Assembly: GCA_030826885.1 (NCBI GenBank)
Contig: JAUUDF010000045.1
Coordinates: 1 to 64,000, forward strand
Direction: 5' to 3'
DNA: 64,000 nt
Source of the DNA: Sulfurovum sp.
Lineage (GTDB): Bacteria; Campylobacterota; Campylobacteria; Campylobacterales; Sulfurovaceae
The translations under genes were made by a program, and so were the position numbers. The notes under the pieces are model-generated. The model did no database searches. It was given only the letters and a program-made list of their open reading frames with translations, and was not told the origin of the DNA. Position 1 is the stretch's first letter. Every line of letters begins with the position of its first letter. This document shows positions 1 through 64,000 of the stretch, piece by piece.

Positions 1-367
1 CTTCTACTTTTCTGGTAGATACACCTTTGAGATAGCTCTCCACGATCATGGAGACGAGGGCTTTGTCGATCCGGGAATAGTTCTCAAAGAGTTTTGTTTC
101 AAACTTACCGCTTCTGGCATAGGGACGTAACAGATTCAATTGACCCAGTGTTGTCTTTAGTTGTCGTTCCTTGTATCCGTTGCGATAATCTTTTCTCTCT
201 TCATTGCGTTCATGACGACCTGCGCCAATAAAGGACTCAAACTCCTTTTCCAATATGGCATTGAGGATCTTCTCACCTATCTGTCTGAAGCCTTCTGTTT
301 TATTGGCAATCAATAGAGGTGCCAACTCCTGTAGATCAAACTCTATCTTATTTTCTTTTACTTCCAT
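1..367 (-). mobile_element. IS256 (mutator)-family transposase, N-terminal part, truncated by window edge
   Basis: Reverse-strand translation MEVKENKIEFDLQELAPLLIANKTEGFRQIGEKILNAILEKEFESFIGAGRHERNEERKDYRNGYKERQLKTTLGQLNLLRPYARSGKF... is typical of IS256-type transposase N-termini. Confidence 0.85.
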
Positions 368-422
368 TGCTATGATTCCTTTTTCTTTTTATCATAGCTG
401 ATTTGGAATTTATAGAAATATT

Positions 423-1190
423 TTTACGCTACCAGGGCTTAAAATTATAGATATTTCCAATTCTTCAACTCCTAAATTTATTGGTAGTTACGAGATTACT
501 AGAGGAACTATCCTTGGTGTGAGTGTAGTCGGAAACTATGCTTATCTGGCAACCGGTGATAGTGGGCTACAGATAATAAATATATTTAATCCTTCAGAGC
601 CTATACTTATGGGTACATATGACACTGATGGATATGCCAGTGGTGTGAGTGTCATAGGAAATTATGCCTATGTAGCAGATGGTAATGAAGGTCTTCAGAT
701 TATAAACATATCTAACCCTTCAGCGCCTATCTTGATGGTTACATATGACACTATTGGATATGCTTATGATGTGAGTGTTATAGGAAATTATGCCTATGTG
801 GCTGATGGTTCAGGTGGACTAAGTATTATCAAGGTAAAGATGACAGACACAGACACAGATAACGACGGCATTTCCGATGTGTATGAAATTACCTTGGGCT
901 TTGATCCTTTCGATGCCAACTCTAAACCGCTTGACAGTGATGCCGACGGTACGCCGGATGCATTGGATGAAGACGATGACAACGATGGCATCAGTGACCG
1001 TGATGAAGCCGCTGCTCTGGGGTTCAACCCCCGTAATCCTTCAGACGGACTGGCCGATGCTGATGGGGACGGTTTCTCCAATGCATTGGAGTTTAGTTTG
1101 GGTACAAATCTGAACAGTGCTAAGGACAAACCTGTCTGGGCACCTGTAATGATGGGTGGCATTGTCATGTTCATACCGGGAAAAGTGTAA
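423..1190 (+). pseudogene. LVIVD-repeat protein with C-terminal Asp-rich (thrombospondin type 3-like) Ca-binding segment; 5' end lost at the IS element
   Basis: Frame stays open upstream of the called ATG (519) to about 402 and encodes PGLKIIDISNSSTPKFIGSYE, another LVIVD-type repeat unit; repeats LQIINISNPSAPILMVTYDT...VSVIGNYAYVADG; DxDxDG-rich C-terminus. Confidence 0.75.
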
Positions 1191-1206
1191 AGCACAGCTG
1201 TGCTTT
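1189..1206. terminator. Perfect 18-bp palindrome AAAGCACAG|CTGTGCTTT at 3' end of LVIVD gene, possible terminator hairpin
   Basis: Direct reading; sits on the stop codon between convergent genes. Confidence 0.45.
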
Positions 1207-1233
1207 CACTGCAATACACGTTTTACGCCATCC

Positions 1234-2337
1234 CTATATCTCCCCTTCCATAAAACCTTCAAAGATTCTTGTTACCAGTGCAATGCGTTCCTCGAAACTC
1301 TGTTTGCTTGCGCGTTCGTGGACGGTATGGTCACCGTCACCGTAAGGCCCCCAGCCGTCGAGGGTAGGAACGCCTGCGGAGGCGATGATGTTGGCATCGC
1401 TTACGCCGCCGCGTTTTTCGGTGGGTAGGGTTACTTTGCAGTAGGTTTCAATGTGTTGGATGAAATCTGCCTGTGCTTTGGTGGGCTGCATCACGTCACG
1501 CTGAATGCCTCCCGAGAGGGTCGAGACGGTGCCTTTGACATAGGAGGTGTTGACAATCTCGTCTATGGCGGCGAGTACACGGTCACGCTCATCGGTGGAG
1601 GTGTAGCGCAGTTCGAATGTCAGGTGTGCTTTGGGAGAGATGGTGTTGGCGCCGATGCCGCCTTCGATTTTGCCTACATTGACGGTGGTCTCTTTGGCAA
1701 GGTCTGTAAGTGCTACGAGTTTCTGGAGTTTGACGGCAGCTTCGAGGTTGGCATCGGCCCCCTTGTCGTAGTGGTTCCCCGCATGCGCGGCAATGCCTTC
1801 GATGTCGATAAAAAAGGTACCTACCCCCTTGCGGCCGATGACCACCTCATTGTGCACCCCGGCAGCTTCAAAGACCATACAGCAGTCGTACTCCTCTGCC
1901 AGTTTTTCCGAAAGATGCTTGCTGTCATCACTGCCGGTCTCTTCGTCACTGACGAGCAGAAAATCGATGTTGTAGATCTTCCCACAGTTCTCATGAATGT
2001 TGCGCAGGGCGCAGAGTGCAACATAATTGCCGCCTTTCATGTCGCAGACACCGGGGCCGTAGACCCATTCGCTGTTTTCTTTGAATGTCTCAAAGGTACC
2101 GGGAGGGAAGACGGTGTCAAGATGGCCCAGAAGCAGCATCTTTCTATCCTCTCTCTGCGGGCTTGTCAGATGGAGATGGTCTCCTATGTTCTCTCTGGGG
2201 TAGCGGGTAAGGGTGTAGCCGATCTGCTCCAGCCAGTAGGCGAAGATCTCCCCATTTTGGTCTACGCCTTCCTTGTTCTTCGTCCATGAGTTGATCTCGA
2301 TGATCTTTTTGAGTTCCGTAAAGTCCATAACCGTCAT
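1234..2337 (-). CDS. M20 family metallopeptidase (glutamate carboxypeptidase-like)
   Basis: LLLGHLDTVFPPGTF, GPGVCDMKGGNYVAL, SDEETGS, HAGNHYDKGADAN motifs. Confidence 0.88.
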   Translation of the reverse strand: MTVMDFTELKKIIEINSWTKNKEGVDQNGEIFAYWLEQIGYTLTRYPRENIGDHLHLTSPQREDRKMLLLGHLDTVFPPGTFETFKENSEWVYGPGVCDMKGGNYVALCALRNIHENCGKIYNIDFLLVSDEETGSDDSKHLSEKLAEEYDCCMVFEAAGVHNEVVIGRKGVGTFFIDIEGIAAHAGNHYDKGADANLEAAVKLQKLVALTDLAKETTVNVGKIEGGIGANTISPKAHLTFELRYTSTDERDRVLAAIDEIVNTSYVKGTVSTLSGGIQRDVMQPTKAQADFIQHIETYCKVTLPTEKRGGVSDANIIASAGVPTLDGWGPYGDGDHTVHERASKQSFEERIALVTRIFEGFMEGEI

Positions 2338-2442
2338 CCCTTCCTATTGTCTGTTATAATCTTGTTATATTTAAATTATGTTCTGAAGATATTTTAATAA
2401 AATATAGTAAAATAGGAGATTAAAAAAAGCAAGGACAGCTGT

Positions 2443-3363
2443 ATGGGAAGAAAAATAGGTATGTGGATGTACCAGAACGGTGGTGGTGACAAAATTGAAG
2501 AGAAGATGGTCAAAAAGCTCAAAGAGCGGGGCATAGAGAGTGTTACGGGTCTGAATCTCAGACATGCCATTGCGAAGAAAGGGCACATCTACCATGGCAA
2601 ACGCAAAGTAGACAAACTCGATCTGTTTTTCTCCTACAATGCAGGTGAACAGACACAGTATCAGGTCTTTTTGTATCAGGCACTTTCACGTGTTATTCCT
2701 ACAATAAACTCCTATGAAGCATTTGCGCTGACCGAGGACAAGTTTCAAACCTCCTATCTGCTGCAGCAGCACGGTGTAGCTACATCAGAGTTTCAACTCT
2801 GTCACAGGGACGATACGGAGCATCTAAACCGCAATATGAAAAAGTGGAAGAAAATGGTTTACAAGCCTACAGACGGATGGGGCGGTGTCGGACTGACCAA
2901 AATAGAGAGTCAGGAGACACTGGATATGCTGCTGCCTTTCCTTAACCAGACGGATCTTCGCTTTTTCTATGTAGAGAAGTTCGTCAAATATGACAACACA
3001 GACTACCGTGTCGATGTGGTCGATGGCAAGTTCGTAGGGTGTTATGGCAGAAAGGCGAGCAAGAGAGACTGGCGTACCAACGTAACCAGCGGAGGATCGG
3101 TCTTTAAACGTGAGCCCAATGACGAGGTGGTCAACCTGGCACTCAAAGCGGCAAAAGTATGCGGTGCGGACATTGCGGGGGTAGATATTATCTACGATCA
3201 GGAGCGTGAGGAATATGTCGTGCTGGAGGTGAACGGTATTCCGGCATTCGCTACGCCTGAGCAGGAGAAGATGGGGTTGGACTTTAATGAGCTTAAAATA
3301 GACCTGATTGTCGATCTTGTAGACCGTAAAACAAAAAAGAAAAATAAAAAGGAAACCAAATGA
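2443..3363 (+). CDS. RimK-like ATP-grasp ligase
   Basis: VYKPTDGWGGVGL ... VEKFVKYDNTDYRVDVVDGKFVGCYGRKA ... ADIAGVDIIYDQEREEYVVLEVNGIPAF. Confidence 0.85.
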   Translation: MGRKIGMWMYQNGGGDKIEEKMVKKLKERGIESVTGLNLRHAIAKKGHIYHGKRKVDKLDLFFSYNAGEQTQYQVFLYQALSRVIPTINSYEAFALTEDKFQTSYLLQQHGVATSEFQLCHRDDTEHLNRNMKKWKKMVYKPTDGWGGVGLTKIESQETLDMLLPFLNQTDLRFFYVEKFVKYDNTDYRVDVVDGKFVGCYGRKASKRDWRTNVTSGGSVFKREPNDEVVNLALKAAKVCGADIAGVDIIYDQEREEYVVLEVNGIPAFATPEQEKMGLDFNELKIDLIVDLVDRKTKKKNKKETK

Positions 3364-4793
3364 GTAAAAAAAAGACAAAACAGAAACTGCCCAGACTCGG
3401 ACTGCTCTATCTTGACCATGTACTGCGCTTTTTTGACAAAAGCAACTTCAAAGGGTGGCCTGACAAAATAGAAACAGTCGTATACCATTGGAAAAACGAC
3501 AAAGAGCGTTTCATCAAAGAGGTAAAACGCAAGAAGATCGATGTACTCATTGGGAACATCCCGGCAACGGCATATGAGACCTTCCGTGAAATTGCAAGGG
3601 AACTGCCGCATGTGCAGTTTATTCCGTCGCTCGATACGCAGTTTTCCAACAAATCCAAAGAGAATGTCACCCGCTTTGCATGGAAATATGACATTCCTGT
3701 TCCGAAAACCTATATTTTTTACGACCATGAGAAAGCGGAACGTTTTATCGACTCGACGACATTTCCAAAGATCATCAAAAAAAGTTACGGCCCGTCCAAC
3801 TATGGCGGTTACTTTGTACACAAGGTAGACTCGGCGCAGGAGGCACACAATCTGTTGGCGCAAAAGAAATACCACCCGGTCTATATGCAGGATTTCGTTC
3901 CGATGCAGGCCGATGTACGTGTCATGCTGATTGGCCACAAACCTGTCTGTGCCTTCTGGAGACGTCCGCCTGAGGGCGAGTGGCTGACAAACACCTCACA
4001 GGGTGGAAGCATCGACTACATGAACGTGCCCAAAGAGCTGCTCGACCTTGCCGTGAAGGTCTCAAAGGCTGCCAATGCCGAATACTGGGCGTGTGATGTG
4101 GCAGTGGGAGAAGACGGCAAATACCGCATTCTTGAATGTGCGACCGCATTTGCCGCATTCCCGTACATCCGTGACTGGATCGGACAGTACCTGATGTGGA
4201 AGTTCTCGGATGGAAGGTTCCCGTTGCCGAACATGCCGCTGTACAACTGGGAAGAGCTGGGTAAGATGGACTCCAGTGTACTGCGTACCCTGCGCTACAT
4301 TACATTCGGGCGCTATACACCAAGTTATGACGGTGCCTACTTCCTCGACTCCAAAACGAAGGTGACAGAGGAGGGTGAAGTGTACCTGCATGAGCTGGAT
4401 GAACGCTACCCGGTGCTTAACACCTATACCCGCACAAAAGAGGAGTGGCCAAGCGAGAAGTGGAACTTTCAGGACAACTACGGCAAGACAGTAAGAAAGG
4501 TGCATGCTCAAAGCAACCCTGAGTACAAAGAGGAGGGCGATGAGTCTTCCGAAGCCCAGGAGCAGGAGCAGATGATAGAACTTTCCGAAAAAAAGGTAAA
4601 AAAGCTCTTGACTTCGGTTGAAGGGATCGGCAAGAAAAAGGCAGAAAAAATAATGGACAAGTTCGATACGGCAGAACTGGTGCATGCACTCGAAACCGCG
4701 CCGGAGAAGATAGGCGAAGAGCTGTCGTGGTTTAAGAAGAAGTTTACCAAAAGACTGCTCAAAGCCTGGGAAGCATTTAAAGAAAAACTGTAG
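3360..4793 (+). CDS. Second ATP-grasp ligase with C-terminal helix-hairpin-helix-like domain
   Basis: IIKKSYGPSNYGGYFVHKV ... DVRVMLIGHKPVCAFWRRP ... ACDVAVGEDGKYRILECATAF; C-term LLTSVEGIGKKKAEKIMDKFDTAELVHAL resembles HhH; overlaps previous stop by 4 bp. Confidence 0.8.
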   Translation: MSKKKTKQKLPRLGLLYLDHVLRFFDKSNFKGWPDKIETVVYHWKNDKERFIKEVKRKKIDVLIGNIPATAYETFREIARELPHVQFIPSLDTQFSNKSKENVTRFAWKYDIPVPKTYIFYDHEKAERFIDSTTFPKIIKKSYGPSNYGGYFVHKVDSAQEAHNLLAQKKYHPVYMQDFVPMQADVRVMLIGHKPVCAFWRRPPEGEWLTNTSQGGSIDYMNVPKELLDLAVKVSKAANAEYWACDVAVGEDGKYRILECATAFAAFPYIRDWIGQYLMWKFSDGRFPLPNMPLYNWEELGKMDSSVLRTLRYITFGRYTPSYDGAYFLDSKTKVTEEGEVYLHELDERYPVLNTYTRTKEEWPSEKWNFQDNYGKTVRKVHAQSNPEYKEEGDESSEAQEQEQMIELSEKKVKKLLTSVEGIGKKKAEKIMDKFDTAELVHALETAPEKIGEELSWFKKKFTKRLLKAWEAFKEKL

Positions 4794-4823
4794 CATCATA
4801 GGCGGTCTGTTAACGGATTTTGG

Positions 4824-4829
4824 TATAAT
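4824..4829 (+). promoter_or_regulatory. Extended -10 promoter (TGGTATAAT) upstream of the M14 gene
   Basis: TGnTATAAT match about 35 bp before the start codon. Confidence 0.45.
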
Positions 4830-4863
4830 GCCGCCTCAAAAAAAGCGGTAAAAGGCGTAAGCG

Positions 4864-7443
4864 ATGAAAAACCAGTATATGTCCTACCAGGAGAGTCTTG
4901 AATTCCTGCATAAGATGGAAAAAGAGTTTCCTGATCTGATTGAAGTAATCAAGATCGGTACGACCTATGAAGGGCGTGACATTGTGTTGGCAAAGATTTC
5001 CGAAAATGTGGAAAAAGCCGATGAAAAACCGGCGATGCTCTATACTGGAACCATCCATGCCCGTGAGTGGATCGGCCATGAACTTGCTCTGGAGTTCATC
5101 AAGTATGTTGCCACAAACCGGCATGTCAATCCGGTACTTGAAAAAGCGCTGGAAGAGTCGACACTCTACATGGTTCCCTGTCTTAACCCAGACGGTTACG
5201 AGTACTCCCGAAAACACTTTTCTTTTTGGCGAAAAAACCGGAGAAAAAACTATGACGGTACCTACGGTGTCGATTTGAACCGTAACTTCTCCATAGGATT
5301 CAAGAAAATCAAAGACACTACATCCAATGTCTATGGCGGCGAAGAGCCCTTTTCAGAGGCAGAAACACGTGCCATCAAGGAGTTTGTCGACGCTCATGAG
5401 AACATTACCATAGCGCTGGATTACCATTCACAGGGGAATGTCTTCTTCCCTGCACACAAGTTCAAACATGAAGCCGAAATTGACGGTACAGACATGAATG
5501 TGATCGCGGCAAATATGAACGATGAATTTGAAAAGGTAACCGGAAGAAAGTACGGTATTCACCGCGGCAAGCCGCCTGCAGCGCTCATTAGCGGAAGCGG
5601 ACGGGAATACTACTACTCCAGGGGGATCAAAGCGCTTGTTGTCGAGGTAGGTACGAAGAACATTCCCGACTATATGAAGAGTATGAGCAGTAGCATCCAT
5701 GAGAACATTCCCGCACTTGTACGTACCTTTTCGGAGGTGGTCAACTACTCGGAGTATGCGCCAAGAAGGGTTGACGAGTTTATGGTCGAGTCTGTAGAGG
5801 ATACAAGCGTAACACTGGCATGGAAGTATGAAAAACGTGACGATATATTTTTCGAAATCTACCGCAGTACCAAGGACAAAGATGCTTGTAACGAGCGTAC
5901 GAGGGTAGGTATTACAGGAGAACAGAGTTTTAAAGACACCGACCTTGAAAGTTCGACGACATACCACTATACGATACGTGCAGTGAGCAAAAAAAGCGGT
6001 TACGCATCGGCGTTCGCACCGGTGGTCAAGGCACGTACCGCACTGGCTGAAGATGAATTTTTCCGTTTTCTCTTCGCTACCAAGGAGGGAACGGGCTATG
6101 TGGGACAGTACACACAGGAGAGCAACCGTTCACACTTCGGGCTAAACTCGCTCTTTGTCGGTATTAATAAACGTAAAGGCATTTGTGATGCGGTGGTCAG
6201 CTTTGACCTGAGCAGTCTGCCGGAGAATGCCGTCATTAAATCGGCACGGTTCTATCTCTATCCGATGAACCGTGTCGGTGCGAAGATCGAAAAGTTCGGG
6301 CAGTGGGACTTGAGCCTTCTGGAGCACGGCAGTTTCAGTGAGATCAGTGACTTTGACGAGATAGAGAATGCCAGAGCAAAAGGGATCATCGGTCAGGCGA
6401 TCAAGTCACGTCAGCTGACACAGGGCATCTGGAACTTCTGGGAGTTCTCGCAAAGAGAGTGTCAGATGCTTCAGGAAGAGATAGCCAACAAACAGGCAGT
6501 TTTCCGTATTGACGGGCCGAAGTATCTGCCTGACGGAGAAGACAGCCAGATGATGCAGTTTGACATCGGTTACGGCAAGTTCGGTGGCGGTATCCACTAC
6601 CGTCCGATGCTTGATGTCAAATATACAATCGAGAACGAAAAGATCAAACTGCCTATGCAGACCTTTGCTACTATCAGTAAAGAGGGTATTGAGGAGCAGA
6701 CACTCAAAAGCGGTTTCGATGCTGAGGGTGAAAAGGTCTATGGATATCTCAACTTCGACCTTTCACAGCTTCCTGAACACGACAAGACAATGATCATCCA
6801 GTGTGCGTTACGCATTCGTAACAAAAATATATTTAAAAAGAAGTCTGATGTGCGTTTTTATGTAGAACTGGTTGAACTTGATGAGGTTGGTAGCTACGTA
6901 GATATCAAAAACCGTGAGAAGATCGAATATATCGGCTACGAAGTGGCTGAGTCCGATTTGAATGCCAAAGAGTATCAGTACTTTAATTTCGATACACTCT
7001 CCAGACAGGTACTCGATCAGATGCATCAGGAGGGCAAGCCACTCAAACTGGTCATCAAGCCGACATCTGCACTGGGAGTCAAACAGCGTATTATCGAATG
7101 GATGGACGATGCAGAACTGGTAGTCAAGTATATTCCAAAGCGCCGCAATCCGCCCGCTTCGGTCAAAAACCTGAAAATAAGCAAAGAGAAAAGTATGATC
7201 AAGCTCAGTTGGGACAAAGTGCTCGATGAGAATGTCAAAGGCTATTATGTGGTACGTAACAGCTTCCATCCGCCACGTCATTTCATGGACGGTGTGAAGC
7301 TCTATGGTGGACAAGATACATGGACCTATGACAACTTTGCCTCTTTCGATACGGAAAAGTATTATGCGGTCTTTGCCTATGATGAAGTGCCGAACTTTTC
7401 GGAAGCAACAGTGGTACGGTATGATCCTTTGGAGAAGTACTAA
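4864..7443 (+). CDS. M14 zinc carboxypeptidase with Fn3 and two DNRLRE-like domains
   Basis: HAREWIGHE, NPDGYEYS, DLNRNF, ALDYHSQG, VVEVGT catalytic/zinc motifs; Fn3-like DTSVTLAWKYEKRDDIFFEIYRS...; two DNRLRE-like regions (SFDLSSLPENAVIKSARFYLY; NFDLSQLPEHDKTMIIQCALRI); C-term Fn3-like; no evident signal peptide. Confidence 0.85.
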   Translation: MKNQYMSYQESLEFLHKMEKEFPDLIEVIKIGTTYEGRDIVLAKISENVEKADEKPAMLYTGTIHAREWIGHELALEFIKYVATNRHVNPVLEKALEESTLYMVPCLNPDGYEYSRKHFSFWRKNRRKNYDGTYGVDLNRNFSIGFKKIKDTTSNVYGGEEPFSEAETRAIKEFVDAHENITIALDYHSQGNVFFPAHKFKHEAEIDGTDMNVIAANMNDEFEKVTGRKYGIHRGKPPAALISGSGREYYYSRGIKALVVEVGTKNIPDYMKSMSSSIHENIPALVRTFSEVVNYSEYAPRRVDEFMVESVEDTSVTLAWKYEKRDDIFFEIYRSTKDKDACNERTRVGITGEQSFKDTDLESSTTYHYTIRAVSKKSGYASAFAPVVKARTALAEDEFFRFLFATKEGTGYVGQYTQESNRSHFGLNSLFVGINKRKGICDAVVSFDLSSLPENAVIKSARFYLYPMNRVGAKIEKFGQWDLSLLEHGSFSEISDFDEIENARAKGIIGQAIKSRQLTQGIWNFWEFSQRECQMLQEEIANKQAVFRIDGPKYLPDGEDSQMMQFDIGYGKFGGGIHYRPMLDVKYTIENEKIKLPMQTFATISKEGIEEQTLKSGFDAEGEKVYGYLNFDLSQLPEHDKTMIIQCALRIRNKNIFKKKSDVRFYVELVELDEVGSYVDIKNREKIEYIGYEVAESDLNAKEYQYFNFDTLSRQVLDQMHQEGKPLKLVIKPTSALGVKQRIIEWMDDAELVVKYIPKRRNPPASVKNLKISKEKSMIKLSWDKVLDENVKGYYVVRNSFHPPRHFMDGVKLYGGQDTWTYDNFASFDTEKYYAVFAYDEVPNFSEATVVRYDPLEKY

Positions 7444-7576
7444 CGATACGGAAAGTTCATGTCCGTCAAAGAGGGATCAAAAAAATAAATTTAAATTAAG
7501 AAATAAAATAATTTTATTTTAAATAATAGTAGTGTACACTATATTAAGAGCCCGGATAGTAAGGAGGGTGTACACT

Positions 7577-8616
7577 ATGCAAGAGAAAAACTACGAAGCG
7601 CTCATTGCTGAGAACAAGGCGTTAAAGCGCCTCATATTCCAGTTCAAGAATCTACTTGACTCCATTCCCGATCCGGTTTTTATGAAAGATGAAAAACTGC
7701 GGTGGATCTACGGAAACCCTGTCATACTCAACCTTTACAGCATTGACAAAGACAACTATGTAGGCAAAACCGAAGATCAGCTGCTTCCTGAAGAGTTCGC
7801 GGCCTCATGCATGGAGAGTGACCGTCTGGCTGTAGAGCGGGGCGGCATCAGTAAATCTGAAGAGCGCGCTCGGGATGCTGACGGGAAAATTCATTTTATG
7901 AAGTTTTCAAGGTTCCCTCCTATGACCATAAGACAGGAGAATTTACCGGACTCATTGGCATTGGCCGTGATATTACAGAGCGCAAAGAAGCGCTTGAAGC
8001 ACTTGAACAGGAGAACAGAAGAAGCAAAGAGAACGAGATTCAGCTTGCGCATCTTAGTAAAACACTAGAAGAGCAGGTTTGGCTGCGTACACGCGAGCTT
8101 GAACGTCAGAAACAGCAGGCTGAAACACTCTCCTATACCGACATGCTTACCGGTCTGAACAATCGGCGTGCCTTTTTCGAAAAAAGCGCTGTCATCGATG
8201 TCAACTCACGCAACAGAGACTGTGGCTATGCTGTCATTATTATCGACATCGATTACTTCAAAAAGATTAATGATGCCCATGGCCATGCAGTTGGGGATGA
8301 AGTACTTAAACTGTTGGGAAGGTGTCTTAAGAGCCATCTTCGGGCAACAGACATTGAAGGGCGCATTGGCGGTGAAGAGTTTGCTGTTACACTGGTTGAC
8401 ACCACGCTTGAACAGGCAAAGATGATTGCAGAAAAACTCTGTGCGGCCATACGAAAGCTCTCACTGAAGGCCTATCCGCATCTTAAAATCACTGTCAGCT
8501 GCGGGGTGAGTGTCTTTACACGCGCAAGCAAGCGTTTTGCCGATATTCTCGAAAAAGCAGACGAGGCACTCTACAGGGCAAAAAGTGCAGGAAGGGACTG
8601 TGTGGTTGCCATTTGA
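7577..8616 (+). pseudogene. PAS-GGDEF diguanylate cyclase interrupted by a single-base frameshift
   Basis: PAS in frame 1 (LLDSIPDPVFMKDEKLRWIYGN); after ~7909 the PAS end plus linker (YDHKTGEFTGLIGIGRDITERKEALEALEQE...) and GGDEF (RATDIEGRIGGEEF) are in another frame. Confidence 0.82.
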
Positions 8617-8686
8617 ATGTCATGTTGGCAAAGGTATATAGGAGTATTTAACTCCTATTTAAAAGGCTCTGTGCTATACTTGATGC

Positions 8687-10090
8687 ATGATGAATGAAAA
8701 ACCGACACTCAAATCGCTGCTTGAGTCTTCTCGAGGTGCCAAACTGCTCTTTCTCGGACAGGAGGGTATTTTTTCTGCGGAAGAGAGAGAACGATACCTC
8801 AAGCAGTATGGACTTACAGCGGTCGATACGATGCAGGATGGGGTTGTGGGTGTCATTGAACACCACAGGCTCAATCCGGTCGAAGAGGATATCTCCTATG
8901 AGGCGTATGCACAGAAGATTCCTGCCTATAAACTGACAGAGTTTGAACAGCTTCTGTCAGAGGAAATAGACGATGATGCACTGCTGATGGCAATCAAGCT
9001 CGGCAATGACCAGGAGCGTCTGCTGCGGCTGCTTGGCAACGAACACCTCAGTGATGCCCTTTTTGTCCGACTGCTAAAACTCTACCGTTTCAATGAAGAG
9101 GATGAAGACAACCGGCAGGACAGGGATGTCATTATGCATACGCTCAGACGCTACATCGACATCAAACCCAATGAGGAAGACCTGCTCTACAGCTATCTGA
9201 CCCTGCGCCGTTTGGCGACCGAGGCGACCGATGCGGGACTGCTTGAAGCACTGATGGGCTTTCCTGACTTTGAATTTCTCGTTCGCGGCAAGAGTAAGAC
9301 GACATTCAAAGAGACGATTGCCAGAAATGAGCATATAACCGATGAGTTGGTCAGAAAACTGCTCTCTTTGCGCCGGAAAGGGGTTGATCGTGCATTGGCG
9401 GGAAACCCGAGTATTTCCAGAGAGGTTATGAAGCATTTGTTCGATAAGCATGACCCTGAAACAGACAAGGCATTGGCTGTCAACAGAGCACTTGATGAGA
9501 TGCTTTTTGATGCTTTGCTTGAAAGGGGAGAAGAGGCAGTTTCGCTCCTGCTCCTTCATCAGCCCATTGACAAAGACCGTTTCAAGCAGGTCCTTGAGAG
9601 AAAAAATGATGATTATCTGCTATTGGTCGCATCGAACGAGAATATCTCGGAAGAGGTGATCGCTCTGCTTATGGAGAGATTGAATGTACCTTTGTCCGCT
9701 GCACTGGCCTCCAACAGATCACTCATGCCTAATCAGCTTGAAGTGCTCTACAATAGAGGCGAAGAATCCTCGATGGCTGCACTGGCTGCCAACCCATCGG
9801 CGCCTCTGAAGATACTTGAAACACTCTATGCGGAAAATAGCGATGATATGACAATACTGGCTGCACTGGCGCATAACCCTTCTGTGCCGGAGAAGATTCT
9901 GCGTGAACTTTTCGAGCGAGATGATCTGCAGATTAATAGAGGATTGGCGACAAATGCCTCCTTGCCGATGGATCTCCTGGACATACTGAAGGTCGATACA
10001 AGGCTTCAGAATGAACTGGCTCAAAATGAGAATCTAGCAAAGTCTTACGAAGAGGTGCTCAACCAGAACAAAGCCATGATGAACCTTTAA
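8687..10090 (+). CDS. LRV-like (leucine-rich repeat variant) helical-repeat protein
   Basis: Repeated ALAxNPSxPxxILxxLxxxxDxxxxxALAxN units in C-terminal half. Confidence 0.65.
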   Translation: MMNEKPTLKSLLESSRGAKLLFLGQEGIFSAEERERYLKQYGLTAVDTMQDGVVGVIEHHRLNPVEEDISYEAYAQKIPAYKLTEFEQLLSEEIDDDALLMAIKLGNDQERLLRLLGNEHLSDALFVRLLKLYRFNEEDEDNRQDRDVIMHTLRRYIDIKPNEEDLLYSYLTLRRLATEATDAGLLEALMGFPDFEFLVRGKSKTTFKETIARNEHITDELVRKLLSLRRKGVDRALAGNPSISREVMKHLFDKHDPETDKALAVNRALDEMLFDALLERGEEAVSLLLLHQPIDKDRFKQVLERKNDDYLLLVASNENISEEVIALLMERLNVPLSAALASNRSLMPNQLEVLYNRGEESSMAALAANPSAPLKILETLYAENSDDMTILAALAHNPSVPEKILRELFERDDLQINRGLATNASLPMDLLDILKVDTRLQNELAQNENLAKSYEEVLNQNKAMMNL

Positions 10091-10160
10091 GAATTAAGAA
10101 TTAGGAATTAGGAATGTATGTATATTTTGAGCCGACAGGCGAAGCTTTAGTGAGAGGAAT

Positions 10161-10185
10161 TTGTAGGGAGCTTTGCTCCCTGCAA
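10161..10185 (+). promoter_or_regulatory. Stable hairpin (11-bp stem, TTT loop) just upstream of the MoxR RBS
   Basis: TTGTAGGGAGC-TTT-GCTCCCTGCAA. Confidence 0.45.
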
Positions 10186-10199
10186 AGGAGACAGATAAT

Positions 10200-11204
10200 A
10201 TGAAAGCATCCGACATTACCAAAGTTATTGACAGACTTATCGACAAAAAGCTGCCCGTCTTCATCTGGGGTGCACCAGGGATCGGTAAATCCTCGATCGT
10301 CAAGCAGATCGCAGAGGCGAAGGACCTGGCATTTCTCGATCTTCGTCTGAGCTTGCTCGATCCGACCGATCTCAAAGGCATTCCCTTTTTCAATGCAGAG
10401 ACACAGGAGGGGGTCTGGGCAAAGCCGAGTTTCCTGCCCAGCGATCCGGACTCCAGAGGCATTCTCTTTCTCGATGAGATCAATACCGCACCGCCGGCAG
10501 TACAGGCCTCTGCCTATCAGCTGATCCTCGATCGTAAGGTAGGGGAGTATGAGCTTCCAAAAGGGTGGAGCATCGTCGCTGCGGGTAACCGTGAAAATGA
10601 CCGTGGCGTCGTCTACAAGATGCCGCCACCCCTTGCCAACCGTTTCGTGCACTTCGAGATGGAGGTTGATTTTGACGACTGGAAAGCATGGGCGTACGGT
10701 GCAGGCGTAGAGACTTCCATCATTGGCTATCTGGCGTATGACAAGAGTATGCTCTTTACCTTCGATCCCACTTCCAATGAAAAAGCTTTTGCTACCCCAA
10801 GAAGCTGGGAGTATGTCGACAGTATCGTCAAAGCAGGGATTGATAGTGATTTGATATTAGATAGTATTAGCGGGGCAGTGGGGCGTGAAGCAGCTGTTGG
10901 CTACAGCAGTTTCAAGAAGGTGATGCGCAAGCTTCCGGATCTAAATTCAATCTTGGACGGCACACTTACCGAACTGGAAGAGGACGATCCCAAGGTACAG
11001 ATGGCACTGGCAGTGGGGCTGGTAAATGCGCTCAGGGATGCACCGGGTGATGAAGCCATCACCCATGTGCTGCGTTTTTCCATGCAGCTTCCCGGAGAGT
11101 TTGCCATCATGCTGGTCAAAGATATGCAGCACAACGGTCTGGATGTCGAAGGCTCTGAAGCCTGGGGCGAGTGGGTAAGGAAATTCGCCTATCTTCTATC
11201 TTGA
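10200..11204 (+). CDS. MoxR-type AAA+ ATPase
   Basis: FIWGAPGIGKSSIVKQ (Walker A), RGILFLDEINTAPPAVQ (Walker B), IVAAGNRENDRGVVYKMPPPLANRFVHFEM; ATG at 10200 after AAGGAG. Confidence 0.88.
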   Translation: MKASDITKVIDRLIDKKLPVFIWGAPGIGKSSIVKQIAEAKDLAFLDLRLSLLDPTDLKGIPFFNAETQEGVWAKPSFLPSDPDSRGILFLDEINTAPPAVQASAYQLILDRKVGEYELPKGWSIVAAGNRENDRGVVYKMPPPLANRFVHFEMEVDFDDWKAWAYGAGVETSIIGYLAYDKSMLFTFDPTSNEKAFATPRSWEYVDSIVKAGIDSDLILDSISGAVGREAAVGYSSFKKVMRKLPDLNSILDGTLTELEEDDPKVQMALAVGLVNALRDAPGDEAITHVLRFSMQLPGEFAIMLVKDMQHNGLDVEGSEAWGEWVRKFAYLLS

Positions 11205-11318
11205 TACTATAAAATATAAACTCTCTGTGTTTCTTAAATATTGAAGTGCATTTACATTCTATTAAATATTTTATCTTATAATTGTTATTGCATACAATAA
11301 ATTTTTAAGGAGTACACC

Positions 11319-11708
11319 ATGCATATGAAAGAGAGAATAGAGAGTATTATCAAAGATGACCTGCAAAAAGAGAACCTTGGGCATGTAACACTGCATCAGA
11401 CCCGTGAGCTGTTAATGGATGTAGGTGCCATACTGCTCGATGTCAGACCCCCTGCAAAAGTTACCGGAGAGAACGCCGAAGAAGCAGGCATTGCGAATGC
11501 ATACTACACACCGTATCCTGAATTTGCGGAATATCTCGATGTTCTTCCAAAGTCTCATGCAACACCGATAGTCGTTGCCTGTCTGAAAGGGTGGTTCGCC
11601 AACCGTGTAATGGGGTATCTTGAATTTATGGGCTATAATAATGTCTATGTACTCGATACCAGCATAGAGGACCTTATTGAAGTGCATCATGCACACGCAG
11701 ACAAATAA
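11319..11708 (+). CDS. Rhodanese-like domain protein
   Basis: GAILLDVRPPAKVTGENAEEAGIANAYYTPYPEF... VVACLKGWFANRVMGYLEFMGYNNVYVL. Confidence 0.8.
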   Translation: MHMKERIESIIKDDLQKENLGHVTLHQTRELLMDVGAILLDVRPPAKVTGENAEEAGIANAYYTPYPEFAEYLDVLPKSHATPIVVACLKGWFANRVMGYLEFMGYNNVYVLDTSIEDLIEVHHAHADK

Positions 11709-11727
11709 CGCTTCTTCTATTTTAAAA

Positions 11728-11744
11728 GGGTGGGTTTCCCACCC
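11728..11744 (+). terminator. GGGTGGG-TTT-CCCACCC hairpin after the rhodanese gene
   Basis: Direct reading; 20 bp downstream of stop. Confidence 0.5.
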
Positions 11745-11953
11745 CTGACACACTGTATTATTTCGTTATAAACTAACTTCTTAACACTACTATCATCAGG
11801 GTACCTCTAAAACGCAATTTTTCAGTCAATACTACAGCACGACAAGTGCCAGTCTGGTGAGAAATGGGAATGGACTACAATGGTTGTTTGTGTAGGAAAA
11901 GCAAAAAAGTAGTAGGGGCAGGGAAACCTGCCAAAGAAGAGAAGTGTCGTCTG

Positions 11954-13216
11954 CTACAGCAGCCCTGCCAGTGCTGCGAGCAGAACAGGCGGTGTGATGA
12001 CCAGTCCGACTTTCATATACTCCCCCCAGCCGATTTTGACACCTTTTTGTGAGAGGACATGCAGCCAGAGCAGGGTGGCGAGCGAACCGATAGGGGTCAT
12101 TTTGGGCCCGAGGTTACAGCCGAGGATATTGGCATAGACGAGCGCTTCGTTGCCGGCATAGCCGATCTTGTCGATGGCGATATCCATGATCATGATCGTA
12201 GGCATGTTGTTCATCACTGCCGAGATCACTGCTGCGAGGAAGCCTGTACCGATGATGGCGATATGTTCACCGGAGGCTTTCAGTGCGAGGAGGATTTCGG
12301 AGAGGTAGTCTGTCAGTCCTGCGTTTTTCAGTCCGTAGACCACGACATAGAGTCCGATACTGAACCATACGACCTGCCACGGTGCGGCTTTGATGGTCAT
12401 GAGTGGTTTGGTAGCCTTATAGTGGTTGGCGATGAGCAGAAACACCAGTGCCCCGCCCAGTGCGAAGATCGAGATGGGCAGATGGTAGATATCGCCGATG
12501 AAGTATCCGACCATCAGCAGTGCGAGGAACCACCAGCTGAGTCTGAACATGGTCTGGTTTTTGATCACCGATTCGGGTGTGGCGAGGTTCTCTATCTCGA
12601 GCCGGGCAGGGATGCTTTTGCGAAAGAAGAGCCAGAGTATGGCCAGTGATGCGACGATGCTGAGCAGGTTGGGCCAAAACATATGCTGTGCATATTCCCA
12701 GAATCCAATGTTGAAGTAGTCTGCAGTGACGATGTTGGTCAGGTTGGAGATGACCAGTGGGTTGGAGGCGCTGTCACCGATGAACCCGCCTGCCATGAGG
12801 AAAGCAAACATCGCCGCGGGTTTCATATTGAGATGCTTCATCTTGGCAAGTAGAATGGGTGTAAGGATCAGCGCCGCACCGTCATTGGCGAAGAAGGCTG
12901 CCACCACCGCACCGAGCAGCAAAATATAGACAAACATCAGATGCCCGTTGCCCCGACTGAGTCTGACCATTTTCAGTGCCGCCCACTCAAAAAAGCCGAT
13001 CTCATCGAGCACCATTGAAAGCAGGATGATCCCGATGAATGCCAGGGTCGCATCCCAGACGATCCCCGTCACTGTCACGACATCATCGAAGCTGACGACA
13101 CCAAGTGCGAGGGCGACGATCGCTCCGATGACGGCAGTGGTACCTATCTGCAGCCCCTTTGGCTGCCAGATAACAAAAATAAGTGTTGCCAAAAAGAGGA
13201 GAGAGGCGGTGATCAT
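11954..13216 (-). CDS. arsB: ArsB/NhaD-type arsenite permease
   Basis: Polytopic; FFANDGAALILTPILLAKM, NNMPTIMIMDIAI, ANILGCNLGPKMTPIGSLATLLWL; next to arsC/arsR. Confidence 0.88.
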   Translation of the reverse strand: MITASLLFLATLIFVIWQPKGLQIGTTAVIGAIVALALGVVSFDDVVTVTGIVWDATLAFIGIILLSMVLDEIGFFEWAALKMVRLSRGNGHLMFVYILLLGAVVAAFFANDGAALILTPILLAKMKHLNMKPAAMFAFLMAGGFIGDSASNPLVISNLTNIVTADYFNIGFWEYAQHMFWPNLLSIVASLAILWLFFRKSIPARLEIENLATPESVIKNQTMFRLSWWFLALLMVGYFIGDIYHLPISIFALGGALVFLLIANHYKATKPLMTIKAAPWQVVWFSIGLYVVVYGLKNAGLTDYLSEILLALKASGEHIAIIGTGFLAAVISAVMNNMPTIMIMDIAIDKIGYAGNEALVYANILGCNLGPKMTPIGSLATLLWLHVLSQKGVKIGWGEYMKVGLVITPPVLLAALAGLL

Positions 13217-13620
13217 GATGCAGCCAGTGCTTCTTTTATTTTTGGCAAGAGTACCGATTCGATCTCTTCGTAGGTTTTCTCAAACGCTTCGTAGCCTTTG
13301 CCGTCGGGGTCTTCGAAGCCTACGTGGATCTTGGGTACGGGCTTGGGGAACATGGGGCAGGTCTCGTTGGCGTGGTCACAGACGGTGACGACAAGGTCAT
13401 AGTTGTTGTCGATGACCGTATCGAGTGTCTTGGAGTGGTAGCGATCCTGCCAGATGCCTTTTTCTTCGAGCAGTTTTTTGGCGTTGGGGTTGACTTTTCC
13501 GGATGCCTTGACACCGGAGCTGTCTGCTTCGATACCGTCAAGTTTGGCATTGACAAGCGCTTCGGCGATGATACTGCGGCAGCTGTTTCCAGTGCAGAGG
13601 ATGAGGACTTTTTTGGACAT
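13213..13620 (-). CDS. arsC: Arsenate reductase, LMW protein-tyrosine-phosphatase type
   Basis: VLILCTGNSCRSIIAEALVN; CDHANETCPMFP. Confidence 0.9.
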   Translation of the reverse strand: MSKKVLILCTGNSCRSIIAEALVNAKLDGIEADSSGVKASGKVNPNAKKLLEEKGIWQDRYHSKTLDTVIDNNYDLVVTVCDHANETCPMFPKPVPKIHVGFEDPDGKGYEAFEKTYEEIESVLLPKIKEALAAS

Positions 13621-13650
13621 AACAGGCTCCTAAATAGTTAATGATGCGGA

Positions 13651-13679
13651 AGTATAGCAAAACGGATAATTTATATCAA
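13651..13679 (-). promoter_or_regulatory. Minus-strand promoter for arsC-arsB (TTGATA-N17-TATACT)
   Basis: -35 complement at 13674-13679, -10 complement at 13651-13656, 17-bp spacer. Confidence 0.6.
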
Positions 13680-13690
13680 GATATCTTGAT
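13675..13690. promoter_or_regulatory. Likely ArsR operator, perfect 16-bp palindrome ATCAAGATATCTTGAT
   Basis: Perfect dyad overlapping the -35 of the arsC promoter; ATCAA-N6-TTGAT form resembles ArsR/SmtB-type operators. Confidence 0.7.
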
Positions 13691-13711
13691 GTATTGGTTA
13701 CCAAATTGTTA

Positions 13712-14035
13712 TCAAGTCGCACAGCGCTGTGTGAGGAGAGGGATCTCCAGTTCCAAATACCCGATCTCTGTCAAGATATCCTGTCTGAACTGGTCAAGCG
13801 GAGAACGGATGGCATAGTATGCCCAGCGCCCTTTGCGCTCTACGCGGAGGAAGCCCGCCTCTTTGAGGATCTTGAGGTGGCGGGAGATGCGTGACTGGAT
13901 CATCCCGAATGCCGATTCGATATCGCAAACGCAGACAGCTCCGTTGATGTCGATAAAACGAAGGATACGCAGTCGTGTCTCATCGTTGACCGCGCCGATG
14001 GTTTGGAGGAAATCTTCTGTTGCACTGTGTGTCAT
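13712..14035 (-). CDS. arsR: ArsR-family transcriptional regulator
   Basis: NDETRLRILRFIDINGAVCVCDIESAFGMIQSRISRHLKILKEAGFLRVERKGRWAYYAI. Confidence 0.9.
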   Translation of the reverse strand: MTHSATEDFLQTIGAVNDETRLRILRFIDINGAVCVCDIESAFGMIQSRISRHLKILKEAGFLRVERKGRWAYYAIRSPLDQFRQDILTEIGYLELEIPLLTQRCAT

Positions 14036-14037
14036 GG

Positions 14038-14973
14038 CTATATCCATTTCTGTTTTTTCAGCCATCTGAAGATCAGCCACGCGATGATGATGTTCAGACC
14101 CCAGATGACGAAGTAGCCGTATTTCCAGTCGAGTTCGGGCATGTTTTTGAAGTTCATGCCGTAGTTTCCGACGATGAAGGTCAGCGGCAGGAAGATCAGG
14201 CTGATCGCCGCGAGGCGCTGCATCGCCTGATTCATCCGGTTGCTCAGGAAACCCATGAGCAGGTTTTGCAGATAGCCGGTGCGGTCGAGATAGGTTTTGG
14301 ATTCGTTGATCAGATAGGAGAGGTGCTCCTTGAGGTCGATGAATTCATATTTGAGCTTTTTTCGCACATTGAGAGAGAAGTGGTTGTAAACTTTGTTGAC
14401 CACATCATTAGACTGTACCGAGAGCTTGGTGATGCGGTTGAGGGTACGGCGTGCGAAATAGAGGTGTTTTTGTATCTCCTTCTCATCGACATCTTCAGCA
14501 AATATCTCATCTTCGATCGCTTCAAGCTTGTCATCGAGCCGGTCAACAATGCCCATGGTGTGATCGACGATGATATCCATGACGGTATAGGTGACATACT
14601 CCAGCGAATCGCGCTCTTCGTAGCGCCGGTAGAGGTGGGAGACGACATTTTTGATGATGTGGTCATTGTGAGAGAGGAAGATGAATTTGTCCTGTGTGAT
14701 AATGACAGTAACATTCTCGTCATGGTAGAGCAGGTCATCCTCCTCGTCACGTACAAAGTACTTCAGGATGATGAGTCTGAAGTTTTTACTCTGCTCAAAG
14801 GTAATGGACTGATCTTCGTTGTGGATGTCTTCGAGGAAACTCTCTGGAAAGTGGTGCTCTTCGAGCCACTGGATGATGAGCGGGTTGTCAACATGGGTGA
14901 AGATGATCTGCTTCTGCCCCTCTTCAAGCGCTATATTGTCCTGATAGTGGAGCTTGTCGGAGAGAAGATACAT
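14038..14973 (-). CDS. corA: CorA-family Mg/Co transporter
   Basis: C-terminal IVGNYGMNFKNMPELDWKYGYFVIWGL (GMN motif). Confidence 0.9.
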   Translation of the reverse strand: MYLLSDKLHYQDNIALEEGQKQIIFTHVDNPLIIQWLEEHHFPESFLEDIHNEDQSITFEQSKNFRLIILKYFVRDEEDDLLYHDENVTVIITQDKFIFLSHNDHIIKNVVSHLYRRYEERDSLEYVTYTVMDIIVDHTMGIVDRLDDKLEAIEDEIFAEDVDEKEIQKHLYFARRTLNRITKLSVQSNDVVNKVYNHFSLNVRKKLKYEFIDLKEHLSYLINESKTYLDRTGYLQNLLMGFLSNRMNQAMQRLAAISLIFLPLTFIVGNYGMNFKNMPELDWKYGYFVIWGLNIIIAWLIFRWLKKQKWI

Positions 14974-15112
14974 CTATGACCCTTTGTTTTGTGTTGCATT
15001 CTATGACGTAAGTATACACTAACCTTGCCGTGATTTTCCACCCAGAGAGCAGGTTTGTGCACAATTTACATGGAGCAGATGCTATAATTTGCCAAAGAAA
15101 AAGGAGTCCACC

Positions 15113-15604
15113 ATGTTTACACTCAAACCCCAGACAAGTGAAGAGGGCTGCTCGACAGGCTGCTGCACCCCGCAGCCCAGAGGCAAAGAGGCATGTCCCG
15201 GATGTGGCGCAGAGACTAAAGGGGTACTGGACAAGACACTTTCGCACCTGCTGACCGATGCTGCCAAAGCGAGCCTCTCATGCCTGGACGGCTTTCACTA
15301 CTGCAAGACACCCTCCTGTGAGATAGTCTATTTCCGAGTGGATGAGACACTCACACAAGATGACCTCACCGTCACCGTCGGTCTCAAAGAGGGTGCAAGC
15401 CCCGCAACGGTCTGCTACTGTTTTGACTGGACAAAAGAGAAGATCGCCGAAGAGATCGCCCGCACAGGTAAAACCACCGCACTCGAGGACATCAAAGCAA
15501 AGATGGAAAACCCGGGCTGCTCCTGTGAGACCCTCAACCCCAGCGGTGCATGCTGTCTGGGAGATGTGGGGAAGGTGATCAAGGAAATTGAAACAACTTT
15601 TTAG
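15113..15604 (+). CDS. CopZ-like Cys-rich metallochaperone (no HMA domain seen)
   Basis: CSTGCCTPQ, CPGCGAETKGV, TVCYCFDWTKEKIAEEIARTG, NPGCSCETLNPSGACCLGDV. Confidence 0.75.
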   Translation: MFTLKPQTSEEGCSTGCCTPQPRGKEACPGCGAETKGVLDKTLSHLLTDAAKASLSCLDGFHYCKTPSCEIVYFRVDETLTQDDLTVTVGLKEGASPATVCYCFDWTKEKIAEEIARTGKTTALEDIKAKMENPGCSCETLNPSGACCLGDVGKVIKEIETTF

Positions 15605-15629
15605 TGATTGCTTCCCAGAAACCAAGTTG

Positions 15630-15908
15630 TCACCTCCCCGCTGCCCTTTGGGCTGCCATATCTGTTAATTTGACCTGAGTATCCCAGTTTTTGCTTCCTT
15701 CTTTGCTTTCAAGGTAGAGTGCCATGAGCAAAACTGCATTATCACCACTTCTGGCTATTGCCTCAGAGAGACTCTTATTTGACCCAAGAACGGCAATGGC
15801 TTCATTGGATGTTCCTGTGAGTTTTTGGATTTGGCTTTCCGGTGGTGCATAGTAATCAAGGGGATGGGAAGATGTGTGCAGATAGTAGGTCAGAATCAGA
15901 AGAGGCAC
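15630..15908 (-). CDS. Short hypothetical ORF, possibly a gene fragment
   Basis: Open frame continues upstream of the ATG toward the IS21 remnant; no recognised domain. Confidence 0.3.
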   Translation of the reverse strand: MPLLILTYYLHTSSHPLDYYAPPESQIQKLTGTSNEAIAVLGSNKSLSEAIARSGDNAVLLMALYLESKEGSKNWDTQVKLTDMAAQRAAGR

Positions 15909-16038
15909 ATCGTGACTGGCCGATGTCCATGTGCATGAGGAGGCGTTTGGGTAGTGTCAACCTCGGAGTTAAATTAGGCAGTATTTCATGAGTTTTTTTC
16001 ACGAAATGTAACCTCAAGCAACGCGTATATTTTTAGTC

Positions 16039-16201
16039 TTATTTTTGACTCTTTTTAGGTTCAAATTCATAAAGATTAGAACCATTCATTTCTTCCTCCT
16101 TTTTTTCTTTTAATCGGTAAGAATCTCCAAGTATATTTATCACATGAGAATGATGTAAAAGTCTGTCTAAAATAGCAGTAGTTACGACTTTGTCATTAGG
16201 C
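16039..16201 (-). mobile_element. Remnant of IS21-family IstB ATPase C-terminus
   Basis: Reverse strand encodes PNDKVVTTAILDRLLHHSHVINILGDSYRLKEKKEEEMNGSNLYEFEPKKSQK*, matching IstB C-termini; the rest of the IS is absent. Confidence 0.75.
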
Positions 16202-16207
16202 CTCTAT

Positions 16208-17008
16208 CTAACGTTTTTTGTAGATGAGTAAAAACACCCCCAAAAACGCAGCAGAAACAAGAATGATGGAGGCGCCGGAGGTGAGGTCGTAGGTGTAGGA
16301 GAACCAGAGACCTACAAGGGTGAAAAAGGCCGAGAGGGCGCAGGAGATGAGCATCATGCTCCAGAGTGATGCAGAGAGCTTTTCTGCGATGTAAACGGGA
16401 ATGGTCAGCATGGCGATGACCAGAATGAGCCCGACGACCTTGATGGCAATGACTACCGTAAGTGCGGAGAGTACCAGTACAAGGGTGTAGAAAAAGCGTA
16501 CGGGAATACCGCGCAGGCTGGCGTATTCGCTGTCGTAGGAGACGGCAAGGATGGGGCGGTACCAGAAACTGACCGTGACAATGATGACCGCCAGCAGTGC
16601 GCCCATGAAGTAAAGGTCCTGCGTGCTTACTGCGAGAATGGAGCCAAAGAGGTAACTCATGAGGTCAACATTGTAGCCCGGTGTCAGGTCGACAAAAACC
16701 ACCCCGATGGCCATACCCACAGCCCAGATAAGCCCGATGAAGGTATCGGTGCGGTGGCGTTTGTGCAGGGTCAGTGCAGCCACAAGCAGTGCGGCAAGTA
16801 CGGCAAACACGGAGGCACCAAGAAAGATTGGTAGTCCGAAAAAGACCGCCATACCGATGCCGCCGTAGGAGGCATGGGCAATGCCCCCTGCAAGAAAGAC
16901 CATGCGGTTTACCACAATGAGTGAGCCGATAATACCTGCGGCAACGGAGACCAGAAGCCCGGCGATGAGTGCATGCTGTATGAAGGTGAACTGGAGTGCT
17001 TCTATCAT
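16208..17008 (-). CDS. znuB: Zinc/manganese ABC transporter permease
   Basis: ABC-3 permease features: GGIAHASYGGIGMAVF, VDLMSYLFGSIL, HKRHRTDTFIGLIWAVGMAIGVVF. Confidence 0.87.
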   Translation of the reverse strand: MIEALQFTFIQHALIAGLLVSVAAGIIGSLIVVNRMVFLAGGIAHASYGGIGMAVFFGLPIFLGASVFAVLAALLVAALTLHKRHRTDTFIGLIWAVGMAIGVVFVDLTPGYNVDLMSYLFGSILAVSTQDLYFMGALLAVIIVTVSFWYRPILAVSYDSEYASLRGIPVRFFYTLVLVLSALTVVIAIKVVGLILVIAMLTIPVYIAEKLSASLWSMMLISCALSAFFTLVGLWFSYTYDLTSGASIILVSAAFLGVFLLIYKKR

Positions 17009-17805
17009 GGTTTCTCTCTCCATTGTCTCTTTTTGTCGTTTTCTGTGTCGGAGGCACAGCTTTCACAATTCTCCGCTCCGAGCATCTGCAGCAGTTCGAC
17101 TTCACAGAAGTGTCCATCCTGGCCATGGATATGGAACGTTTCACGCTTGTCACTGATGTCATGGAAGGCAAGTTCACGGTTGACGTGTGCCACCTTGTTC
17201 GCATACTCCAGAATGACCGAAATGTCATGGCTGACGACAATGACCGTCATGGTCTGGTTGAGCATTTTGATCAGATCGTAGATCTCTTTTTGTCCTTTGA
17301 CATCGATGCTGGCGGTCGGTTCGTCTAGTATGAGCAGCTTTGGATGCGCACAGAGCGCTCTGGCGATCATGACACGCTGACGCTGCCCGCCGGAGAGATC
17401 ACCGATGCGGTGATGGGCATAGGCATCCATGCCCACCTGTGAGAGTGCGCCCATGGCACAGGCGATCTCCTCTTTGCCGTAGCCAAAAAGCGGTCGTTTG
17501 CTGCCTACATGCCCAATGAGCACCACCTCTATGACTTTGATGGGAAATTCGGTATTGACATTGGTATTTTGGGGAACATAGCCGACACTCTGGCGCATTT
17601 TTGAAGGAGGGTTGCCGAAAATACGGATGCTTCCGCTTTGGGGCTTGAGCAGTCCGAGCATGAGTCTGAGAAGCGTCGATTTTCCGCCGCCGTTGGGACC
17701 GATAATAGCAAGAAAATCGAGCGGATCGACCGAGAGGTTGATGTGTTCGAGTACAGGTTCTTTGTCGTAGGAGAAACTTACATCAGAGATCTCGACGGCT
17801 TTCAT
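17005..17805 (-). CDS. znuC: Zinc ABC transporter ATP-binding protein
   Basis: IGPNGGGKSTLLRLMLGL, LSGGQRQRVMIARAL, LLILDEPTASID. Confidence 0.9.
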   Translation of the reverse strand: MKAVEISDVSFSYDKEPVLEHINLSVDPLDFLAIIGPNGGGKSTLLRLMLGLLKPQSGSIRIFGNPPSKMRQSVGYVPQNTNVNTEFPIKVIEVVLIGHVGSKRPLFGYGKEEIACAMGALSQVGMDAYAHHRIGDLSGGQRQRVMIARALCAHPKLLILDEPTASIDVKGQKEIYDLIKMLNQTMTVIVVSHDISVILEYANKVAHVNRELAFHDISDKRETFHIHGQDGHFCEVELLQMLGAENCESCASDTENDKKRQWREKP

Positions 17806-18675
17806 TTATTGGGCTCCGGCAATCGCCCTGGCAATGCGTATGAGGTTAGCAGACCAGTCCGCTGCAAGCGGAGAGATTTTGATGACGGGAATATGCAGCT
17901 CAGAAGCGATGATCTTCGCGCTGCTGTCAGAAAATTCGGGCTGGGTGAAGATGGCGCGTATGTGTTTGGCTTTAGCCTCTTTGATGAGTTTGACCAGTTC
18001 TCTGGGTTTGGGCTTCTTGCCTTCTACCTCTACGGGAACCTGTAGAAGGTCATACTCTTTTGCAAAATAGCCCCATGAAGGATGAAAGACCATGAAAGCA
18101 GCCGATCTTGGCAGCGGGGAGAGGAGTGTACGGATGGTACTGTCGGTCTGGTCCACTTTGGCAAGAAAGGCCGTGAGGTTCTGTTTGTAGTAGGCATCGT
18201 GTGCCGGATCGGCATGGGAGAGTGCCGTGTAAATGTGCCGGGCAATGATGCGCACGTTTGCCGGGGCGGTCCAGATGTGCGGGTCGAGTCCCTCCTCATG
18301 GTGGTGCCCCTCTTCATCATTGTGATGTTTATTTTCATGGTGGTGCTCATGTGCCATTGGCAGTTTTTCAACCCCCTCACTCAGGTCAATAATTTTCATG
18401 GTAGGGTTCAGGTCCTTAAAACGCGGCAGCCAGGTATGCTCGAACTCCACACCGATGGCAAAGTAGAGCTGCGCGTTGGCCGCCTGCTTCATTTGTGAAG
18501 GTTTTGGTTCATAGGTGTGCGGTGAAGCACCGGGAGGTACCATTGTGGTGACAGTCACCTTCTCAGCACCAATGGCTTTGACGTAGCTCGCTTCGGGCAG
18601 AATGCTTACAAGCACGTTTATATTTGCCAATATGAACGTGCTTGCCAGTATGTGTACAAGGAGTAGTTTTTTCAT
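17806..18675 (-). CDS. znuA: Zinc ABC transporter substrate-binding protein with His-rich loop
   Basis: HEHHHENKHHNDEEGHHHEEGLDPHIWTAP; MVPPGASPHTYEPKPSQM; signal peptide. Confidence 0.9.
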   Translation of the reverse strand: MKKLLLVHILASTFILANINVLVSILPEASYVKAIGAEKVTVTTMVPPGASPHTYEPKPSQMKQAANAQLYFAIGVEFEHTWLPRFKDLNPTMKIIDLSEGVEKLPMAHEHHHENKHHNDEEGHHHEEGLDPHIWTAPANVRIIARHIYTALSHADPAHDAYYKQNLTAFLAKVDQTDSTIRTLLSPLPRSAAFMVFHPSWGYFAKEYDLLQVPVEVEGKKPKPRELVKLIKEAKAKHIRAIFTQPEFSDSSAKIIASELHIPVIKISPLAADWSANLIRIARAIAGAQ

Positions 18676-18766
18676 AAAAGCGATTATAGCGAAAAACCCA
18701 AAGTTCCTCAACATCAGTATGAAGTTATGGTATACTTTGGCAAAAAAGACGTGCGAGGAAGCAATA

Positions 18767-19465
18767 ATGAGAAAAACATGGATGGCCGTTTTGACAGGTA
18801 CACTGCTTATGCTTGGCGGGTGCGGGGGAGGTACGACCTACACCCAAAACACCGGCAGCCATTATGTCTATGACTTTGCGGTCAATACTGAAGGGTGGCA
18901 GGGCGGATTTTCCGACTATGCCCCCGGGCAGGAAGCGGCAATGCAGCTGCGCTACGGCTTTACCCGACTGCCTGCTCCACTTGACGAGTCTGATGGGGCG
19001 GTGGTACTAAGCGGTATCAACATCAGTGACGATCTTTTTATGTACATGAAGAACAAAATCACAGGTCTGGATGCCAACACGACCTATAATCTGAATTTCA
19101 GTGTGCAGTTCGCGTCCAATGCCCCTGCCGGAAGTTTGGCCGGAGAAGGGGTGTACCTCAAGGTGGGTGCCTCAAACATAGAACCGCAGAGTGTGCCGGA
19201 TGCTTCAGGCAGATACACCATGAATATCGACAAAGGCAATCAGGCTGCCGGCGGGCAGCATATGAGAGTCATCGGTAATGTCTCCAATGACTCCAACAGT
19301 ACCGACTATAGACTCAAACGTCTCTCAACCGGCACACCGTTTAAACTACGTACGGACGAGAACGGATCGCTCTGGGTCATTGTCGGTACGGACTCTGCGT
19401 ATGACGGGCAGACAACAATCTTTTACAACCAGGTCGATATTGAGATGGCAAAAACTTCGGAGTAA
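18767..19465 (+). CDS. Putative lipoprotein
   Basis: MRKTWMAVLTGTLLMLGGCGGG lipobox; secreted hypothetical. Confidence 0.7.
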   Translation: MRKTWMAVLTGTLLMLGGCGGGTTYTQNTGSHYVYDFAVNTEGWQGGFSDYAPGQEAAMQLRYGFTRLPAPLDESDGAVVLSGINISDDLFMYMKNKITGLDANTTYNLNFSVQFASNAPAGSLAGEGVYLKVGASNIEPQSVPDASGRYTMNIDKGNQAAGGQHMRVIGNVSNDSNSTDYRLKRLSTGTPFKLRTDENGSLWVIVGTDSAYDGQTTIFYNQVDIEMAKTSE

Positions 19466-19623
19466 AATCTGGAGATACAGCAACAAACTCTTCCCGGGCT
19501 CCAACCTGCAACCGGATGTCGGTCTGGCAGGCAAAAAAGCGCCAGGCACCACACCTGAAACACTGACCTTCAATGCGCAGCATCAGTGGTGGGAAGCTGA
19601 AGGTATTCCATTGACCCCTTACA

Positions 19624-20811
19624 ATGATGACGGCAGCAAAAACTACTACCCTAGTCAAAGTCACGGCAAAAGACAGCAATGGCAATGTACTTGCCACAGC
19701 CAAGGTCGTCCTGCCGGTGAGTGACGAGATGGATTGTAAACGCTGCCATGCCAGCAGTTCGCTCGCTCCCAAAGCCAAGCCAAGTACCGGCTGGGTCAAT
19801 GACGCTGATCCGGAAAAAGATTTCAAATACAATGTCCTGCGACTCCATGATGAGCGTATGCCAACAGCGGTCAGCGATCATCTTGCAGAGCTTCAATCCA
19901 AGGGATATGACTACAATGCCTCCGGGCTCGAAGCGACTGCCAGAGCAGGTACACCTGTGATGTGTGCGGTCTGTCACAGCTCCAATGCACTGCCTGGAAC
20001 CGGTATAGCCGGTGGAAAACCCTTTACGCAGGCTATGCATGGTTATCATGCCCATGTCACTGATCCCTATACCAACATGACACTTAACGACAGCACCAAC
20101 AGAGGTGCCTGCTATGCCTGCCACCCCGGTGCCCAGACCAAATGTCTGCGCGGTGCCATGGGTGATGCCAAAGATTCCAGTGGTAACAATGTCATGCAGT
20201 GCCAAAGCTGTCACGGACACATGGCCAATGTCGGCAGTGCCGACAGGAAAGGCTGGCTGGATGAGCCCAACTGTCAGGCATGTCACCATGACGGTAAGAG
20301 AGAGACGTCAGCCATTGACCCTGCGACGAACACACTCAGACATGTAGTTGATACCAAATTCGCCACCAATCTCAATACACCGGTAAGTGGGCTGAGTCTC
20401 TATCGATTCAGCAAGGGTCACGGCAAACTGCAGTGTGAAGCGTGTCATGGTTCCACCCATGCGATCTACCCGGCACATCAGGCAGACAACCTGCTCGCAG
20501 AAGGGCTCCAGGGGCATGCCGGCACCATCGGTGAGTGTAGCGCGTGTCACAGTACGGTACCCAATATAGTCACAGGCGGTCCGCACGGCATGCATCCGGT
20601 AGGACAATCCTGGGTAAAAGGACATGAGCATGTCGCAGAAAAAAATGCGGCACAGTGTAAAGTCTGCCATGGCCAAAACTATCGAGGCAGCGCGCTGTCC
20701 AGAATGTTCACCACACGTACACTCAGCGTGGAGCACGGCACCAAAACACTCCAAAAAGGTCATCAAGTCTCCTGCTATGACTGCCACAACGGACCAAACG
20801 GAGGAGACTGA
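19624..20811 (+). CDS. Multiheme c-type cytochrome (9 CXXCH), 5'-truncated/frameshifted
   Basis: CKRCH, CAVCH, CYACH, CQSCH, CQACH, CEACH, CSACH, CKVCH, CYDCH; upstream coding (PGSNLQPDVGLAGKKAPGTTPETLTFNAQHQWWEAEGIPLTPYNDDGSKNYYP) lies in another frame, break at ~19652. Confidence 0.8.
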   Translation: MMTAAKTTTLVKVTAKDSNGNVLATAKVVLPVSDEMDCKRCHASSSLAPKAKPSTGWVNDADPEKDFKYNVLRLHDERMPTAVSDHLAELQSKGYDYNASGLEATARAGTPVMCAVCHSSNALPGTGIAGGKPFTQAMHGYHAHVTDPYTNMTLNDSTNRGACYACHPGAQTKCLRGAMGDAKDSSGNNVMQCQSCHGHMANVGSADRKGWLDEPNCQACHHDGKRETSAIDPATNTLRHVVDTKFATNLNTPVSGLSLYRFSKGHGKLQCEACHGSTHAIYPAHQADNLLAEGLQGHAGTIGECSACHSTVPNIVTGGPHGMHPVGQSWVKGHEHVAEKNAAQCKVCHGQNYRGSALSRMFTTRTLSVEHGTKTLQKGHQVSCYDCHNGPNGGD

Positions 20812-20855
20812 TGTCTTCATAAAAATTTCATCAAAATAGTGCATACTTGCGACAA

Positions 20856-21008
20856 ATGACACAAAGGTTTATAGATGCATATAAAAAATGGAAACAAGAT
20901 ATACCAAGGACAGAGATTGCATTTCTGCTGCTTTTCGCAGCGGAATTTACCTACTATCTTTTGATCCTGCAAACCGGTATTGTTACCTACCATTCGATGA
21001 ACCGTTGA
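20856..21008 (+). CDS. Small hypothetical protein with one TM segment
   Basis: MTQRFIDAYKKWKQDIPRTEIAFLLLFAAEFTYYLLILQTGIVTYHSMNR*; absent from supplied track (below length cutoff). Confidence 0.4.
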   Translation: MTQRFIDAYKKWKQDIPRTEIAFLLLFAAEFTYYLLILQTGIVTYHSMNR

Positions 21009-21093
21009 GTTGAATGCAACACATTGCCCAGATGACCGACAAAGAGATTGTCTTCCTCAATGTAGGAGAGTTTCTTATGGTATAATCCCTTCC

Positions 21094-22290
21094 ATGACTG
21101 CAACCGAAAAACTTGAAACCGCCAAAGCCAAACTGATGCTGGAGCATCCCTACATAGGCTCCATTGCCGCGATGCTGCGCTATGACGACAACCCCGATAC
21201 CCTGACATTCCACAGTGACGGAGTGCATCTGCATTTTAACGGTGAATACATTGAACAGGCGCCGCTTGATGAAGTGGAGTTCGCACTTGCGAACGGGGCG
21301 ATGCATGCGCTTTTGAGGCATCAGGAACGCATGGAGGGACGGGTAGGACGTCTATGGCAGGCGGCGACCGACCTGACGGTCAATAGTATGCTGGTCAAAA
21401 ACGGCTATACACTGCCTGCCTATGTCTACTACGATGAACGCTTCGACGGGATGTATGCCGAAGAGATATACGACATGCTGCAAGAGGAGATGACCTACAA
21501 CGATACACTCGACGAGGCGGAAGCTCCCACTCCTGACGACGCACCTCCTCAGGAAGATTCGCAGAAAACAGAAAATACCCCTTCGCAGGGTAACGAGTCC
21601 TCCCGAAACAGTACCTCCGAATCTGACACACCCCCGATTGAACAGCTTCAGGCGGAAGAGATAGCCGCACTCGAAGAGGAACTTGCAGAGTATTTCGAGC
21701 AGCTCTTTGCCAAGTACAAACGGCAGGATGCCCTGCCCAAGGGGATGGAGCTTGTCGTACCGCATCTTTTTTCGCATACTATCGACTGGAGAGAGTCACT
21801 CTACCGCTACATTGCCGAGTTTGCCAAGAGTACCTACAGTTTCATGCCGCCGAACATGAAGTACCTCTATAGGGGAATCGCACTGCCGAGTCTGAGTTCA
21901 GACCTGCTGCGCATTGTCATTGCTGTCGATACTTCCGGCTCTGTCGGTGAGACGCTGCTGAGTGTTTTTCTGGGTGAAGTGGAAAGCATCATGCAAAGTT
22001 ACGGCAATTACGAAATAGACCTTATCAGCGCCGATACCAAAGTCCATGATCATACGACCTATCTGCCCGGAGAGCGGCTTGCATATACGCTCAAAGGCGG
22101 CGGAGGTACCGACTTCCGGCCGGTCTTTGCCTATATTGACCGGCACATAGACTACCTGACACTGCTGCTCTATTTTACCGACGGCATGGGAACCTTTCCC
22201 GATGTCGAACCTACTTACGATGTCATGTGGGTCATGCCTGAGGCAAAAGAGGTGCCGTTTGGGGAAGTACTACAAATACAGGGCCAATAG
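21094..22290 (+). CDS. VWA-like / DUF2201-type putative metallopeptidase protein
   Basis: HALLRHQERMEGRVGRLWQAATDLTVNSML (DUF2201_N-like); VIAVDTSGSVGETLLSVFLGEVESIM, GGGGTDFRPVF, YFTDGMGTFP (VWA/MIDAS-like). Confidence 0.8.
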   Translation: MTATEKLETAKAKLMLEHPYIGSIAAMLRYDDNPDTLTFHSDGVHLHFNGEYIEQAPLDEVEFALANGAMHALLRHQERMEGRVGRLWQAATDLTVNSMLVKNGYTLPAYVYYDERFDGMYAEEIYDMLQEEMTYNDTLDEAEAPTPDDAPPQEDSQKTENTPSQGNESSRNSTSESDTPPIEQLQAEEIAALEEELAEYFEQLFAKYKRQDALPKGMELVVPHLFSHTIDWRESLYRYIAEFAKSTYSFMPPNMKYLYRGIALPSLSSDLLRIVIAVDTSGSVGETLLSVFLGEVESIMQSYGNYEIDLISADTKVHDHTTYLPGERLAYTLKGGGGTDFRPVFAYIDRHIDYLTLLLYFTDGMGTFPDVEPTYDVMWVMPEAKEVPFGEVLQIQGQ

Positions 22291-22293
22291 ACA

Positions 22294-23061
22294 ATGGGCA
22301 TGATGTTCGGTATGCTTGCCGCACTCTATGTCCTTTTTGTACTCATAGGCATAGTGACACTCCATAGGCCGTCGCACAGAGTGTATTGGTTCATCATGGG
22401 TATACTGCTCATGCTCTATGCCATGACTGTGCTGCTTTCGCTCAACGATGCATGGTTGTCGACGCTTCCTCTGCTGATGCAAAAAAATATAACCCTCCTT
22501 CAGTGGTATGTGCTTGGCTGTATGGTTGTGATGGTGAGCGTCTATTTTTTTTACAGAAAAAACCCGGGGCGTATTGTCGTGCTTCATCTGGTTTTCCTTG
22601 CATTGTTTTACTATGTCAATGAACCTGTTTACCCTTATGTGCAGGCTGTCAACAACCCGAAGGTTCCTTTCACGGAAGAGACGACGCTCTACAGCTGTGC
22701 CTGTGCGGCACTTTCTACACTTCTCAAGCAGCTTGGCATCAAAGAGGTTGGTGAAAAGGAGGCCTGCCAGGTGATGGGTACGACACGGAACGGTTCGGGT
22801 GCAGGGCAGATACGCTATGCCTTTGGCAGATTGGGCATTGCCTATAAGGCATTGTTTAATGCCTCGATCGATGCTGTAAGTGCTCCTGCCATTCTTTTTG
22901 TGGACAGACGCGGAGGTCATGAGAACCATGCAGTGGTCTATTTGGGAATGAAGAACGGACTTTACAGCATTTACGATCCGATGGAAGGCAGAAAAACACT
23001 TTCTAAAAACGTACTTGATGCACTATGGCACGGTCGGGGTGTAGAGGTTGTACCGCATTAA
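22294..23061 (+). CDS. Membrane-anchored C39-family cysteine peptidase-like protein
   Basis: N-terminal TM helices, then YSCACAALSTLLKQLG..., GGHENHAVVYLG, YDPMEG catalytic-type motifs; no ABC domains. Confidence 0.75.
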   Translation: MGMMFGMLAALYVLFVLIGIVTLHRPSHRVYWFIMGILLMLYAMTVLLSLNDAWLSTLPLLMQKNITLLQWYVLGCMVVMVSVYFFYRKNPGRIVVLHLVFLALFYYVNEPVYPYVQAVNNPKVPFTEETTLYSCACAALSTLLKQLGIKEVGEKEACQVMGTTRNGSGAGQIRYAFGRLGIAYKALFNASIDAVSAPAILFVDRRGGHENHAVVYLGMKNGLYSIYDPMEGRKTLSKNVLDALWHGRGVEVVPH

Positions 23062-23121
23062 TAAATCTGTGTTAATATTAACCTACTATACTAACGCAAT
23101 ATCATCACTCCAGGAAGTTTC

Positions 23122-24240
23122 ATGTACGACATCGTTTCAGATACCAAACCGACCTCATGTTTTTTCAATGCCTTTATCATTGTGCTCATACCCATGCTCT
23201 TTTTGGCGGCACTTGCCCTCGGCTATGCGGGCTTGCTGCCGTTTGGGGTTGAACTGCATACGCTGGTCATCATCGCATTCATTTTTGTGGTCTTTGTCGC
23301 GTTCGTGCGGCACAATGCCAACTATGCAGCCTGCCACATGCGCGGTTCGTTCGCCAAAATGGAAGAGAAACTGCAGAAGGAGCTTCGTGCCAACGCCCTG
23401 ACCATTATGGGAAAGACCAAATCGACGCTGCATGTGAAGGATTTTATGGAGGAGTACTACAAGGATATTCGAAACGACAACTTCGCACGTGTCGCCCCCT
23501 CTGTCTTTCCGATGCTTGGTATTTTGGGAACCTTCATCGCCATTGCCGTCTCCATGCCGGATTTCACCGTAAAAGACCTCGATGCACTCGATAAAGAGAT
23601 ATCGGTGATGCTCTCGGGTATCGGTACGGCATTTTACGCCTCCATCTACGGGATCGCCCTTTCGCTCATTTGGACCTATTTTGAGAAGCGGGGCAGTTCC
23701 AAAATAGACAAAACGCTCTATGACCTGGAAAAACTCTACGATGCACGCGTCTGGAAAGAGGCGGAGCTGCTCAAACACGAACATATGCAGAGTGAACTCA
23801 AAGATCAGGAGATCGTCAAAACGCTCAAAGAGACTTTCAATACGGACTTTGTCAGGGAGATGAACGAGCAGTATCTCAAACATTTTACCGCTGTGGTCTC
23901 CGACACGACAGAAGGGTTTAGGCAGATCACGCAGAATATGCAGCGTGTCTCACATGAACTCAAAGAGACACTTGAGACGATTCACAGCAGAGAAGAGAGT
24001 GTTAATGCGGTCGATGCCATCAGCCGTAACATAGAGGGATTCAATGAAAATGCCAGAAGTCTTCAGCAGGCGATGCAGAAGTTTGACGGTACGGTTGATC
24101 ATACCTTCGAAAAAATAGACGAGGAGGTAGGGCAGATCGTCGAAAAACTGGCAACCTTTGCACGTGTTCTCTCTGAACAGAACATAGAAGTGATGCAGAC
24201 ACTCGCTTCGCTTAAAAAGAGCCGGAAAGAGAGCGAATGA
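23122..24240 (+). CDS. MotA/TolQ/ExbB-family proton channel protein with coiled-coil tail
   Basis: SVFPMLGILGTFIAIAVSMPDF, LSGIGTAFYASIYGIALSLIWTYFEKR; coiled-coil C-terminus. Confidence 0.82.
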   Translation: MYDIVSDTKPTSCFFNAFIIVLIPMLFLAALALGYAGLLPFGVELHTLVIIAFIFVVFVAFVRHNANYAACHMRGSFAKMEEKLQKELRANALTIMGKTKSTLHVKDFMEEYYKDIRNDNFARVAPSVFPMLGILGTFIAIAVSMPDFTVKDLDALDKEISVMLSGIGTAFYASIYGIALSLIWTYFEKRGSSKIDKTLYDLEKLYDARVWKEAELLKHEHMQSELKDQEIVKTLKETFNTDFVREMNEQYLKHFTAVVSDTTEGFRQITQNMQRVSHELKETLETIHSREESVNAVDAISRNIEGFNENARSLQQAMQKFDGTVDHTFEKIDEEVGQIVEKLATFARVLSEQNIEVMQTLASLKKSRKESE

Positions 24241-25352
24241 TGTTTCGCAAAAAAGAGAACGACGAAGGGACGAATTTCTGGATATCGTATGCCGATCTTA
24301 TGGCAGGACTGCTTTTCGTTTTCATTTTGCTTATCGGTGCCATTGTCTCCAAATCGATCATCCTTAAAAGCAGTCTGCATGAAAAAGAGGACAAACTTAC
24401 GGCACTCTCACAGACACTCAAAAGCAAGGAGCAGAAACTTCATGAGCTTGGGAGTGCGTTGACAAAGAATACGGAAGCACTTAGCCAACGGGAGACACAG
24501 CTGCATGAAAAAATGCAAACCCTGACACTCAAAGAGGCGGAGATACGCAAGCTTAACCGTATGCTGCTTGAGGCAAATACCCAAAAAGATGCACTGAGCA
24601 AAAAGATCGTACTGGTGCAAAACCTCCTTTCAGATACCAATGCATCCCTTGAAAAGAGCAAACGCTCACTCAGGGCATATGAAGGGAAAATACTGGTACT
24701 CTCCAATGCCCTGAGTCAAAGCAAGGAAGCCGTTGAGGAAAAAGATGCCAAGATGCTTCAGCTGCTCAATGCACTCGATGAGAAGCAGACGAAATACGAT
24801 ACGCTTGTCGCGAGACTCCAGCAGCAAAAAGCACAGATAAAATCATTGACAGGTATCAAGCTCAAGGTCATTGCCGCGCTCAAAGAGGCACTGGGCAGTA
24901 AGATAGCCATAGACAAAAAGAGCGGGTCATTGCGTCTTGCATCGAACATTCTTTTTGACAAGGGCAGTGCGGTACTCAAAGAGGATGCCAAAAGTGAGCT
25001 GAAGAAGGCATTTGAAGAGTACATCGGTACGCTGGTGAGTGATCAGCGTATCAAGCCGCATCTGGATAAGATTATCATTGAAGGGCATACCGACAGTGAC
25101 GGCGGCTACCTCTACAACCTCGACCTTTCACAGAAACGGGCGTTGGCGGTGATGAACTATCTGCTTACACTCGACATTGCCAGAGAGTATGACCTCAAAC
25201 CGCTTCTTATCGCTTCGGGAAGAGCCTACCTTGACCCGATAAAGATTAACGGAGTAGAGGATAAAGAGGCATCAAGACGTATCGAGATAAAGTTCAGGCT
25301 TAAAAACGAAGATGCCATGCATGAAATAGAGAAGGTACTCGATGTGCAGTAA
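24237..25352 (+). CDS. MotB/OmpA-family protein with long coiled coil
   Basis: NFWISYADLMAGLLFVFILLIGAI (Asp-bearing TM helix), coiled coil, OmpA-like LFDKGSAVLKEDAKSEL...IEGHTDSDGGYLYNLDLSQKRA. Confidence 0.87.
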   Translation: MMFRKKENDEGTNFWISYADLMAGLLFVFILLIGAIVSKSIILKSSLHEKEDKLTALSQTLKSKEQKLHELGSALTKNTEALSQRETQLHEKMQTLTLKEAEIRKLNRMLLEANTQKDALSKKIVLVQNLLSDTNASLEKSKRSLRAYEGKILVLSNALSQSKEAVEEKDAKMLQLLNALDEKQTKYDTLVARLQQQKAQIKSLTGIKLKVIAALKEALGSKIAIDKKSGSLRLASNILFDKGSAVLKEDAKSELKKAFEEYIGTLVSDQRIKPHLDKIIIEGHTDSDGGYLYNLDLSQKRALAVMNYLLTLDIAREYDLKPLLIASGRAYLDPIKINGVEDKEASRRIEIKFRLKNEDAMHEIEKVLDVQ

Positions 25353-25515
25353 CTTTCGGCCCAAAAATTTGCAGCGTGCCAAAGAGACACTTTCGCGTCA
25401 GTTAGAGACAGTAGAACACTCACGCAGCAACCAGCCGCAACAGCAGGAACGTGCACCAGAGAAACAAAAAAAAGTCTCCCTGTTGTACAGAATATTACAT
25501 TTTTTCAGGCGTTAG
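25342..25515 (+). CDS. Small basic hypothetical protein
   Basis: MCSNFRPKNLQRAKETLSRQLETVEHSRSNQPQQQERAPEKQKKVSLLYRILHFFRR*, overlaps end of motB-like gene. Confidence 0.45.
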   Translation: MCSNFRPKNLQRAKETLSRQLETVEHSRSNQPQQQERAPEKQKKVSLLYRILHFFRR

Positions 25516-26534
25516 AGTTTGGAAATATCTGTTTCTCTGGTTTCTCTTTTGGCTATTTCAGAAGCCTTCTGATGTTTGCGGAACGCTTTTAGAGCAGCAA
25601 GATGCTCTTTGTAGGTTTTTGAAAAAATATGCCTTCCGTCCTTGCCTAGCATAAAGAAGAGATAGTCGCTTTTTTGGGGAAACAAAGCTGCATAGAACGC
25701 TTCTATAGATACCGTACACAGCGGAGCAGGGGGAAGTCCCTTGTGATGGTAGGTATTGTAGGCTGTTGTATCGTTTTTGATGCGTGTCGGGGTAACGATC
25801 TGGTGTGAGTACTTTCCATAGTTGAGCGTACCGTCCATCTGCAGCTTCATCTTTTTTTTCAGCCGGTTATGGATGACCGAAGAGACGAGGAGCATCTCGT
25901 CAGGTGCATTGGTCTCTCTTTCTATGATGGAAGCAATAATGCGAAGGCGGTGAATTGTTTTTTCTTCGAGGTCAGAGCGATGAAAAAGTGTTTTGAATCG
26001 TTCAATCATATGCCGTGTATGCATGAAGAGATAGTCCATCACCGCTTTCTCGTCTGCACTCCTGGCAATGCGGTAGATGCCGGCAAAGAGTTTTCCCTCG
26101 CCGGTACGGTCCTCTTTTTGCATTTGTCTTTTGAGTGCTTCAAGGTCAAGCTTGGTATCGTTTGCAAGACGCCTGAGCATCTCTTCGTTGGTCTCTCCGG
26201 AAAAAACTTTTACTTCCATCGTTTTGGCAGGATGTTTTCCAAGTTCTCGAAAGAAGGAAAGTCTACCGTCATCTGTGTTTAGAATACGGTACCACCCTTT
26301 TTTGGGTAGGAGATTTTCAGAGAGAAAAAAATGGTCGAGGTCGGTAATGTTATAGCCGTTTTCCTGTAGTGTCATCAGTACCGAATCGGTGTGTGTGGTT
26401 TGAAAATAGAGTGTTTTTTCTTTTGGACCGAGAGGGAGCAAAAAGTTGTAGGCTGCAAAGAGCATTGCTGCTGCAATCAGTGCTTCCAGGAAGTAGGTGA
26501 AGTAGCGGAAATTCCTGGAAAGTTTGCGTTTCAT
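25512..26534 (-). CDS. mltG: Endolytic transglycosylase MltG (YceG-like)
   Basis: LRIIASIIERETNAPDEMLLVSSVIHNRLKKKMKLQMDGTLNYG; YNTYHHKGLPPAPLCTVSIEAFYAALFP. Confidence 0.9.
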   Translation of the reverse strand: MKRKLSRNFRYFTYFLEALIAAAMLFAAYNFLLPLGPKEKTLYFQTTHTDSVLMTLQENGYNITDLDHFFLSENLLPKKGWYRILNTDDGRLSFFRELGKHPAKTMEVKVFSGETNEEMLRRLANDTKLDLEALKRQMQKEDRTGEGKLFAGIYRIARSADEKAVMDYLFMHTRHMIERFKTLFHRSDLEEKTIHRLRIIASIIERETNAPDEMLLVSSVIHNRLKKKMKLQMDGTLNYGKYSHQIVTPTRIKNDTTAYNTYHHKGLPPAPLCTVSIEAFYAALFPQKSDYLFFMLGKDGRHIFSKTYKEHLAALKAFRKHQKASEIAKRETRETDISKL

Positions 26535-26984
26535 CTACGCTTCCAGAAAATCTTTTTCCCAGAAAAAGTCTATCCATTCGTCTGTTTCATGCAGCCAGTA
26601 GTCCGGTTGGATGTCCGAATTCTTTTTGTAATAGATGGTCGCGCTTTTGAAGACGGTATCGGGGTAGCGCTCCTGGAGTACACGCAGAACCGCCTGAAGT
26701 GTCTGTCCGGAATCTACAATATCATCGAGAATGAGTACCGTTTTTGCACCGTCAAGTTCGGGAAGGTTCATGAGTTTCGGATGAGAACGTTTGACCTCTC
26801 CGTCATACAAAATGGAGTTAATACTGAACAGATTGCGGTTATCCGTTGCCTGTGCATAGGCATGTGCAAGCGTCATTCCGCCACGCGCAATGGCAAGCAG
26901 TGCATCGGGTTTGAAATCTTCTGTCTTTTTGACCAGTGTTTTGACATCCTTTTTGAATGTCTCGTAATCATAGTAGTGTCCCAT
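26535..26984 (-). CDS. Phosphoribosyltransferase
   Basis: DALLAIARGGMTLAHAYA; VLILDDIVDSGQTLQAVL (PRPP-binding). Confidence 0.87.
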   Translation of the reverse strand: MGHYYDYETFKKDVKTLVKKTEDFKPDALLAIARGGMTLAHAYAQATDNRNLFSINSILYDGEVKRSHPKLMNLPELDGAKTVLILDDIVDSGQTLQAVLRVLQERYPDTVFKSATIYYKKNSDIQPDYWLHETDEWIDFFWEKDFLEA

Positions 26985-26985
26985 T

Positions 26986-27468
26986 TCAACTCTCCTCTTC
27001 ACCGACATAGAAGTACTCGTCCAACCCTTCGATGAATGCCATAAGCAGATCATTGGAACAGGCTTTGAAGTTTTTGTGGTCCTCTTTTCTGAAAAGAGAC
27101 TTCAGTTCCTGTTTGCTCAGCATTACATCGGCAAGGTTGAAAATGAGTTCCGTCTCCGGCTCTTTCAATTCCAATGCTACCCTAAGTTTTTTTAAAATGA
27201 GGTTGTTTGTCAGGGCAACCGCATCACCGTCATTCGCTTTTTTGGGGCTCGGACCGCGTTTGAGAATAACCAGTCCGTCAAGAAAGACGCCGAGTTCCTC
27301 ATAGCTGCAGGGTTCAAACCCTTTGTCCTGTCTGCCCTTGAGCATAGCTTCAAGGTGTGCACGATCCATTGGGTACTCCGCAAGTGCATAGGCCTCAAGC
27401 ATCTCATCTACCGTCAGCTGAAGCACTTTGTGAAGGCGGTAGAGGATTTCATTGGTATCAATAGCCAT
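26986..27468 (-). CDS. DUF1456 (YehS-like) protein
   Basis: NEILYRLHKVLQLTVDEMLEAYALAEYPMDRAHLEAML...; NDLLMAFIEGLDEYFYVG. Confidence 0.75.
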   Translation of the reverse strand: MAIDTNEILYRLHKVLQLTVDEMLEAYALAEYPMDRAHLEAMLKGRQDKGFEPCSYEELGVFLDGLVILKRGPSPKKANDGDAVALTNNLILKKLRVALELKEPETELIFNLADVMLSKQELKSLFRKEDHKNFKACSNDLLMAFIEGLDEYFYVGEEES

Positions 27469-28072
27469 CTGCGCTGCTGCATCCTCTTGCATCTATGTGT
27501 GTTTTAAATCCGACCTCTACATCTGACCAGGTTTTTCCCTTGTGGAGGTCAAAACATGCTTTGTTGATGCTCGAGAGTGCGTCGAGTGAAGAGAAATCTG
27601 CCAGATCGATAGTGCCTTTTGCTGCGAACACTTTGTCTGCATAGGTGTAGCGCATGGGAACACTTACCTGTTTGCCGTTCATGGTTACCAGAACCGTAAC
27701 AATACCTGTACGGGGCTGGTCTTTGATGTAGGTATCTATGGTGATATCGGTGACCTTTCCGTTGATGCTTCCCGATGTCATCTTTTTGAAGAAGTAGGTA
27801 ACGAGTTTGGCATCTCTGGGGGCGTTGCCTGAATTGACTGAAGTGGTATCTATGGTGACGGTCGATCCCACAAGAAGTGCTTTGAGGTCCTTTGCCTCTT
27901 TGGCGGCAGGTGTGTAGGTGTGTTTGGTGAAAGTACCGCCCACGCCTACTTTAAGAGGGGTTTTAAACGCTTTCCACGCAATGTCCATATCCCCAGACTG
28001 CACCAGTGTACAGTCTGTTTCCGCATGAGCCAGTGCGCCGAGTACCAGAAGAGAAAGAAGCAGTTTTTTCAT
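27458..28072 (-). CDS. YceI-family periplasmic protein
   Basis: Signal peptide; MDIAWKAFKTPLKVGVGGTF ... VEVGFKTHID pattern. Confidence 0.7.
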   Translation of the reverse strand: MKKLLLSLLVLGALAHAETDCTLVQSGDMDIAWKAFKTPLKVGVGGTFTKHTYTPAAKEAKDLKALLVGSTVTIDTTSVNSGNAPRDAKLVTYFFKKMTSGSINGKVTDITIDTYIKDQPRTGIVTVLVTMNGKQVSVPMRYTYADKVFAAKGTIDLADFSSLDALSSINKACFDLHKGKTWSDVEVGFKTHIDARGCSSADGY

Positions 28073-28098
28073 GGTGTTATCCTTTGAACTGTTTGTAT

Positions 28099-28566
28099 TT
28101 ACTGTTTTTTAGCTGCCGCTTTGGCAAGCGCTTTCATTGCCATGTGCATCTTTTGAATAATACCCAAACATTGCTTGTCTTTAATATTGTGTTTAAGCGT
28201 CCAGTATTCCGGATTGGTATAGGAGATGGTCGTATTGCCCTCGTAATTTGTGGTAAAGAGCATTTTTAGGGGAAGATCCATACCCATGGATGGATTACAC
28301 TCCATCAATTTCGTTCCCGCTCTGGGGTCTCCAAAGAGTACAACGGTCTCGGGTTTGAGGTCCATATGGACTTTTTTTGCATTTGCCGCATGGTCGATAG
28401 TTGCAAAATGTACCAGTTTGTTTTCTTTAATGACAGAAAGAAATCTGTTGACAGTGGTGGGTAGGTCATTTTCGGAGGAGACTGTTTCAATAAACGCTCC
28501 CTTTTTATTGTCGCATCCTGCCAACATAAACAGCACAGCTGCTGCAACAAAAGATTTTTTCATCAT
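28099..28566 (-). CDS. DUF302-domain lipoprotein
   Basis: LFMLAGCDNKKG lipobox; FATIDHAANAKKVHMDLKPETVVLFGDPRAGTKLMECNPSMGMDLPLKML. Confidence 0.8.
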   Translation of the reverse strand: MMKKSFVAAAVLFMLAGCDNKKGAFIETVSSENDLPTTVNRFLSVIKENKLVHFATIDHAANAKKVHMDLKPETVVLFGDPRAGTKLMECNPSMGMDLPLKMLFTTNYEGNTTISYTNPEYWTLKHNIKDKQCLGIIQKMHMAMKALAKAAAKKQ

Positions 28567-28617
28567 TGCTTTCTTCCTTTCGTGTGCTGCTTGCCTGTAA
28601 AAAGCAGCATGGTTGTT

Positions 28618-29721
28618 TTACACATTGAACCTAAAGTGCATCACATCGCCGTCCTGCACGATGTAGTCTTTGCCTTCAAGACGCATTTTGCCCGCCTCTT
28701 TAGCACCCTGTTCACCGCCGCAGGCGATGAAATCCTCATAGCTGATGACCTCAGCTCGGATAAAGCCTTTTTCAAAGTCGTTGTGAATGACCGCTGCGGC
28801 TTTTGGCGCCGTGGTACCCTGACGTATCGTCCAGGCACGCACCTCTTTGACACCGGCAGTAAAGTAGCTCATCAGACCCAGTTTCTCAAACCCTTTGCGG
28901 ATGATCTGCTCCAGACCCGACTCCTCCACACCGAGTGATTCGAGCATCTCCATCTTCTCCTCCTCATCGAAGTCGACCATCTCTTCCTCGACTTTGGCAC
29001 AGAGCTTGATCACCTCACGGTTTCGTTCGGCAGCATAGGCTTTGAGTGCCTGGACATATGCATTGTCTTCAGCCAGACCCTCTTCATCGACGTTGGCACC
29101 GTAGATGATCTCTTTGTTGCTGAGCAGTCTGAGGTCACGCAGCAGCGTAAGGAAGCCTTCACTCTCACGATCTTCGAATGTAGAGGCAGGCTGTCCTGCT
29201 TCGAGGTGTGCCAGCAATGCTTGGGCTACAGGCAGCTGTGCTTTGGCTTCACGGTCGTTACCCTTGACTTTTTTGGCCAGTGTAGCGATGCGTTTTTCCA
29301 GTGCATCCATATCTGCCAGTAGCAGTTCAGTCTCGATAATCTCGATGTCACGTACCGGATCGATACTGCCTTCTACATGGGTGATGTTTTCATCTTCGAA
29401 GCATCTGACGATCTGTAGGATCACCTCTGTTTCACGTATGTTGCTGAGAAACTTGTTTCCCAGTCCCTCACCCTTGCTTGCACCTTTGACCAGTCCCGCG
29501 ATATCGACAAAATCGAGTGTCGAGTGTTGAATACGCTCGGGATTGACGATCTTGGAGAGTTCATCAAGCCGCTTATCCGGTACGGGTACGACCGCTTTGT
29601 TGGGTTCGATGGTACAGAAAGGGTAGTTTGCACTCTCGGCGTTCTGCGCTTTGGTCAGCGCGTTAAAAGTAGTAGATTTTCCGACGTTCGGTAGTCCGAC
29701 AAGTCCGATGCCAAGTCCCAT
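28618..29721 (-). CDS. ychF: Redox-regulated ATPase/GTPase YchF
   Basis: [60 protein letters not shown]. Confidence 0.95.
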
Positions 29722-29824
29722 GTTGATCCTTCAGGTAAAATTGGCATGATTTTAGCAAAATATTGGTGAAGAGGGGGTTAGATTACTGTATAATGGGCTT
29801 CAATAGACGTGTAAGGAGTCACTC

Positions 29825-31456
29825 ATGGAGCATGCTGTAGGAATACTTATTCTTACCATTGCGATTGCAACGGTACTTAATGTACTGTTTAAGCGTTTTG
29901 AAATACCTACAGTCATCGGGTATGTTTTTGCAGGGTTTATTATTTCAACTTTTTTCCATCTGGCTGAGGAGTCAAGAACGTTTTTGATGCATCTTGCCGA
30001 ATTCGGTATTGTCTTTTTGATGTTCACGATAGGTCTGGAATTTTCCATTGGTCACCTCAAGCGTATGAAAAAAGAGGTATTTCTCTTTGGCTCTGTGCAG
30101 GTTGCTTTGAGTGGACTTATTTTTACGTTGGCAGGCTATGGTTTTTTCCATCTTGATGTAAAAGCTGCCATTGTCATCGGTTTTGCACTCTCCCTTTCTT
30201 CTACGGCCATTGTCCTTAAAATCTTGAATGAAAGCAATGAAATTCATGCGGGTTACGGCAGACTGTCGTTGGGTATTTTGCTCTTTCAGGATCTTGCAGT
30301 CATTCCCATTTTGCTGATGGTCTCTTTTTTTAGCCATACGGACAGGTCCGTCGGTGCCATGCTTCTCAATACGATCGGTGGTGCTGTAGTCATATATGTG
30401 GGTCTTTTTGTCTTCGGAAAATATTTTATAGAACGTTTTTTTGACTGGATCATGGCATCGGAATCCGATGAGATATTCCTTGTCTCCGTACTCTTTGGGG
30501 TCATTAGTGCTTCAGCCTTTGCGGAGTATGCAGGCTTTACCTATTCTCTTGGTGCGTTTCTTGCCGGAATGCTTTTGTCGGAAACCAAGTATCGGTACCG
30601 TATAGAAGCGGATCTTGTTCCGTTTAGAGATATACTGCTTGGTGTCTTTTTCGTGACCATCGGTATGCTCATAGACTGGCACGCAATTGTCACGCATATT
30701 GGTATGATTGTCTTGCTTTTGGTTTCTGTAATGTTTCTGAAAGGGCTTGTCATTTTCGGCACACTGCGTTTTTTTGTTCAGGAACGTACCGCTCTGAAAA
30801 CGGCCATGGCACTTTTTCAAATAGGGGAGTTCGCACTGGCCGTTTTTGCATTGGCACGCTCACACAATATTATATCGGCAGAGGTTAACCAGGTGTTGAT
30901 TGTAACGGTTATTCTCTCGATGATCATTACACCCTTCGTTCTCAACAACATAAAACGGATCGCAAATGCGATGTTCCGTGAACCGGAAACACTGAGAGAG
31001 CGTGCACTGGCAGCCGGAGGATATGAAAACCATGTGATCGTATGCGGTTACGGGCCCATAGGGGAAAAAGTGGTTGCAAGTCTTAAAGAGAAGGGAGTGT
31101 TGTATGTTATTTTGGAACATGACGTGAAAGTGGTCGACAAGGTGATAGAAGAGGGGGAAGAGGCCATTTATCTTGCCAATGCCGCACAAAAGAATATTCT
31201 TTCTCACTTTAATATAGAACGCGCCTCCGCCGTTGTCGTTACCATAGAAAATGAACTGCAGCGTCAGTTGATCTGTGAAAACATTGCTTCGTTCAGGCTG
31301 CCTGTAAAAAGCATCGTCAAAGTCAACAATGACGTGGAGGAGAGAATATACAAGGATATGGGAATCACATCGGTGATCAACGCCCGTGATACGATCGCGG
31401 GACTTCTCTCCCGCGAAGCCTTTATCTGCCAACTGATGCAGGAGAGACCGGACTAA
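29825..31456 (+). CDS. CPA2 cation:proton antiporter with TrkA-N domain (Kef-like)
   Basis: FTIGLEFSIGHLKRMKKE; GLSLSSTAIVLKIL; C-term VIVCGYGPIGEKVVASLKEKGVLYVILE. Confidence 0.88.
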   Translation: MEHAVGILILTIAIATVLNVLFKRFEIPTVIGYVFAGFIISTFFHLAEESRTFLMHLAEFGIVFLMFTIGLEFSIGHLKRMKKEVFLFGSVQVALSGLIFTLAGYGFFHLDVKAAIVIGFALSLSSTAIVLKILNESNEIHAGYGRLSLGILLFQDLAVIPILLMVSFFSHTDRSVGAMLLNTIGGAVVIYVGLFVFGKYFIERFFDWIMASESDEIFLVSVLFGVISASAFAEYAGFTYSLGAFLAGMLLSETKYRYRIEADLVPFRDILLGVFFVTIGMLIDWHAIVTHIGMIVLLLVSVMFLKGLVIFGTLRFFVQERTALKTAMALFQIGEFALAVFALARSHNIISAEVNQVLIVTVILSMIITPFVLNNIKRIANAMFREPETLRERALAAGGYENHVIVCGYGPIGEKVVASLKEKGVLYVILEHDVKVVDKVIEEGEEAIYLANAAQKNILSHFNIERASAVVVTIENELQRQLICENIASFRLPVKSIVKVNNDVEERIYKDMGITSVINARDTIAGLLSREAFICQLMQERPD

Positions 31457-31913
31457 AGGATCTCCAGGTCATCTTCAGGCAGTGGACAATACGTCTTTCC
31501 ATACGGTTGATCTCATCAACAAGTTTTTTGGAGACCTCTTCCATATTTTTAAAATATTCTCTAGCAAGTTTTTTTGAATCTTCCGATACCGTCTTTTTCT
31601 TACCGAAAAGTTTGCTGAAAAACCCCTGCGGTTCCATATCGTAATAGATCTTGTATATGTTCAAATAGATATCATGGAGGTCGAAGTGGAGTTTTTCAAT
31701 ATCTGAAAGGCACTCTATGGCATTGTTTCTTAGACCATTGAGTTTTTGGGCATCCGAATAGAACCATTTGCCAAATTGGCACTGTGTAGAGTTCACGGGA
31801 ATGGCTTCCTCATCGATTTTAAAACCCGAAATGAGCATTTTGGCGCGTTGCACCCAGTTAATATGTGCAGCCTTGGCTGCTCTCAGTTGTTCCAAAATTT
31901 CACTTTTGTTCAT
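31422..31913 (-). CDS. Stand-alone CZB (chemoreceptor zinc-binding)-like protein
   Basis: AKAAHINWVQRA ... STQCQFGKWFYSDA ... LHFDLHDIYLNIY. Confidence 0.7.
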   Translation of the reverse strand: MNKSEILEQLRAAKAAHINWVQRAKMLISGFKIDEEAIPVNSTQCQFGKWFYSDAQKLNGLRNNAIECLSDIEKLHFDLHDIYLNIYKIYYDMEPQGFFSKLFGKKKTVSEDSKKLAREYFKNMEEVSKKLVDEINRMERRIVHCLKMTWRSFSPVSPASVGR

Positions 31914-32090
31914 ATGTCTGTCGTTCCTTATCTGTCAATTTTATTTTTATATTATCACAAATATCTGTAAAATATAATAAAAATGTATTACATAACTATT
32001 ACAGAAAAAATATTTATAATAAAAATAAGATTATCTTGAGAAGACCCTCAGAAGTTTGAGGGGGAAAGAGGAGGGAGAAGGGATGCAGTA

Positions 32091-33560
32091 TTAGTGTGTA
32101 TTATCCCTGGAGAGGCTCTCCATAAGGCGTACCATCATACGTACACCTGCACCGGAGGCACCGCTTGGGTTCTCTCCCCAGACGTGTTCGACAAATGCCG
32201 GTCCGGCAATGTCCACATGTGCCCACTTCTCTTTATGATCTTCATCGATAAACTCGCTGAGGAAGAGTCCCGCCGTAATGGCACCGCCGTAGCGTGTGTT
32301 GGAGATATTGCAGATGTCGGCAATGTCACTTTTGAGTGTTTTTTTGAGATAGTCGTTGAAGTCCAGCGGTGTGACCATCTCACCGGCGATTTTCGCTTGT
32401 TGTCTGACCATGTTTTTAAGCTCTTCACAGTGTCCCATCACACCGGAAGTGTAGTGTCCGACACCTACGACACAGGCACCTGTAAGAGTAGCGAAGTCAA
32501 AGAGATAATCCGCTTTGACCTCCTGCTGTGCGTAGCAGAGTACATCGGCGAGCACGAGCCGTCCCTCGGCATCGGTGTTGCGAACCTCGATGGTTTTACC
32601 GTTCTTGGCTTTGAGTACATCGTCAGGCTTGTAGGCATCGCCGCCTATCATATTTTCGACCATACCGAGGAATCCGTGTACCTCTATATCCAGTCCCAGC
32701 TCTGCGATGGCTTTCATCATCCCAATGACTGCGGAGGCACCGCTCTTGTCCGCTTTCATGGTGACCATGTAGTCGCCCGGTTTGAGGCTCAGCCCGCCCG
32801 AATCGTAGGTAAGCCCTTTGCCTACGAGCGAGATGACCTTTTTGGGGTTTTTAGGTTTGTAGCTCAGATGAATGACCTTCGGTTCATGGCGTGAAGCACG
32901 TCCAACAGCAAGCAGGGCGTTCATCTTCTCTTTTTCGAGTGCCTTGATATCGAGTACCTTGCAGCCAAGCCCCAGTTCTTTTGCCAGTTTCTTGGCTTTT
33001 TTCTCCATGCTTTCGGGGTAAAAGTCATCGGGCGGTGTATTGACGATGTTTCGGGTATAGTTGGTAGCACTTGCGACAATTTCACCGTTGTGCACCGCTC
33101 GGGCAGCCGTTTCCATACTGATTTCATGCGGCTCGTAGCCCTCGAGTGAGATCTCGACGGTTTTGACCGGACATTTGCTCTTTTGGCTTTTGTATTCGGT
33201 AAAGGTGTAGGCACCGAGGACAAAGCCCTCCGCCATTGCACGGATGGAAGCGGAACAGCGCGGATGGCTGACATAGGTTGCTACTTTAATGTGCTTGTAG
33301 CTCTTTTTACCAATAAGCGAACGTATGGCAGAGGCAACTGCAGGACGGATGGCAGCACCTTTGAGGTTGTCCGCACCTACATAAAGTCTGTTTTTCTCTA
33401 CCAGATGGCACACTTCATTCTGAGCACCGGAAAAATTTGCTTTTTTAAGCAGTTTTCTGTCCTTGACGGTAGGGTGTTTAAGATTTTTGTCGATGACAAT
33501 AACCAACTCAAGGTCGGCCTTGATTTCATTTAGAGGAGAATTGGTAATATTGAAATTCAT
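32091..33560 (-). CDS. pepA: Leucyl aminopeptidase (M17)
   Basis: LVGKGLTYDSGGLSLKPGDYMVTMKADKSGA; NTDAEGRLVLADVL. Confidence 0.93.
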   Translation of the reverse strand: MNFNITNSPLNEIKADLELVIVIDKNLKHPTVKDRKLLKKANFSGAQNEVCHLVEKNRLYVGADNLKGAAIRPAVASAIRSLIGKKSYKHIKVATYVSHPRCSASIRAMAEGFVLGAYTFTEYKSQKSKCPVKTVEISLEGYEPHEISMETAARAVHNGEIVASATNYTRNIVNTPPDDFYPESMEKKAKKLAKELGLGCKVLDIKALEKEKMNALLAVGRASRHEPKVIHLSYKPKNPKKVISLVGKGLTYDSGGLSLKPGDYMVTMKADKSGASAVIGMMKAIAELGLDIEVHGFLGMVENMIGGDAYKPDDVLKAKNGKTIEVRNTDAEGRLVLADVLCYAQQEVKADYLFDFATLTGACVVGVGHYTSGVMGHCEELKNMVRQQAKIAGEMVTPLDFNDYLKKTLKSDIADICNISNTRYGGAITAGLFLSEFIDEDHKEKWAHVDIAGPAFVEHVWGENPSGASGAGVRMMVRLMESLSRDNTH

Positions 33561-33679
33561 AATAGTATCCTTTTGCATTGTTTGCATATGCGGAGTATAG
33601 CAAAGAAAGGTAAAGGGAAGTTGGAAGCATGTATGCTATAATGATTTTTGATTTACAGATATCATCAACAGGAATATAT

Positions 33680-34627
33680 ATGCAGCTTATTGTTATTGTC
33701 TTTCTTGGGGCGCTTCTTGGTTTTCTGTACGGCAGCTATACAGATGGTTTCATCTTTAGTACGAATATCTGTCTTTTTGCCGGTTTGACGCTCATTATGC
33801 CGTCACTTTTTAAATTTGAGCTCAAAGATGTTATGCTGGCATGGGAACACAAGTGGCTCATGGTCAAAGGATTCCTTGTAAACTATCTGCTGTTGCCGCT
33901 GTTTGCGCTTGCCATAGGGCTTTCTACCGGTGATTTTGGCATAGCTGCGGGCCTTTTCCTTCTCTCAGTGCTTGGCGGCGGCGGTATGGTGATGCACTGG
34001 ATCAAGCGCTCCGGGGGCGATACATCGTTTGGTTTTTTACTGCTGTTTGTCAACCTGTTGGCTATTTCTCTCTCGCTGCTGATGCTGCATCTTTTCGCCA
34101 TGTACACTGCTCCGTATTTTGAGGTTGAGTATGATGAGGCAGTTACAATCAGCCGTTTTGCACGTCCTGTCATCATCCTCTTGATTGTCATCCCTTTTAT
34201 TGCCAGCAGGGTCATTCGTTTTATCCCGCCGCTGATGGATCAGATTATCAAGTATAAAAAATTCATTTCGCAGGGGAGCATTTTCATTATACTCTTCTAC
34301 CTTTTCGGCTTGCAGAGTTCACAGCAGCTGGTAGAGATATATGACTTTGAGCCGGAACTCTTTTTTGTTGCACTTGTAACCGTCATTGTCTTTTATGCGC
34401 TTGTCGTCGCTGCCTCTACATGGATATACAACCTCGACTCCGCGCAGGAAAGGGCAGCCTACTGGCAGAGTGTGACACGCTACATTACCCTCGCTCTGGT
34501 CATTACCACCTTCTCGGCCGGTACGTTCGGCATTTCGATGCTGCTGCCGATCATGTTCTCCTACCTGGTGCAGATACCGCTTTCTGTGGTGATTGCACAC
34601 AAATATATGCCCGAAGGGAAAGCATAG
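33680..34627 (+). CDS. Polytopic membrane transporter, BASS/ACR3-like
   Basis: Nine to ten predicted TM segments; GIAAGLFLLSVLGGGGMVMHWIKRSGGD. Confidence 0.5.
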   Translation: MQLIVIVFLGALLGFLYGSYTDGFIFSTNICLFAGLTLIMPSLFKFELKDVMLAWEHKWLMVKGFLVNYLLLPLFALAIGLSTGDFGIAAGLFLLSVLGGGGMVMHWIKRSGGDTSFGFLLLFVNLLAISLSLLMLHLFAMYTAPYFEVEYDEAVTISRFARPVIILLIVIPFIASRVIRFIPPLMDQIIKYKKFISQGSIFIILFYLFGLQSSQQLVEIYDFEPELFFVALVTVIVFYALVVAASTWIYNLDSAQERAAYWQSVTRYITLALVITTFSAGTFGISMLLPIMFSYLVQIPLSVVIAHKYMPEGKA

Positions 34628-34650
34628 TCAAGGCAGACCTGCAACGAAAG

Positions 34651-34836
34651 GTATTTTGTAGTGAAACCCAAATCCCGAAATAGAAATTCACCACTCTTCA
34701 CAATCATCGCATTCATGGGCTTCGCTTCATGTCCATCACCGCACCTGCGGGTGCGCCTCAAACATGAAACAAACCCCTCAAATACGAGCATTGCAAAGAT
34801 TGCAAGAATGCTATTTCGAAATTTGGGTGAAAATAC
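34651..34836. repeat. ~186-bp imperfect long palindrome (MITE-like or structured RNA)
   Basis: Outer arms GTATTTT..ACCCAAATCCCGAAATAG / CTATTTCGAAATTTGGGT..AAAATAC; apex hairpin CGCACC-TGCG-GGTGCG at 34740-34755. Confidence 0.6.
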
Positions 34837-35939
34837 TATGGCATGTCTGCCAGATTTGTCATACTGATTAGATCTCTTTCAACAACCTGGTAAATGACAA
34901 TCTCAGGCTTGTGTTTATGTACAAATTTGGATAACGCCTCTTTATTGATATAGCCAAGGTGAAGTCTCCATACAGTGGCAAATGTTTTTACATACATGGG
35001 CGTGTTCGCAAGGCCAAATGAATCGCTCAAATAGAGAAGTTTTGCTTTGTTTGGTGCATTCATGTTTATGAAATACTGGTTAAATTTATTTTGATCCGAA
35101 GGTTTACATGTGTGCAGTCTGTAATCCTCACCGATTTTTCCGTAACAAACGACATTTTTCTCTTTGAATGTATACTGACAGTTTTTCTCCTGTGATGTTG
35201 AGAGAAACTGGTTTATTTTCAAAAAGTTCGTTAAATCGCCTCTTCTGTCAGATATGGTCTCTTTTACGCTGTAGTCCGGGATGCTGTAATGTATATTGTA
35301 GGTTTCATTTACATATTGCATTGTATGCAGGTATCCTACCATGGCACCACAGAAGTTCCAGTGCGTATCTGTATAAAAATATAATTGTGAATCATCTTTT
35401 TTCTCTCTGAGTGCATCTTTTAGATTTAACATATGAACCCCCTTTTCAAGGGATTTTTTGACCAGTATGTCAGTGATTGTTTCACCCTCTTTGTAGACAA
35501 TGTCGTCAGGCAGTTTGTCGCTGTAGACGGTATGTTTGTTCGATGCAACGACAATAACGAATTCAATACCCTGTTTTTCATACCACTCCTGCAATTTTTT
35601 CATTCTGTCGGCCCAACTGTCTATCTGATGGTCAGTGTAGGGAATGCTCCCCCGGGTTTTGTCTATGACAGAGGCGAAGCCGTTTCCCAAAAAGAAAAAA
35701 CACTCTTTTCCTGCAATGACCTGTTGAGGGTTCAACGAAACGTGAAATAGCCTATATGCAGAATAGTTGATGAGAGCTTCAAGATTGTCGGTCGAAAAGA
35801 GTTCCCGTTTGGTCAGATGCCAAAGATCTGTCTGTTTGTTATTATAGAGAAGTAAAAACGATATATTGAGCACAGGAAGAAAGAGTATGAGAGCGGTCGC
35901 GACACCAAGAAAGCTATAGACCAGTTTTTTGTGCTTCAT
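34836..35939 (-). CDS. AlgX/AlgJ-like SGNH-type O-acetyltransferase accessory protein
   Basis: N-terminal TM; YFYTDTHWNFCGAMVGYLHTMQ; YLSDSFGLANTPMYVKTFATV; next to MBOAT. Confidence 0.72.
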   Translation of the reverse strand: MKHKKLVYSFLGVATALILFLPVLNISFLLLYNNKQTDLWHLTKRELFSTDNLEALINYSAYRLFHVSLNPQQVIAGKECFFFLGNGFASVIDKTRGSIPYTDHQIDSWADRMKKLQEWYEKQGIEFVIVVASNKHTVYSDKLPDDIVYKEGETITDILVKKSLEKGVHMLNLKDALREKKDDSQLYFYTDTHWNFCGAMVGYLHTMQYVNETYNIHYSIPDYSVKETISDRRGDLTNFLKINQFLSTSQEKNCQYTFKEKNVVCYGKIGEDYRLHTCKPSDQNKFNQYFINMNAPNKAKLLYLSDSFGLANTPMYVKTFATVWRLHLGYINKEALSKFVHKHKPEIVIYQVVERDLISMTNLADMP

Positions 35940-35947
35940 GCTGTATC

Positions 35948-37345
35948 CTAAAAGTTGTAATACAAAAATACTTCCGAAGAAGAACTCAATGATTTCGTTA
36001 TGGCATAGGCAAATAAGACTGCAGCCATTATCATGTGTTTCATGGTCAGTTTTTCGGTGAGGTAATCACTCGAATTTTTGGCCAGGATCACTATCATGAA
36101 GATGATAAACAACGAGGCGTAGATAACCAGCAGCGTATCGTTGGATGTGATGTTGAGAAAGGAGAGCGTGAACATGCCTTTTAAAACCTTGATGGCATCA
36201 TCCCACTCTTTGGCCCTGAAAAACACCCATGCAATATTGACAAAGTTGAATGTAATAAACCATGCTAATACTTTTGGCAGTGTGATACCCAGGGTATTCC
36301 AAAATCTGTGGATGACCAGCGCCATACCGTGCAGGAATCCCCAGAAAACAAAAGTCCAGCCCGCTCCATGCCATATACCGCCGATGATAAACGTTGTCAA
36401 TAGGTTTGTATAGGTCCGCACAGACCCCTTTCTGTTCCCGCCCAGGGGGATATAGATGTAATCTTTCAAAAATCTCGAAAGTGTAATGTGCCATCTTCTC
36501 CAAAAATCCTGAATATCAAGAGATTTGTATGGAGAATAGAAATTTATAGGCAGTTTGATATTGAAAAGAAGCGCCGCACCTATAGCCATATCTGTATAGC
36601 CTGAAAAATCGAAATAGAGCTGAAAGGTGTAGGAAAGACTGGTTGCCCAGGCCTCTGGAAAACTAAGTGTCGCGGCCGAGTCGAATCCTGCTGCTGCCCA
36701 GCCTGAAAGGCTGTCTGCTATGACCACTTTTTTAAACAGGCCGACAGAAAATATAAAGAGTCCAAGTGCAATGTTCTTATAGTTTTTGGCCAGGTTCCAA
36801 CGTGAGGCGAACTGGGGCATCATTTCGGCATGATGAACAATGGGACCAGCAATGAGTTGCGGGAAAAAGGTGACAAAAAGCGCATAATTTAAAAAATCGT
36901 ATTCAGCGGTTTCTCCTCTGTATGAGTCGACCAAATAAGCGATTTGTTGAAAAGTAAAGAATGAAATACCCAGAGGTAACGCCAAATGCAGAAGCGGAAT
37001 GGATGTATCAAAGGTCCAATTGAGATTTTCGATTAGGAAATCCGTATATTTGAAATATCCAAGCAGGATGACATTGGCTGCAATGCCGAATACCAATAAC
37101 GATTTTTTATGGAGTTGTACCTTTTTAAAATTTTCATTCAGAGAATTGCCTATGACATAATTGAAAAGCAGTGATGACAATATAATAGGAAGATATGCTA
37201 TGTTCCACCATGAGTAAAAGAAAAGAGAGGCGAAAACCAGGAAGGCTTTTGCCCCGACCATCAGTCTTTTTTTCAGTAAAAAAAAGTAGATAAAGAAGCT
37301 GAGCGGAAGAAATATAAATATAAACTCATAACTATTAAACAGCAA
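35948..37345 (-). CDS. MBOAT-family O-acyltransferase (AlgI-like)
   Basis: LALPLGISFFTFQQIAYLVDSYRG; FPQLIAGPIVHH; DFWRRWHITLSRFLKDYIYIPLGGNRKG; GGIWHGAGWTFVFWGFLHG. Confidence 0.92.
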   Translation of the reverse strand: MLFNSYEFIFIFLPLSFFIYFFLLKKRLMVGAKAFLVFASLFFYSWWNIAYLPIILSSLLFNYVIGNSLNENFKKVQLHKKSLLVFGIAANVILLGYFKYTDFLIENLNWTFDTSIPLLHLALPLGISFFTFQQIAYLVDSYRGETAEYDFLNYALFVTFFPQLIAGPIVHHAEMMPQFASRWNLAKNYKNIALGLFIFSVGLFKKVVIADSLSGWAAAGFDSAATLSFPEAWATSLSYTFQLYFDFSGYTDMAIGAALLFNIKLPINFYSPYKSLDIQDFWRRWHITLSRFLKDYIYIPLGGNRKGSVRTYTNLLTTFIIGGIWHGAGWTFVFWGFLHGMALVIHRFWNTLGITLPKVLAWFITFNFVNIAWVFFRAKEWDDAIKVLKGMFTLSFLNITSNDTLLVIYASLFIIFMIVILAKNSSDYLTEKLTMKHMIMAAVLFAYAITKSLSSSSEVFLYYNF

Positions 37346-37630
37346 TTATATTCCCTTGCGTATCATCGAATACCTCCATGTGGAGAGATTATTAGTAAAT
37401 TATTTTAAATTATATCTTTCCTATACAAAAAATCAGCAGAATTCATTTGCAAAAAGTTGAAATTTTGTACCCTTTTACAAAGCGGGGTGGTATCTGCAAC
37501 ATGTAAAGAGTACCTTTCGAATACGATTGGCGTTTGTCTACTTATACACCAAACGTCGTTTCCGCCTCCAGTCAATAAGCACTAATTCGATAAAATACAC
37601 CATTTCATACACAGACTAAGGTAACAGAGC

Positions 37631-39895
37631 ATGAGTGAAAGCAAAGATTTTTTACGGGCGATCGTCGCAGAGGACTTGAAAGCGGGCAAATATGAGACGG
37701 TGCATACGCGTTTTCCGCCTGAGCCTAACGGTTTTCCGCACATAGGACATGCCAAGTCCATTACGCTCAATTTCGGCATTGCCAGAGACTTTAACGGGCT
37801 GTGCAACCTGCGTATGGATGACACCGATCCGACCAAGGAAGACATGAAGTTCGTCGAGGCGCTTAAAGATGCTGTTAAGTGGCTCGGTTTCGACTGGGAG
37901 GAGAGACTCTATTTCACCTCCGATTATTTTCCCAAACTCTATGGCTACGCGCAGGAGCTCATTAAGATGGGCAAGGCGTATGTGGACAGCCTCAATGAAG
38001 AGGAGATACGCGAGTATCGGGGTACCGTTACCGAGCCTGGAAGGCGCAGTAAGTATGCCGAGCGTTCTGTCGAGGAGAACCTTGACCTCTTCGAGCGTAT
38101 GAAGAACGGGGAGTTTGCCGAGGGTGAACATGTACTGCGTGCCAAAATAGACATGAGCGCGGCGAACATGAAGATGCGTGATCCGCTGCTCTATCGCATC
38201 CGTCATGCCACCCACTACCGGGTAGGGGATGCGTGGCATATCTACCCCATGTATGACTTCGCACACTGCCTTTCAGACTACATCGAGGGCATCAGCCACT
38301 CCTTCTGTACGCTGGAGTTCGAGAACAACCGTGATATTTACGACTGGGTCATCGAGACACTCGGGCTGCCGCCGCCGCGCCCCTACCAGTATGAATTTGC
38401 AAGACTCAACATGAACTACACTGTCATGAGCAAACGCAAGCTGCTCGAACTGGTCGAAGGCGGGTATGTCAACGGCTGGGACGACCCCCGTCTGCCTACC
38501 ATTGCAGGCTATAAGCGCCGCGGGTATACTCCTGAGTCCATTCTGACCTTCTGTGAGCAGATAGGGGTCGCCAAAGCTAACTCAACCGTAGATGTGGCGC
38601 AGCTGGAGTTCTGTATCAGGGATGATCTGAACACCAAAGTACCGCGTGTGATGTGTGTGCTTGACCCGCTGAAAGTGACAATCGTCAACTATGAGGGCAG
38701 CGAGGAGCTCGATGCCTCCTACTATCCGCACGATGTCCCCAAAGAGGGTTCAAGAAAACTACCTTTTTCCAAAGAGGTCTACATCGACCGCAGCGACTTT
38801 TCGGAAAATCCTCCCAAAGGATATTTCCGTCTGACGCCCGAGCAGCCGGTACGGCTTAAACATGCCTATATAATTGCCTGTAAAGAGGTTATCAAAGATA
38901 AAGAGGGCAACATTGTTGAGATCAAAGCGGAGTACTACCCTGACTCCAAGAGCGGCTCCGACACCAGCGGCATCAAGGTACGCAGTGCCATTCAGTGGGT
39001 GGATGCGAAGCGTGCGAAACGTGTGGAGGTAAGGCTCTATGACAGGCTCTACAAAGTTGAAGCACCCGAAGGTCTGGACGACCTGAACCCCGATTCACTC
39101 AAGGTGGCAAAAGGTGCGCTCATTGAACCGGCAGTCATTGAAGAGAAGCCCGATGTACGCTTTCAGTTCGAGAGGGAAGGATACTTCTATGTCGATCCGG
39201 TCGACTACAGTGACGAGGCACCGGTATTCAACAAGATCGTGGGGCTGAAAGACTCATGGGGCAAGAAGAAAAAAAAGGCTCCCAAAGCGACTGAGAAGAA
39301 ACAGAAACAGCCCCAAAAGCAGCAGATAGACGGCGAAGAAGCGCCGATGAGCGAGGAGGAGAAGGCACGCTTTGAGGTCTATACCGGAAAACTCGGACTC
39401 AACCATGCCGTTGCCAATACACTGGCACGTGACGCCAAACTGAGTGCTTTCTTTGAAGAGGCGATGGGTGCAGAGGGTGCCGGTGCCGTTACCATAGCCA
39501 ACCTTGTTGCCAATGAGGTTGCCAGAGAGCTTAAAGAGCAGGATGCAGATGCGCTGAAGTTCACGCCGCAGCATGTAGCAGAGCTGGCAAAGATGCTCGA
39601 TAGCGAGCAGATTTCGAGCAAGATTGCAAAAGAGGTCTTCGAGCTGATGGTACAAAGCGGTGACGCGCCGGAGAAGATCGTTGAAGAGAAAGGGTTGAGG
39701 CAGATCAGCGACCCCGCAGTCATCGCACCCATCATCGATGATATCATGGAAAAAAATCCGGACAATGTAGCCAAATACAGAGAGGGAAACAGTAAACTGC
39801 TGGGCTTCTTCGTCGGGCAGACGCTCAAAGCTACCGGCGGCAAGGCGAACCCCAAAGTGGTCAATGAACTTGTTGCCGAGAAACTGAGAGGTTAG
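37631..39895 (+). CDS. glnS: Glutaminyl-tRNA synthetase with C-terminal GatB/YqeY-like extension
   Basis: HTRFPPEPNGFPHIGHAKSI, LRMDDTDPTKED, YTVMSKRKL; Lys-rich linker then YqeY-like helical tail. Confidence 0.93.
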   Translation: MSESKDFLRAIVAEDLKAGKYETVHTRFPPEPNGFPHIGHAKSITLNFGIARDFNGLCNLRMDDTDPTKEDMKFVEALKDAVKWLGFDWEERLYFTSDYFPKLYGYAQELIKMGKAYVDSLNEEEIREYRGTVTEPGRRSKYAERSVEENLDLFERMKNGEFAEGEHVLRAKIDMSAANMKMRDPLLYRIRHATHYRVGDAWHIYPMYDFAHCLSDYIEGISHSFCTLEFENNRDIYDWVIETLGLPPPRPYQYEFARLNMNYTVMSKRKLLELVEGGYVNGWDDPRLPTIAGYKRRGYTPESILTFCEQIGVAKANSTVDVAQLEFCIRDDLNTKVPRVMCVLDPLKVTIVNYEGSEELDASYYPHDVPKEGSRKLPFSKEVYIDRSDFSENPPKGYFRLTPEQPVRLKHAYIIACKEVIKDKEGNIVEIKAEYYPDSKSGSDTSGIKVRSAIQWVDAKRAKRVEVRLYDRLYKVEAPEGLDDLNPDSLKVAKGALIEPAVIEEKPDVRFQFEREGYFYVDPVDYSDEAPVFNKIVGLKDSWGKKKKKAPKATEKKQKQPQKQQIDGEEAPMSEEEKARFEVYTGKLGLNHAVANTLARDAKLSAFFEEAMGAEGAGAVTIANLVANEVARELKEQDADALKFTPQHVAELAKMLDSEQISSKIAKEVFELMVQSGDAPEKIVEEKGLRQISDPAVIAPIIDDIMEKNPDNVAKYREGNSKLLGFFVGQTLKATGGKANPKVVNELVAEKLRG

Positions 39896-40428
39896 TGCGG
39901 TTTTACGGCCTGAACGGGTGTTGGAATCTTCAGCGGTTTTGAAGAGGCGGGTTTGCCGACAAATTTCGTATAAGAGGTTTTGACACCTTTTTCACTGACT
40001 ATGGTCAGTTTGTGATTATCCAAAAAAGTGATGGTATTGATGCGAATGGGATCACCTTTCAAGCGTGCCTGATAGGTACCGGCGAGTGTCTGAAGCGATT
40101 GTTGTGTAATGGTGCGTGAGACCTCTTTTGCGAAAGGCACTTCGATTTTTTGAATGACCACTACCAGTGTGGTGATATGCCGTTTCCATATGCCCGAAGC
40201 TTTGACCTGCAGGTCTTTGATGAAGTGTTCACCTTTTTTCAGGCTTACCAAAATGGTAATGTCGAATGTATGGTCGGCCTTGAGGTTGAGGAACTCCTGT
40301 TCCGTCACACGGGTACGGTTTTCACTGGTTGCCTTGGTTACGGTACGCCAGTCGCCTACTGTCATGTCGTGTACAGGCTGTGCCCAGAGCGAGACAAGAA
40401 AAAGTGAAGAAAGCCATAATGCTCTCAT
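39892..40428 (-). CDS. Secreted hypothetical protein
   Basis: Signal peptide MRALWLSSLFLVSLWAQ. Confidence 0.55.
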   Translation of the reverse strand: MRALWLSSLFLVSLWAQPVHDMTVGDWRTVTKATSENRTRVTEQEFLNLKADHTFDITILVSLKKGEHFIKDLQVKASGIWKRHITTLVVVIQKIEVPFAKEVSRTITQQSLQTLAGTYQARLKGDPIRINTITFLDNHKLTIVSEKGVKTSYTKFVGKPASSKPLKIPTPVQAVKPH

Positions 40429-40437
40429 GGGGGCTCC

Positions 40438-41175
40438 TTACTGAAGATATTGTTCGAGGGTGAACTTTAGATCTTCGTCGAGATCGAGATTTTTGTACAT
40501 CCACTGCAGGTAGCCCATATCCTCACGCGCAATCTCCTCAATGTCACGGTCTTTGTATTTGCCGAATTTGAATGTTTTCAGAAGTGCCGGCGTCTGTGTC
40601 AGTTCGGCCATCTTCTGCATGGGGTTGATACCGGGAAACTTCTCCTGCGTGAGTGTGACCAGTCTGCTCAGCAGCAGCTTCATAACCAGTACATCACCGA
40701 TGGCATCATGTGCCTTGATGGTTACACCAAGTCTCTGGGCTTCCTCTTTTTCCGTTTTGTAGAGTTCCAGTGCATAGCGGAGGTACTGCAGACGGTGTGC
40801 AGGAGAGTCGGGCAGAAGGTGTTTGGCGACACGCACGGTGTCGATGAGTGTATAGCGGTTGGCAAAGCCCTCTTTCTCAAGCATCCCGAGATCAAATTTG
40901 ATGTTGTGGGCTATGAGATAGTTTTCTGGTGTGTTGTATTCCTCGATACGTTTTGCGAATTTGGTTTGTGCAAAGGGAGCCTTATCGGCTATGACATCGG
41001 GGGTGATGTTGTGTACTTCCATCGCCTCGATACTGATGGGTACGGAGGTGGAGCAGAGTTCGTCAAAGACCTCGATATGCGCTTTATCATGAACGACCAT
41101 GGCACCTACCTGAATAATGCGGTCTAGTTCACTGTTTCCTGTGGTTTCTGTATCGAAAAGTATATATACGGGCAT
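40438..41175 (-). CDS. DnaQ-like 3'-5' exonuclease
   Basis: YILFDTETTGNSELDRIIQVGAMVV; LIAHNIKFDLGML; AHDAIGDVLVMKLL. Confidence 0.87.
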   Translation of the reverse strand: MPVYILFDTETTGNSELDRIIQVGAMVVHDKAHIEVFDELCSTSVPISIEAMEVHNITPDVIADKAPFAQTKFAKRIEEYNTPENYLIAHNIKFDLGMLEKEGFANRYTLIDTVRVAKHLLPDSPAHRLQYLRYALELYKTEKEEAQRLGVTIKAHDAIGDVLVMKLLLSRLVTLTQEKFPGINPMQKMAELTQTPALLKTFKFGKYKDRDIEEIAREDMGYLQWMYKNLDLDEDLKFTLEQYLQ

Positions 41176-41264
41176 AAGCGAGATTCCTTGTTGTGGATGG
41201 TAACAATTATAGCGACAATTGCTTGTAAAAATCAGGAGAGGGAGGAAGGGGCACCTTCCGCTAT

Positions 41265-41840
41265 TTAGAATTTATAGGAGAAACCGATATTCCACGATTC
41301 TAGGTCTGTATTGGTAAGGATATTGTCACTTTCACCAAGGTTGGTGTAGTCGACGAATGCCCCCAGACTGTTGGTAATATTGAATTTTACCCCCGCACCC
41401 CATGAAAAGAGTGTATCATCGTTGTTCCCTCCAAGGAGAGTATTGGCAGTGTAATCGTTCGCGGTTACCCCAAGCAGGGCATAGAAGTTAAGCATGGCAA
41501 GCTTGTATTGCGGTTTGGCATAGAGTGCGAAGCTCTCAGCCTGATATTCTCCGCTAAGCGGGGTATTGCCAAGATAGTATTCATATCCGGCCTTGGAGCT
41601 GTTTAGGTAGTATCTTCCTTCAACCCCGAAATATTCATTCATATCGTAACCGGCAAGAAAGACTATGCTGTCGGTTGAAAGATCGAGCAGATCTTTTTTG
41701 ATGTCTAAACCGTCAACTGCGAGGTCAATATTGGTGTTGGCATAGCCAAGACCTAGGTAAAGACCGCTGTCACCGGCAGACACCGATGTTGTTACTGCTA
41801 CAGCGGCAGCAGCAGAAAGTAAATATGTTTTTATACTCAT
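41265..41840 (-). CDS. Outer-membrane beta-barrel protein
   Basis: Signal peptide MSIKTYLLSAAAAVAVTTSVSA; alternating strands; terminal SYKF. Confidence 0.72.
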   Translation of the reverse strand: MSIKTYLLSAAAAVAVTTSVSAGDSGLYLGLGYANTNIDLAVDGLDIKKDLLDLSTDSIVFLAGYDMNEYFGVEGRYYLNSSKAGYEYYLGNTPLSGEYQAESFALYAKPQYKLAMLNFYALLGVTANDYTANTLLGGNNDDTLFSWGAGVKFNITNSLGAFVDYTNLGESDNILTNTDLESWNIGFSYKF

Positions 41841-41998
41841 GATAGTATATTCCTTTATGCAAAATAATCTTTTTATATATGTTGAAAGTATATCAGAAGA
41901 AAGATTTGAGTTTAGGGTCTTTGGACCTAAAAATGCTACCCAACTCTCAATCTGACATGGTATAATTATTTCCAGATTATAACAAGGAGAACAATGAT

Positions 41999-42448
41999 AT
42001 GTCACTCGACAACATGGTAATGGAACATATGATGAATCCAAAAAATTACGGTACCCTTGCGAGTGCCAATGCCGAGGGGATGGGAAAGAATCCGCTCAAT
42101 GGCGAGAAGGTAGCCATTTACATTCACGTCAAAGAGGATGAAGAGAAACCCTACATAGACGATATTGCATTTCAGGCGATTGGCTGCACGACGACTATTG
42201 TCGCGGGTTCCATGCTGACTGAAGAGGCAAAGGGACTGACTCTTGACGGTGCACGAAATCTCGTCGAAGCGACGATGAAACTGCTTGAAAAACTCCCCGA
42301 AGAAGATGCAGCGTGTTCCGAGATGGTCGCTCTTGGCATCAAAGCGGCAGTAGATACCTATGAGAAACGCAAAGAGGACAGGGAATACCCGATGATTACG
42401 TATCAGATAGAGGGGACCTGTACACCAAAAGAGGAGGAAGAGGCATGA
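41999..42448 (+). CDS. IscU/NifU-like Fe-S cluster scaffold protein
   Basis: MSLDNMVMEHMMNPKNYGTLASANAEGMGKNPLNGEKV; FQAIGCTTTIVAGSMLTEEAKG. Confidence 0.82.
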   Translation: MSLDNMVMEHMMNPKNYGTLASANAEGMGKNPLNGEKVAIYIHVKEDEEKPYIDDIAFQAIGCTTTIVAGSMLTEEAKGLTLDGARNLVEATMKLLEKLPEEDAACSEMVALGIKAAVDTYEKRKEDREYPMITYQIEGTCTPKEEEEA

Positions 42449-43281
42449 AAAGTGTTCTGATAAAAACCCATGAAGCGTGGCTGGAAATGCTTATGGCAGG
42501 CTTTATGAGTCATACGCAGAGCAAGCAGGTACTCTTTGATTTTTCCGACATTCTTTTCCGTCACTTTACGTGGATAGAGCATGCCATGATCGCATCGGGT
42601 GAATCTTATGACTATGACAGGGGAAATATTCCCATCAAAGTAGAACGTCTTGAGCATCTTCTCAAAGCCATTACCGGCAGACTGCTTGAGATAGACCTGC
42701 AGCTTGTCGGGTTTGAGGACAGAGACCTTGCATCGCGTATTTCGAGTGATATAAACTATATGGTCGGTGTACTGCATGAGATGAATGACGAAGTGGTTAC
42801 GGCATTTGGCATGGAGCGCAAGCTTCCCGGTGTGACCCTTACACAAGAAGCAACCGATGCACTGACACTTTTTCTTTTCGAGGAGAGCTACAAAGAGTAT
42901 GAACTGATCATGATATATAATTACCTCAAAGCCCACAGTGATGATGCATATCTTAACAGAATTTTTCAAATATTGGTTGATGAAAGCTTTTTTCACCTCA
43001 AACAGTTTGGTGATATGATGGCAAAGATGGGTATTCTCGCTGTACCGCGCATGATTATGAAAGAGCTCTATCAGGTTGAAAATGTGGTAGCCTTTTTAAA
43101 AGACGGTATCAATGAGGAACTTGCCGCCAAGGAGGAGTGCAAAAAACTTTCCGATGCCGTCGGCAACGATTCTCCGGTGCTTGCACGATTTTTTGACTTT
43201 ATCAACAATCAGGAGAATTACCACATTGCTTTGATGAAAGATGCGCTCAGACACTTCGAAGTGAAGGAAACGAATGGCTAA
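42445..43281 (+). CDS. Ferritin-like helical protein
   Basis: FLFEESYKEYELIMIYNYLKAH, VDESFFHLKQFGDMMAKM, NNQENYHIALM: repeated E/ExxH patterns. Confidence 0.5.
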   Translation: MKSVLIKTHEAWLEMLMAGFMSHTQSKQVLFDFSDILFRHFTWIEHAMIASGESYDYDRGNIPIKVERLEHLLKAITGRLLEIDLQLVGFEDRDLASRISSDINYMVGVLHEMNDEVVTAFGMERKLPGVTLTQEATDALTLFLFEESYKEYELIMIYNYLKAHSDDAYLNRIFQILVDESFFHLKQFGDMMAKMGILAVPRMIMKELYQVENVVAFLKDGINEELAAKEECKKLSDAVGNDSPVLARFFDFINNQENYHIALMKDALRHFEVKETNG

Positions 43282-44092
43282 GAAGCATTTTACCTCCGTC
43301 ATTTCCGAACTGTTTGGAAAGTTCGCCTCTAAGCGTTTTCCTTCGATAATGCAGCATATCATTAACGCCGCCTACGTCAAACTGATGGGGCTGGATATGT
43401 CAGAATTCCGTGCCCCTGCCACCTATGAGAGTCTCAATGCACTATTTACCAGAGTACTGGAAAAAGAGCGCATCCTGCCTGATGATCCCAAAGCAGTCAT
43501 TAGCGGTGTTGATGGACGCATTACCGATTACGGCACTGTCAAGGAAGGCAGAGCCTATCAGATCAAGGGGATGTCGTATGATATTGAAACGCTTTTCGGT
43601 GCGCATCATCAGGCTGCGGCGAAATGGATAGAGGGAGGGGAGTTCATGAACTTCTATCTTTCCCCAAAAGACTACCACCGCTACCATATGCCTATGACGT
43701 TGAAGATTCACGCGTTGACACATATCCCCGGAAAGCTCTACCCGGTAAATCTCCCGCTGCTTCGAAACAAGAAAGACCTCTTTATAGAGAATGAGCGTGT
43801 GGTCATTGAGTGTGAAGACGAGCAGGGGAGGCTGCATGTACTTGTGCTTGTCGGTGCACTCAATGTGGGGAAAATGGTCGTAAGCTTTGAACCGCGTGTA
43901 CAGACCAACTCTGACATTAGAGAACCGCAGCACTATACATATGACGGTCTGAGACTCAAACGCGGTGAACTTTTCGGATGGTTTGAGATGGGCTCGACGA
44001 TCTTGACATTCTCACAGAAGGGTGCTATAGTCCCGGAAGTTGCCGTTAACCAGAAGGTCTCTTTCGGTGATATAGTCGGATATTTGCAGTAA
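43274..44092 (+). CDS. psd: Phosphatidylserine decarboxylase
   Basis: VDGRITDYG; NFYLSPKDYHRYHMPM; GELFGWFEMGSTILTF (pyruvoyl cleavage GST). Confidence 0.93.
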   Translation: MAKKHFTSVISELFGKFASKRFPSIMQHIINAAYVKLMGLDMSEFRAPATYESLNALFTRVLEKERILPDDPKAVISGVDGRITDYGTVKEGRAYQIKGMSYDIETLFGAHHQAAAKWIEGGEFMNFYLSPKDYHRYHMPMTLKIHALTHIPGKLYPVNLPLLRNKKDLFIENERVVIECEDEQGRLHVLVLVGALNVGKMVVSFEPRVQTNSDIREPQHYTYDGLRLKRGELFGWFEMGSTILTFSQKGAIVPEVAVNQKVSFGDIVGYLQ

Positions 44093-44102
44093 AGGAAGAG
44101 TC

Positions 44103-45029
44103 ATGCTTGTTGTCAAAGAAATACAGGAATTCGCACAGATACGTACCAAGGCACGCGCGTATCTCTGCTATATTATGAGCCGTAACATTTCGCAGAGCAT
44201 CGATACCAATGAGGGTGCCACACTCGATATGGTCATCGGCAAAATCAAAAACCTGCTCGATGCCGTACCCAATGCCGAGGTGATTTACGCACTTGATGGC
44301 CATGGTATTCAAATGGTCGACAATATTTCCAAAAATCCGAAGCTAAACGGCTTTGGCAAAGGAGAAGACAGAAGTGACCGCGCCTACTATTACAGGACAC
44401 TCAAAGAGCACCGCTGTATTCTGACGGATCCCTATCCGTCGTTGGTAAGCAATGAGCTGGTTGTGACGGCATCCTTTCCTATATATGATATACACAACAA
44501 ACTCGTAGCAATCATATGTATGGATATTACATTGAAAAATATTCTCAAAATGGTGCATCCAAGTTCAATTGATTCCAGTTTTGGTAAGGCAAGCAAATGG
44601 GTTTATGCTGCTTTCTCCGTTGCACTTTTTGCCGTAGCGCTGTTACTGTTTATAAAAGCGATTATCAGTTTCTTCCATTTTGGCATCAATGTCAACCATA
44701 TTGATATTCAGGAGATATTCAAATCGACCATTTTGCTGACACTCTCTTTGGCGATTGTCGATCTGGTCAAGGCGATCTTTGAAGAAGAAGTACTTGGACG
44801 CATCAAGAAGCGTGACCCCTCTGATGATTCGCACCAGACGATGATACGCTTCCTTGGCTCCATCATTATTGCTCTTTCTATAGAATCACTGATGTTGGTC
44901 TTCAAGTTTGCGCTGACCGATCCCGGTAAACTGATGTATGCGGTCTTTCTGCTTGGCGGTATTGCGCTGCTTATTATCGGACTCTCTGTCTACCTCAAAG
45001 TCAACCAGAAGCGTGACAGTCTTAAATGA
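44103..45029 (+). CDS. PDC-sensor-like protein with C-terminal TM bundle
   Basis: GEDRSDRAYYYRTLKEHRCILTDPYPSLVSNELVVTASFPIYD; four TM segments. Confidence 0.6.
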   Translation: MLVVKEIQEFAQIRTKARAYLCYIMSRNISQSIDTNEGATLDMVIGKIKNLLDAVPNAEVIYALDGHGIQMVDNISKNPKLNGFGKGEDRSDRAYYYRTLKEHRCILTDPYPSLVSNELVVTASFPIYDIHNKLVAIICMDITLKNILKMVHPSSIDSSFGKASKWVYAAFSVALFAVALLLFIKAIISFFHFGINVNHIDIQEIFKSTILLTLSLAIVDLVKAIFEEEVLGRIKKRDPSDDSHQTMIRFLGSIIIALSIESLMLVFKFALTDPGKLMYAVFLLGGIALLIIGLSVYLKVNQKRDSLK

Positions 45030-45664
45030 CAAAAACGTATGAACTGATCATCTTCGATATGGACGGTACGCTGGTGAACTCCTCCGTCACCATCGCCAAT
45101 GCCATCAACTATGTACGCAAACAGCTTGGCTTCGAGCCGATGGAAAATGAGCGTATTCTTCTTCATGTGAATGACCCTTCCATAGATCCTGCACGCTTTT
45201 TTTACCATGCTCCCCGGTTTGAACGTGACCATGAGCGATGGTTTTCCGAATACTATACGCGCAATCATGACAGAGAACTGGTGCTTTATGACGGTATTTT
45301 AGAGTTGCTTGAAGCATTGAAAGAGAGAGGTTTAAAGTTGGCGGTTGCGACCAATGCCTACCGCAAATCGACCATTGAATCACTCACACATCTTGGCATT
45401 TTTGTATTCTTCGATGCCATCACATGTTATGATGATGTTCATAAGGGAAAGCCATATCCCGATATGTTGCTCAAACTGCTTGACGAACTGCAGGTTCCCA
45501 AAGAGAAAGCGCTCTTTATTGGTGACGGTCCGCGTGACGAGATGGCAGCTGAGCGTGCAGGCATCGACTACCTGATGGTTGACTGGGGGTTTACGGACCA
45601 CACGCACAACAGTGTCATTCACACGGTCGATGGACTGAAAAAAAGGCTGTTGAGAGAGGAATGA
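45026..45664 (+). CDS. HAD-superfamily hydrolase (phosphoglycolate phosphatase-like)
   Basis: IIFDMDGTLVNSSVTIANAINYV; KLAVATNAYRKS; FIGDGPRDEMAAERAG. Confidence 0.87.
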   Translation: MTKTYELIIFDMDGTLVNSSVTIANAINYVRKQLGFEPMENERILLHVNDPSIDPARFFYHAPRFERDHERWFSEYYTRNHDRELVLYDGILELLEALKERGLKLAVATNAYRKSTIESLTHLGIFVFFDAITCYDDVHKGKPYPDMLLKLLDELQVPKEKALFIGDGPRDEMAAERAGIDYLMVDWGFTDHTHNSVIHTVDGLKKRLLREE

Positions 45665-45703
45665 TTTATCATCCTAAGAGACATTTTTTATAATTAGATA
45701 CCG

Positions 45704-45994
45704 TTACTCTTCCTTAAATTCAATCTCTTCAGGTTTTTCTGCCTTTCTTGCTTCATATTCAGGACTGAGCGTAAACATCAGTTTTAGATCCGCTGCACTT
45801 GTAGCATACTGATATGCCTGATCTTCTGTAATTTTGTCAGCAAGAGTAAGGTCAAAAAGGGCACGGTTGAAGCTGATAGAGTCATATATGGTACCTTCTT
45901 TTTCAATAGCATCAGGAAGTTCATTGTCTCTGAAGTTGCGAATCAGTTCTTGTACCAGAGGTGTCTTAAACATCATTTCTACGGCCGGTATCAT
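45704..45994 (-). pseudogene. C-terminal fragment resembling a PilT/PilU-type ATPase
   Basis: IPAVEMMFKTPLVQELIRNF ... SFNRALFDLTLADKITEDQAYQYATSAADLKLMF; frame extends only ~20 codons upstream to a stop, with no Walker motifs. Confidence 0.45.
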
Positions 45995-46212
45995 AAATCT
46001 GTACTGTGCATTCAGTTTATAGGCGCCGTCATACTCCTTGTTATGGTTGTAAAGTTTTGTACTGATAATCTAAAAACGGCTATAATGGTATAAATGATGT
46101 ATAGTACCAAAAAGAAGTTGTACTATGATGTGAAAGATAATACTAAGCTGGTTGTAGATAAATCAGAACGGCATAGCCTGAAAAAAGATACAAAAAAAGA
46201 TCATTAAAAAGA

Positions 46213-47004
46213 TTGGATCCTCATGGTGCAAAAATGCAGAATCGTTATGTAGCAGATATAGGTGATTTTGGAAAATTTCAGCTTTTCCGTTATCTTTTCA
46301 ACCATCCTGAAAGCCCCTTCGATGCCAAAAAACTTGCCCAAATATGGTTTTTGCATGAGGGAAAGAACGAACAGAGCAACGACGGACAGCACATTGACTA
46401 CTTTGAACGGATGAGCGGGATGGATCCCTACCTCGAATCATCGCTGATGTCACTGCTGATGCGTAACAAACGGGAGGTGGAGGAGCTTGAACGCCTTAAA
46501 CTTCTGCCGAACGCCTCTTTTTTTTATGATGAAATTCCCAAAGCCTACGAGGACAGGCAGACATGGCTTCAAAAAGCGCTTTGGTTCGCACATGGAAACG
46601 ATGTCGTTGCCGTTGCGCCCGACAATGGTATGGCGTTACGCTGTTACCGTTCCGAGGAACGGATGGTGCTGCTTTCGCTTGAAGAGGAGTACAGGGAGAA
46701 GGTCTATCCGCAAAAGTATATTTTCGCAGATGAAATAGGGCGCTTTTTTCTGTTGCCTTCCGTTGAAATTGTCATTGTCTATCAGCATTTGGGCAGATGC
46801 CTGCCCCATGACAGGCAAATAGATATTTTGGGAGCGGAGCTGAAAAAGAGCTATCCTCATATTACGGCGATTAAGCATCGTCCCTACAGTCCGCGTGTTT
46901 TCTTTTTTCTATGCAAAAGTGATGTCATACTGGAAAACATCAACTACAGACTGGCAGCCTTTACCAGGGAGCACAGTGAGTTTTGGACACTTTTTAGACA
47001 ATAG
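46213..47004 (+). CDS. Conserved hypothetical of the 'MQNRYVxDIGDFGKF' type
   Basis: MQNRYVADIGDFGKFQLFRYLF ... NDGQHIDYF ... VAVAPDNGM ... VIVYQHLGR. Confidence 0.55.
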   Translation: MDPHGAKMQNRYVADIGDFGKFQLFRYLFNHPESPFDAKKLAQIWFLHEGKNEQSNDGQHIDYFERMSGMDPYLESSLMSLLMRNKREVEELERLKLLPNASFFYDEIPKAYEDRQTWLQKALWFAHGNDVVAVAPDNGMALRCYRSEERMVLLSLEEEYREKVYPQKYIFADEIGRFFLLPSVEIVIVYQHLGRCLPHDRQIDILGAELKKSYPHITAIKHRPYSPRVFFFLCKSDVILENINYRLAAFTREHSEFWTLFRQ

Positions 47005-47063
47005 TTGTCCGGCTTTTTCACGAAAAAAGTGTATGATTACAGAAAGAACAATAAGGAAGTGCA

Positions 47064-47477
47064 ATGAAAACCATTATTAATAATATGATTTTACTACTGT
47101 TGTCAAGTCCGCTCTATGCTGCACAGACGGCACCGGGAGAAGCGATGCCCTATCTTGCTCTTGTTGGGGTAGGGGCGGCATTTGTCTTTTTTGTACTCTG
47201 GTCGATTTGCCGCAGCAAACTCAAAGAGACGGAAGCCTCACTGAAAGAGAAGGAAGAGAAAGTCAAGTGGTTTCGTCAGGTCATGGCGCAGAATGAGCAT
47301 GACCGTACCAAACATGAACATGAGATGGAGAAAAAGGTGCTTGAACTGACCCATACTATCGAGATGCTGGAGAAAAAGGTCAATGAGGGTACGAAAAATC
47401 AGGTCGTTGCCAAAATTGAAGCGCAGCAGGGCAAACGTGCCAGAGCCCTTGCCCGTGCAGGTATTGAAGTAGAGTAA
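47064..47477 (+). CDS. Membrane-anchored coiled-coil hypothetical protein
   Basis: N-terminal signal/TM segments then charged coiled coil. Confidence 0.5.
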   Translation: MKTIINNMILLLLSSPLYAAQTAPGEAMPYLALVGVGAAFVFFVLWSICRSKLKETEASLKEKEEKVKWFRQVMAQNEHDRTKHEHEMEKKVLELTHTIEMLEKKVNEGTKNQVVAKIEAQQGKRARALARAGIEVE

Positions 47478-47486
47478 GGAGCATGT

Positions 47487-48167
47487 ATGTCTGAGTCTAC
47501 ATCTACCGAGCCTGCGCAGGAAGTCGTGTCGGCTGCACCGATCGAGACAGCCAAAGAGACAACAAACAAAGAACAGCTTTTTGAGAGCGTCTCCCTGGTT
47601 ATTCGGGAAGTTGAGAACCGTTACCGTGAGGGCCTTCTTGCCTATATGGATGCGCTTGCACGTTTTGAAGAGGAGATTGGAGTGGTCGAGGGGAAGATCT
47701 CGCGTCTTAAAGCACTCAGCGCGCCAGACGAGGCAAAACTGAGCCTTTATGCCGAAGAGATCAGGGTAGAGGAGCGTATGCTTGAACGGCTCAATGCCGA
47801 ACTGCTGCAAAAAATCGCTATCTATGAGGCATTTTTGAATGAATATGCCGACATGGTCGATGATGAAGCTGCCGCAAAAGTCAAACGTACCAAAAGCAGG
47901 GAAATTGTGATGCTGCATGATGAAATCGAAGAGAGTGAGCTTGCCTTGCTTCAGAGAGAACTTGAACGGCTTAATCTCATAGAAAAACTTGAACCGATCC
48001 GTCAGGAGATTCGCCACCTTGAAGGGGTACAAAGCGAACTCGAACGCAAGAAAAAACATTTTGAACATACCCGTCTCCAGCAGGCACACACGGCACCGGC
48101 CGCGTTGAGTACAGCACCCGCTACACCATTGGTGGAGGCGACTTCCAAGGAAGAGTCCGCCACCTGA
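47487..48167 (+). CDS. Coiled-coil hypothetical protein
   Basis: Long Glu/Leu/Lys-rich heptads. Confidence 0.5.
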   Translation: MSESTSTEPAQEVVSAAPIETAKETTNKEQLFESVSLVIREVENRYREGLLAYMDALARFEEEIGVVEGKISRLKALSAPDEAKLSLYAEEIRVEERMLERLNAELLQKIAIYEAFLNEYADMVDDEAAAKVKRTKSREIVMLHDEIEESELALLQRELERLNLIEKLEPIRQEIRHLEGVQSELERKKKHFEHTRLQQAHTAPAALSTAPATPLVEATSKEESAT

Positions 48168-48278
48168 AAATTAACACCCCGTTAACATTCATCCGCTACC
48201 ATTAAGCATACCCATTCTCGATAAGGGGCAGACGGAAACGCTGTCCTCTGCGGGTATCAAGACAACAAAAGGAATAAG

Positions 48279-48881
48279 ATGAAAAAAATAGTACTCACTT
48301 CCATAGCGGCTCTGTCAATGATAATGGTCTCTGCTCAGGCAGAGGGAATGAAATGTGCAGCTGGCAAGTGCGGGACAGGGATGTCCAAGCCGATGAAGCA
48401 GGGCGGTATGATGCATAAGGCGAAGAAAATGCACAAAATGCGCATGAACTCTCCGTTTCTCATTAAACACGGGTTGCCGCACTACACCAAAATGCTGATG
48501 AAAAGCTGGGATGATACGAAGCTGAATTTGTCGGAAGATCAGAAAGCCAAACTCTTAAAAGTGCGCAAGGCAACCATGAGCAGTATTATGAAGCTCAAGC
48601 CTGAAGTGATGAAGCTGAGAAAAGAGATTGTTCAGGCAGCCAGAAGCGGTGCCAAAACGGCTGACTTGAAAACGAAGGTCGAGAAACTCGCATCGCTCGA
48701 AGCTGAAGCAACAATGACACAATTAAAATGCATTGAAGATACCAAAGCGGTGCTTACTGCAGAGCAGATAAAGTACCTGATGGAAAAAAGAAAAGCACAC
48801 CGAATGAAGATGATGCAGAAAATCAACGCGATGAAGCAGGGCGGCATGAAGTGTGCAGCAGGAAAGTGCGGAGGCAAGTAG
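48279..48881 (+). CDS. Spy/CpxP-like periplasmic protein with terminal Cys motifs
   Basis: Signal peptide; LSEDQKAKLLKVRKATMSSIMKLKPEVMKLRKEI (LTxxQ-like); MKCAAGKCG at both ends. Confidence 0.6.
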   Translation: MKKIVLTSIAALSMIMVSAQAEGMKCAAGKCGTGMSKPMKQGGMMHKAKKMHKMRMNSPFLIKHGLPHYTKMLMKSWDDTKLNLSEDQKAKLLKVRKATMSSIMKLKPEVMKLRKEIVQAARSGAKTADLKTKVEKLASLEAEATMTQLKCIEDTKAVLTAEQIKYLMEKRKAHRMKMMQKINAMKQGGMKCAAGKCGGK

Positions 48882-48902
48882 GCTTTTAGGCATGCTGGGT
48901 GG

Positions 48903-49379
48903 ATGCGACAGTCCACCCAAAAAGGATACACAATGACCAAACATAATATTTTACGCATAACCCTTGTGGTTTCCGTTCTGGCGTTCAATCCGGCAGTTGC
49001 ACAGGTATTGCGAGCCAACGGACTTGCACAGACAAGTCAGCAGCGCAGCAGCCTGATCAAGGCGCTTGCACAGCAATTGGAAAATAAAGGGCTTGAAAAG
49101 GAAGCTGCGCAAAAGATCGTTACATCATTTATGGATACTCATCACGGCAATCTGGATGTGATGGCACTGAATGTATTGCAATCGTGCCCGCAGATAAGCA
49201 AAGCACAGATGGTTGCATACCTGAGTGATGAAGCGCTTCACAGAAGAAACGTCGCGCTGCATGACTATGCGCAGCTGAATCATCTCTTTAGCAAAGTGAC
49301 AGGCAGTATGCCTGAGGATGCACAGCGAAACAAGCTCATGCAGATAGCCAAGATCAATCAGGGCTTGATGAACGCATAA
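48903..49379 (+). CDS. Secreted helical hypothetical protein
   Basis: Signal peptide ILRITLVVSVLAFNPAVAQ. Confidence 0.5.
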   Translation: MRQSTQKGYTMTKHNILRITLVVSVLAFNPAVAQVLRANGLAQTSQQRSSLIKALAQQLENKGLEKEAAQKIVTSFMDTHHGNLDVMALNVLQSCPQISKAQMVAYLSDEALHRRNVALHDYAQLNHLFSKVTGSMPEDAQRNKLMQIAKINQGLMNA

Positions 49380-49969
49380 TTGATTTTACTTCTTTATAAC
49401 AGTTTGGGTGGATACAGGTTCTGAAGCTACCCAAACAATCTTCAAATATATCTATTGGTTAACATAATATAAATTCTATTAAAAAGTACTATTGTCTCTT
49501 TTGAGTATTAACATACAACACTTTTTGATACATAAAATATGCAACATTTACATTTTTGACCTCGAATGTAATACCCCCATATCCCAAGATTGAAAATTCA
49601 ATACGTTTCACAATCATTGTAAATATTGCAAAAGTACTATTTTGAAATATTAGAATAATTTTAAATTGGTACATCGTATGTTACCTTCGATCTCTCAAAA
49701 TTTCTTTCTTTCTTTTAATAACATGGATCACAACGAATAAAGATGATTTCAATACTAATTAATATAAGCAATAGCATTCATTTTTACATATTTAAAAATA
49801 TAAAGATATTACCGGTTCTATTGTGTGGTGTGTGTTCCGCGCCCTGCATTAGCATGGTTTTCAATTATATAAATAGAATAATTGTTTGTCATGACAAATA
49901 TGCCATGCAATGCTGTTTATTTAATATACCTCAAAAGACGTGCAGCACGGCAATTCATTGTGTTTAGAT

Positions 49970-50107
49970 GAACACTTGTTCACAAATTAAAAGATTACCA
50001 TATCAAAACAAGAACAACTGTTCATTTTATATAATGCATCTTTTTTTAAAAAAGAACAATCGTTCATTAATCTGGATGTGCTTCCCTTGACAAATGAACA
50101 AATGTTC
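49970..50107. promoter_or_regulatory. Array of four TetR-type operator-like palindromes GAACA-N2-(T/C)GTTC at 42-bp intervals
   Basis: gaacacttgttc 49970-49981; gaacaactgttc 50012-50023; gaacaatcgttc 50054-50065; gaacaaatgttc 50096-50107. Confidence 0.85.
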
Positions 50108-50115
50108 ATTATAAT
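50087..50115 (+). promoter_or_regulatory. Consensus sigma70-type promoter TTGACA-N17-TATAAT
   Basis: TTGACA 50087-50092, TATAAT 50110-50115; fourth operator lies in the spacer. Confidence 0.85.
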
Positions 50116-50133
50116 TATGTCAAAGGAGCCGCA

Positions 50134-50790
50134 ATGAACGATAACACGGGCACTTCCGCCCTATCCAAAGGAAGTAAAACCAAAGTCAAAATACTCAAGA
50201 CGGCACTGAAGCTCTTCTCTTCCAAGGGATATAAGGCGACCACAGTAAGAGACATAGCAGGGGCCATGGGAATGAAGCAGAGTGCGCTCTATAATCACTT
50301 TAAAAACAAGGATGCAATCCTTGAAGCGCTTATCAGTGAGCTGACCTCTTCGGCTATTGTGCATCTTTTTGACGATAAAGACCCGCAAACGGCTGCTAAA
50401 GGCGGAAAGACGCTTTTGGCAGGGATAGCTACCAAATTCAAGCTTTTGAGCTTTGATGCGCAAAATGAGGCGCTTTTCAAGCTCCTGATGCAGGAGATGT
50501 TCCGTAATGAACGTGTACGGGAGATCTATAATGAGCATTTTTACCAGGAGAATGTCAAAAAGCTCTCTTCTTACCTGTTCATGATGATGCAGGAGGAGCT
50601 TATACGCTCTTCTGACCCGCTTTTGCTGGCAAATGAGTTCTTTTCACCGCTTTTTTTCTACCAAATGCAGGTAAGTCTGCTGAAAATGGATAAAAAATCC
50701 ACCTCTTCTGTGGTATCTATGTTCGAAAAGCATGTCGATTTTTTTTGGGACAACATTAAAATTGAACAGCAGCCAAACAGCCTTTTTTAG
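50134..50790 (+). CDS. TetR-family transcriptional regulator
   Basis: ILKTALKLFSSKGYKATTVRDIAGAMGMKQSALYNHFKNKDAILEALI. Confidence 0.93.
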   Translation: MNDNTGTSALSKGSKTKVKILKTALKLFSSKGYKATTVRDIAGAMGMKQSALYNHFKNKDAILEALISELTSSAIVHLFDDKDPQTAAKGGKTLLAGIATKFKLLSFDAQNEALFKLLMQEMFRNERVREIYNEHFYQENVKKLSSYLFMMMQEELIRSSDPLLLANEFFSPLFFYQMQVSLLKMDKKSTSSVVSMFEKHVDFFWDNIKIEQQPNSLF

Positions 50791-50844
50791 GTATAATGCT
50801 AAAAAATATTAAAATTCTTGAAACCATAATATTAAGGAATATAA

Positions 50845-51462
50845 ATGTCAAATGAACAGACTGATCTATTTGCTCACAAATCAAAATCGTGGGATATGAA
50901 CTCCAAAAGAGTCCAAAACGCCAAAAGCATCGCTGAGTTGATAGTAAAAAATATAAAACTCAATAAAGAGATGGAGATTATGGATCTGGGTGCCGGTACG
51001 GGGTTGCTGAGTTTTTTCATTGCTCCGTTTGTTAGAAGAATCGTTGCTGTGGACAACTCCCCTTCCATGCTAATGGAATTTGAGAACAAATGCGATGAGT
51101 TTGCCTGTGAAACGGAGGCTATATTAAAAAATATATCAGAAGATGATTTCGAAAGCAGACGTTTTGACGGCATTATTTCCTCCATGACCATCCATCATGT
51201 TGAAGATATTGCTGCCCTCTTCCATAAACTCTATGGACTGCTTCACAAAGGCGGATTTATAGCCATTGCAGATCTCGATGAGGAGGACGGCAGTTTTCAC
51301 AGTGACAATACCGGCGTGTATCACCACGGATTCAAGAGAGAAGAGCTGCAAAAGTTTGCTGAAGCCTCCGGATTTACGGATATACAGTTCGACACGGCAA
51401 GTACCATTGCCAAACCTCACCGTGATTTTACGGTCTTTCTTATGACAGCAAGGAAGCCGTAG
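50845..51462 (+). CDS. Class I SAM-dependent methyltransferase
   Basis: MEIMDLGAGTGLLSFFIAPFVRRIVAVDNSPSML; GIISSMTIHHVEDI. Confidence 0.9.
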   Translation: MSNEQTDLFAHKSKSWDMNSKRVQNAKSIAELIVKNIKLNKEMEIMDLGAGTGLLSFFIAPFVRRIVAVDNSPSMLMEFENKCDEFACETEAILKNISEDDFESRRFDGIISSMTIHHVEDIAALFHKLYGLLHKGGFIAIADLDEEDGSFHSDNTGVYHHGFKREELQKFAEASGFTDIQFDTASTIAKPHRDFTVFLMTARKP

Positions 51463-52074
51463 ATGAAACGGTATGTGTGGCTTGCCGTTTTCTTTGGTGT
51501 GCTTCTATGGTCCGCCATTGATCCAAAGGACTACTTTACCTGGTTTCTGGAAGTAGTGCCTGCACTCATAGGGTTTGTGCTGATTGTACTGACCTATAGA
51601 ACATTTCCGCTTACACCCCTGCTCTATACACTCATTCTCATTCATATGGTCATTTTAATGGTAGGTGGACATTACACCTATGCGGAAGTGCCGCTGTTTG
51701 ACTACATTAAGGAGATACTGCACCAGAGCCGTAACAACTATGACAAGCTTGGACACTTCTTTCAGGGGTTTGAACCGGCAATTTTGGCACGTGAGATACT
51801 CATCCGAAAAGAGGTGGTCAAGCCGAGCCGTCTGTGGCTTGATTACATCATACTCAGTATCGTACTGTCGTTTTCGGCATTTTATGAGCTGGTTGAGTGG
51901 TGGGTGGCACTGGCATCGGGAGAAGGTGCGGAGGCCTTCCTCGGTACACAGGGCTATGTGTGGGATACGCAGTCAGATATGATGTTCGCACTTATCGGCG
52001 GTGTGACCGCACTGCTACTGCTTGCCAGATGGCATGACAGGCAGCTTAAACACTTGGGTGTCAGTGTTTTTTGA
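51463..52074 (+). CDS. DUF2238 (YjdF-like) membrane protein
   Basis: NYDKLGHFFQGFEPAILAREILIR; FSAFYELVEWW; FLGTQGYVWDTQSDMMFALIGG. Confidence 0.8.
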   Translation: MKRYVWLAVFFGVLLWSAIDPKDYFTWFLEVVPALIGFVLIVLTYRTFPLTPLLYTLILIHMVILMVGGHYTYAEVPLFDYIKEILHQSRNNYDKLGHFFQGFEPAILAREILIRKEVVKPSRLWLDYIILSIVLSFSAFYELVEWWVALASGEGAEAFLGTQGYVWDTQSDMMFALIGGVTALLLLARWHDRQLKHLGVSVF

Positions 52075-52627
52075 TTTCCGCAACAATCACGCCGCGCAGA
52101 TCGCCCTCTTTAAATCCGGTCGCCATGTCATGCGGGTAGGCACTTTTGAGTGCTTCACTGATTTTTTCAGAGAGATTGCTGCCGTGACACTTGAGACAGA
52201 CTTTTTGGGTAACAAGTGGTTTGTAGACACGGGTTGTGTCCCCTACTTTGACGACCTTGATGTCCTTAGGCGTTAATGTTCCTTCTTTGATGGCTTTTTC
52301 ATATGACTGCATCACCGTTTTGTCGGTTTCATCGGGTGTATTGACATTGTCGTTTCTGACTTTGAGTGCCGTTCTTCTGACTGTGGCATACTTGGGCAGT
52401 TTTGCATTGACCTCTTTGGTGATGGCATCTGCACTGCCGCTGCAGAACGCAAGGGCTTCAAGTCCAGAAGGATCTTTTTTCATATGGGCTTTGAGCTGTG
52501 TTTTCAGTGCACCGCCAAGCATTTTGATGTATTTGACCCCTTCTGCTTTAACCGGCAGTGTTTCGGCAGGTTGTGCCATGAGCAGTGTAGATGCGCCGAC
52601 AAGCGCTGCAATGGAAAGTGTTTTCAT
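52061..52627 (-). CDS. DUF3365-like heme-binding periplasmic protein
   Basis: Signal peptide; ALAFCSGSADAITKEV; RTALKVRNDNVNTPDETDK; VCLKCHG. Confidence 0.75.
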   Translation of the reverse strand: MKTLSIAALVGASTLLMAQPAETLPVKAEGVKYIKMLGGALKTQLKAHMKKDPSGLEALAFCSGSADAITKEVNAKLPKYATVRRTALKVRNDNVNTPDETDKTVMQSYEKAIKEGTLTPKDIKVVKVGDTTRVYKPLVTQKVCLKCHGSNLSEKISEALKSAYPHDMATGFKEGDLRGVIVAEIKKH

Positions 52628-52676
52628 AAATGATACTCCTTGTTGAAATTATAAGTGAGATTATAGCGCAGAAAGA

Positions 52677-53096
52677 TTAATGAAGTCCGGGCAGGTCTTC
52701 TCTTAGTGTTTCAAATCCCTCTTTGATGTCGCTGCTGTCGGGTTTGTGGTCAAGGTCAATGTAGTAGCTGTAGATAAGCCCGAAGCCTTTGCGTACTTCA
52801 AGGTTCAGGTAGCTTGAGGGCATTTTGCCGAGGGCTTTGGTCTGGGCATTGTGGTGGCTGTTGCAGACGATACCGCTTTTGTAACTGAGTGTCAGGGTGT
52901 AGGGGCAAGTTGTATTGAAAGAGTATAAAGATTCAAGTGTATGCTGCATCGTTTTATTTGGCGGTGATACATTGAGTTTGAGACAGGGAATGGGTTTGGT
53001 TTTTGCCGCTTTGTCATAAAAGGTGCGTTCGGCTTTGCGTCCGCAGCCATGTAAAAACAGTGCACCAAGCAGTATGTATACGGGTATTGTTCTCAC
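52677..53096 (-). CDS. Hypothetical lipoprotein
   Basis: YILLGALFLHGCGRK lipobox. Confidence 0.5.
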   Translation of the reverse strand: MRTIPVYILLGALFLHGCGRKAERTFYDKAAKTKPIPCLKLNVSPPNKTMQHTLESLYSFNTTCPYTLTLSYKSGIVCNSHHNAQTKALGKMPSSYLNLEVRKGFGLIYSYYIDLDHKPDSSDIKEGFETLREDLPGLH

Positions 53097-54088
53097 CGGT
53101 TTTTCTCCGTGGCAATTTTTGTTGCGGTCAAAAAGAGGTAGTGTTTGCCTGTAACAGTAACTCGGTAGCGTTTTTGCTGAAGATATTTCTTGGCGAACAT
53201 CACATCGCTAAGCAGCAGGCTCATCTCACTCATGGCATAGTTTGGCGCTTTGGCACCGTAGATCATCTCCGTGCCGATCCAGCGTGCGTTTGGAAAGCCG
53301 AGAATAAGCGCGGAGTCATGCCTGTCAAGATACGTCTGTACCAGTGACATCAGCAGCGGTTTGTAGGCAATGCCGGGACTTTGTAGCGTACCGATGCTAA
53401 TAAGCAGATCGAACGTTCCCAAAGAGAGTGAGTCGAGCCTCTGAATGTCTGCGGCATGGAGTATTACATTGGGATCATTAAAGCGTTTTGCCGCTTCATC
53501 TATGGCACTTGTGCTGTGATCGATGCCTGTCAGCTCCATCTGTTCCCATGTAGGTGCATCGACCATCTGTCTGATCGCTTCAAATTCATCGCCGCGGTTG
53601 ATACCGAGGTTGAGTATATGTCTGCGTCTGTGGATACCCACATTGTGCAGTGCCTGAAGGTAGTAGTAGGCAAACGCCGGCTCTTCCTGTTTGTTGAGTC
53701 GTGCGAACCGTGATGTGGTGCCGTATTTTTCTTGTGGGTTACTGACGGTGTCGGTATGAAAGGAATGGTTTGAGTGTTTTTTGAATGTAATGCGAATATG
53801 TGGTGTTTCTTCACATTTTTGGGGAAGCATCATGCGGCAGTGCAGGAGTTCTGCCAGATCTGTCCACGCTTTGAGGCTGTGATAACGGTAGTGTTTCCCC
53901 TCCACTTCGACCCACTCACCGTTGAATGTCTTATGGAAAAGATCGGGATCGAGTGTTTCAAAGCGGATACCCCCTTTCTCTTCTAAGACCTTTTGTACAA
54001 GCGGTATGATCTGCTGCATGGTTTGCATGGTAAAGGTAAGCATTTTACCTGCTTCCCGGTCTGTTTTCATGAATGAAGACCACTTCAT
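53093..54088 (-). CDS. SAM-dependent methyltransferase
   Basis: RHILNLGINRGDEF; LTGIDHSTSAIDEAAKRF; FDLLISIGTLQSPG. Confidence 0.75.
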   Translation of the reverse strand: MKWSSFMKTDREAGKMLTFTMQTMQQIIPLVQKVLEEKGGIRFETLDPDLFHKTFNGEWVEVEGKHYRYHSLKAWTDLAELLHCRMMLPQKCEETPHIRITFKKHSNHSFHTDTVSNPQEKYGTTSRFARLNKQEEPAFAYYYLQALHNVGIHRRRHILNLGINRGDEFEAIRQMVDAPTWEQMELTGIDHSTSAIDEAAKRFNDPNVILHAADIQRLDSLSLGTFDLLISIGTLQSPGIAYKPLLMSLVQTYLDRHDSALILGFPNARWIGTEMIYGAKAPNYAMSEMSLLLSDVMFAKKYLQQKRYRVTVTGKHYLFLTATKIATEKNR

Positions 54089-54746
54089 ATTCGAGATGAT
54101 CGAGCGGATACTCCTGCATGATGCGTTTCATCTCCTTGTAGCCAAGCAGGTTGCGCCCTGCCCCTACACCGCTCTTTTTCATGTAACGGAACATCTCCCT
54201 TACCGAGGGGAATGCCAATGTGTACGTGCGTGTTTCTATGTCAGCATCGAAATGGGTCTGTGCAAGTGTAATGACCTCTTCCTTGTTTCGTAAAAGCGGG
54301 GGAAGTCCGGCAACCTCATAGAGGGTTTTAAAGGTCGCCGATGTAAATACAGAGAGTGAAACAGGGGCTTTGAGTGCTGCTATGCGTGCAAATACGGCAT
54401 TCATGTCTGTGGCCCACTGCAGCGCGGAGGAGGAGATGATACGATCGTAGGTGTCGGTAGAAAGTCTCTCGAAAAGCGCGGGGTCGTTGAAATCCCCTTG
54501 AATCAGTTCGATGTGCGGTGCTGCAGGATGCAGTGTGAGCATCCCTTCGGCAAAGTCAACGCCGACAAAGTGTGCTACATCCCAGTCAACGGCACGGCAG
54601 ACTCCGCCGCTGCCGCAGCCGATGTCGAGTATGCGTTGGGGTGTATCACTGATTTTGGCAAACAGGTGTGCAAGTACCTTCTTCTGAATGATGTTGACTT
54701 CATCGTAAGCATGGGCATTGCGGGAAAAGGATTGTTGTACTTTCAT
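54045..54746 (-). CDS. bioC: BioC-like (malonyl-ACP) methyltransferase
   Basis: VQQSFSRNAHAYDEVNIIQKKVLAHL; ILDIGCGSGGVC; DRIISSSALQWATD. Confidence 0.75.
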   Translation of the reverse strand: MKVQQSFSRNAHAYDEVNIIQKKVLAHLFAKISDTPQRILDIGCGSGGVCRAVDWDVAHFVGVDFAEGMLTLHPAAPHIELIQGDFNDPALFERLSTDTYDRIISSSALQWATDMNAVFARIAALKAPVSLSVFTSATFKTLYEVAGLPPLLRNKEEVITLAQTHFDADIETRTYTLAFPSVREMFRYMKKSGVGAGRNLLGYKEMKRIMQEYPLDHLEYEVVFIHENRPGSR

Positions 54747-54997
54747 AGTGTCCTGCAGCTGGTTGTTTTGGGAGTGTATTATACCCAAATATTGACATGA
54801 CTATTGCTGGAAAGAGGTTTAGTATGATAAAGTTACCCTTCCGGGCATGGGGAGGGAGAAGAATTGTTCTTTGGGGAAGAAACAAGTCTGCCACGAAAGG
54901 GTAAGCGAAGTATACACAAGAAAAGTTAATTGAATGCTAATTGCAGACATATTTTGCTTACGGTATGATTACAGCATATTAATAATGTGGAGAAGTG

Positions 54998-56245
54998 ATG
55001 CAATATGATCTGATCGTTGCGGGAAGCGGTGCAGCCGGGATGATGGCGGCAATTACCGCTGCACGCAGCGGTGCTTCCGTACTTCTTCTTGAGAAACTGC
55101 CCAAAATCGCCTCCAAGCTCAAAGCCACCGGCGGCGGACGCTGTAATTTGACCAATACCCTTGAAAATGAAACCTTCATGGCGCGTTTCGGGCGTGACGG
55201 GAAGTTTATGATGAGTGCACTCGAGCGGTTTGACCATCGCGCCCTGATTGCGTTCTTCAAAGAGCTTGGGGTAGAGAGCCATGCGCCTGACGGATACCGG
55301 GTTTTTCCTCTTACACACAGTTCATCAACTATCATTGATGCGATGGCACGGGAGATGGAGAGGCTTGGCATCGAGGTAAAATGCGGACAGAAGGTTGTAT
55401 CACTGGAGCATAACGGCAGTGCCGTTACTGGGGTGAAGACAGAAGGTGCACACTACCATGCCAAATGTGTTGTTATCGCTACCGGAGGCAAAGGCTATCC
55501 GATGCTGGGTGCAGAGGGGGACGGGTATGTGCTTGCTGAAGCTACGGGGCACAGGGTGACACCGCTCTATCCTGCCATGATGCCGCTGAAAACGAAAGAG
55601 AAATGGGTTGCAAACTGCCGAGCGGACACTATTGCAAAGGTCGAACTGCGTGTTGATATGAAAAAATATAAAAACCTCCATGCCAAGGGCGATCTCATCT
55701 TTACCAAAGAGGGGATACGCGGTCCGGTGGTACTGGACTTTTCCCGTGAAATCACACCCCTACTTGCCAAATATGACGAGGTGCCGCTGCTTGCCAACTT
55801 CACCAAAGGGATGAATGAGGAGCAGGTACGGGGGCACTTCAAAGAGTATGTACGCCAAAACCCTGCTGCAACAACGCTGGAACTTCTTGCCACTCTCCTG
55901 CCCGAATCGCTGAGTCTGGAGTTGTGTGAACTTGCCGGCTGTGATCCTAAGCTCACTCTTGCCAAACAGGCCGGAAGCAATCGTGACAGGCTCATCAAGC
56001 TGCTGGTCTGGACACCGCTGACGGTGAACGGTCATGACGGATTCAAAATGGCGATGATCACCCGCGGCGGTGTCCATCTGAAAGAGATTGACCCCTACAC
56101 GATGCAGAGCAGAAAACTGGAAGGACTCTATTTTTGCGGTGAAGTGATGAACCTCGACGGTCCATGCGGTGGCTATAATCTGCAGTGGTCGTTTGCAAGT
56201 GGCTACGTGGCAGGTGTGTCGGCCGCTGCCGTGTCGTCTTTCTGA
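54998..56245 (+). CDS. HI0933/BaiN-like FAD-dependent oxidoreductase
   Basis: YDLIVAGSGAAGMMAAITAARSGASVLLLEKLPKIASKLKATGGGRCNLTN; GLYFCGEVMNLDGPCGGYNLQWSFASGYVAG. Confidence 0.92.
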   Translation: MQYDLIVAGSGAAGMMAAITAARSGASVLLLEKLPKIASKLKATGGGRCNLTNTLENETFMARFGRDGKFMMSALERFDHRALIAFFKELGVESHAPDGYRVFPLTHSSSTIIDAMAREMERLGIEVKCGQKVVSLEHNGSAVTGVKTEGAHYHAKCVVIATGGKGYPMLGAEGDGYVLAEATGHRVTPLYPAMMPLKTKEKWVANCRADTIAKVELRVDMKKYKNLHAKGDLIFTKEGIRGPVVLDFSREITPLLAKYDEVPLLANFTKGMNEEQVRGHFKEYVRQNPAATTLELLATLLPESLSLELCELAGCDPKLTLAKQAGSNRDRLIKLLVWTPLTVNGHDGFKMAMITRGGVHLKEIDPYTMQSRKLEGLYFCGEVMNLDGPCGGYNLQWSFASGYVAGVSAAAVSSF

Positions 56246-58198
56246 AATACAACGATGAAACAGGCGCCCTGCTCTGTATTTTGCGCTTTTAGCACGGCAT
56301 TGTGTTTTGAGGCAATTCTTTGGCTCATGTAGAGCCCTATACCTGTACCCTTTGCCTCTTCCTTGGTGGTGACGTTCGCTTCAAAGAGTGTATCGATGAC
56401 CGTTTCGGGAATGCCTCCGGCATTGTCTTCTATTTCGAGTCTGTTCCCCGATGCATCGGCAATAAGACGAATACGGATGAGGCGCTGGGTGATGTCTCTC
56501 TCAACAAAGGCATCTTTGGCATTGTTGATGATGTTGAGAATGAGATGCTTGAATTCGTTGGCATAACCGTGTATGACAATGGCATCTTTTCGTTCTATGT
56601 TGACGAGTATATGGTGCTTGAGTATGTCATCTTCGGCAAGGAAGAGAGCCGAATTGACGACATCGAGCAGGCTGAACTCGGCAGCTTCCTTGTCGGGACG
56701 GAAGAAGGAACGGAACTCGTCAAGGGTATTGACCATATGGTCTATCTGGGTCTGGATATCTTTTCTGAATTTTTCAATGTATGCCTGATCGACATTGCCC
56801 TCTTCAAAATCGTTACGGATGAGTTCGCTGTAGAGCGTGAGTGCATTGAGCGGCTGTTTCCACTGGTGGGCGACAGAATCCATCATTTCGCCCATGACTG
56901 CCATTTTGGACTGCTGTATGAGCATCTCTTCCTGGGCGAGCCGAAGCTGGTGCTCCTTGTTCTCGCGTGCTTTGGAACGTGCAAGGTTGACGGTGCGTCT
57001 ATTGAGATTCTCTACCAGGGTGCCTATTTCTCCTTTGTCACGGCATGTCAGGAGCGTTGTTTCGGTATTGTCGATGATTGCCTGCTGGAGCTGTCGGTTG
57101 ATATGGGCTATGGGTTTGACAAAAATATGGCTCAGAGCGACATAGCCGAATATGGTTGCAAGAATTGTAAGCACTACCGTGATGGCGAGAATCTTGTAGA
57201 AGAGCTCATTGTAATGTGCGAGTACCTGGTCCTTTGGAATACCTACAATCAGACTCCATTGCGTTCTTGGAAAATGATAAATGGCAAGTACACTCTTTGT
57301 GTGCAGCATAGGGTCGTCGGGTATGATACAGATACTCTCTGTAAGGGTATCGAGATTGTCCGCAGAGACATCGCCGATATTGGCATAACACAGGGTATTT
57401 TCTTTCTTCTCTTGCAATAAAGGAGCGATATAATGCATGATGCTCTTGAAGGAAGTCCCCTTTATTTGAAAAATATTGGATGCTTTGGAAAAGTGGCCAA
57501 AGCGTGTAGATTTTCCGATGAAGTTTCCTTTTTTATCGAGCATAATCAGGTAGCTGTTTTCTTTGCCCTCTATATGTTTCAGCAATGTGCTCTTTACACT
57601 CTTTTGTATGGCGATGTCAATGCTCGCAGCCCCAATAAAGCGTTCTTGTACATAAATTGGCGAGACGACAGTGATCATTTTCGTTTGTGTACCAGGGTCT
57701 GTATAGACCTCTGTCCATGCCGTATGTTTGTCGGGAACCTGTTTTGCAAGCGTATAAAACTGCATTGTGCGGAAGGTTTTTGGGTAGTTTGTAAAAAGAC
57801 CAAAGGTTGAAGTTGCCTTGTCTTTTATAAAAAAGAGCGGTGTATTGTTTTGATCTTCAAAGGCATCCGGTTCAAACCAGATACTGCTGCTGATGACATC
57901 GAGAGAGTTTTTACTGTGGTTTGAGAGGATCGCTGTAACAATATCGGTATTTTTGTAAATTTTGTCTTTGAGATTCTCAGTGACCGCAGCGAGTGTTTGT
58001 GTTGTCTCCTCTGCCTTGAACTGCCTGCTGCGAATATTTTGTAAAATGTCCGAAGTGATCAGTGCCACTTCCTTGGATGCATTTGCAGGAAGATTTTGCT
58101 CCCGAAAAAAAGAGACTGATAATACTGATGAGAAAGATGAGCGAGATGAAGAGAAAAAACCCCAACATCTTGATTTGGACACTGTTATACCATTTCAT
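56203..58198 (-). CDS. Cache-domain sensor histidine kinase, frameshifted near N-terminus
   Basis: MKWYNSVQIKMLGFFLFISLIFLISIISLFF in one frame; REQNLPANASKEV... plus HAMP, DSVAHQWKQPLNALTLYSELIRNDF, NIINNAKDAF, GTGIGLYMSQRI in another; break at A7 run 58105-58111. Confidence 0.85.
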
Positions 58199-58332
58199 AC
58201 TTCCCCTCTTCTTTACCGTCTACATTATAGCAGGGCATAAATTAAAGTTATGCAGTGTGAATACATCAATGGTTAACCAATCTGTATTACAATGATGCCG
58301 AAAAACGATGTCAACACGATGGAATACATTTT

Positions 58333-59676
58333 ATGCCGAATAAACGATTAGCAGCCCTGTTTCTTACCTTTATGTTTGTGAGCATGACGCTCATTCATGC
58401 AGACTATACCCTCAAGCCAAGTCACCGAAATGCGAGTCGCATCGACCATATGCCCAAGGGGAAAGTCGCCGATATGTGGAAAATACCGCAGGATCCTTCC
58501 TTTTACGCCAAGCAGATAAAACCGTGGTCCAAAGCGGCCCAAAAGCGTGCGGACAGGGAGTTTAACCGAAAGTACTTCAAGCCGTGGAGACTGAAAAAGC
58601 TCGATATTCCGGTGCAGGATTACGGTTGGGATGTACGGTTCGTTACCAAAAACGAGATCTATACGGAGAGCGGCAAGCGCATACCCGCATCCGTCTACAA
58701 ACGCTGGATAGAGAACGCGAACTATAAAGCGAAAGATACCAAGCGATACTATGCCATCACCACGGAGCGTGCCAATGTACGTGCCCTTCCTACAATGCGT
58801 GCGTTCTATCTTGACCCAAGGCGTGTGGGTGAAGGGTTCCCCTTTAACTACAATCAGAACTCGGCACTGCACATGAATGTACCGCTCTATGTCTCCCACT
58901 TTTCCAAAGATGGCAAATGGGCATTTGTCCGCGCCTCCTACTCTTTTGGATGGGTCAGGCTCAAAGATATCGCCTTTGTGGACAGAAAGTTCATGAAGGC
59001 GTTTGAGAACGGCAGGTATGCGATGACCGTAAAGGACAATCTGCGCCTTTACAATGAGTTCGGAAGAGCGGTCAGCTTTGTCAAACTCGGTACCCTTCTC
59101 CCTGTGGCAAAAGATGGTGTGCGTTACCTTTGTGCGGCACGTACGGTCAACGGTCAGGTACGGCTGAAAAAGGTACGTGTGGCTGCAAAGGGGCTCATTG
59201 CCCGCAAACCGCTGCCGTTTACCTCCAGAAATGTCGCAAGGGTCGCCAAAGAGTTCTACGGAGAGCCTTACGGATGGGGCGGAGGCTACGGGTGTCGTGA
59301 CTGTTCTGCAACCACACGTGATTTCCTTGGCGTTTTTGGGATATTTCTGCGCAGAAATTCCAGCAAGCAGGCATCTGACGGAAAGCAGATTCCCATCAAG
59401 GGACTTTCGAAATGGGCAAAAAAGAAAAAGATCATCCGTGAAGCGGAGCCGTTTCGCTCTCTGATCTATGTCCCCGGGCATATTGTGCTCTATCTCGGTC
59501 AGTACAAAGGGGAGCCGGTTATTATGCACACCTACTGGGGTATACGCAAAAATGACGGTACCAAACTCATTACGGGACGTACCATCATTACAACCACGGA
59601 GCCCGGCAAAGAGCGCCGGGATGTACGTGAAAAGAGTAAGCTGATCAATACCCTTAGAACGATTGTCAAATTCTAA
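58333..59676 (+). CDS. SH3-domain / NlpC-P60-type peptidoglycan hydrolase
   Basis: ITTERANVRALPTMRAFY (SH3b); GEPYGWGGGYGCRDCSATTRDFLGVFGIFLRRNS (C40-type Cys); PGHIVLYLG. Confidence 0.85.
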   Translation: MPNKRLAALFLTFMFVSMTLIHADYTLKPSHRNASRIDHMPKGKVADMWKIPQDPSFYAKQIKPWSKAAQKRADREFNRKYFKPWRLKKLDIPVQDYGWDVRFVTKNEIYTESGKRIPASVYKRWIENANYKAKDTKRYYAITTERANVRALPTMRAFYLDPRRVGEGFPFNYNQNSALHMNVPLYVSHFSKDGKWAFVRASYSFGWVRLKDIAFVDRKFMKAFENGRYAMTVKDNLRLYNEFGRAVSFVKLGTLLPVAKDGVRYLCAARTVNGQVRLKKVRVAAKGLIARKPLPFTSRNVARVAKEFYGEPYGWGGGYGCRDCSATTRDFLGVFGIFLRRNSSKQASDGKQIPIKGLSKWAKKKKIIREAEPFRSLIYVPGHIVLYLGQYKGEPVIMHTYWGIRKNDGTKLITGRTIITTTEPGKERRDVREKSKLINTLRTIVKF

Positions 59677-59698
59677 CTATTTGGGTACAATACGTGCC

Positions 59699-60331
59699 AT
59701 GAGAAAAGAAGTACACAAAGAACCCAGACACAAACAGAAGATCAAGCTCTTTACCACGAATATCATTGCAGGAGAGTTCAAGGGAAAACAGATCGAGATC
59801 CCCGATATCTCCACTACAAGAAGCTCCAAATCCATTTTGCGAGAGTCATTTTTCAACACTATCCAGTTCGAGATCATCGACCGTAACTTCGTTGAGGTCT
59901 TTGCCGGAAGCGGTTCGGTAGGACTTGAAGCACTCAGCCGCGGTGCCGCGCAGTGCTACTTCATGGAGTACAACAAAGTAGCCTTCAGATCGTTGGAAAA
60001 CAACATCAAACAGACAGACCCGTCACGCTGCCATGCCTTTTACGGGGACAGTTTCGAGAACTTCGAGACGGTGTATTCACTGGTGAAACGTCAGGGAAGC
60101 AAGACCTACTTCTACTTCGATCCTCCATTTTCTACCCGTGACGGCATGGACGATGTCTATGACAAGACTATTGCCCTTATTGAGCAAATAGAACCGGACG
60201 TATGTGAAATGGTCGCCGTTGAACACATGACAAACCTGACGATGCCGGAAACCATCGGCGCACTTGAAAAGACCAAAAAGAGAAAATTCGGCCGCAGCAC
60301 CCTGACCTACTATAAAGCCAATGAGCTTTAA
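59699..60331 (+). CDS. rsmD: 16S rRNA (guanine(966)-N(2))-methyltransferase RsmD-like
   Basis: TRSSKSILRESFFNTIQFEIIDRNFVEVFAGSGSVGLEALSRGA; YFDPPF. Confidence 0.87.
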   Translation: MRKEVHKEPRHKQKIKLFTTNIIAGEFKGKQIEIPDISTTRSSKSILRESFFNTIQFEIIDRNFVEVFAGSGSVGLEALSRGAAQCYFMEYNKVAFRSLENNIKQTDPSRCHAFYGDSFENFETVYSLVKRQGSKTYFYFDPPFSTRDGMDDVYDKTIALIEQIEPDVCEMVAVEHMTNLTMPETIGALEKTKKRKFGRSTLTYYKANEL

Positions 60332-60428
60332 AAGTATACTCTTTGGTATTTTTGTATTCATTGTCAACATTTTATTTACTTCAGTGATCGCTTCATGCTA
60401 TACTATTGATATTTCAGTATAGGAGGAA

Positions 60429-60869
60429 ATGATGGATCACAATGCACACATGCAGCGCTATTATGAACGCTGCGATATGGACCTGATAAAAGGAAGACTC
60501 AAAACACTTTTGCTCCAGGCGCAAAAAGAGATTGAGGAGATAGAAGCGAGTGCACTCGATTTGGAAAAAATGGTACTTATAGATGTTCGGGAAGCGGATG
60601 AATTTGCATCGGGGGTTATTCCTGCACAGACTCTTTTTACCATTCCAAGAGGAAAGATCGAATTTGCCGTTGACGACAAACTGGTTGATTTGAGCGATCA
60701 TACCATTGTCTGTTACTGTCTGAAGGGTGCAAGAGGACTGATGGCAGCCATGACTCTGAAAAAACTTGGATTTAGCACCGTGTTGAACCTCAAAGGGGGC
60801 ATAGAGAGTTGGGTACAGGAAGGTTATCCTGTTAAAAATTATCTGGGGCTGTTTACTCTAAAGAGATAA
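60429..60869 (+). CDS. Rhodanese-like domain protein
   Basis: MVLIDVREADEFASGVIPAQTLFTIPRGKIEF; TIVCYCLKGARGLMAAMTLKKLGFSTVLNLKGGIESW. Confidence 0.88.
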   Translation: MMDHNAHMQRYYERCDMDLIKGRLKTLLLQAQKEIEEIEASALDLEKMVLIDVREADEFASGVIPAQTLFTIPRGKIEFAVDDKLVDLSDHTIVCYCLKGARGLMAAMTLKKLGFSTVLNLKGGIESWVQEGYPVKNYLGLFTLKR

Positions 60870-60902
60870 AGCGTGCTATACTAACAGCAAAAAAGAAGAA
60901 AC

Positions 60903-61655
60903 ATGACCAAAAAAGAAGACCACATTGCCCTTTTCATTGACTGTGACAACATTTCGCACAGAGCGATCGAAGGGATCATCAACGAACTGAGCAAATACGG
61001 AGTGGTGAACATTCGTCAGGCATATGGAAACTGGACAAAAGACAACCTGAAAAACTGGGAGGAGAAGCTGTTGGAGTTTGCCATTAAGCCCATTCAGCAG
61101 TTCGATTACTCCAAAAACAAGAATGCCACCGACATCCTTATGACCATCGATGCGATTGATCTGCTGCATACCAAGAACATCGATGCCTTTGCCTTTGCTA
61201 CCAGCGACAGTGACTTTACCCCGGTCGTGATGCGTGTGCAGGCAGAGGGAATCAAGGTATTTGGTTTTGGTGAGAAAAAGACGCCAAAACCGTTTATGGC
61301 AGCCTGTTCACAGTTTATTTTTACCGAGAATCTGACCAATCTGTCTTCAGGCAGTGACGATACGGCGGAAATGCCTGTTGAAAAAGAGAAAAAACGAAAA
61401 ACCGGGCGCGAACTGCGGCAGGACAGCTGGCTTGTCAACCTATTGCGAACGGCCGTCGAGCAGACTGCTGATGACTACGGATGGGCAAACCTTGCCGAGG
61501 TGGGACAGTACATCAACAATAAATCATCCTTCTCTCCGCTCAACTACGGCTATAAGAAGCTGAGCAATCTCATTAAAGAGATCGATCTGTTCGACATCGC
61601 CTATGATGAAGTAAGCAAGCAAATGAGCATACGCGACAAACGCTGGAAACAGTAA
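60903..61655 (+). CDS. NYN-domain (LabA-like) protein with C-terminal LOTUS/OST-HTH-like region
   Basis: IALFIDCDNISHRAIEGII; NATDILMTIDAIDLL; FAFATSDSDFTPVVMRV; C-term WANLAEVGQYINNKSSFSPLNYGYKKLSNLIKEIDLFDI. Confidence 0.85.
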   Translation: MTKKEDHIALFIDCDNISHRAIEGIINELSKYGVVNIRQAYGNWTKDNLKNWEEKLLEFAIKPIQQFDYSKNKNATDILMTIDAIDLLHTKNIDAFAFATSDSDFTPVVMRVQAEGIKVFGFGEKKTPKPFMAACSQFIFTENLTNLSSGSDDTAEMPVEKEKKRKTGRELRQDSWLVNLLRTAVEQTADDYGWANLAEVGQYINNKSSFSPLNYGYKKLSNLIKEIDLFDIAYDEVSKQMSIRDKRWKQ

Positions 61656-61658
61656 GGT

Positions 61659-63719
61659 TCAGCTTGCCTTCACCTTGCCCTTTTTGGGGCTCTCTTCAAC
61701 AAATTCACCTTTTATCAGTCCCGCTTCATGCAGAAACTGGGAAGGTTTATAGTCTGTTTTTTTCAGTTTGTCATACTTTGCAAGAGAGAGGTAGAGTTTG
61801 TCTTTCGCCCGTGTAACCGCAACATAAAAGAGCCTTCGCTCCTCTTCTATGGAGCTCATCATTCTGCGGTTGGGGAAACGTCCGTCAACCAGATCGACCA
61901 CATAGACCTCCGGAAACTCCAGCCCTTTGCTTGCATGTACCGTTAGAAGGTTCACCCCCTCCCCCTCGCTCAGCTCTCCGCCGCCGAGTACCATGGCATT
62001 GATAAAACGCTGCAGTTGGGCGTACTGTCTTGAGAGGTTCAGCAGGAGGTTAGCTTTGCGGACAATGCGCTCTTTGGCGGTTTTTTTCTTCTCTTCGTCT
62101 ATCTCTCCGTTTTTGAGTCTCCCCCGCTGATTTGAGAGTGTCTCGACGATACCTGTATAGAGTGCGGAAGAGATGACCTTTTGCAGTATCTTTGCCGGAC
62201 TCTCCTCTTCCCTTAACGATACCAGCAGGCGGTAGAAACGGTCGAAGAACTTTACTGCTTCCTGTGTCAGTTTCGGATGTTTGAGTATGGGGTGTGCATA
62301 GACATCCGGAGTAAGTTCAAGGTGTTTAAAACGGGTTGCGGAGCCTATTTCGAAGTCATCGTCAAAGAGTCCGAGCTGTACGTTCTTTGCAGGGTTGAGT
62401 TTTGGAAGATCCTTCTCTGCCGGTGAGAGGATGCCACGCATGAGGCTGCCGTGTCCAAAATGCAAAAAACACTGGAACATCTCTTTGGAGAGTGCGGAAC
62501 CCACACCGGAGGCATATTCAAAAATATGAATAAACGCCATCATATCTTTTGGGTTGACCAGAAGCGAGAGTACATCAAGCAGAAACTTTATCTCCTTGGC
62601 ATCAAAAAAACTCGTTCCCCCTTTACGCTTGCAGCTGATGCCCATTTCACGCAGGCTTGCCTCGATGCCGTCAGCGGAAGAGTTGTTTCGGAAAATAACC
62701 GCAATGTCATCATTGGGCACATGGGTGTGTTTGATCGAATGTGCAATGGACTGATACTGCTCAAAGAGATCATTGTAGATAAGCAGACGCGGCGGGTGGG
62801 TCTTGCCATGGCGCCCTACTTCAAGTTTTTTGGGGTAAATGCGCTCATTGCGCTCGATGACACGGTTGGCAAGAGAGAGAATGGGAGCCGTAGAGCGGTA
62901 GTTGGTCTTGAGTGTGAAAACTTTTGCATCGGGGTAGCGCGAGGCAAAGGTAGCGATGTTCTCGATATTCGCCCCGTTAAAGGCATAGATGCTCTGGTCA
63001 TAGTCTCCTACACAAAAGAGTGATTTTGGTTTGAGTGCATCGATCAGTGCACTTTGAAGTGTATTGGTGTCCTGATACTCGTCTACAAGTACTTCGTCGA
63101 AGGTTATTTCGTGTGTTTCAAGGTGCCGTTTGATGCGCAGCAGCAGGTCATTGAAGGAGGCAAACCCGTACGCCTCCTTCTCCGATTCGAACTCTTCGAC
63201 AATATGCATATAGGCATCCATAAGCATCTCATGTTCAGGATATTTTTCCAAAAACCAGACATCAAAACCCTCAAGAGAAGCATTCTGGTAGAGTGAGTAC
63301 ATCTCATAGAGGTAGGTTGCCGAAAAGGGAGCGACAGGCAGGTTCATGCGCTCGAAATTGCGCTTTTCGTAAATGCTGCGAAAGAGCGTTTTGAGCTCGG
63401 AGGGCTGTTTGAGTGCCAGGTTGGGATGAAGTTTTTTAAGCCAGCGGTAGCTGACGGCATGGAAGGTGCCAGACTCAATCTGACTGACCACTTTTTTGGG
63501 GAAAAAGCGTTCGAGTCTAGCGATCATCTCTCCTGCGGCCTTGTTGGTAAAAGTCAGCAGCAAAATTTTTGACGGCTCTATCCCGCTTTGAAGCAGATGG
63601 GCAATGCGTCCCACAATGGTAGAGGTCTTCCCCGTACCGGCAGAAGCAATAATGAGGTTGTGTCCAAGTGGAGCGGTTGCAGCACTCAGCTGCTCGTCAT
63701 TGAGGGCTGAGAGCGGCAC
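61659..63719 (-). CDS. UvrD/Rep-family superfamily I helicase
   Basis: IIASAGTGKTSTIVGRIAHLL; VDEYQDTNTLQ; VGDYDQSIYAFNGA; LLTVHASKGLEFPEVYVVDL. Confidence 0.93.
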   Translation of the reverse strand: MPLSALNDEQLSAATAPLGHNLIIASAGTGKTSTIVGRIAHLLQSGIEPSKILLLTFTNKAAGEMIARLERFFPKKVVSQIESGTFHAVSYRWLKKLHPNLALKQPSELKTLFRSIYEKRNFERMNLPVAPFSATYLYEMYSLYQNASLEGFDVWFLEKYPEHEMLMDAYMHIVEEFESEKEAYGFASFNDLLLRIKRHLETHEITFDEVLVDEYQDTNTLQSALIDALKPKSLFCVGDYDQSIYAFNGANIENIATFASRYPDAKVFTLKTNYRSTAPILSLANRVIERNERIYPKKLEVGRHGKTHPPRLLIYNDLFEQYQSIAHSIKHTHVPNDDIAVIFRNNSSADGIEASLREMGISCKRKGGTSFFDAKEIKFLLDVLSLLVNPKDMMAFIHIFEYASGVGSALSKEMFQCFLHFGHGSLMRGILSPAEKDLPKLNPAKNVQLGLFDDDFEIGSATRFKHLELTPDVYAHPILKHPKLTQEAVKFFDRFYRLLVSLREEESPAKILQKVISSALYTGIVETLSNQRGRLKNGEIDEEKKKTAKERIVRKANLLLNLSRQYAQLQRFINAMVLGGGELSEGEGVNLLTVHASKGLEFPEVYVVDLVDGRFPNRRMMSSIEEERRLFYVAVTRAKDKLYLSLAKYDKLKKTDYKPSQFLHEAGLIKGEFVEESPKKGKVKAS

Positions 63720-64000
63720 TTATGCGTGACCGATGATGTAGTAGGTGGGTTTGTTTTCGACTTTTTGCAGTTTGAGCTTGTATTTGTCTGCCCAGTGGTT
63801 GACCAGATCGGTAAAGGCGCTGAGATTGTCGGCATTGTCGTCCGCGTCACATTTTATTTTGAGGTGGTCGACGGAGTTGGACATGGCGATGTAGCCTTTC
63901 TCTACCGCCAGTGCATCGGCAAAGGAAGGAATGTGCGGCAGAAAAGTGTCAAGTCCTTCAGTCTTTTCCATAATGGTGTTGATCTGTTTGAGTGTTTGCT
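63720..64000 (-). CDS. Hypothetical protein, 5' end beyond window
   Basis: Frame open through the window edge (QTLKQINTIMEKTEGLDTFLPHIPSFADALAV...). Confidence 0.45.
   Translation of the reverse strand, partial: QTLKQINTIMEKTEGLDTFLPHIPSFADALAVEKGYIAMSNSVDHLKIKCDADDNADNLSAFTDLVNHWADKYKLKLQKVENKPTYYIIGHA

Follow-up and report, generated by a model that had tools for sequence, protein, structure and literature searches.

A co-inherited cassette of two RimK-like ATP-grasp proteins and two metallopeptidases in Sulfurovum: a candidate system for the addition and removal of acidic amino acids

Pairings of an ATP-grasp ligase with a peptidase are already known. In eukaryotes, the TTLL polyglutamylases and the cytosolic carboxypeptidases (CCP, M14B) join an ATP-grasp writer to an intracellular M14 eraser of acidic C-termini. 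One of these erasers, CCP1, is described in PMC3620535. In Pseudomonas, ribosome glutamylation by RimK/RimB(/RimA) pairs a RimK-like ATP-grasp writer with a peptidase dedicated to erasure, a retropepsin-like aspartic protease, and RimK is also able to produce free poly-alpha-glutamate (PMC11957791). An ATP-grasp ligase is accompanied by an M20 hydrolase in the LysX/ArgX-LysW-LysK pathway. Two single enzymes are also comparable; human carboxypeptidase O (CPO), an enzyme of the gut that is membrane-associated and has no ligase partners and on which Arg at position 255 of the carboxypeptidase A (CPA) numbering confers acidic C-terminal specificity (PMC9925722), and carboxypeptidase G2 (CPG2), a stand-alone folate/glutamate hydrolase.

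The locus described here lies in a 64,000-nucleotide stretch of a Sulfurovum sp. contig (the window) and consists of four genes, all of which are intact where the first-pass annotation had placed them. An M20 metallopeptidase resembling CPG2 (367 aa; 1234..2337, minus strand) is separated by 105 bp from the divergent gene for AG1, a RimK-like ATP-grasp amide ligase (306 aa; 2443..3363, plus strand). AG1 overlaps by 4 bp with AG2, a RimK-like ATP-grasp protein (477 aa; 3360..4793, plus strand), and after a gap of 70 bp follows an M14 zinc carboxypeptidase with fn3 and DNRLRE-type beta domains (859 aa; 4864..7443, plus strand). The overlap, the gap and the divergent arrangement, as claimed earlier, all follow from the ORF coordinates. 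Unlike the TTLL/CCP pair, the cassette has ligases that are RimK/LysX-like, not TTL, and its M14 aligns to CPA/CPB/CPT, carries fn3/DNRLRE domains and is joined by an M20 partner. RimK/RimB employs one ligase, whereas the cassette has two, with M14 and M20 enzymes in place of the aspartic protease. The cassette M14 has no counterpart in the LysX/ArgX pathway, and the M20, in contrast to CPG2, sits with ligases.

The four genes share one pattern of presence and absence, with phi values of 0.91-0.97 among 249 genomes of the same order, where all four occur in 67 genomes and any of the four in 79, counts that are uncorrected for phylogeny. M20 occurs together with the others in 73/249 genomes and M14 together with AG2 in 74/249. 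Conserved linkage in relatives, which the first-pass annotation had proposed as a check, proved very strong together with co-occurrence, extending over about 70 of the 249 genomes and to Photobacterium, a recurrence beyond what chance would give. Within families the distribution is patchy. Cassette genes are kept when they are scattered over different contigs (genomes G053 and G011), and AG2 is kept in genome G016 after relocation away from the others. The gene order is rearranged to AG2-M20-AG1-M14 at one locus (L111), and M20, divergent in the window, opens a co-directional operon elsewhere among the lineages. Exceptions are genome G176, with only M14, and genome G037, with only M20. Photobacterium sp. 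DA100, a gammaproteobacterium, has the complete cassette with order and orientation unchanged and with 4-bp overlaps at both AG1/AG2 and AG2/M14. Since a complete set is found in this unrelated marine bacterium, the cassette moves as a four-gene unit. No fifth neighbour, carrier or substrate gene is conserved with the cassette among 80 loci, and no transporter or regulator is linked to it. Because they are kept and lost jointly and transferred as a set, M20, AG1, AG2 and M14 very probably form one previously undescribed add-and-remove system. A phage origin was rejected, as viral contigs contained no relatives of the cassette and phages gave generic RimK matches only; a role in anti-phage defence was likewise rejected, with no PADLOC match and no relatives in viral contigs.

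The intergenic region between M20 and AG1 contains a conserved putative divergent-promoter element, GATATTTTAnTAAAATATnGTAAAAT (2388..2413), with an 8-bp inverted repeat around a 1-nt spacer. It is found exactly in 10 of 53 such intergenic regions and with up to four mismatches in 27 of 53 (0 for the reversed control), is present in a single copy in the 1.65 Mb genome when up to two mismatches are allowed, and has a chance expectation of 0 within the window. Comparison of the upstream region with Rfam gave no riboswitch and no other RNA family.

AG1 (Pfam RimK, 6e-21) is a RimK-like ATP-grasp protein with a complete E-x-N motif (E262 and N264), and its catalytic residues are invariant in 50/50 sequences. 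Its best NCBIfam match is MptN (142 bits), and it is homologous to the RimK subfamily TIGR00768 at a score just under the curated cut-off (133.4 against 143.4 bits). AG2 (Pfam RimK, 1e-16) matches the RimK-like ATP-grasp proteins in fold and domain, its nearest folds being ArgX, LysX and RimK, and scores 81 bits against the RimK subfamily cut-off of 143. It carries E259-C-A261 in place of E-x-N; A261 is found in 50/50 sequences, the Asn is absent from all 50, and none is recovered in a profile alignment to AG1. Both proteins are RimK/LysX/ArgX/MptN-like and score below every equivalog cut-off of NCBIfam, so that neither belongs to a family whose known product is unrelated, another check named in the first-pass annotation. 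Judging from its sequence, AG2 may be inactive, being short of a metal ligand that is normally conserved. The AG2 model is weak as a whole (pTM 0.42), and its C-terminal helices are confident (pLDDT about 87). These belong to a helix-hairpin-helix region (aa 409-477; 4584..4793, plus strand) with weak HHH_5/H2TH matches in Pfam; at loci L125-L128, HHH_3 matches AG2 at 4e-27 to 3e-18. This tail is usual elsewhere and is absent from the 381-aa AG2 of locus L119. The first-pass annotation was silent on both the helix-hairpin-helix domain and the missing Asn. AG2 was also considered as an unusually conserved protein, and this was rejected; its identity of 71-77% inside a single family, well under the 90% of ArgG, is similar to that of AG1 and M14.

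The M14 enzyme scores 8e-57 against Peptidase_M14 and 4e-6 against fn3 (Pfam) and 3e-11 against DNRLRE (NCBIfam), and its nearest folds are carboxypeptidases T, A, B and O. It has the HxxE...H zinc site of the A/B group together with equivalents of Arg127, Asn-Arg and Glu270, and the zinc and catalytic motifs described earlier as canonical are invariant, H65, E68, H188, R123, N139, R140 and E261 all being found in 50/50 cassette members. Assignment to the CCP group (M14B), which is marked by an N-terminal CCP domain, was rejected, as the catalytic domain begins at residue 1 and the nearest solved relatives are CPA/CPB/CPT/CPO. R247, encoded at 5602..5604 on the plus strand, aligns with Ile255 of CPA4 (the Ile of SSIDW) and thereby with the specificity position, residue 255 of bovine CPA; Arg stands there in 50/50 cassette M14s, and three non-cassette bacterial M14s have Thr, Ile and Thr. 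By virtue of this residue, M14 is a candidate acidic-specific enzyme in the manner of CPO or CCP. In contrast to CPO, the equivalent of CPA Tyr248 is replaced in the cassette M14, variably by K, A, H or G. The model has pLDDT below 50 around the active site (residues 122-130, 133-159, 190-204, 234-246 and 260-273). The earlier remark that M14 has no visible signal peptide extends to the family, since no signal-like N-terminus is found in any of 67 homologues, compared with clear ones in 2/3 non-cassette M14s. Fn3 and DNRLRE domains are typical of secreted proteins, which counts against a cytoplasmic M14.

M20 (Pfam M20, 2e-21, with M20_dimer) has CPG2 as its best PDB match (1cg2, 1e-28) and matches the NCBIfam glutamate carboxypeptidase PRK06133 at 2e-53, below the cut-off. 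It has the fold and the H, D, E, E, H metal ligands of the M20/CPG2 group, and the ligand positions H72, D99, E132/E133, E157 and H337 are invariant in a 19-sequence alignment.

The first-pass annotation suggested that the locus adds amino acids to a protein or metabolite and removes them again. This was supported in part, by the linkage, the lack of an export signal on M14 and the family of the ligases. The CPA-255 Arg in M14 together with the CPG2-like M20 makes ligation and removal of an acidic residue specifically likely. With a probability of roughly 0.45, the cassette would be a cytoplasmic four-gene module for making and hydrolysing amide bonds to an acidic residue, with glutamate the most likely one and a macromolecule the favoured acceptor. 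We infer a cycle in which AG1 is the best candidate ligase and AG2 would serve either as second ligase or as regulatory/target-recognition subunit, the helix-hairpin-helix tail docking AG2 on a macromolecule. M14 would then act as eraser by taking off C-terminal acidic residues, and M20 would cleave the last or released glutamyl conjugate to give back the free amino acid. The acceptor would be something that Campylobacterota and Photobacterium both already possess, and a macromolecule (a protein, whether or not associated with nucleic acid) is favoured over a free metabolite mainly because of the helix-hairpin-helix domain, which the AG2 of L119 lacks. A more specific form of this scheme, in which a DNA- or RNA-associated protein or a nucleic acid is reversibly glutamylated, with AG2 targeting, AG1 catalysing and M14 and M20 erasing as a prokaryotic counterpart of the tubulin-type system, is rather unlikely.

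It is possible, as a tentative alternative, that AG1 and AG2 build an acidic di- or oligopeptide, or furnish a cofactor with a glutamate tail, and that M14 and M20 degrade or trim the product. This small molecule would serve as a chelator, an osmolyte or a store of nitrogen, or as the tail of a cofactor. Precedents exist in NAAG and beta-citrylglutamate, made by mammalian RIMKL enzymes, in the poly-alpha-glutamate of RimK and in MptN/CofF tails. The top NCBIfam match of AG1 is indeed a cofactor glutamate ligase, M20 resembles a folate hydrolase, the distribution is patchy, and the lack of a dedicated co-travelling substrate gene is in keeping with a self-contained pathway that starts from amino acids, which fits four-gene transfer. 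However, the helix-hairpin-helix domain and the 570-aa beta-rich extension of M14 are unusual for such enzymes, and neither transporter nor regulator is linked.

Solitary M14 in G176 and solitary M20 in G037, both of which can be catabolic enzymes on their own, would agree with peptidases recycling acidic peptides next to ligases of separate roles, but the co-occurrence of all four genes, their retention even where linkage is lost, the translational coupling and the joint transfer make this scavenging improbable. A pathway in which AG1 and AG2 would modify a small carrier protein in the way of LysX/ArgX, with LysK-like release of the product by M20, is suggested by the closest solved folds of AG2 and by the LysX/LysK pairing of ATP-grasp and M20 enzymes; yet LysW is found in 0/15 cassette genomes (control genomes being positive), no kinase, reductase or aminotransferase is linked, and M20 is far under the LysK cut-off, so that this is very improbable. 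A system that polyglutamylates ribosomal protein S6 and relies on a metallopeptidase for erasure could be expected from the homology of the ligases to RimK and from RimB as a bacterial eraser precedent (PMC11957791), but is the least credible of all; the S6 end of cassette genomes is unsuited, its C-termini being not conserved and in several cases without an acidic end, the end ...SDEAAKKAN in G132 is identical in G176, where the ligases are lost, and a RimB-family protease (PF05618) occurs in only 3/15 cassette genomes.

No published description of this four-gene set was found in the literature searched. Chemolithotrophs that carry the cassette are abundant at vents and in sulfidic waters. 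If the ligases and peptidases form a writer/eraser pair, these bacteria would possess a glutamylation system with an M14 carboxypeptidase as eraser; if they make a metabolite instead, the cassette would represent an undescribed pathway for an acidic peptide or cofactor tail with its own turnover enzymes.

The M20 peptidase gene (1234-2337, minus strand) lies divergent to two RimK-like ATP-grasp ligase genes on the plus strand, AG1 (2443-3363) and AG2 (3360-4793), which overlap by 4 bp, and the M14 carboxypeptidase gene (4864-7443, plus strand) starts 70 bp after AG2. The first-pass annotation had read this region as a candidate peptide-ligation/de-ligation cassette, and its coordinates, overlap, gap and gene families are all borne out by open reading frames and family searches. 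The window is the start of a 67.8-kb contig (C1) in a genome of 1.65 Mb that is 89% complete. A palindromic element in the divergent M20/AG1 promoter (2388-2413) occurs only once in the whole genome and is kept in 27 of 53 loci. A scan of the whole window against Rfam gave no match. In three other loci (L040, L041 and L054), this promoter carries about 220-270 extra bases, inverted-repeat-like by eye and resembling a small non-coding mobile element. Around the cassette, LVIVD beta-propeller repeats fused to bacterial TSP3 repeats, probably surface-exposed, are encoded close to the contig start (519-1190); a PAS-GGDEF diguanylate cyclase gene (7532-8616) has an apparent frameshift near 7900 splitting the PAS and GGDEF frames, which by eye together make one continuous protein; and three minus-strand genes (11954-14080) look by eye like an arsenic-type cluster of transporter, low-molecular-weight-phosphatase-like reductase and ArsR-like regulator.

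The linkage expected of such a cassette is found in relatives. Across 249 genomes from the order, AG2 occurs in 75, M14 in 74, orthologous M20 in 73 and AG1 in 71, with pairwise phi of 0.91-0.97 (phylogeny-uncorrected counts); 67 genomes have all four genes and 79 at least one. Relatives that bear a name in public records comprise Sulfurovum, Sulfurimonas, Nitratifractor, Nitratiruptor and Arcobacteraceae MAGs, which places the source of the window in Campylobacterota, as a bacterium of Sulfurovum type. Of the 12 incomplete cassettes, the majority seem to reflect contig breaks or low genome completeness (G009, G131, G164, G186, G205, G121), as in G009, whose 4.2-kb contig ends after M20 and AG1. 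The real exceptions look like decay: M20 alone in G037, a stop-containing AG2 remnant of about 90 codons, the only trace of the cassette, in G076 (L165 7207-7473), and M14 alone in G176 (L129 7079-9676), between argG and a gamma-carbonic-anhydrase-like gene. G176 and its same-genus relative G132, which has all four genes, apparently form a natural partial-deletion pair, M20-AG1-AG2 having been lost between argG and M14.

Support for linkage independent of phylogeny correction comes from three sides. All four genes are retained where they are scattered over different contigs (G053, G011), where AG2 lies apart (G016) and where the order is AG2-M20-AG1-M14 (L111); M20 is co-directional in L116 and L125-L128, making a four-gene operon; and the gammaproteobacterium Photobacterium sp. 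DA100 has a complete cassette in L162, with M20 (11284-12477, minus strand) again divergent from AG1 (12567-13559), AG2 (13556-15004) and M14 (15001-17664), all on the plus strand with 4-bp overlaps at both junctions. Its proteins show 50-58% median identity to those of Campylobacterota, and its flanks, read by eye, are unrelated (ABC transporter, GGDEF, AsmA-like, YebC-like). This copy (11284-17664) belongs to a 2.1 Mb replicon that carries the label plasmid; PLSDB tabulates almost no genes for it, so that the cassette is unannotated in that collection. No fifth gene is common to the 80 loci, the next most frequent cluster being a sensor/GGDEF protein (17/80). The evidence supports the four genes as one functional unit.

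AG1 is nearest to MptN and the RimK subfamily among NCBIfam profiles, with scores below cut-offs, and its active site is complete in 50 sequences. AG2 is nearest to LysX/ArgX/RimK by profile and by fold and retains K140, R187, R201, N211, D246 and E259; its ligase activity is uncertain, because all 50 sequences lack the Asn of E-x-N. Among solved proteins, M20 comes closest to carboxypeptidase G2 (1e-28), an enzyme that frees C-terminal glutamate; the solved-structure matches of M20 also include a poly(aspartic acid) hydrolase. Positions that we take, from the carboxypeptidase G2 alignment and general knowledge of M20, to be equivalent to five metal ligands are invariant.

In M14, the zinc/catalytic residues H65, E68, R123, N139, R140, H188 and E261 are invariant (50 sequences), the start MKxQYxSY is conserved, and the other 570 residues are rich in beta structure, with fn3 and a DNRLRE match. 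As first noticed in the window copy, no signal peptide is apparent: none of 67 homologues begins with a signal-like segment, their hydropathy over 12 residues peaking at 1.23, whereas two secreted M14s reach 2.25 and 2.56. Arg247, found in 50/50 cassette M14s, aligns opposite Ile255 of CPA4, and residue 255 sets specificity among these enzymes (CPA has a hydrophobic residue there, CPB Asp, and CPO, which is acidic-specific, Arg; PMC9925722); three non-cassette bacterial M14s have Thr, Ile and Thr there, the third alignment being gapped. Acidic specificity is a well-founded prediction rather than a result, because a different residue stands in place of CPA Tyr248 and the pocket region is modelled unreliably by AlphaFold.

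The cassette very probably acts intracellularly, making and breaking amide bonds to acidic residues. Ribosomal protein S6 is not a plausible acceptor, and in 15 cassette genomes the LysW carrier is absent and RimB-family protease is mostly absent; a defence role and a viral origin are likewise rejected, with no defence-family match and no viral relatives of the cassette genes. Two readings are live. The AG2 C-terminus is a helix-hairpin-helix, weakly matched and well modelled in the window copy, unmistakable in L125-L128 (HHH_3, 4e-27 to 3e-18, two stretches) and missing in L119. Since such domains commonly bind DNA non-specifically, we lean to a macromolecular acceptor on which acidic residues, probably Glu, would be added and removed (probability about 0.45); that the product is instead a small acidic peptide, or a tail on a cofactor, is a more tentative reading. 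No description of the four-gene set was found in the literature searched; the 2009 amidoligase survey, outside that search, reportedly catalogues ATP-grasp/peptidase neighbourhoods. No dedicated substrate gene accompanied the cassette into Photobacterium, so its acceptor must be shared by the two hosts or be made from primary metabolites.
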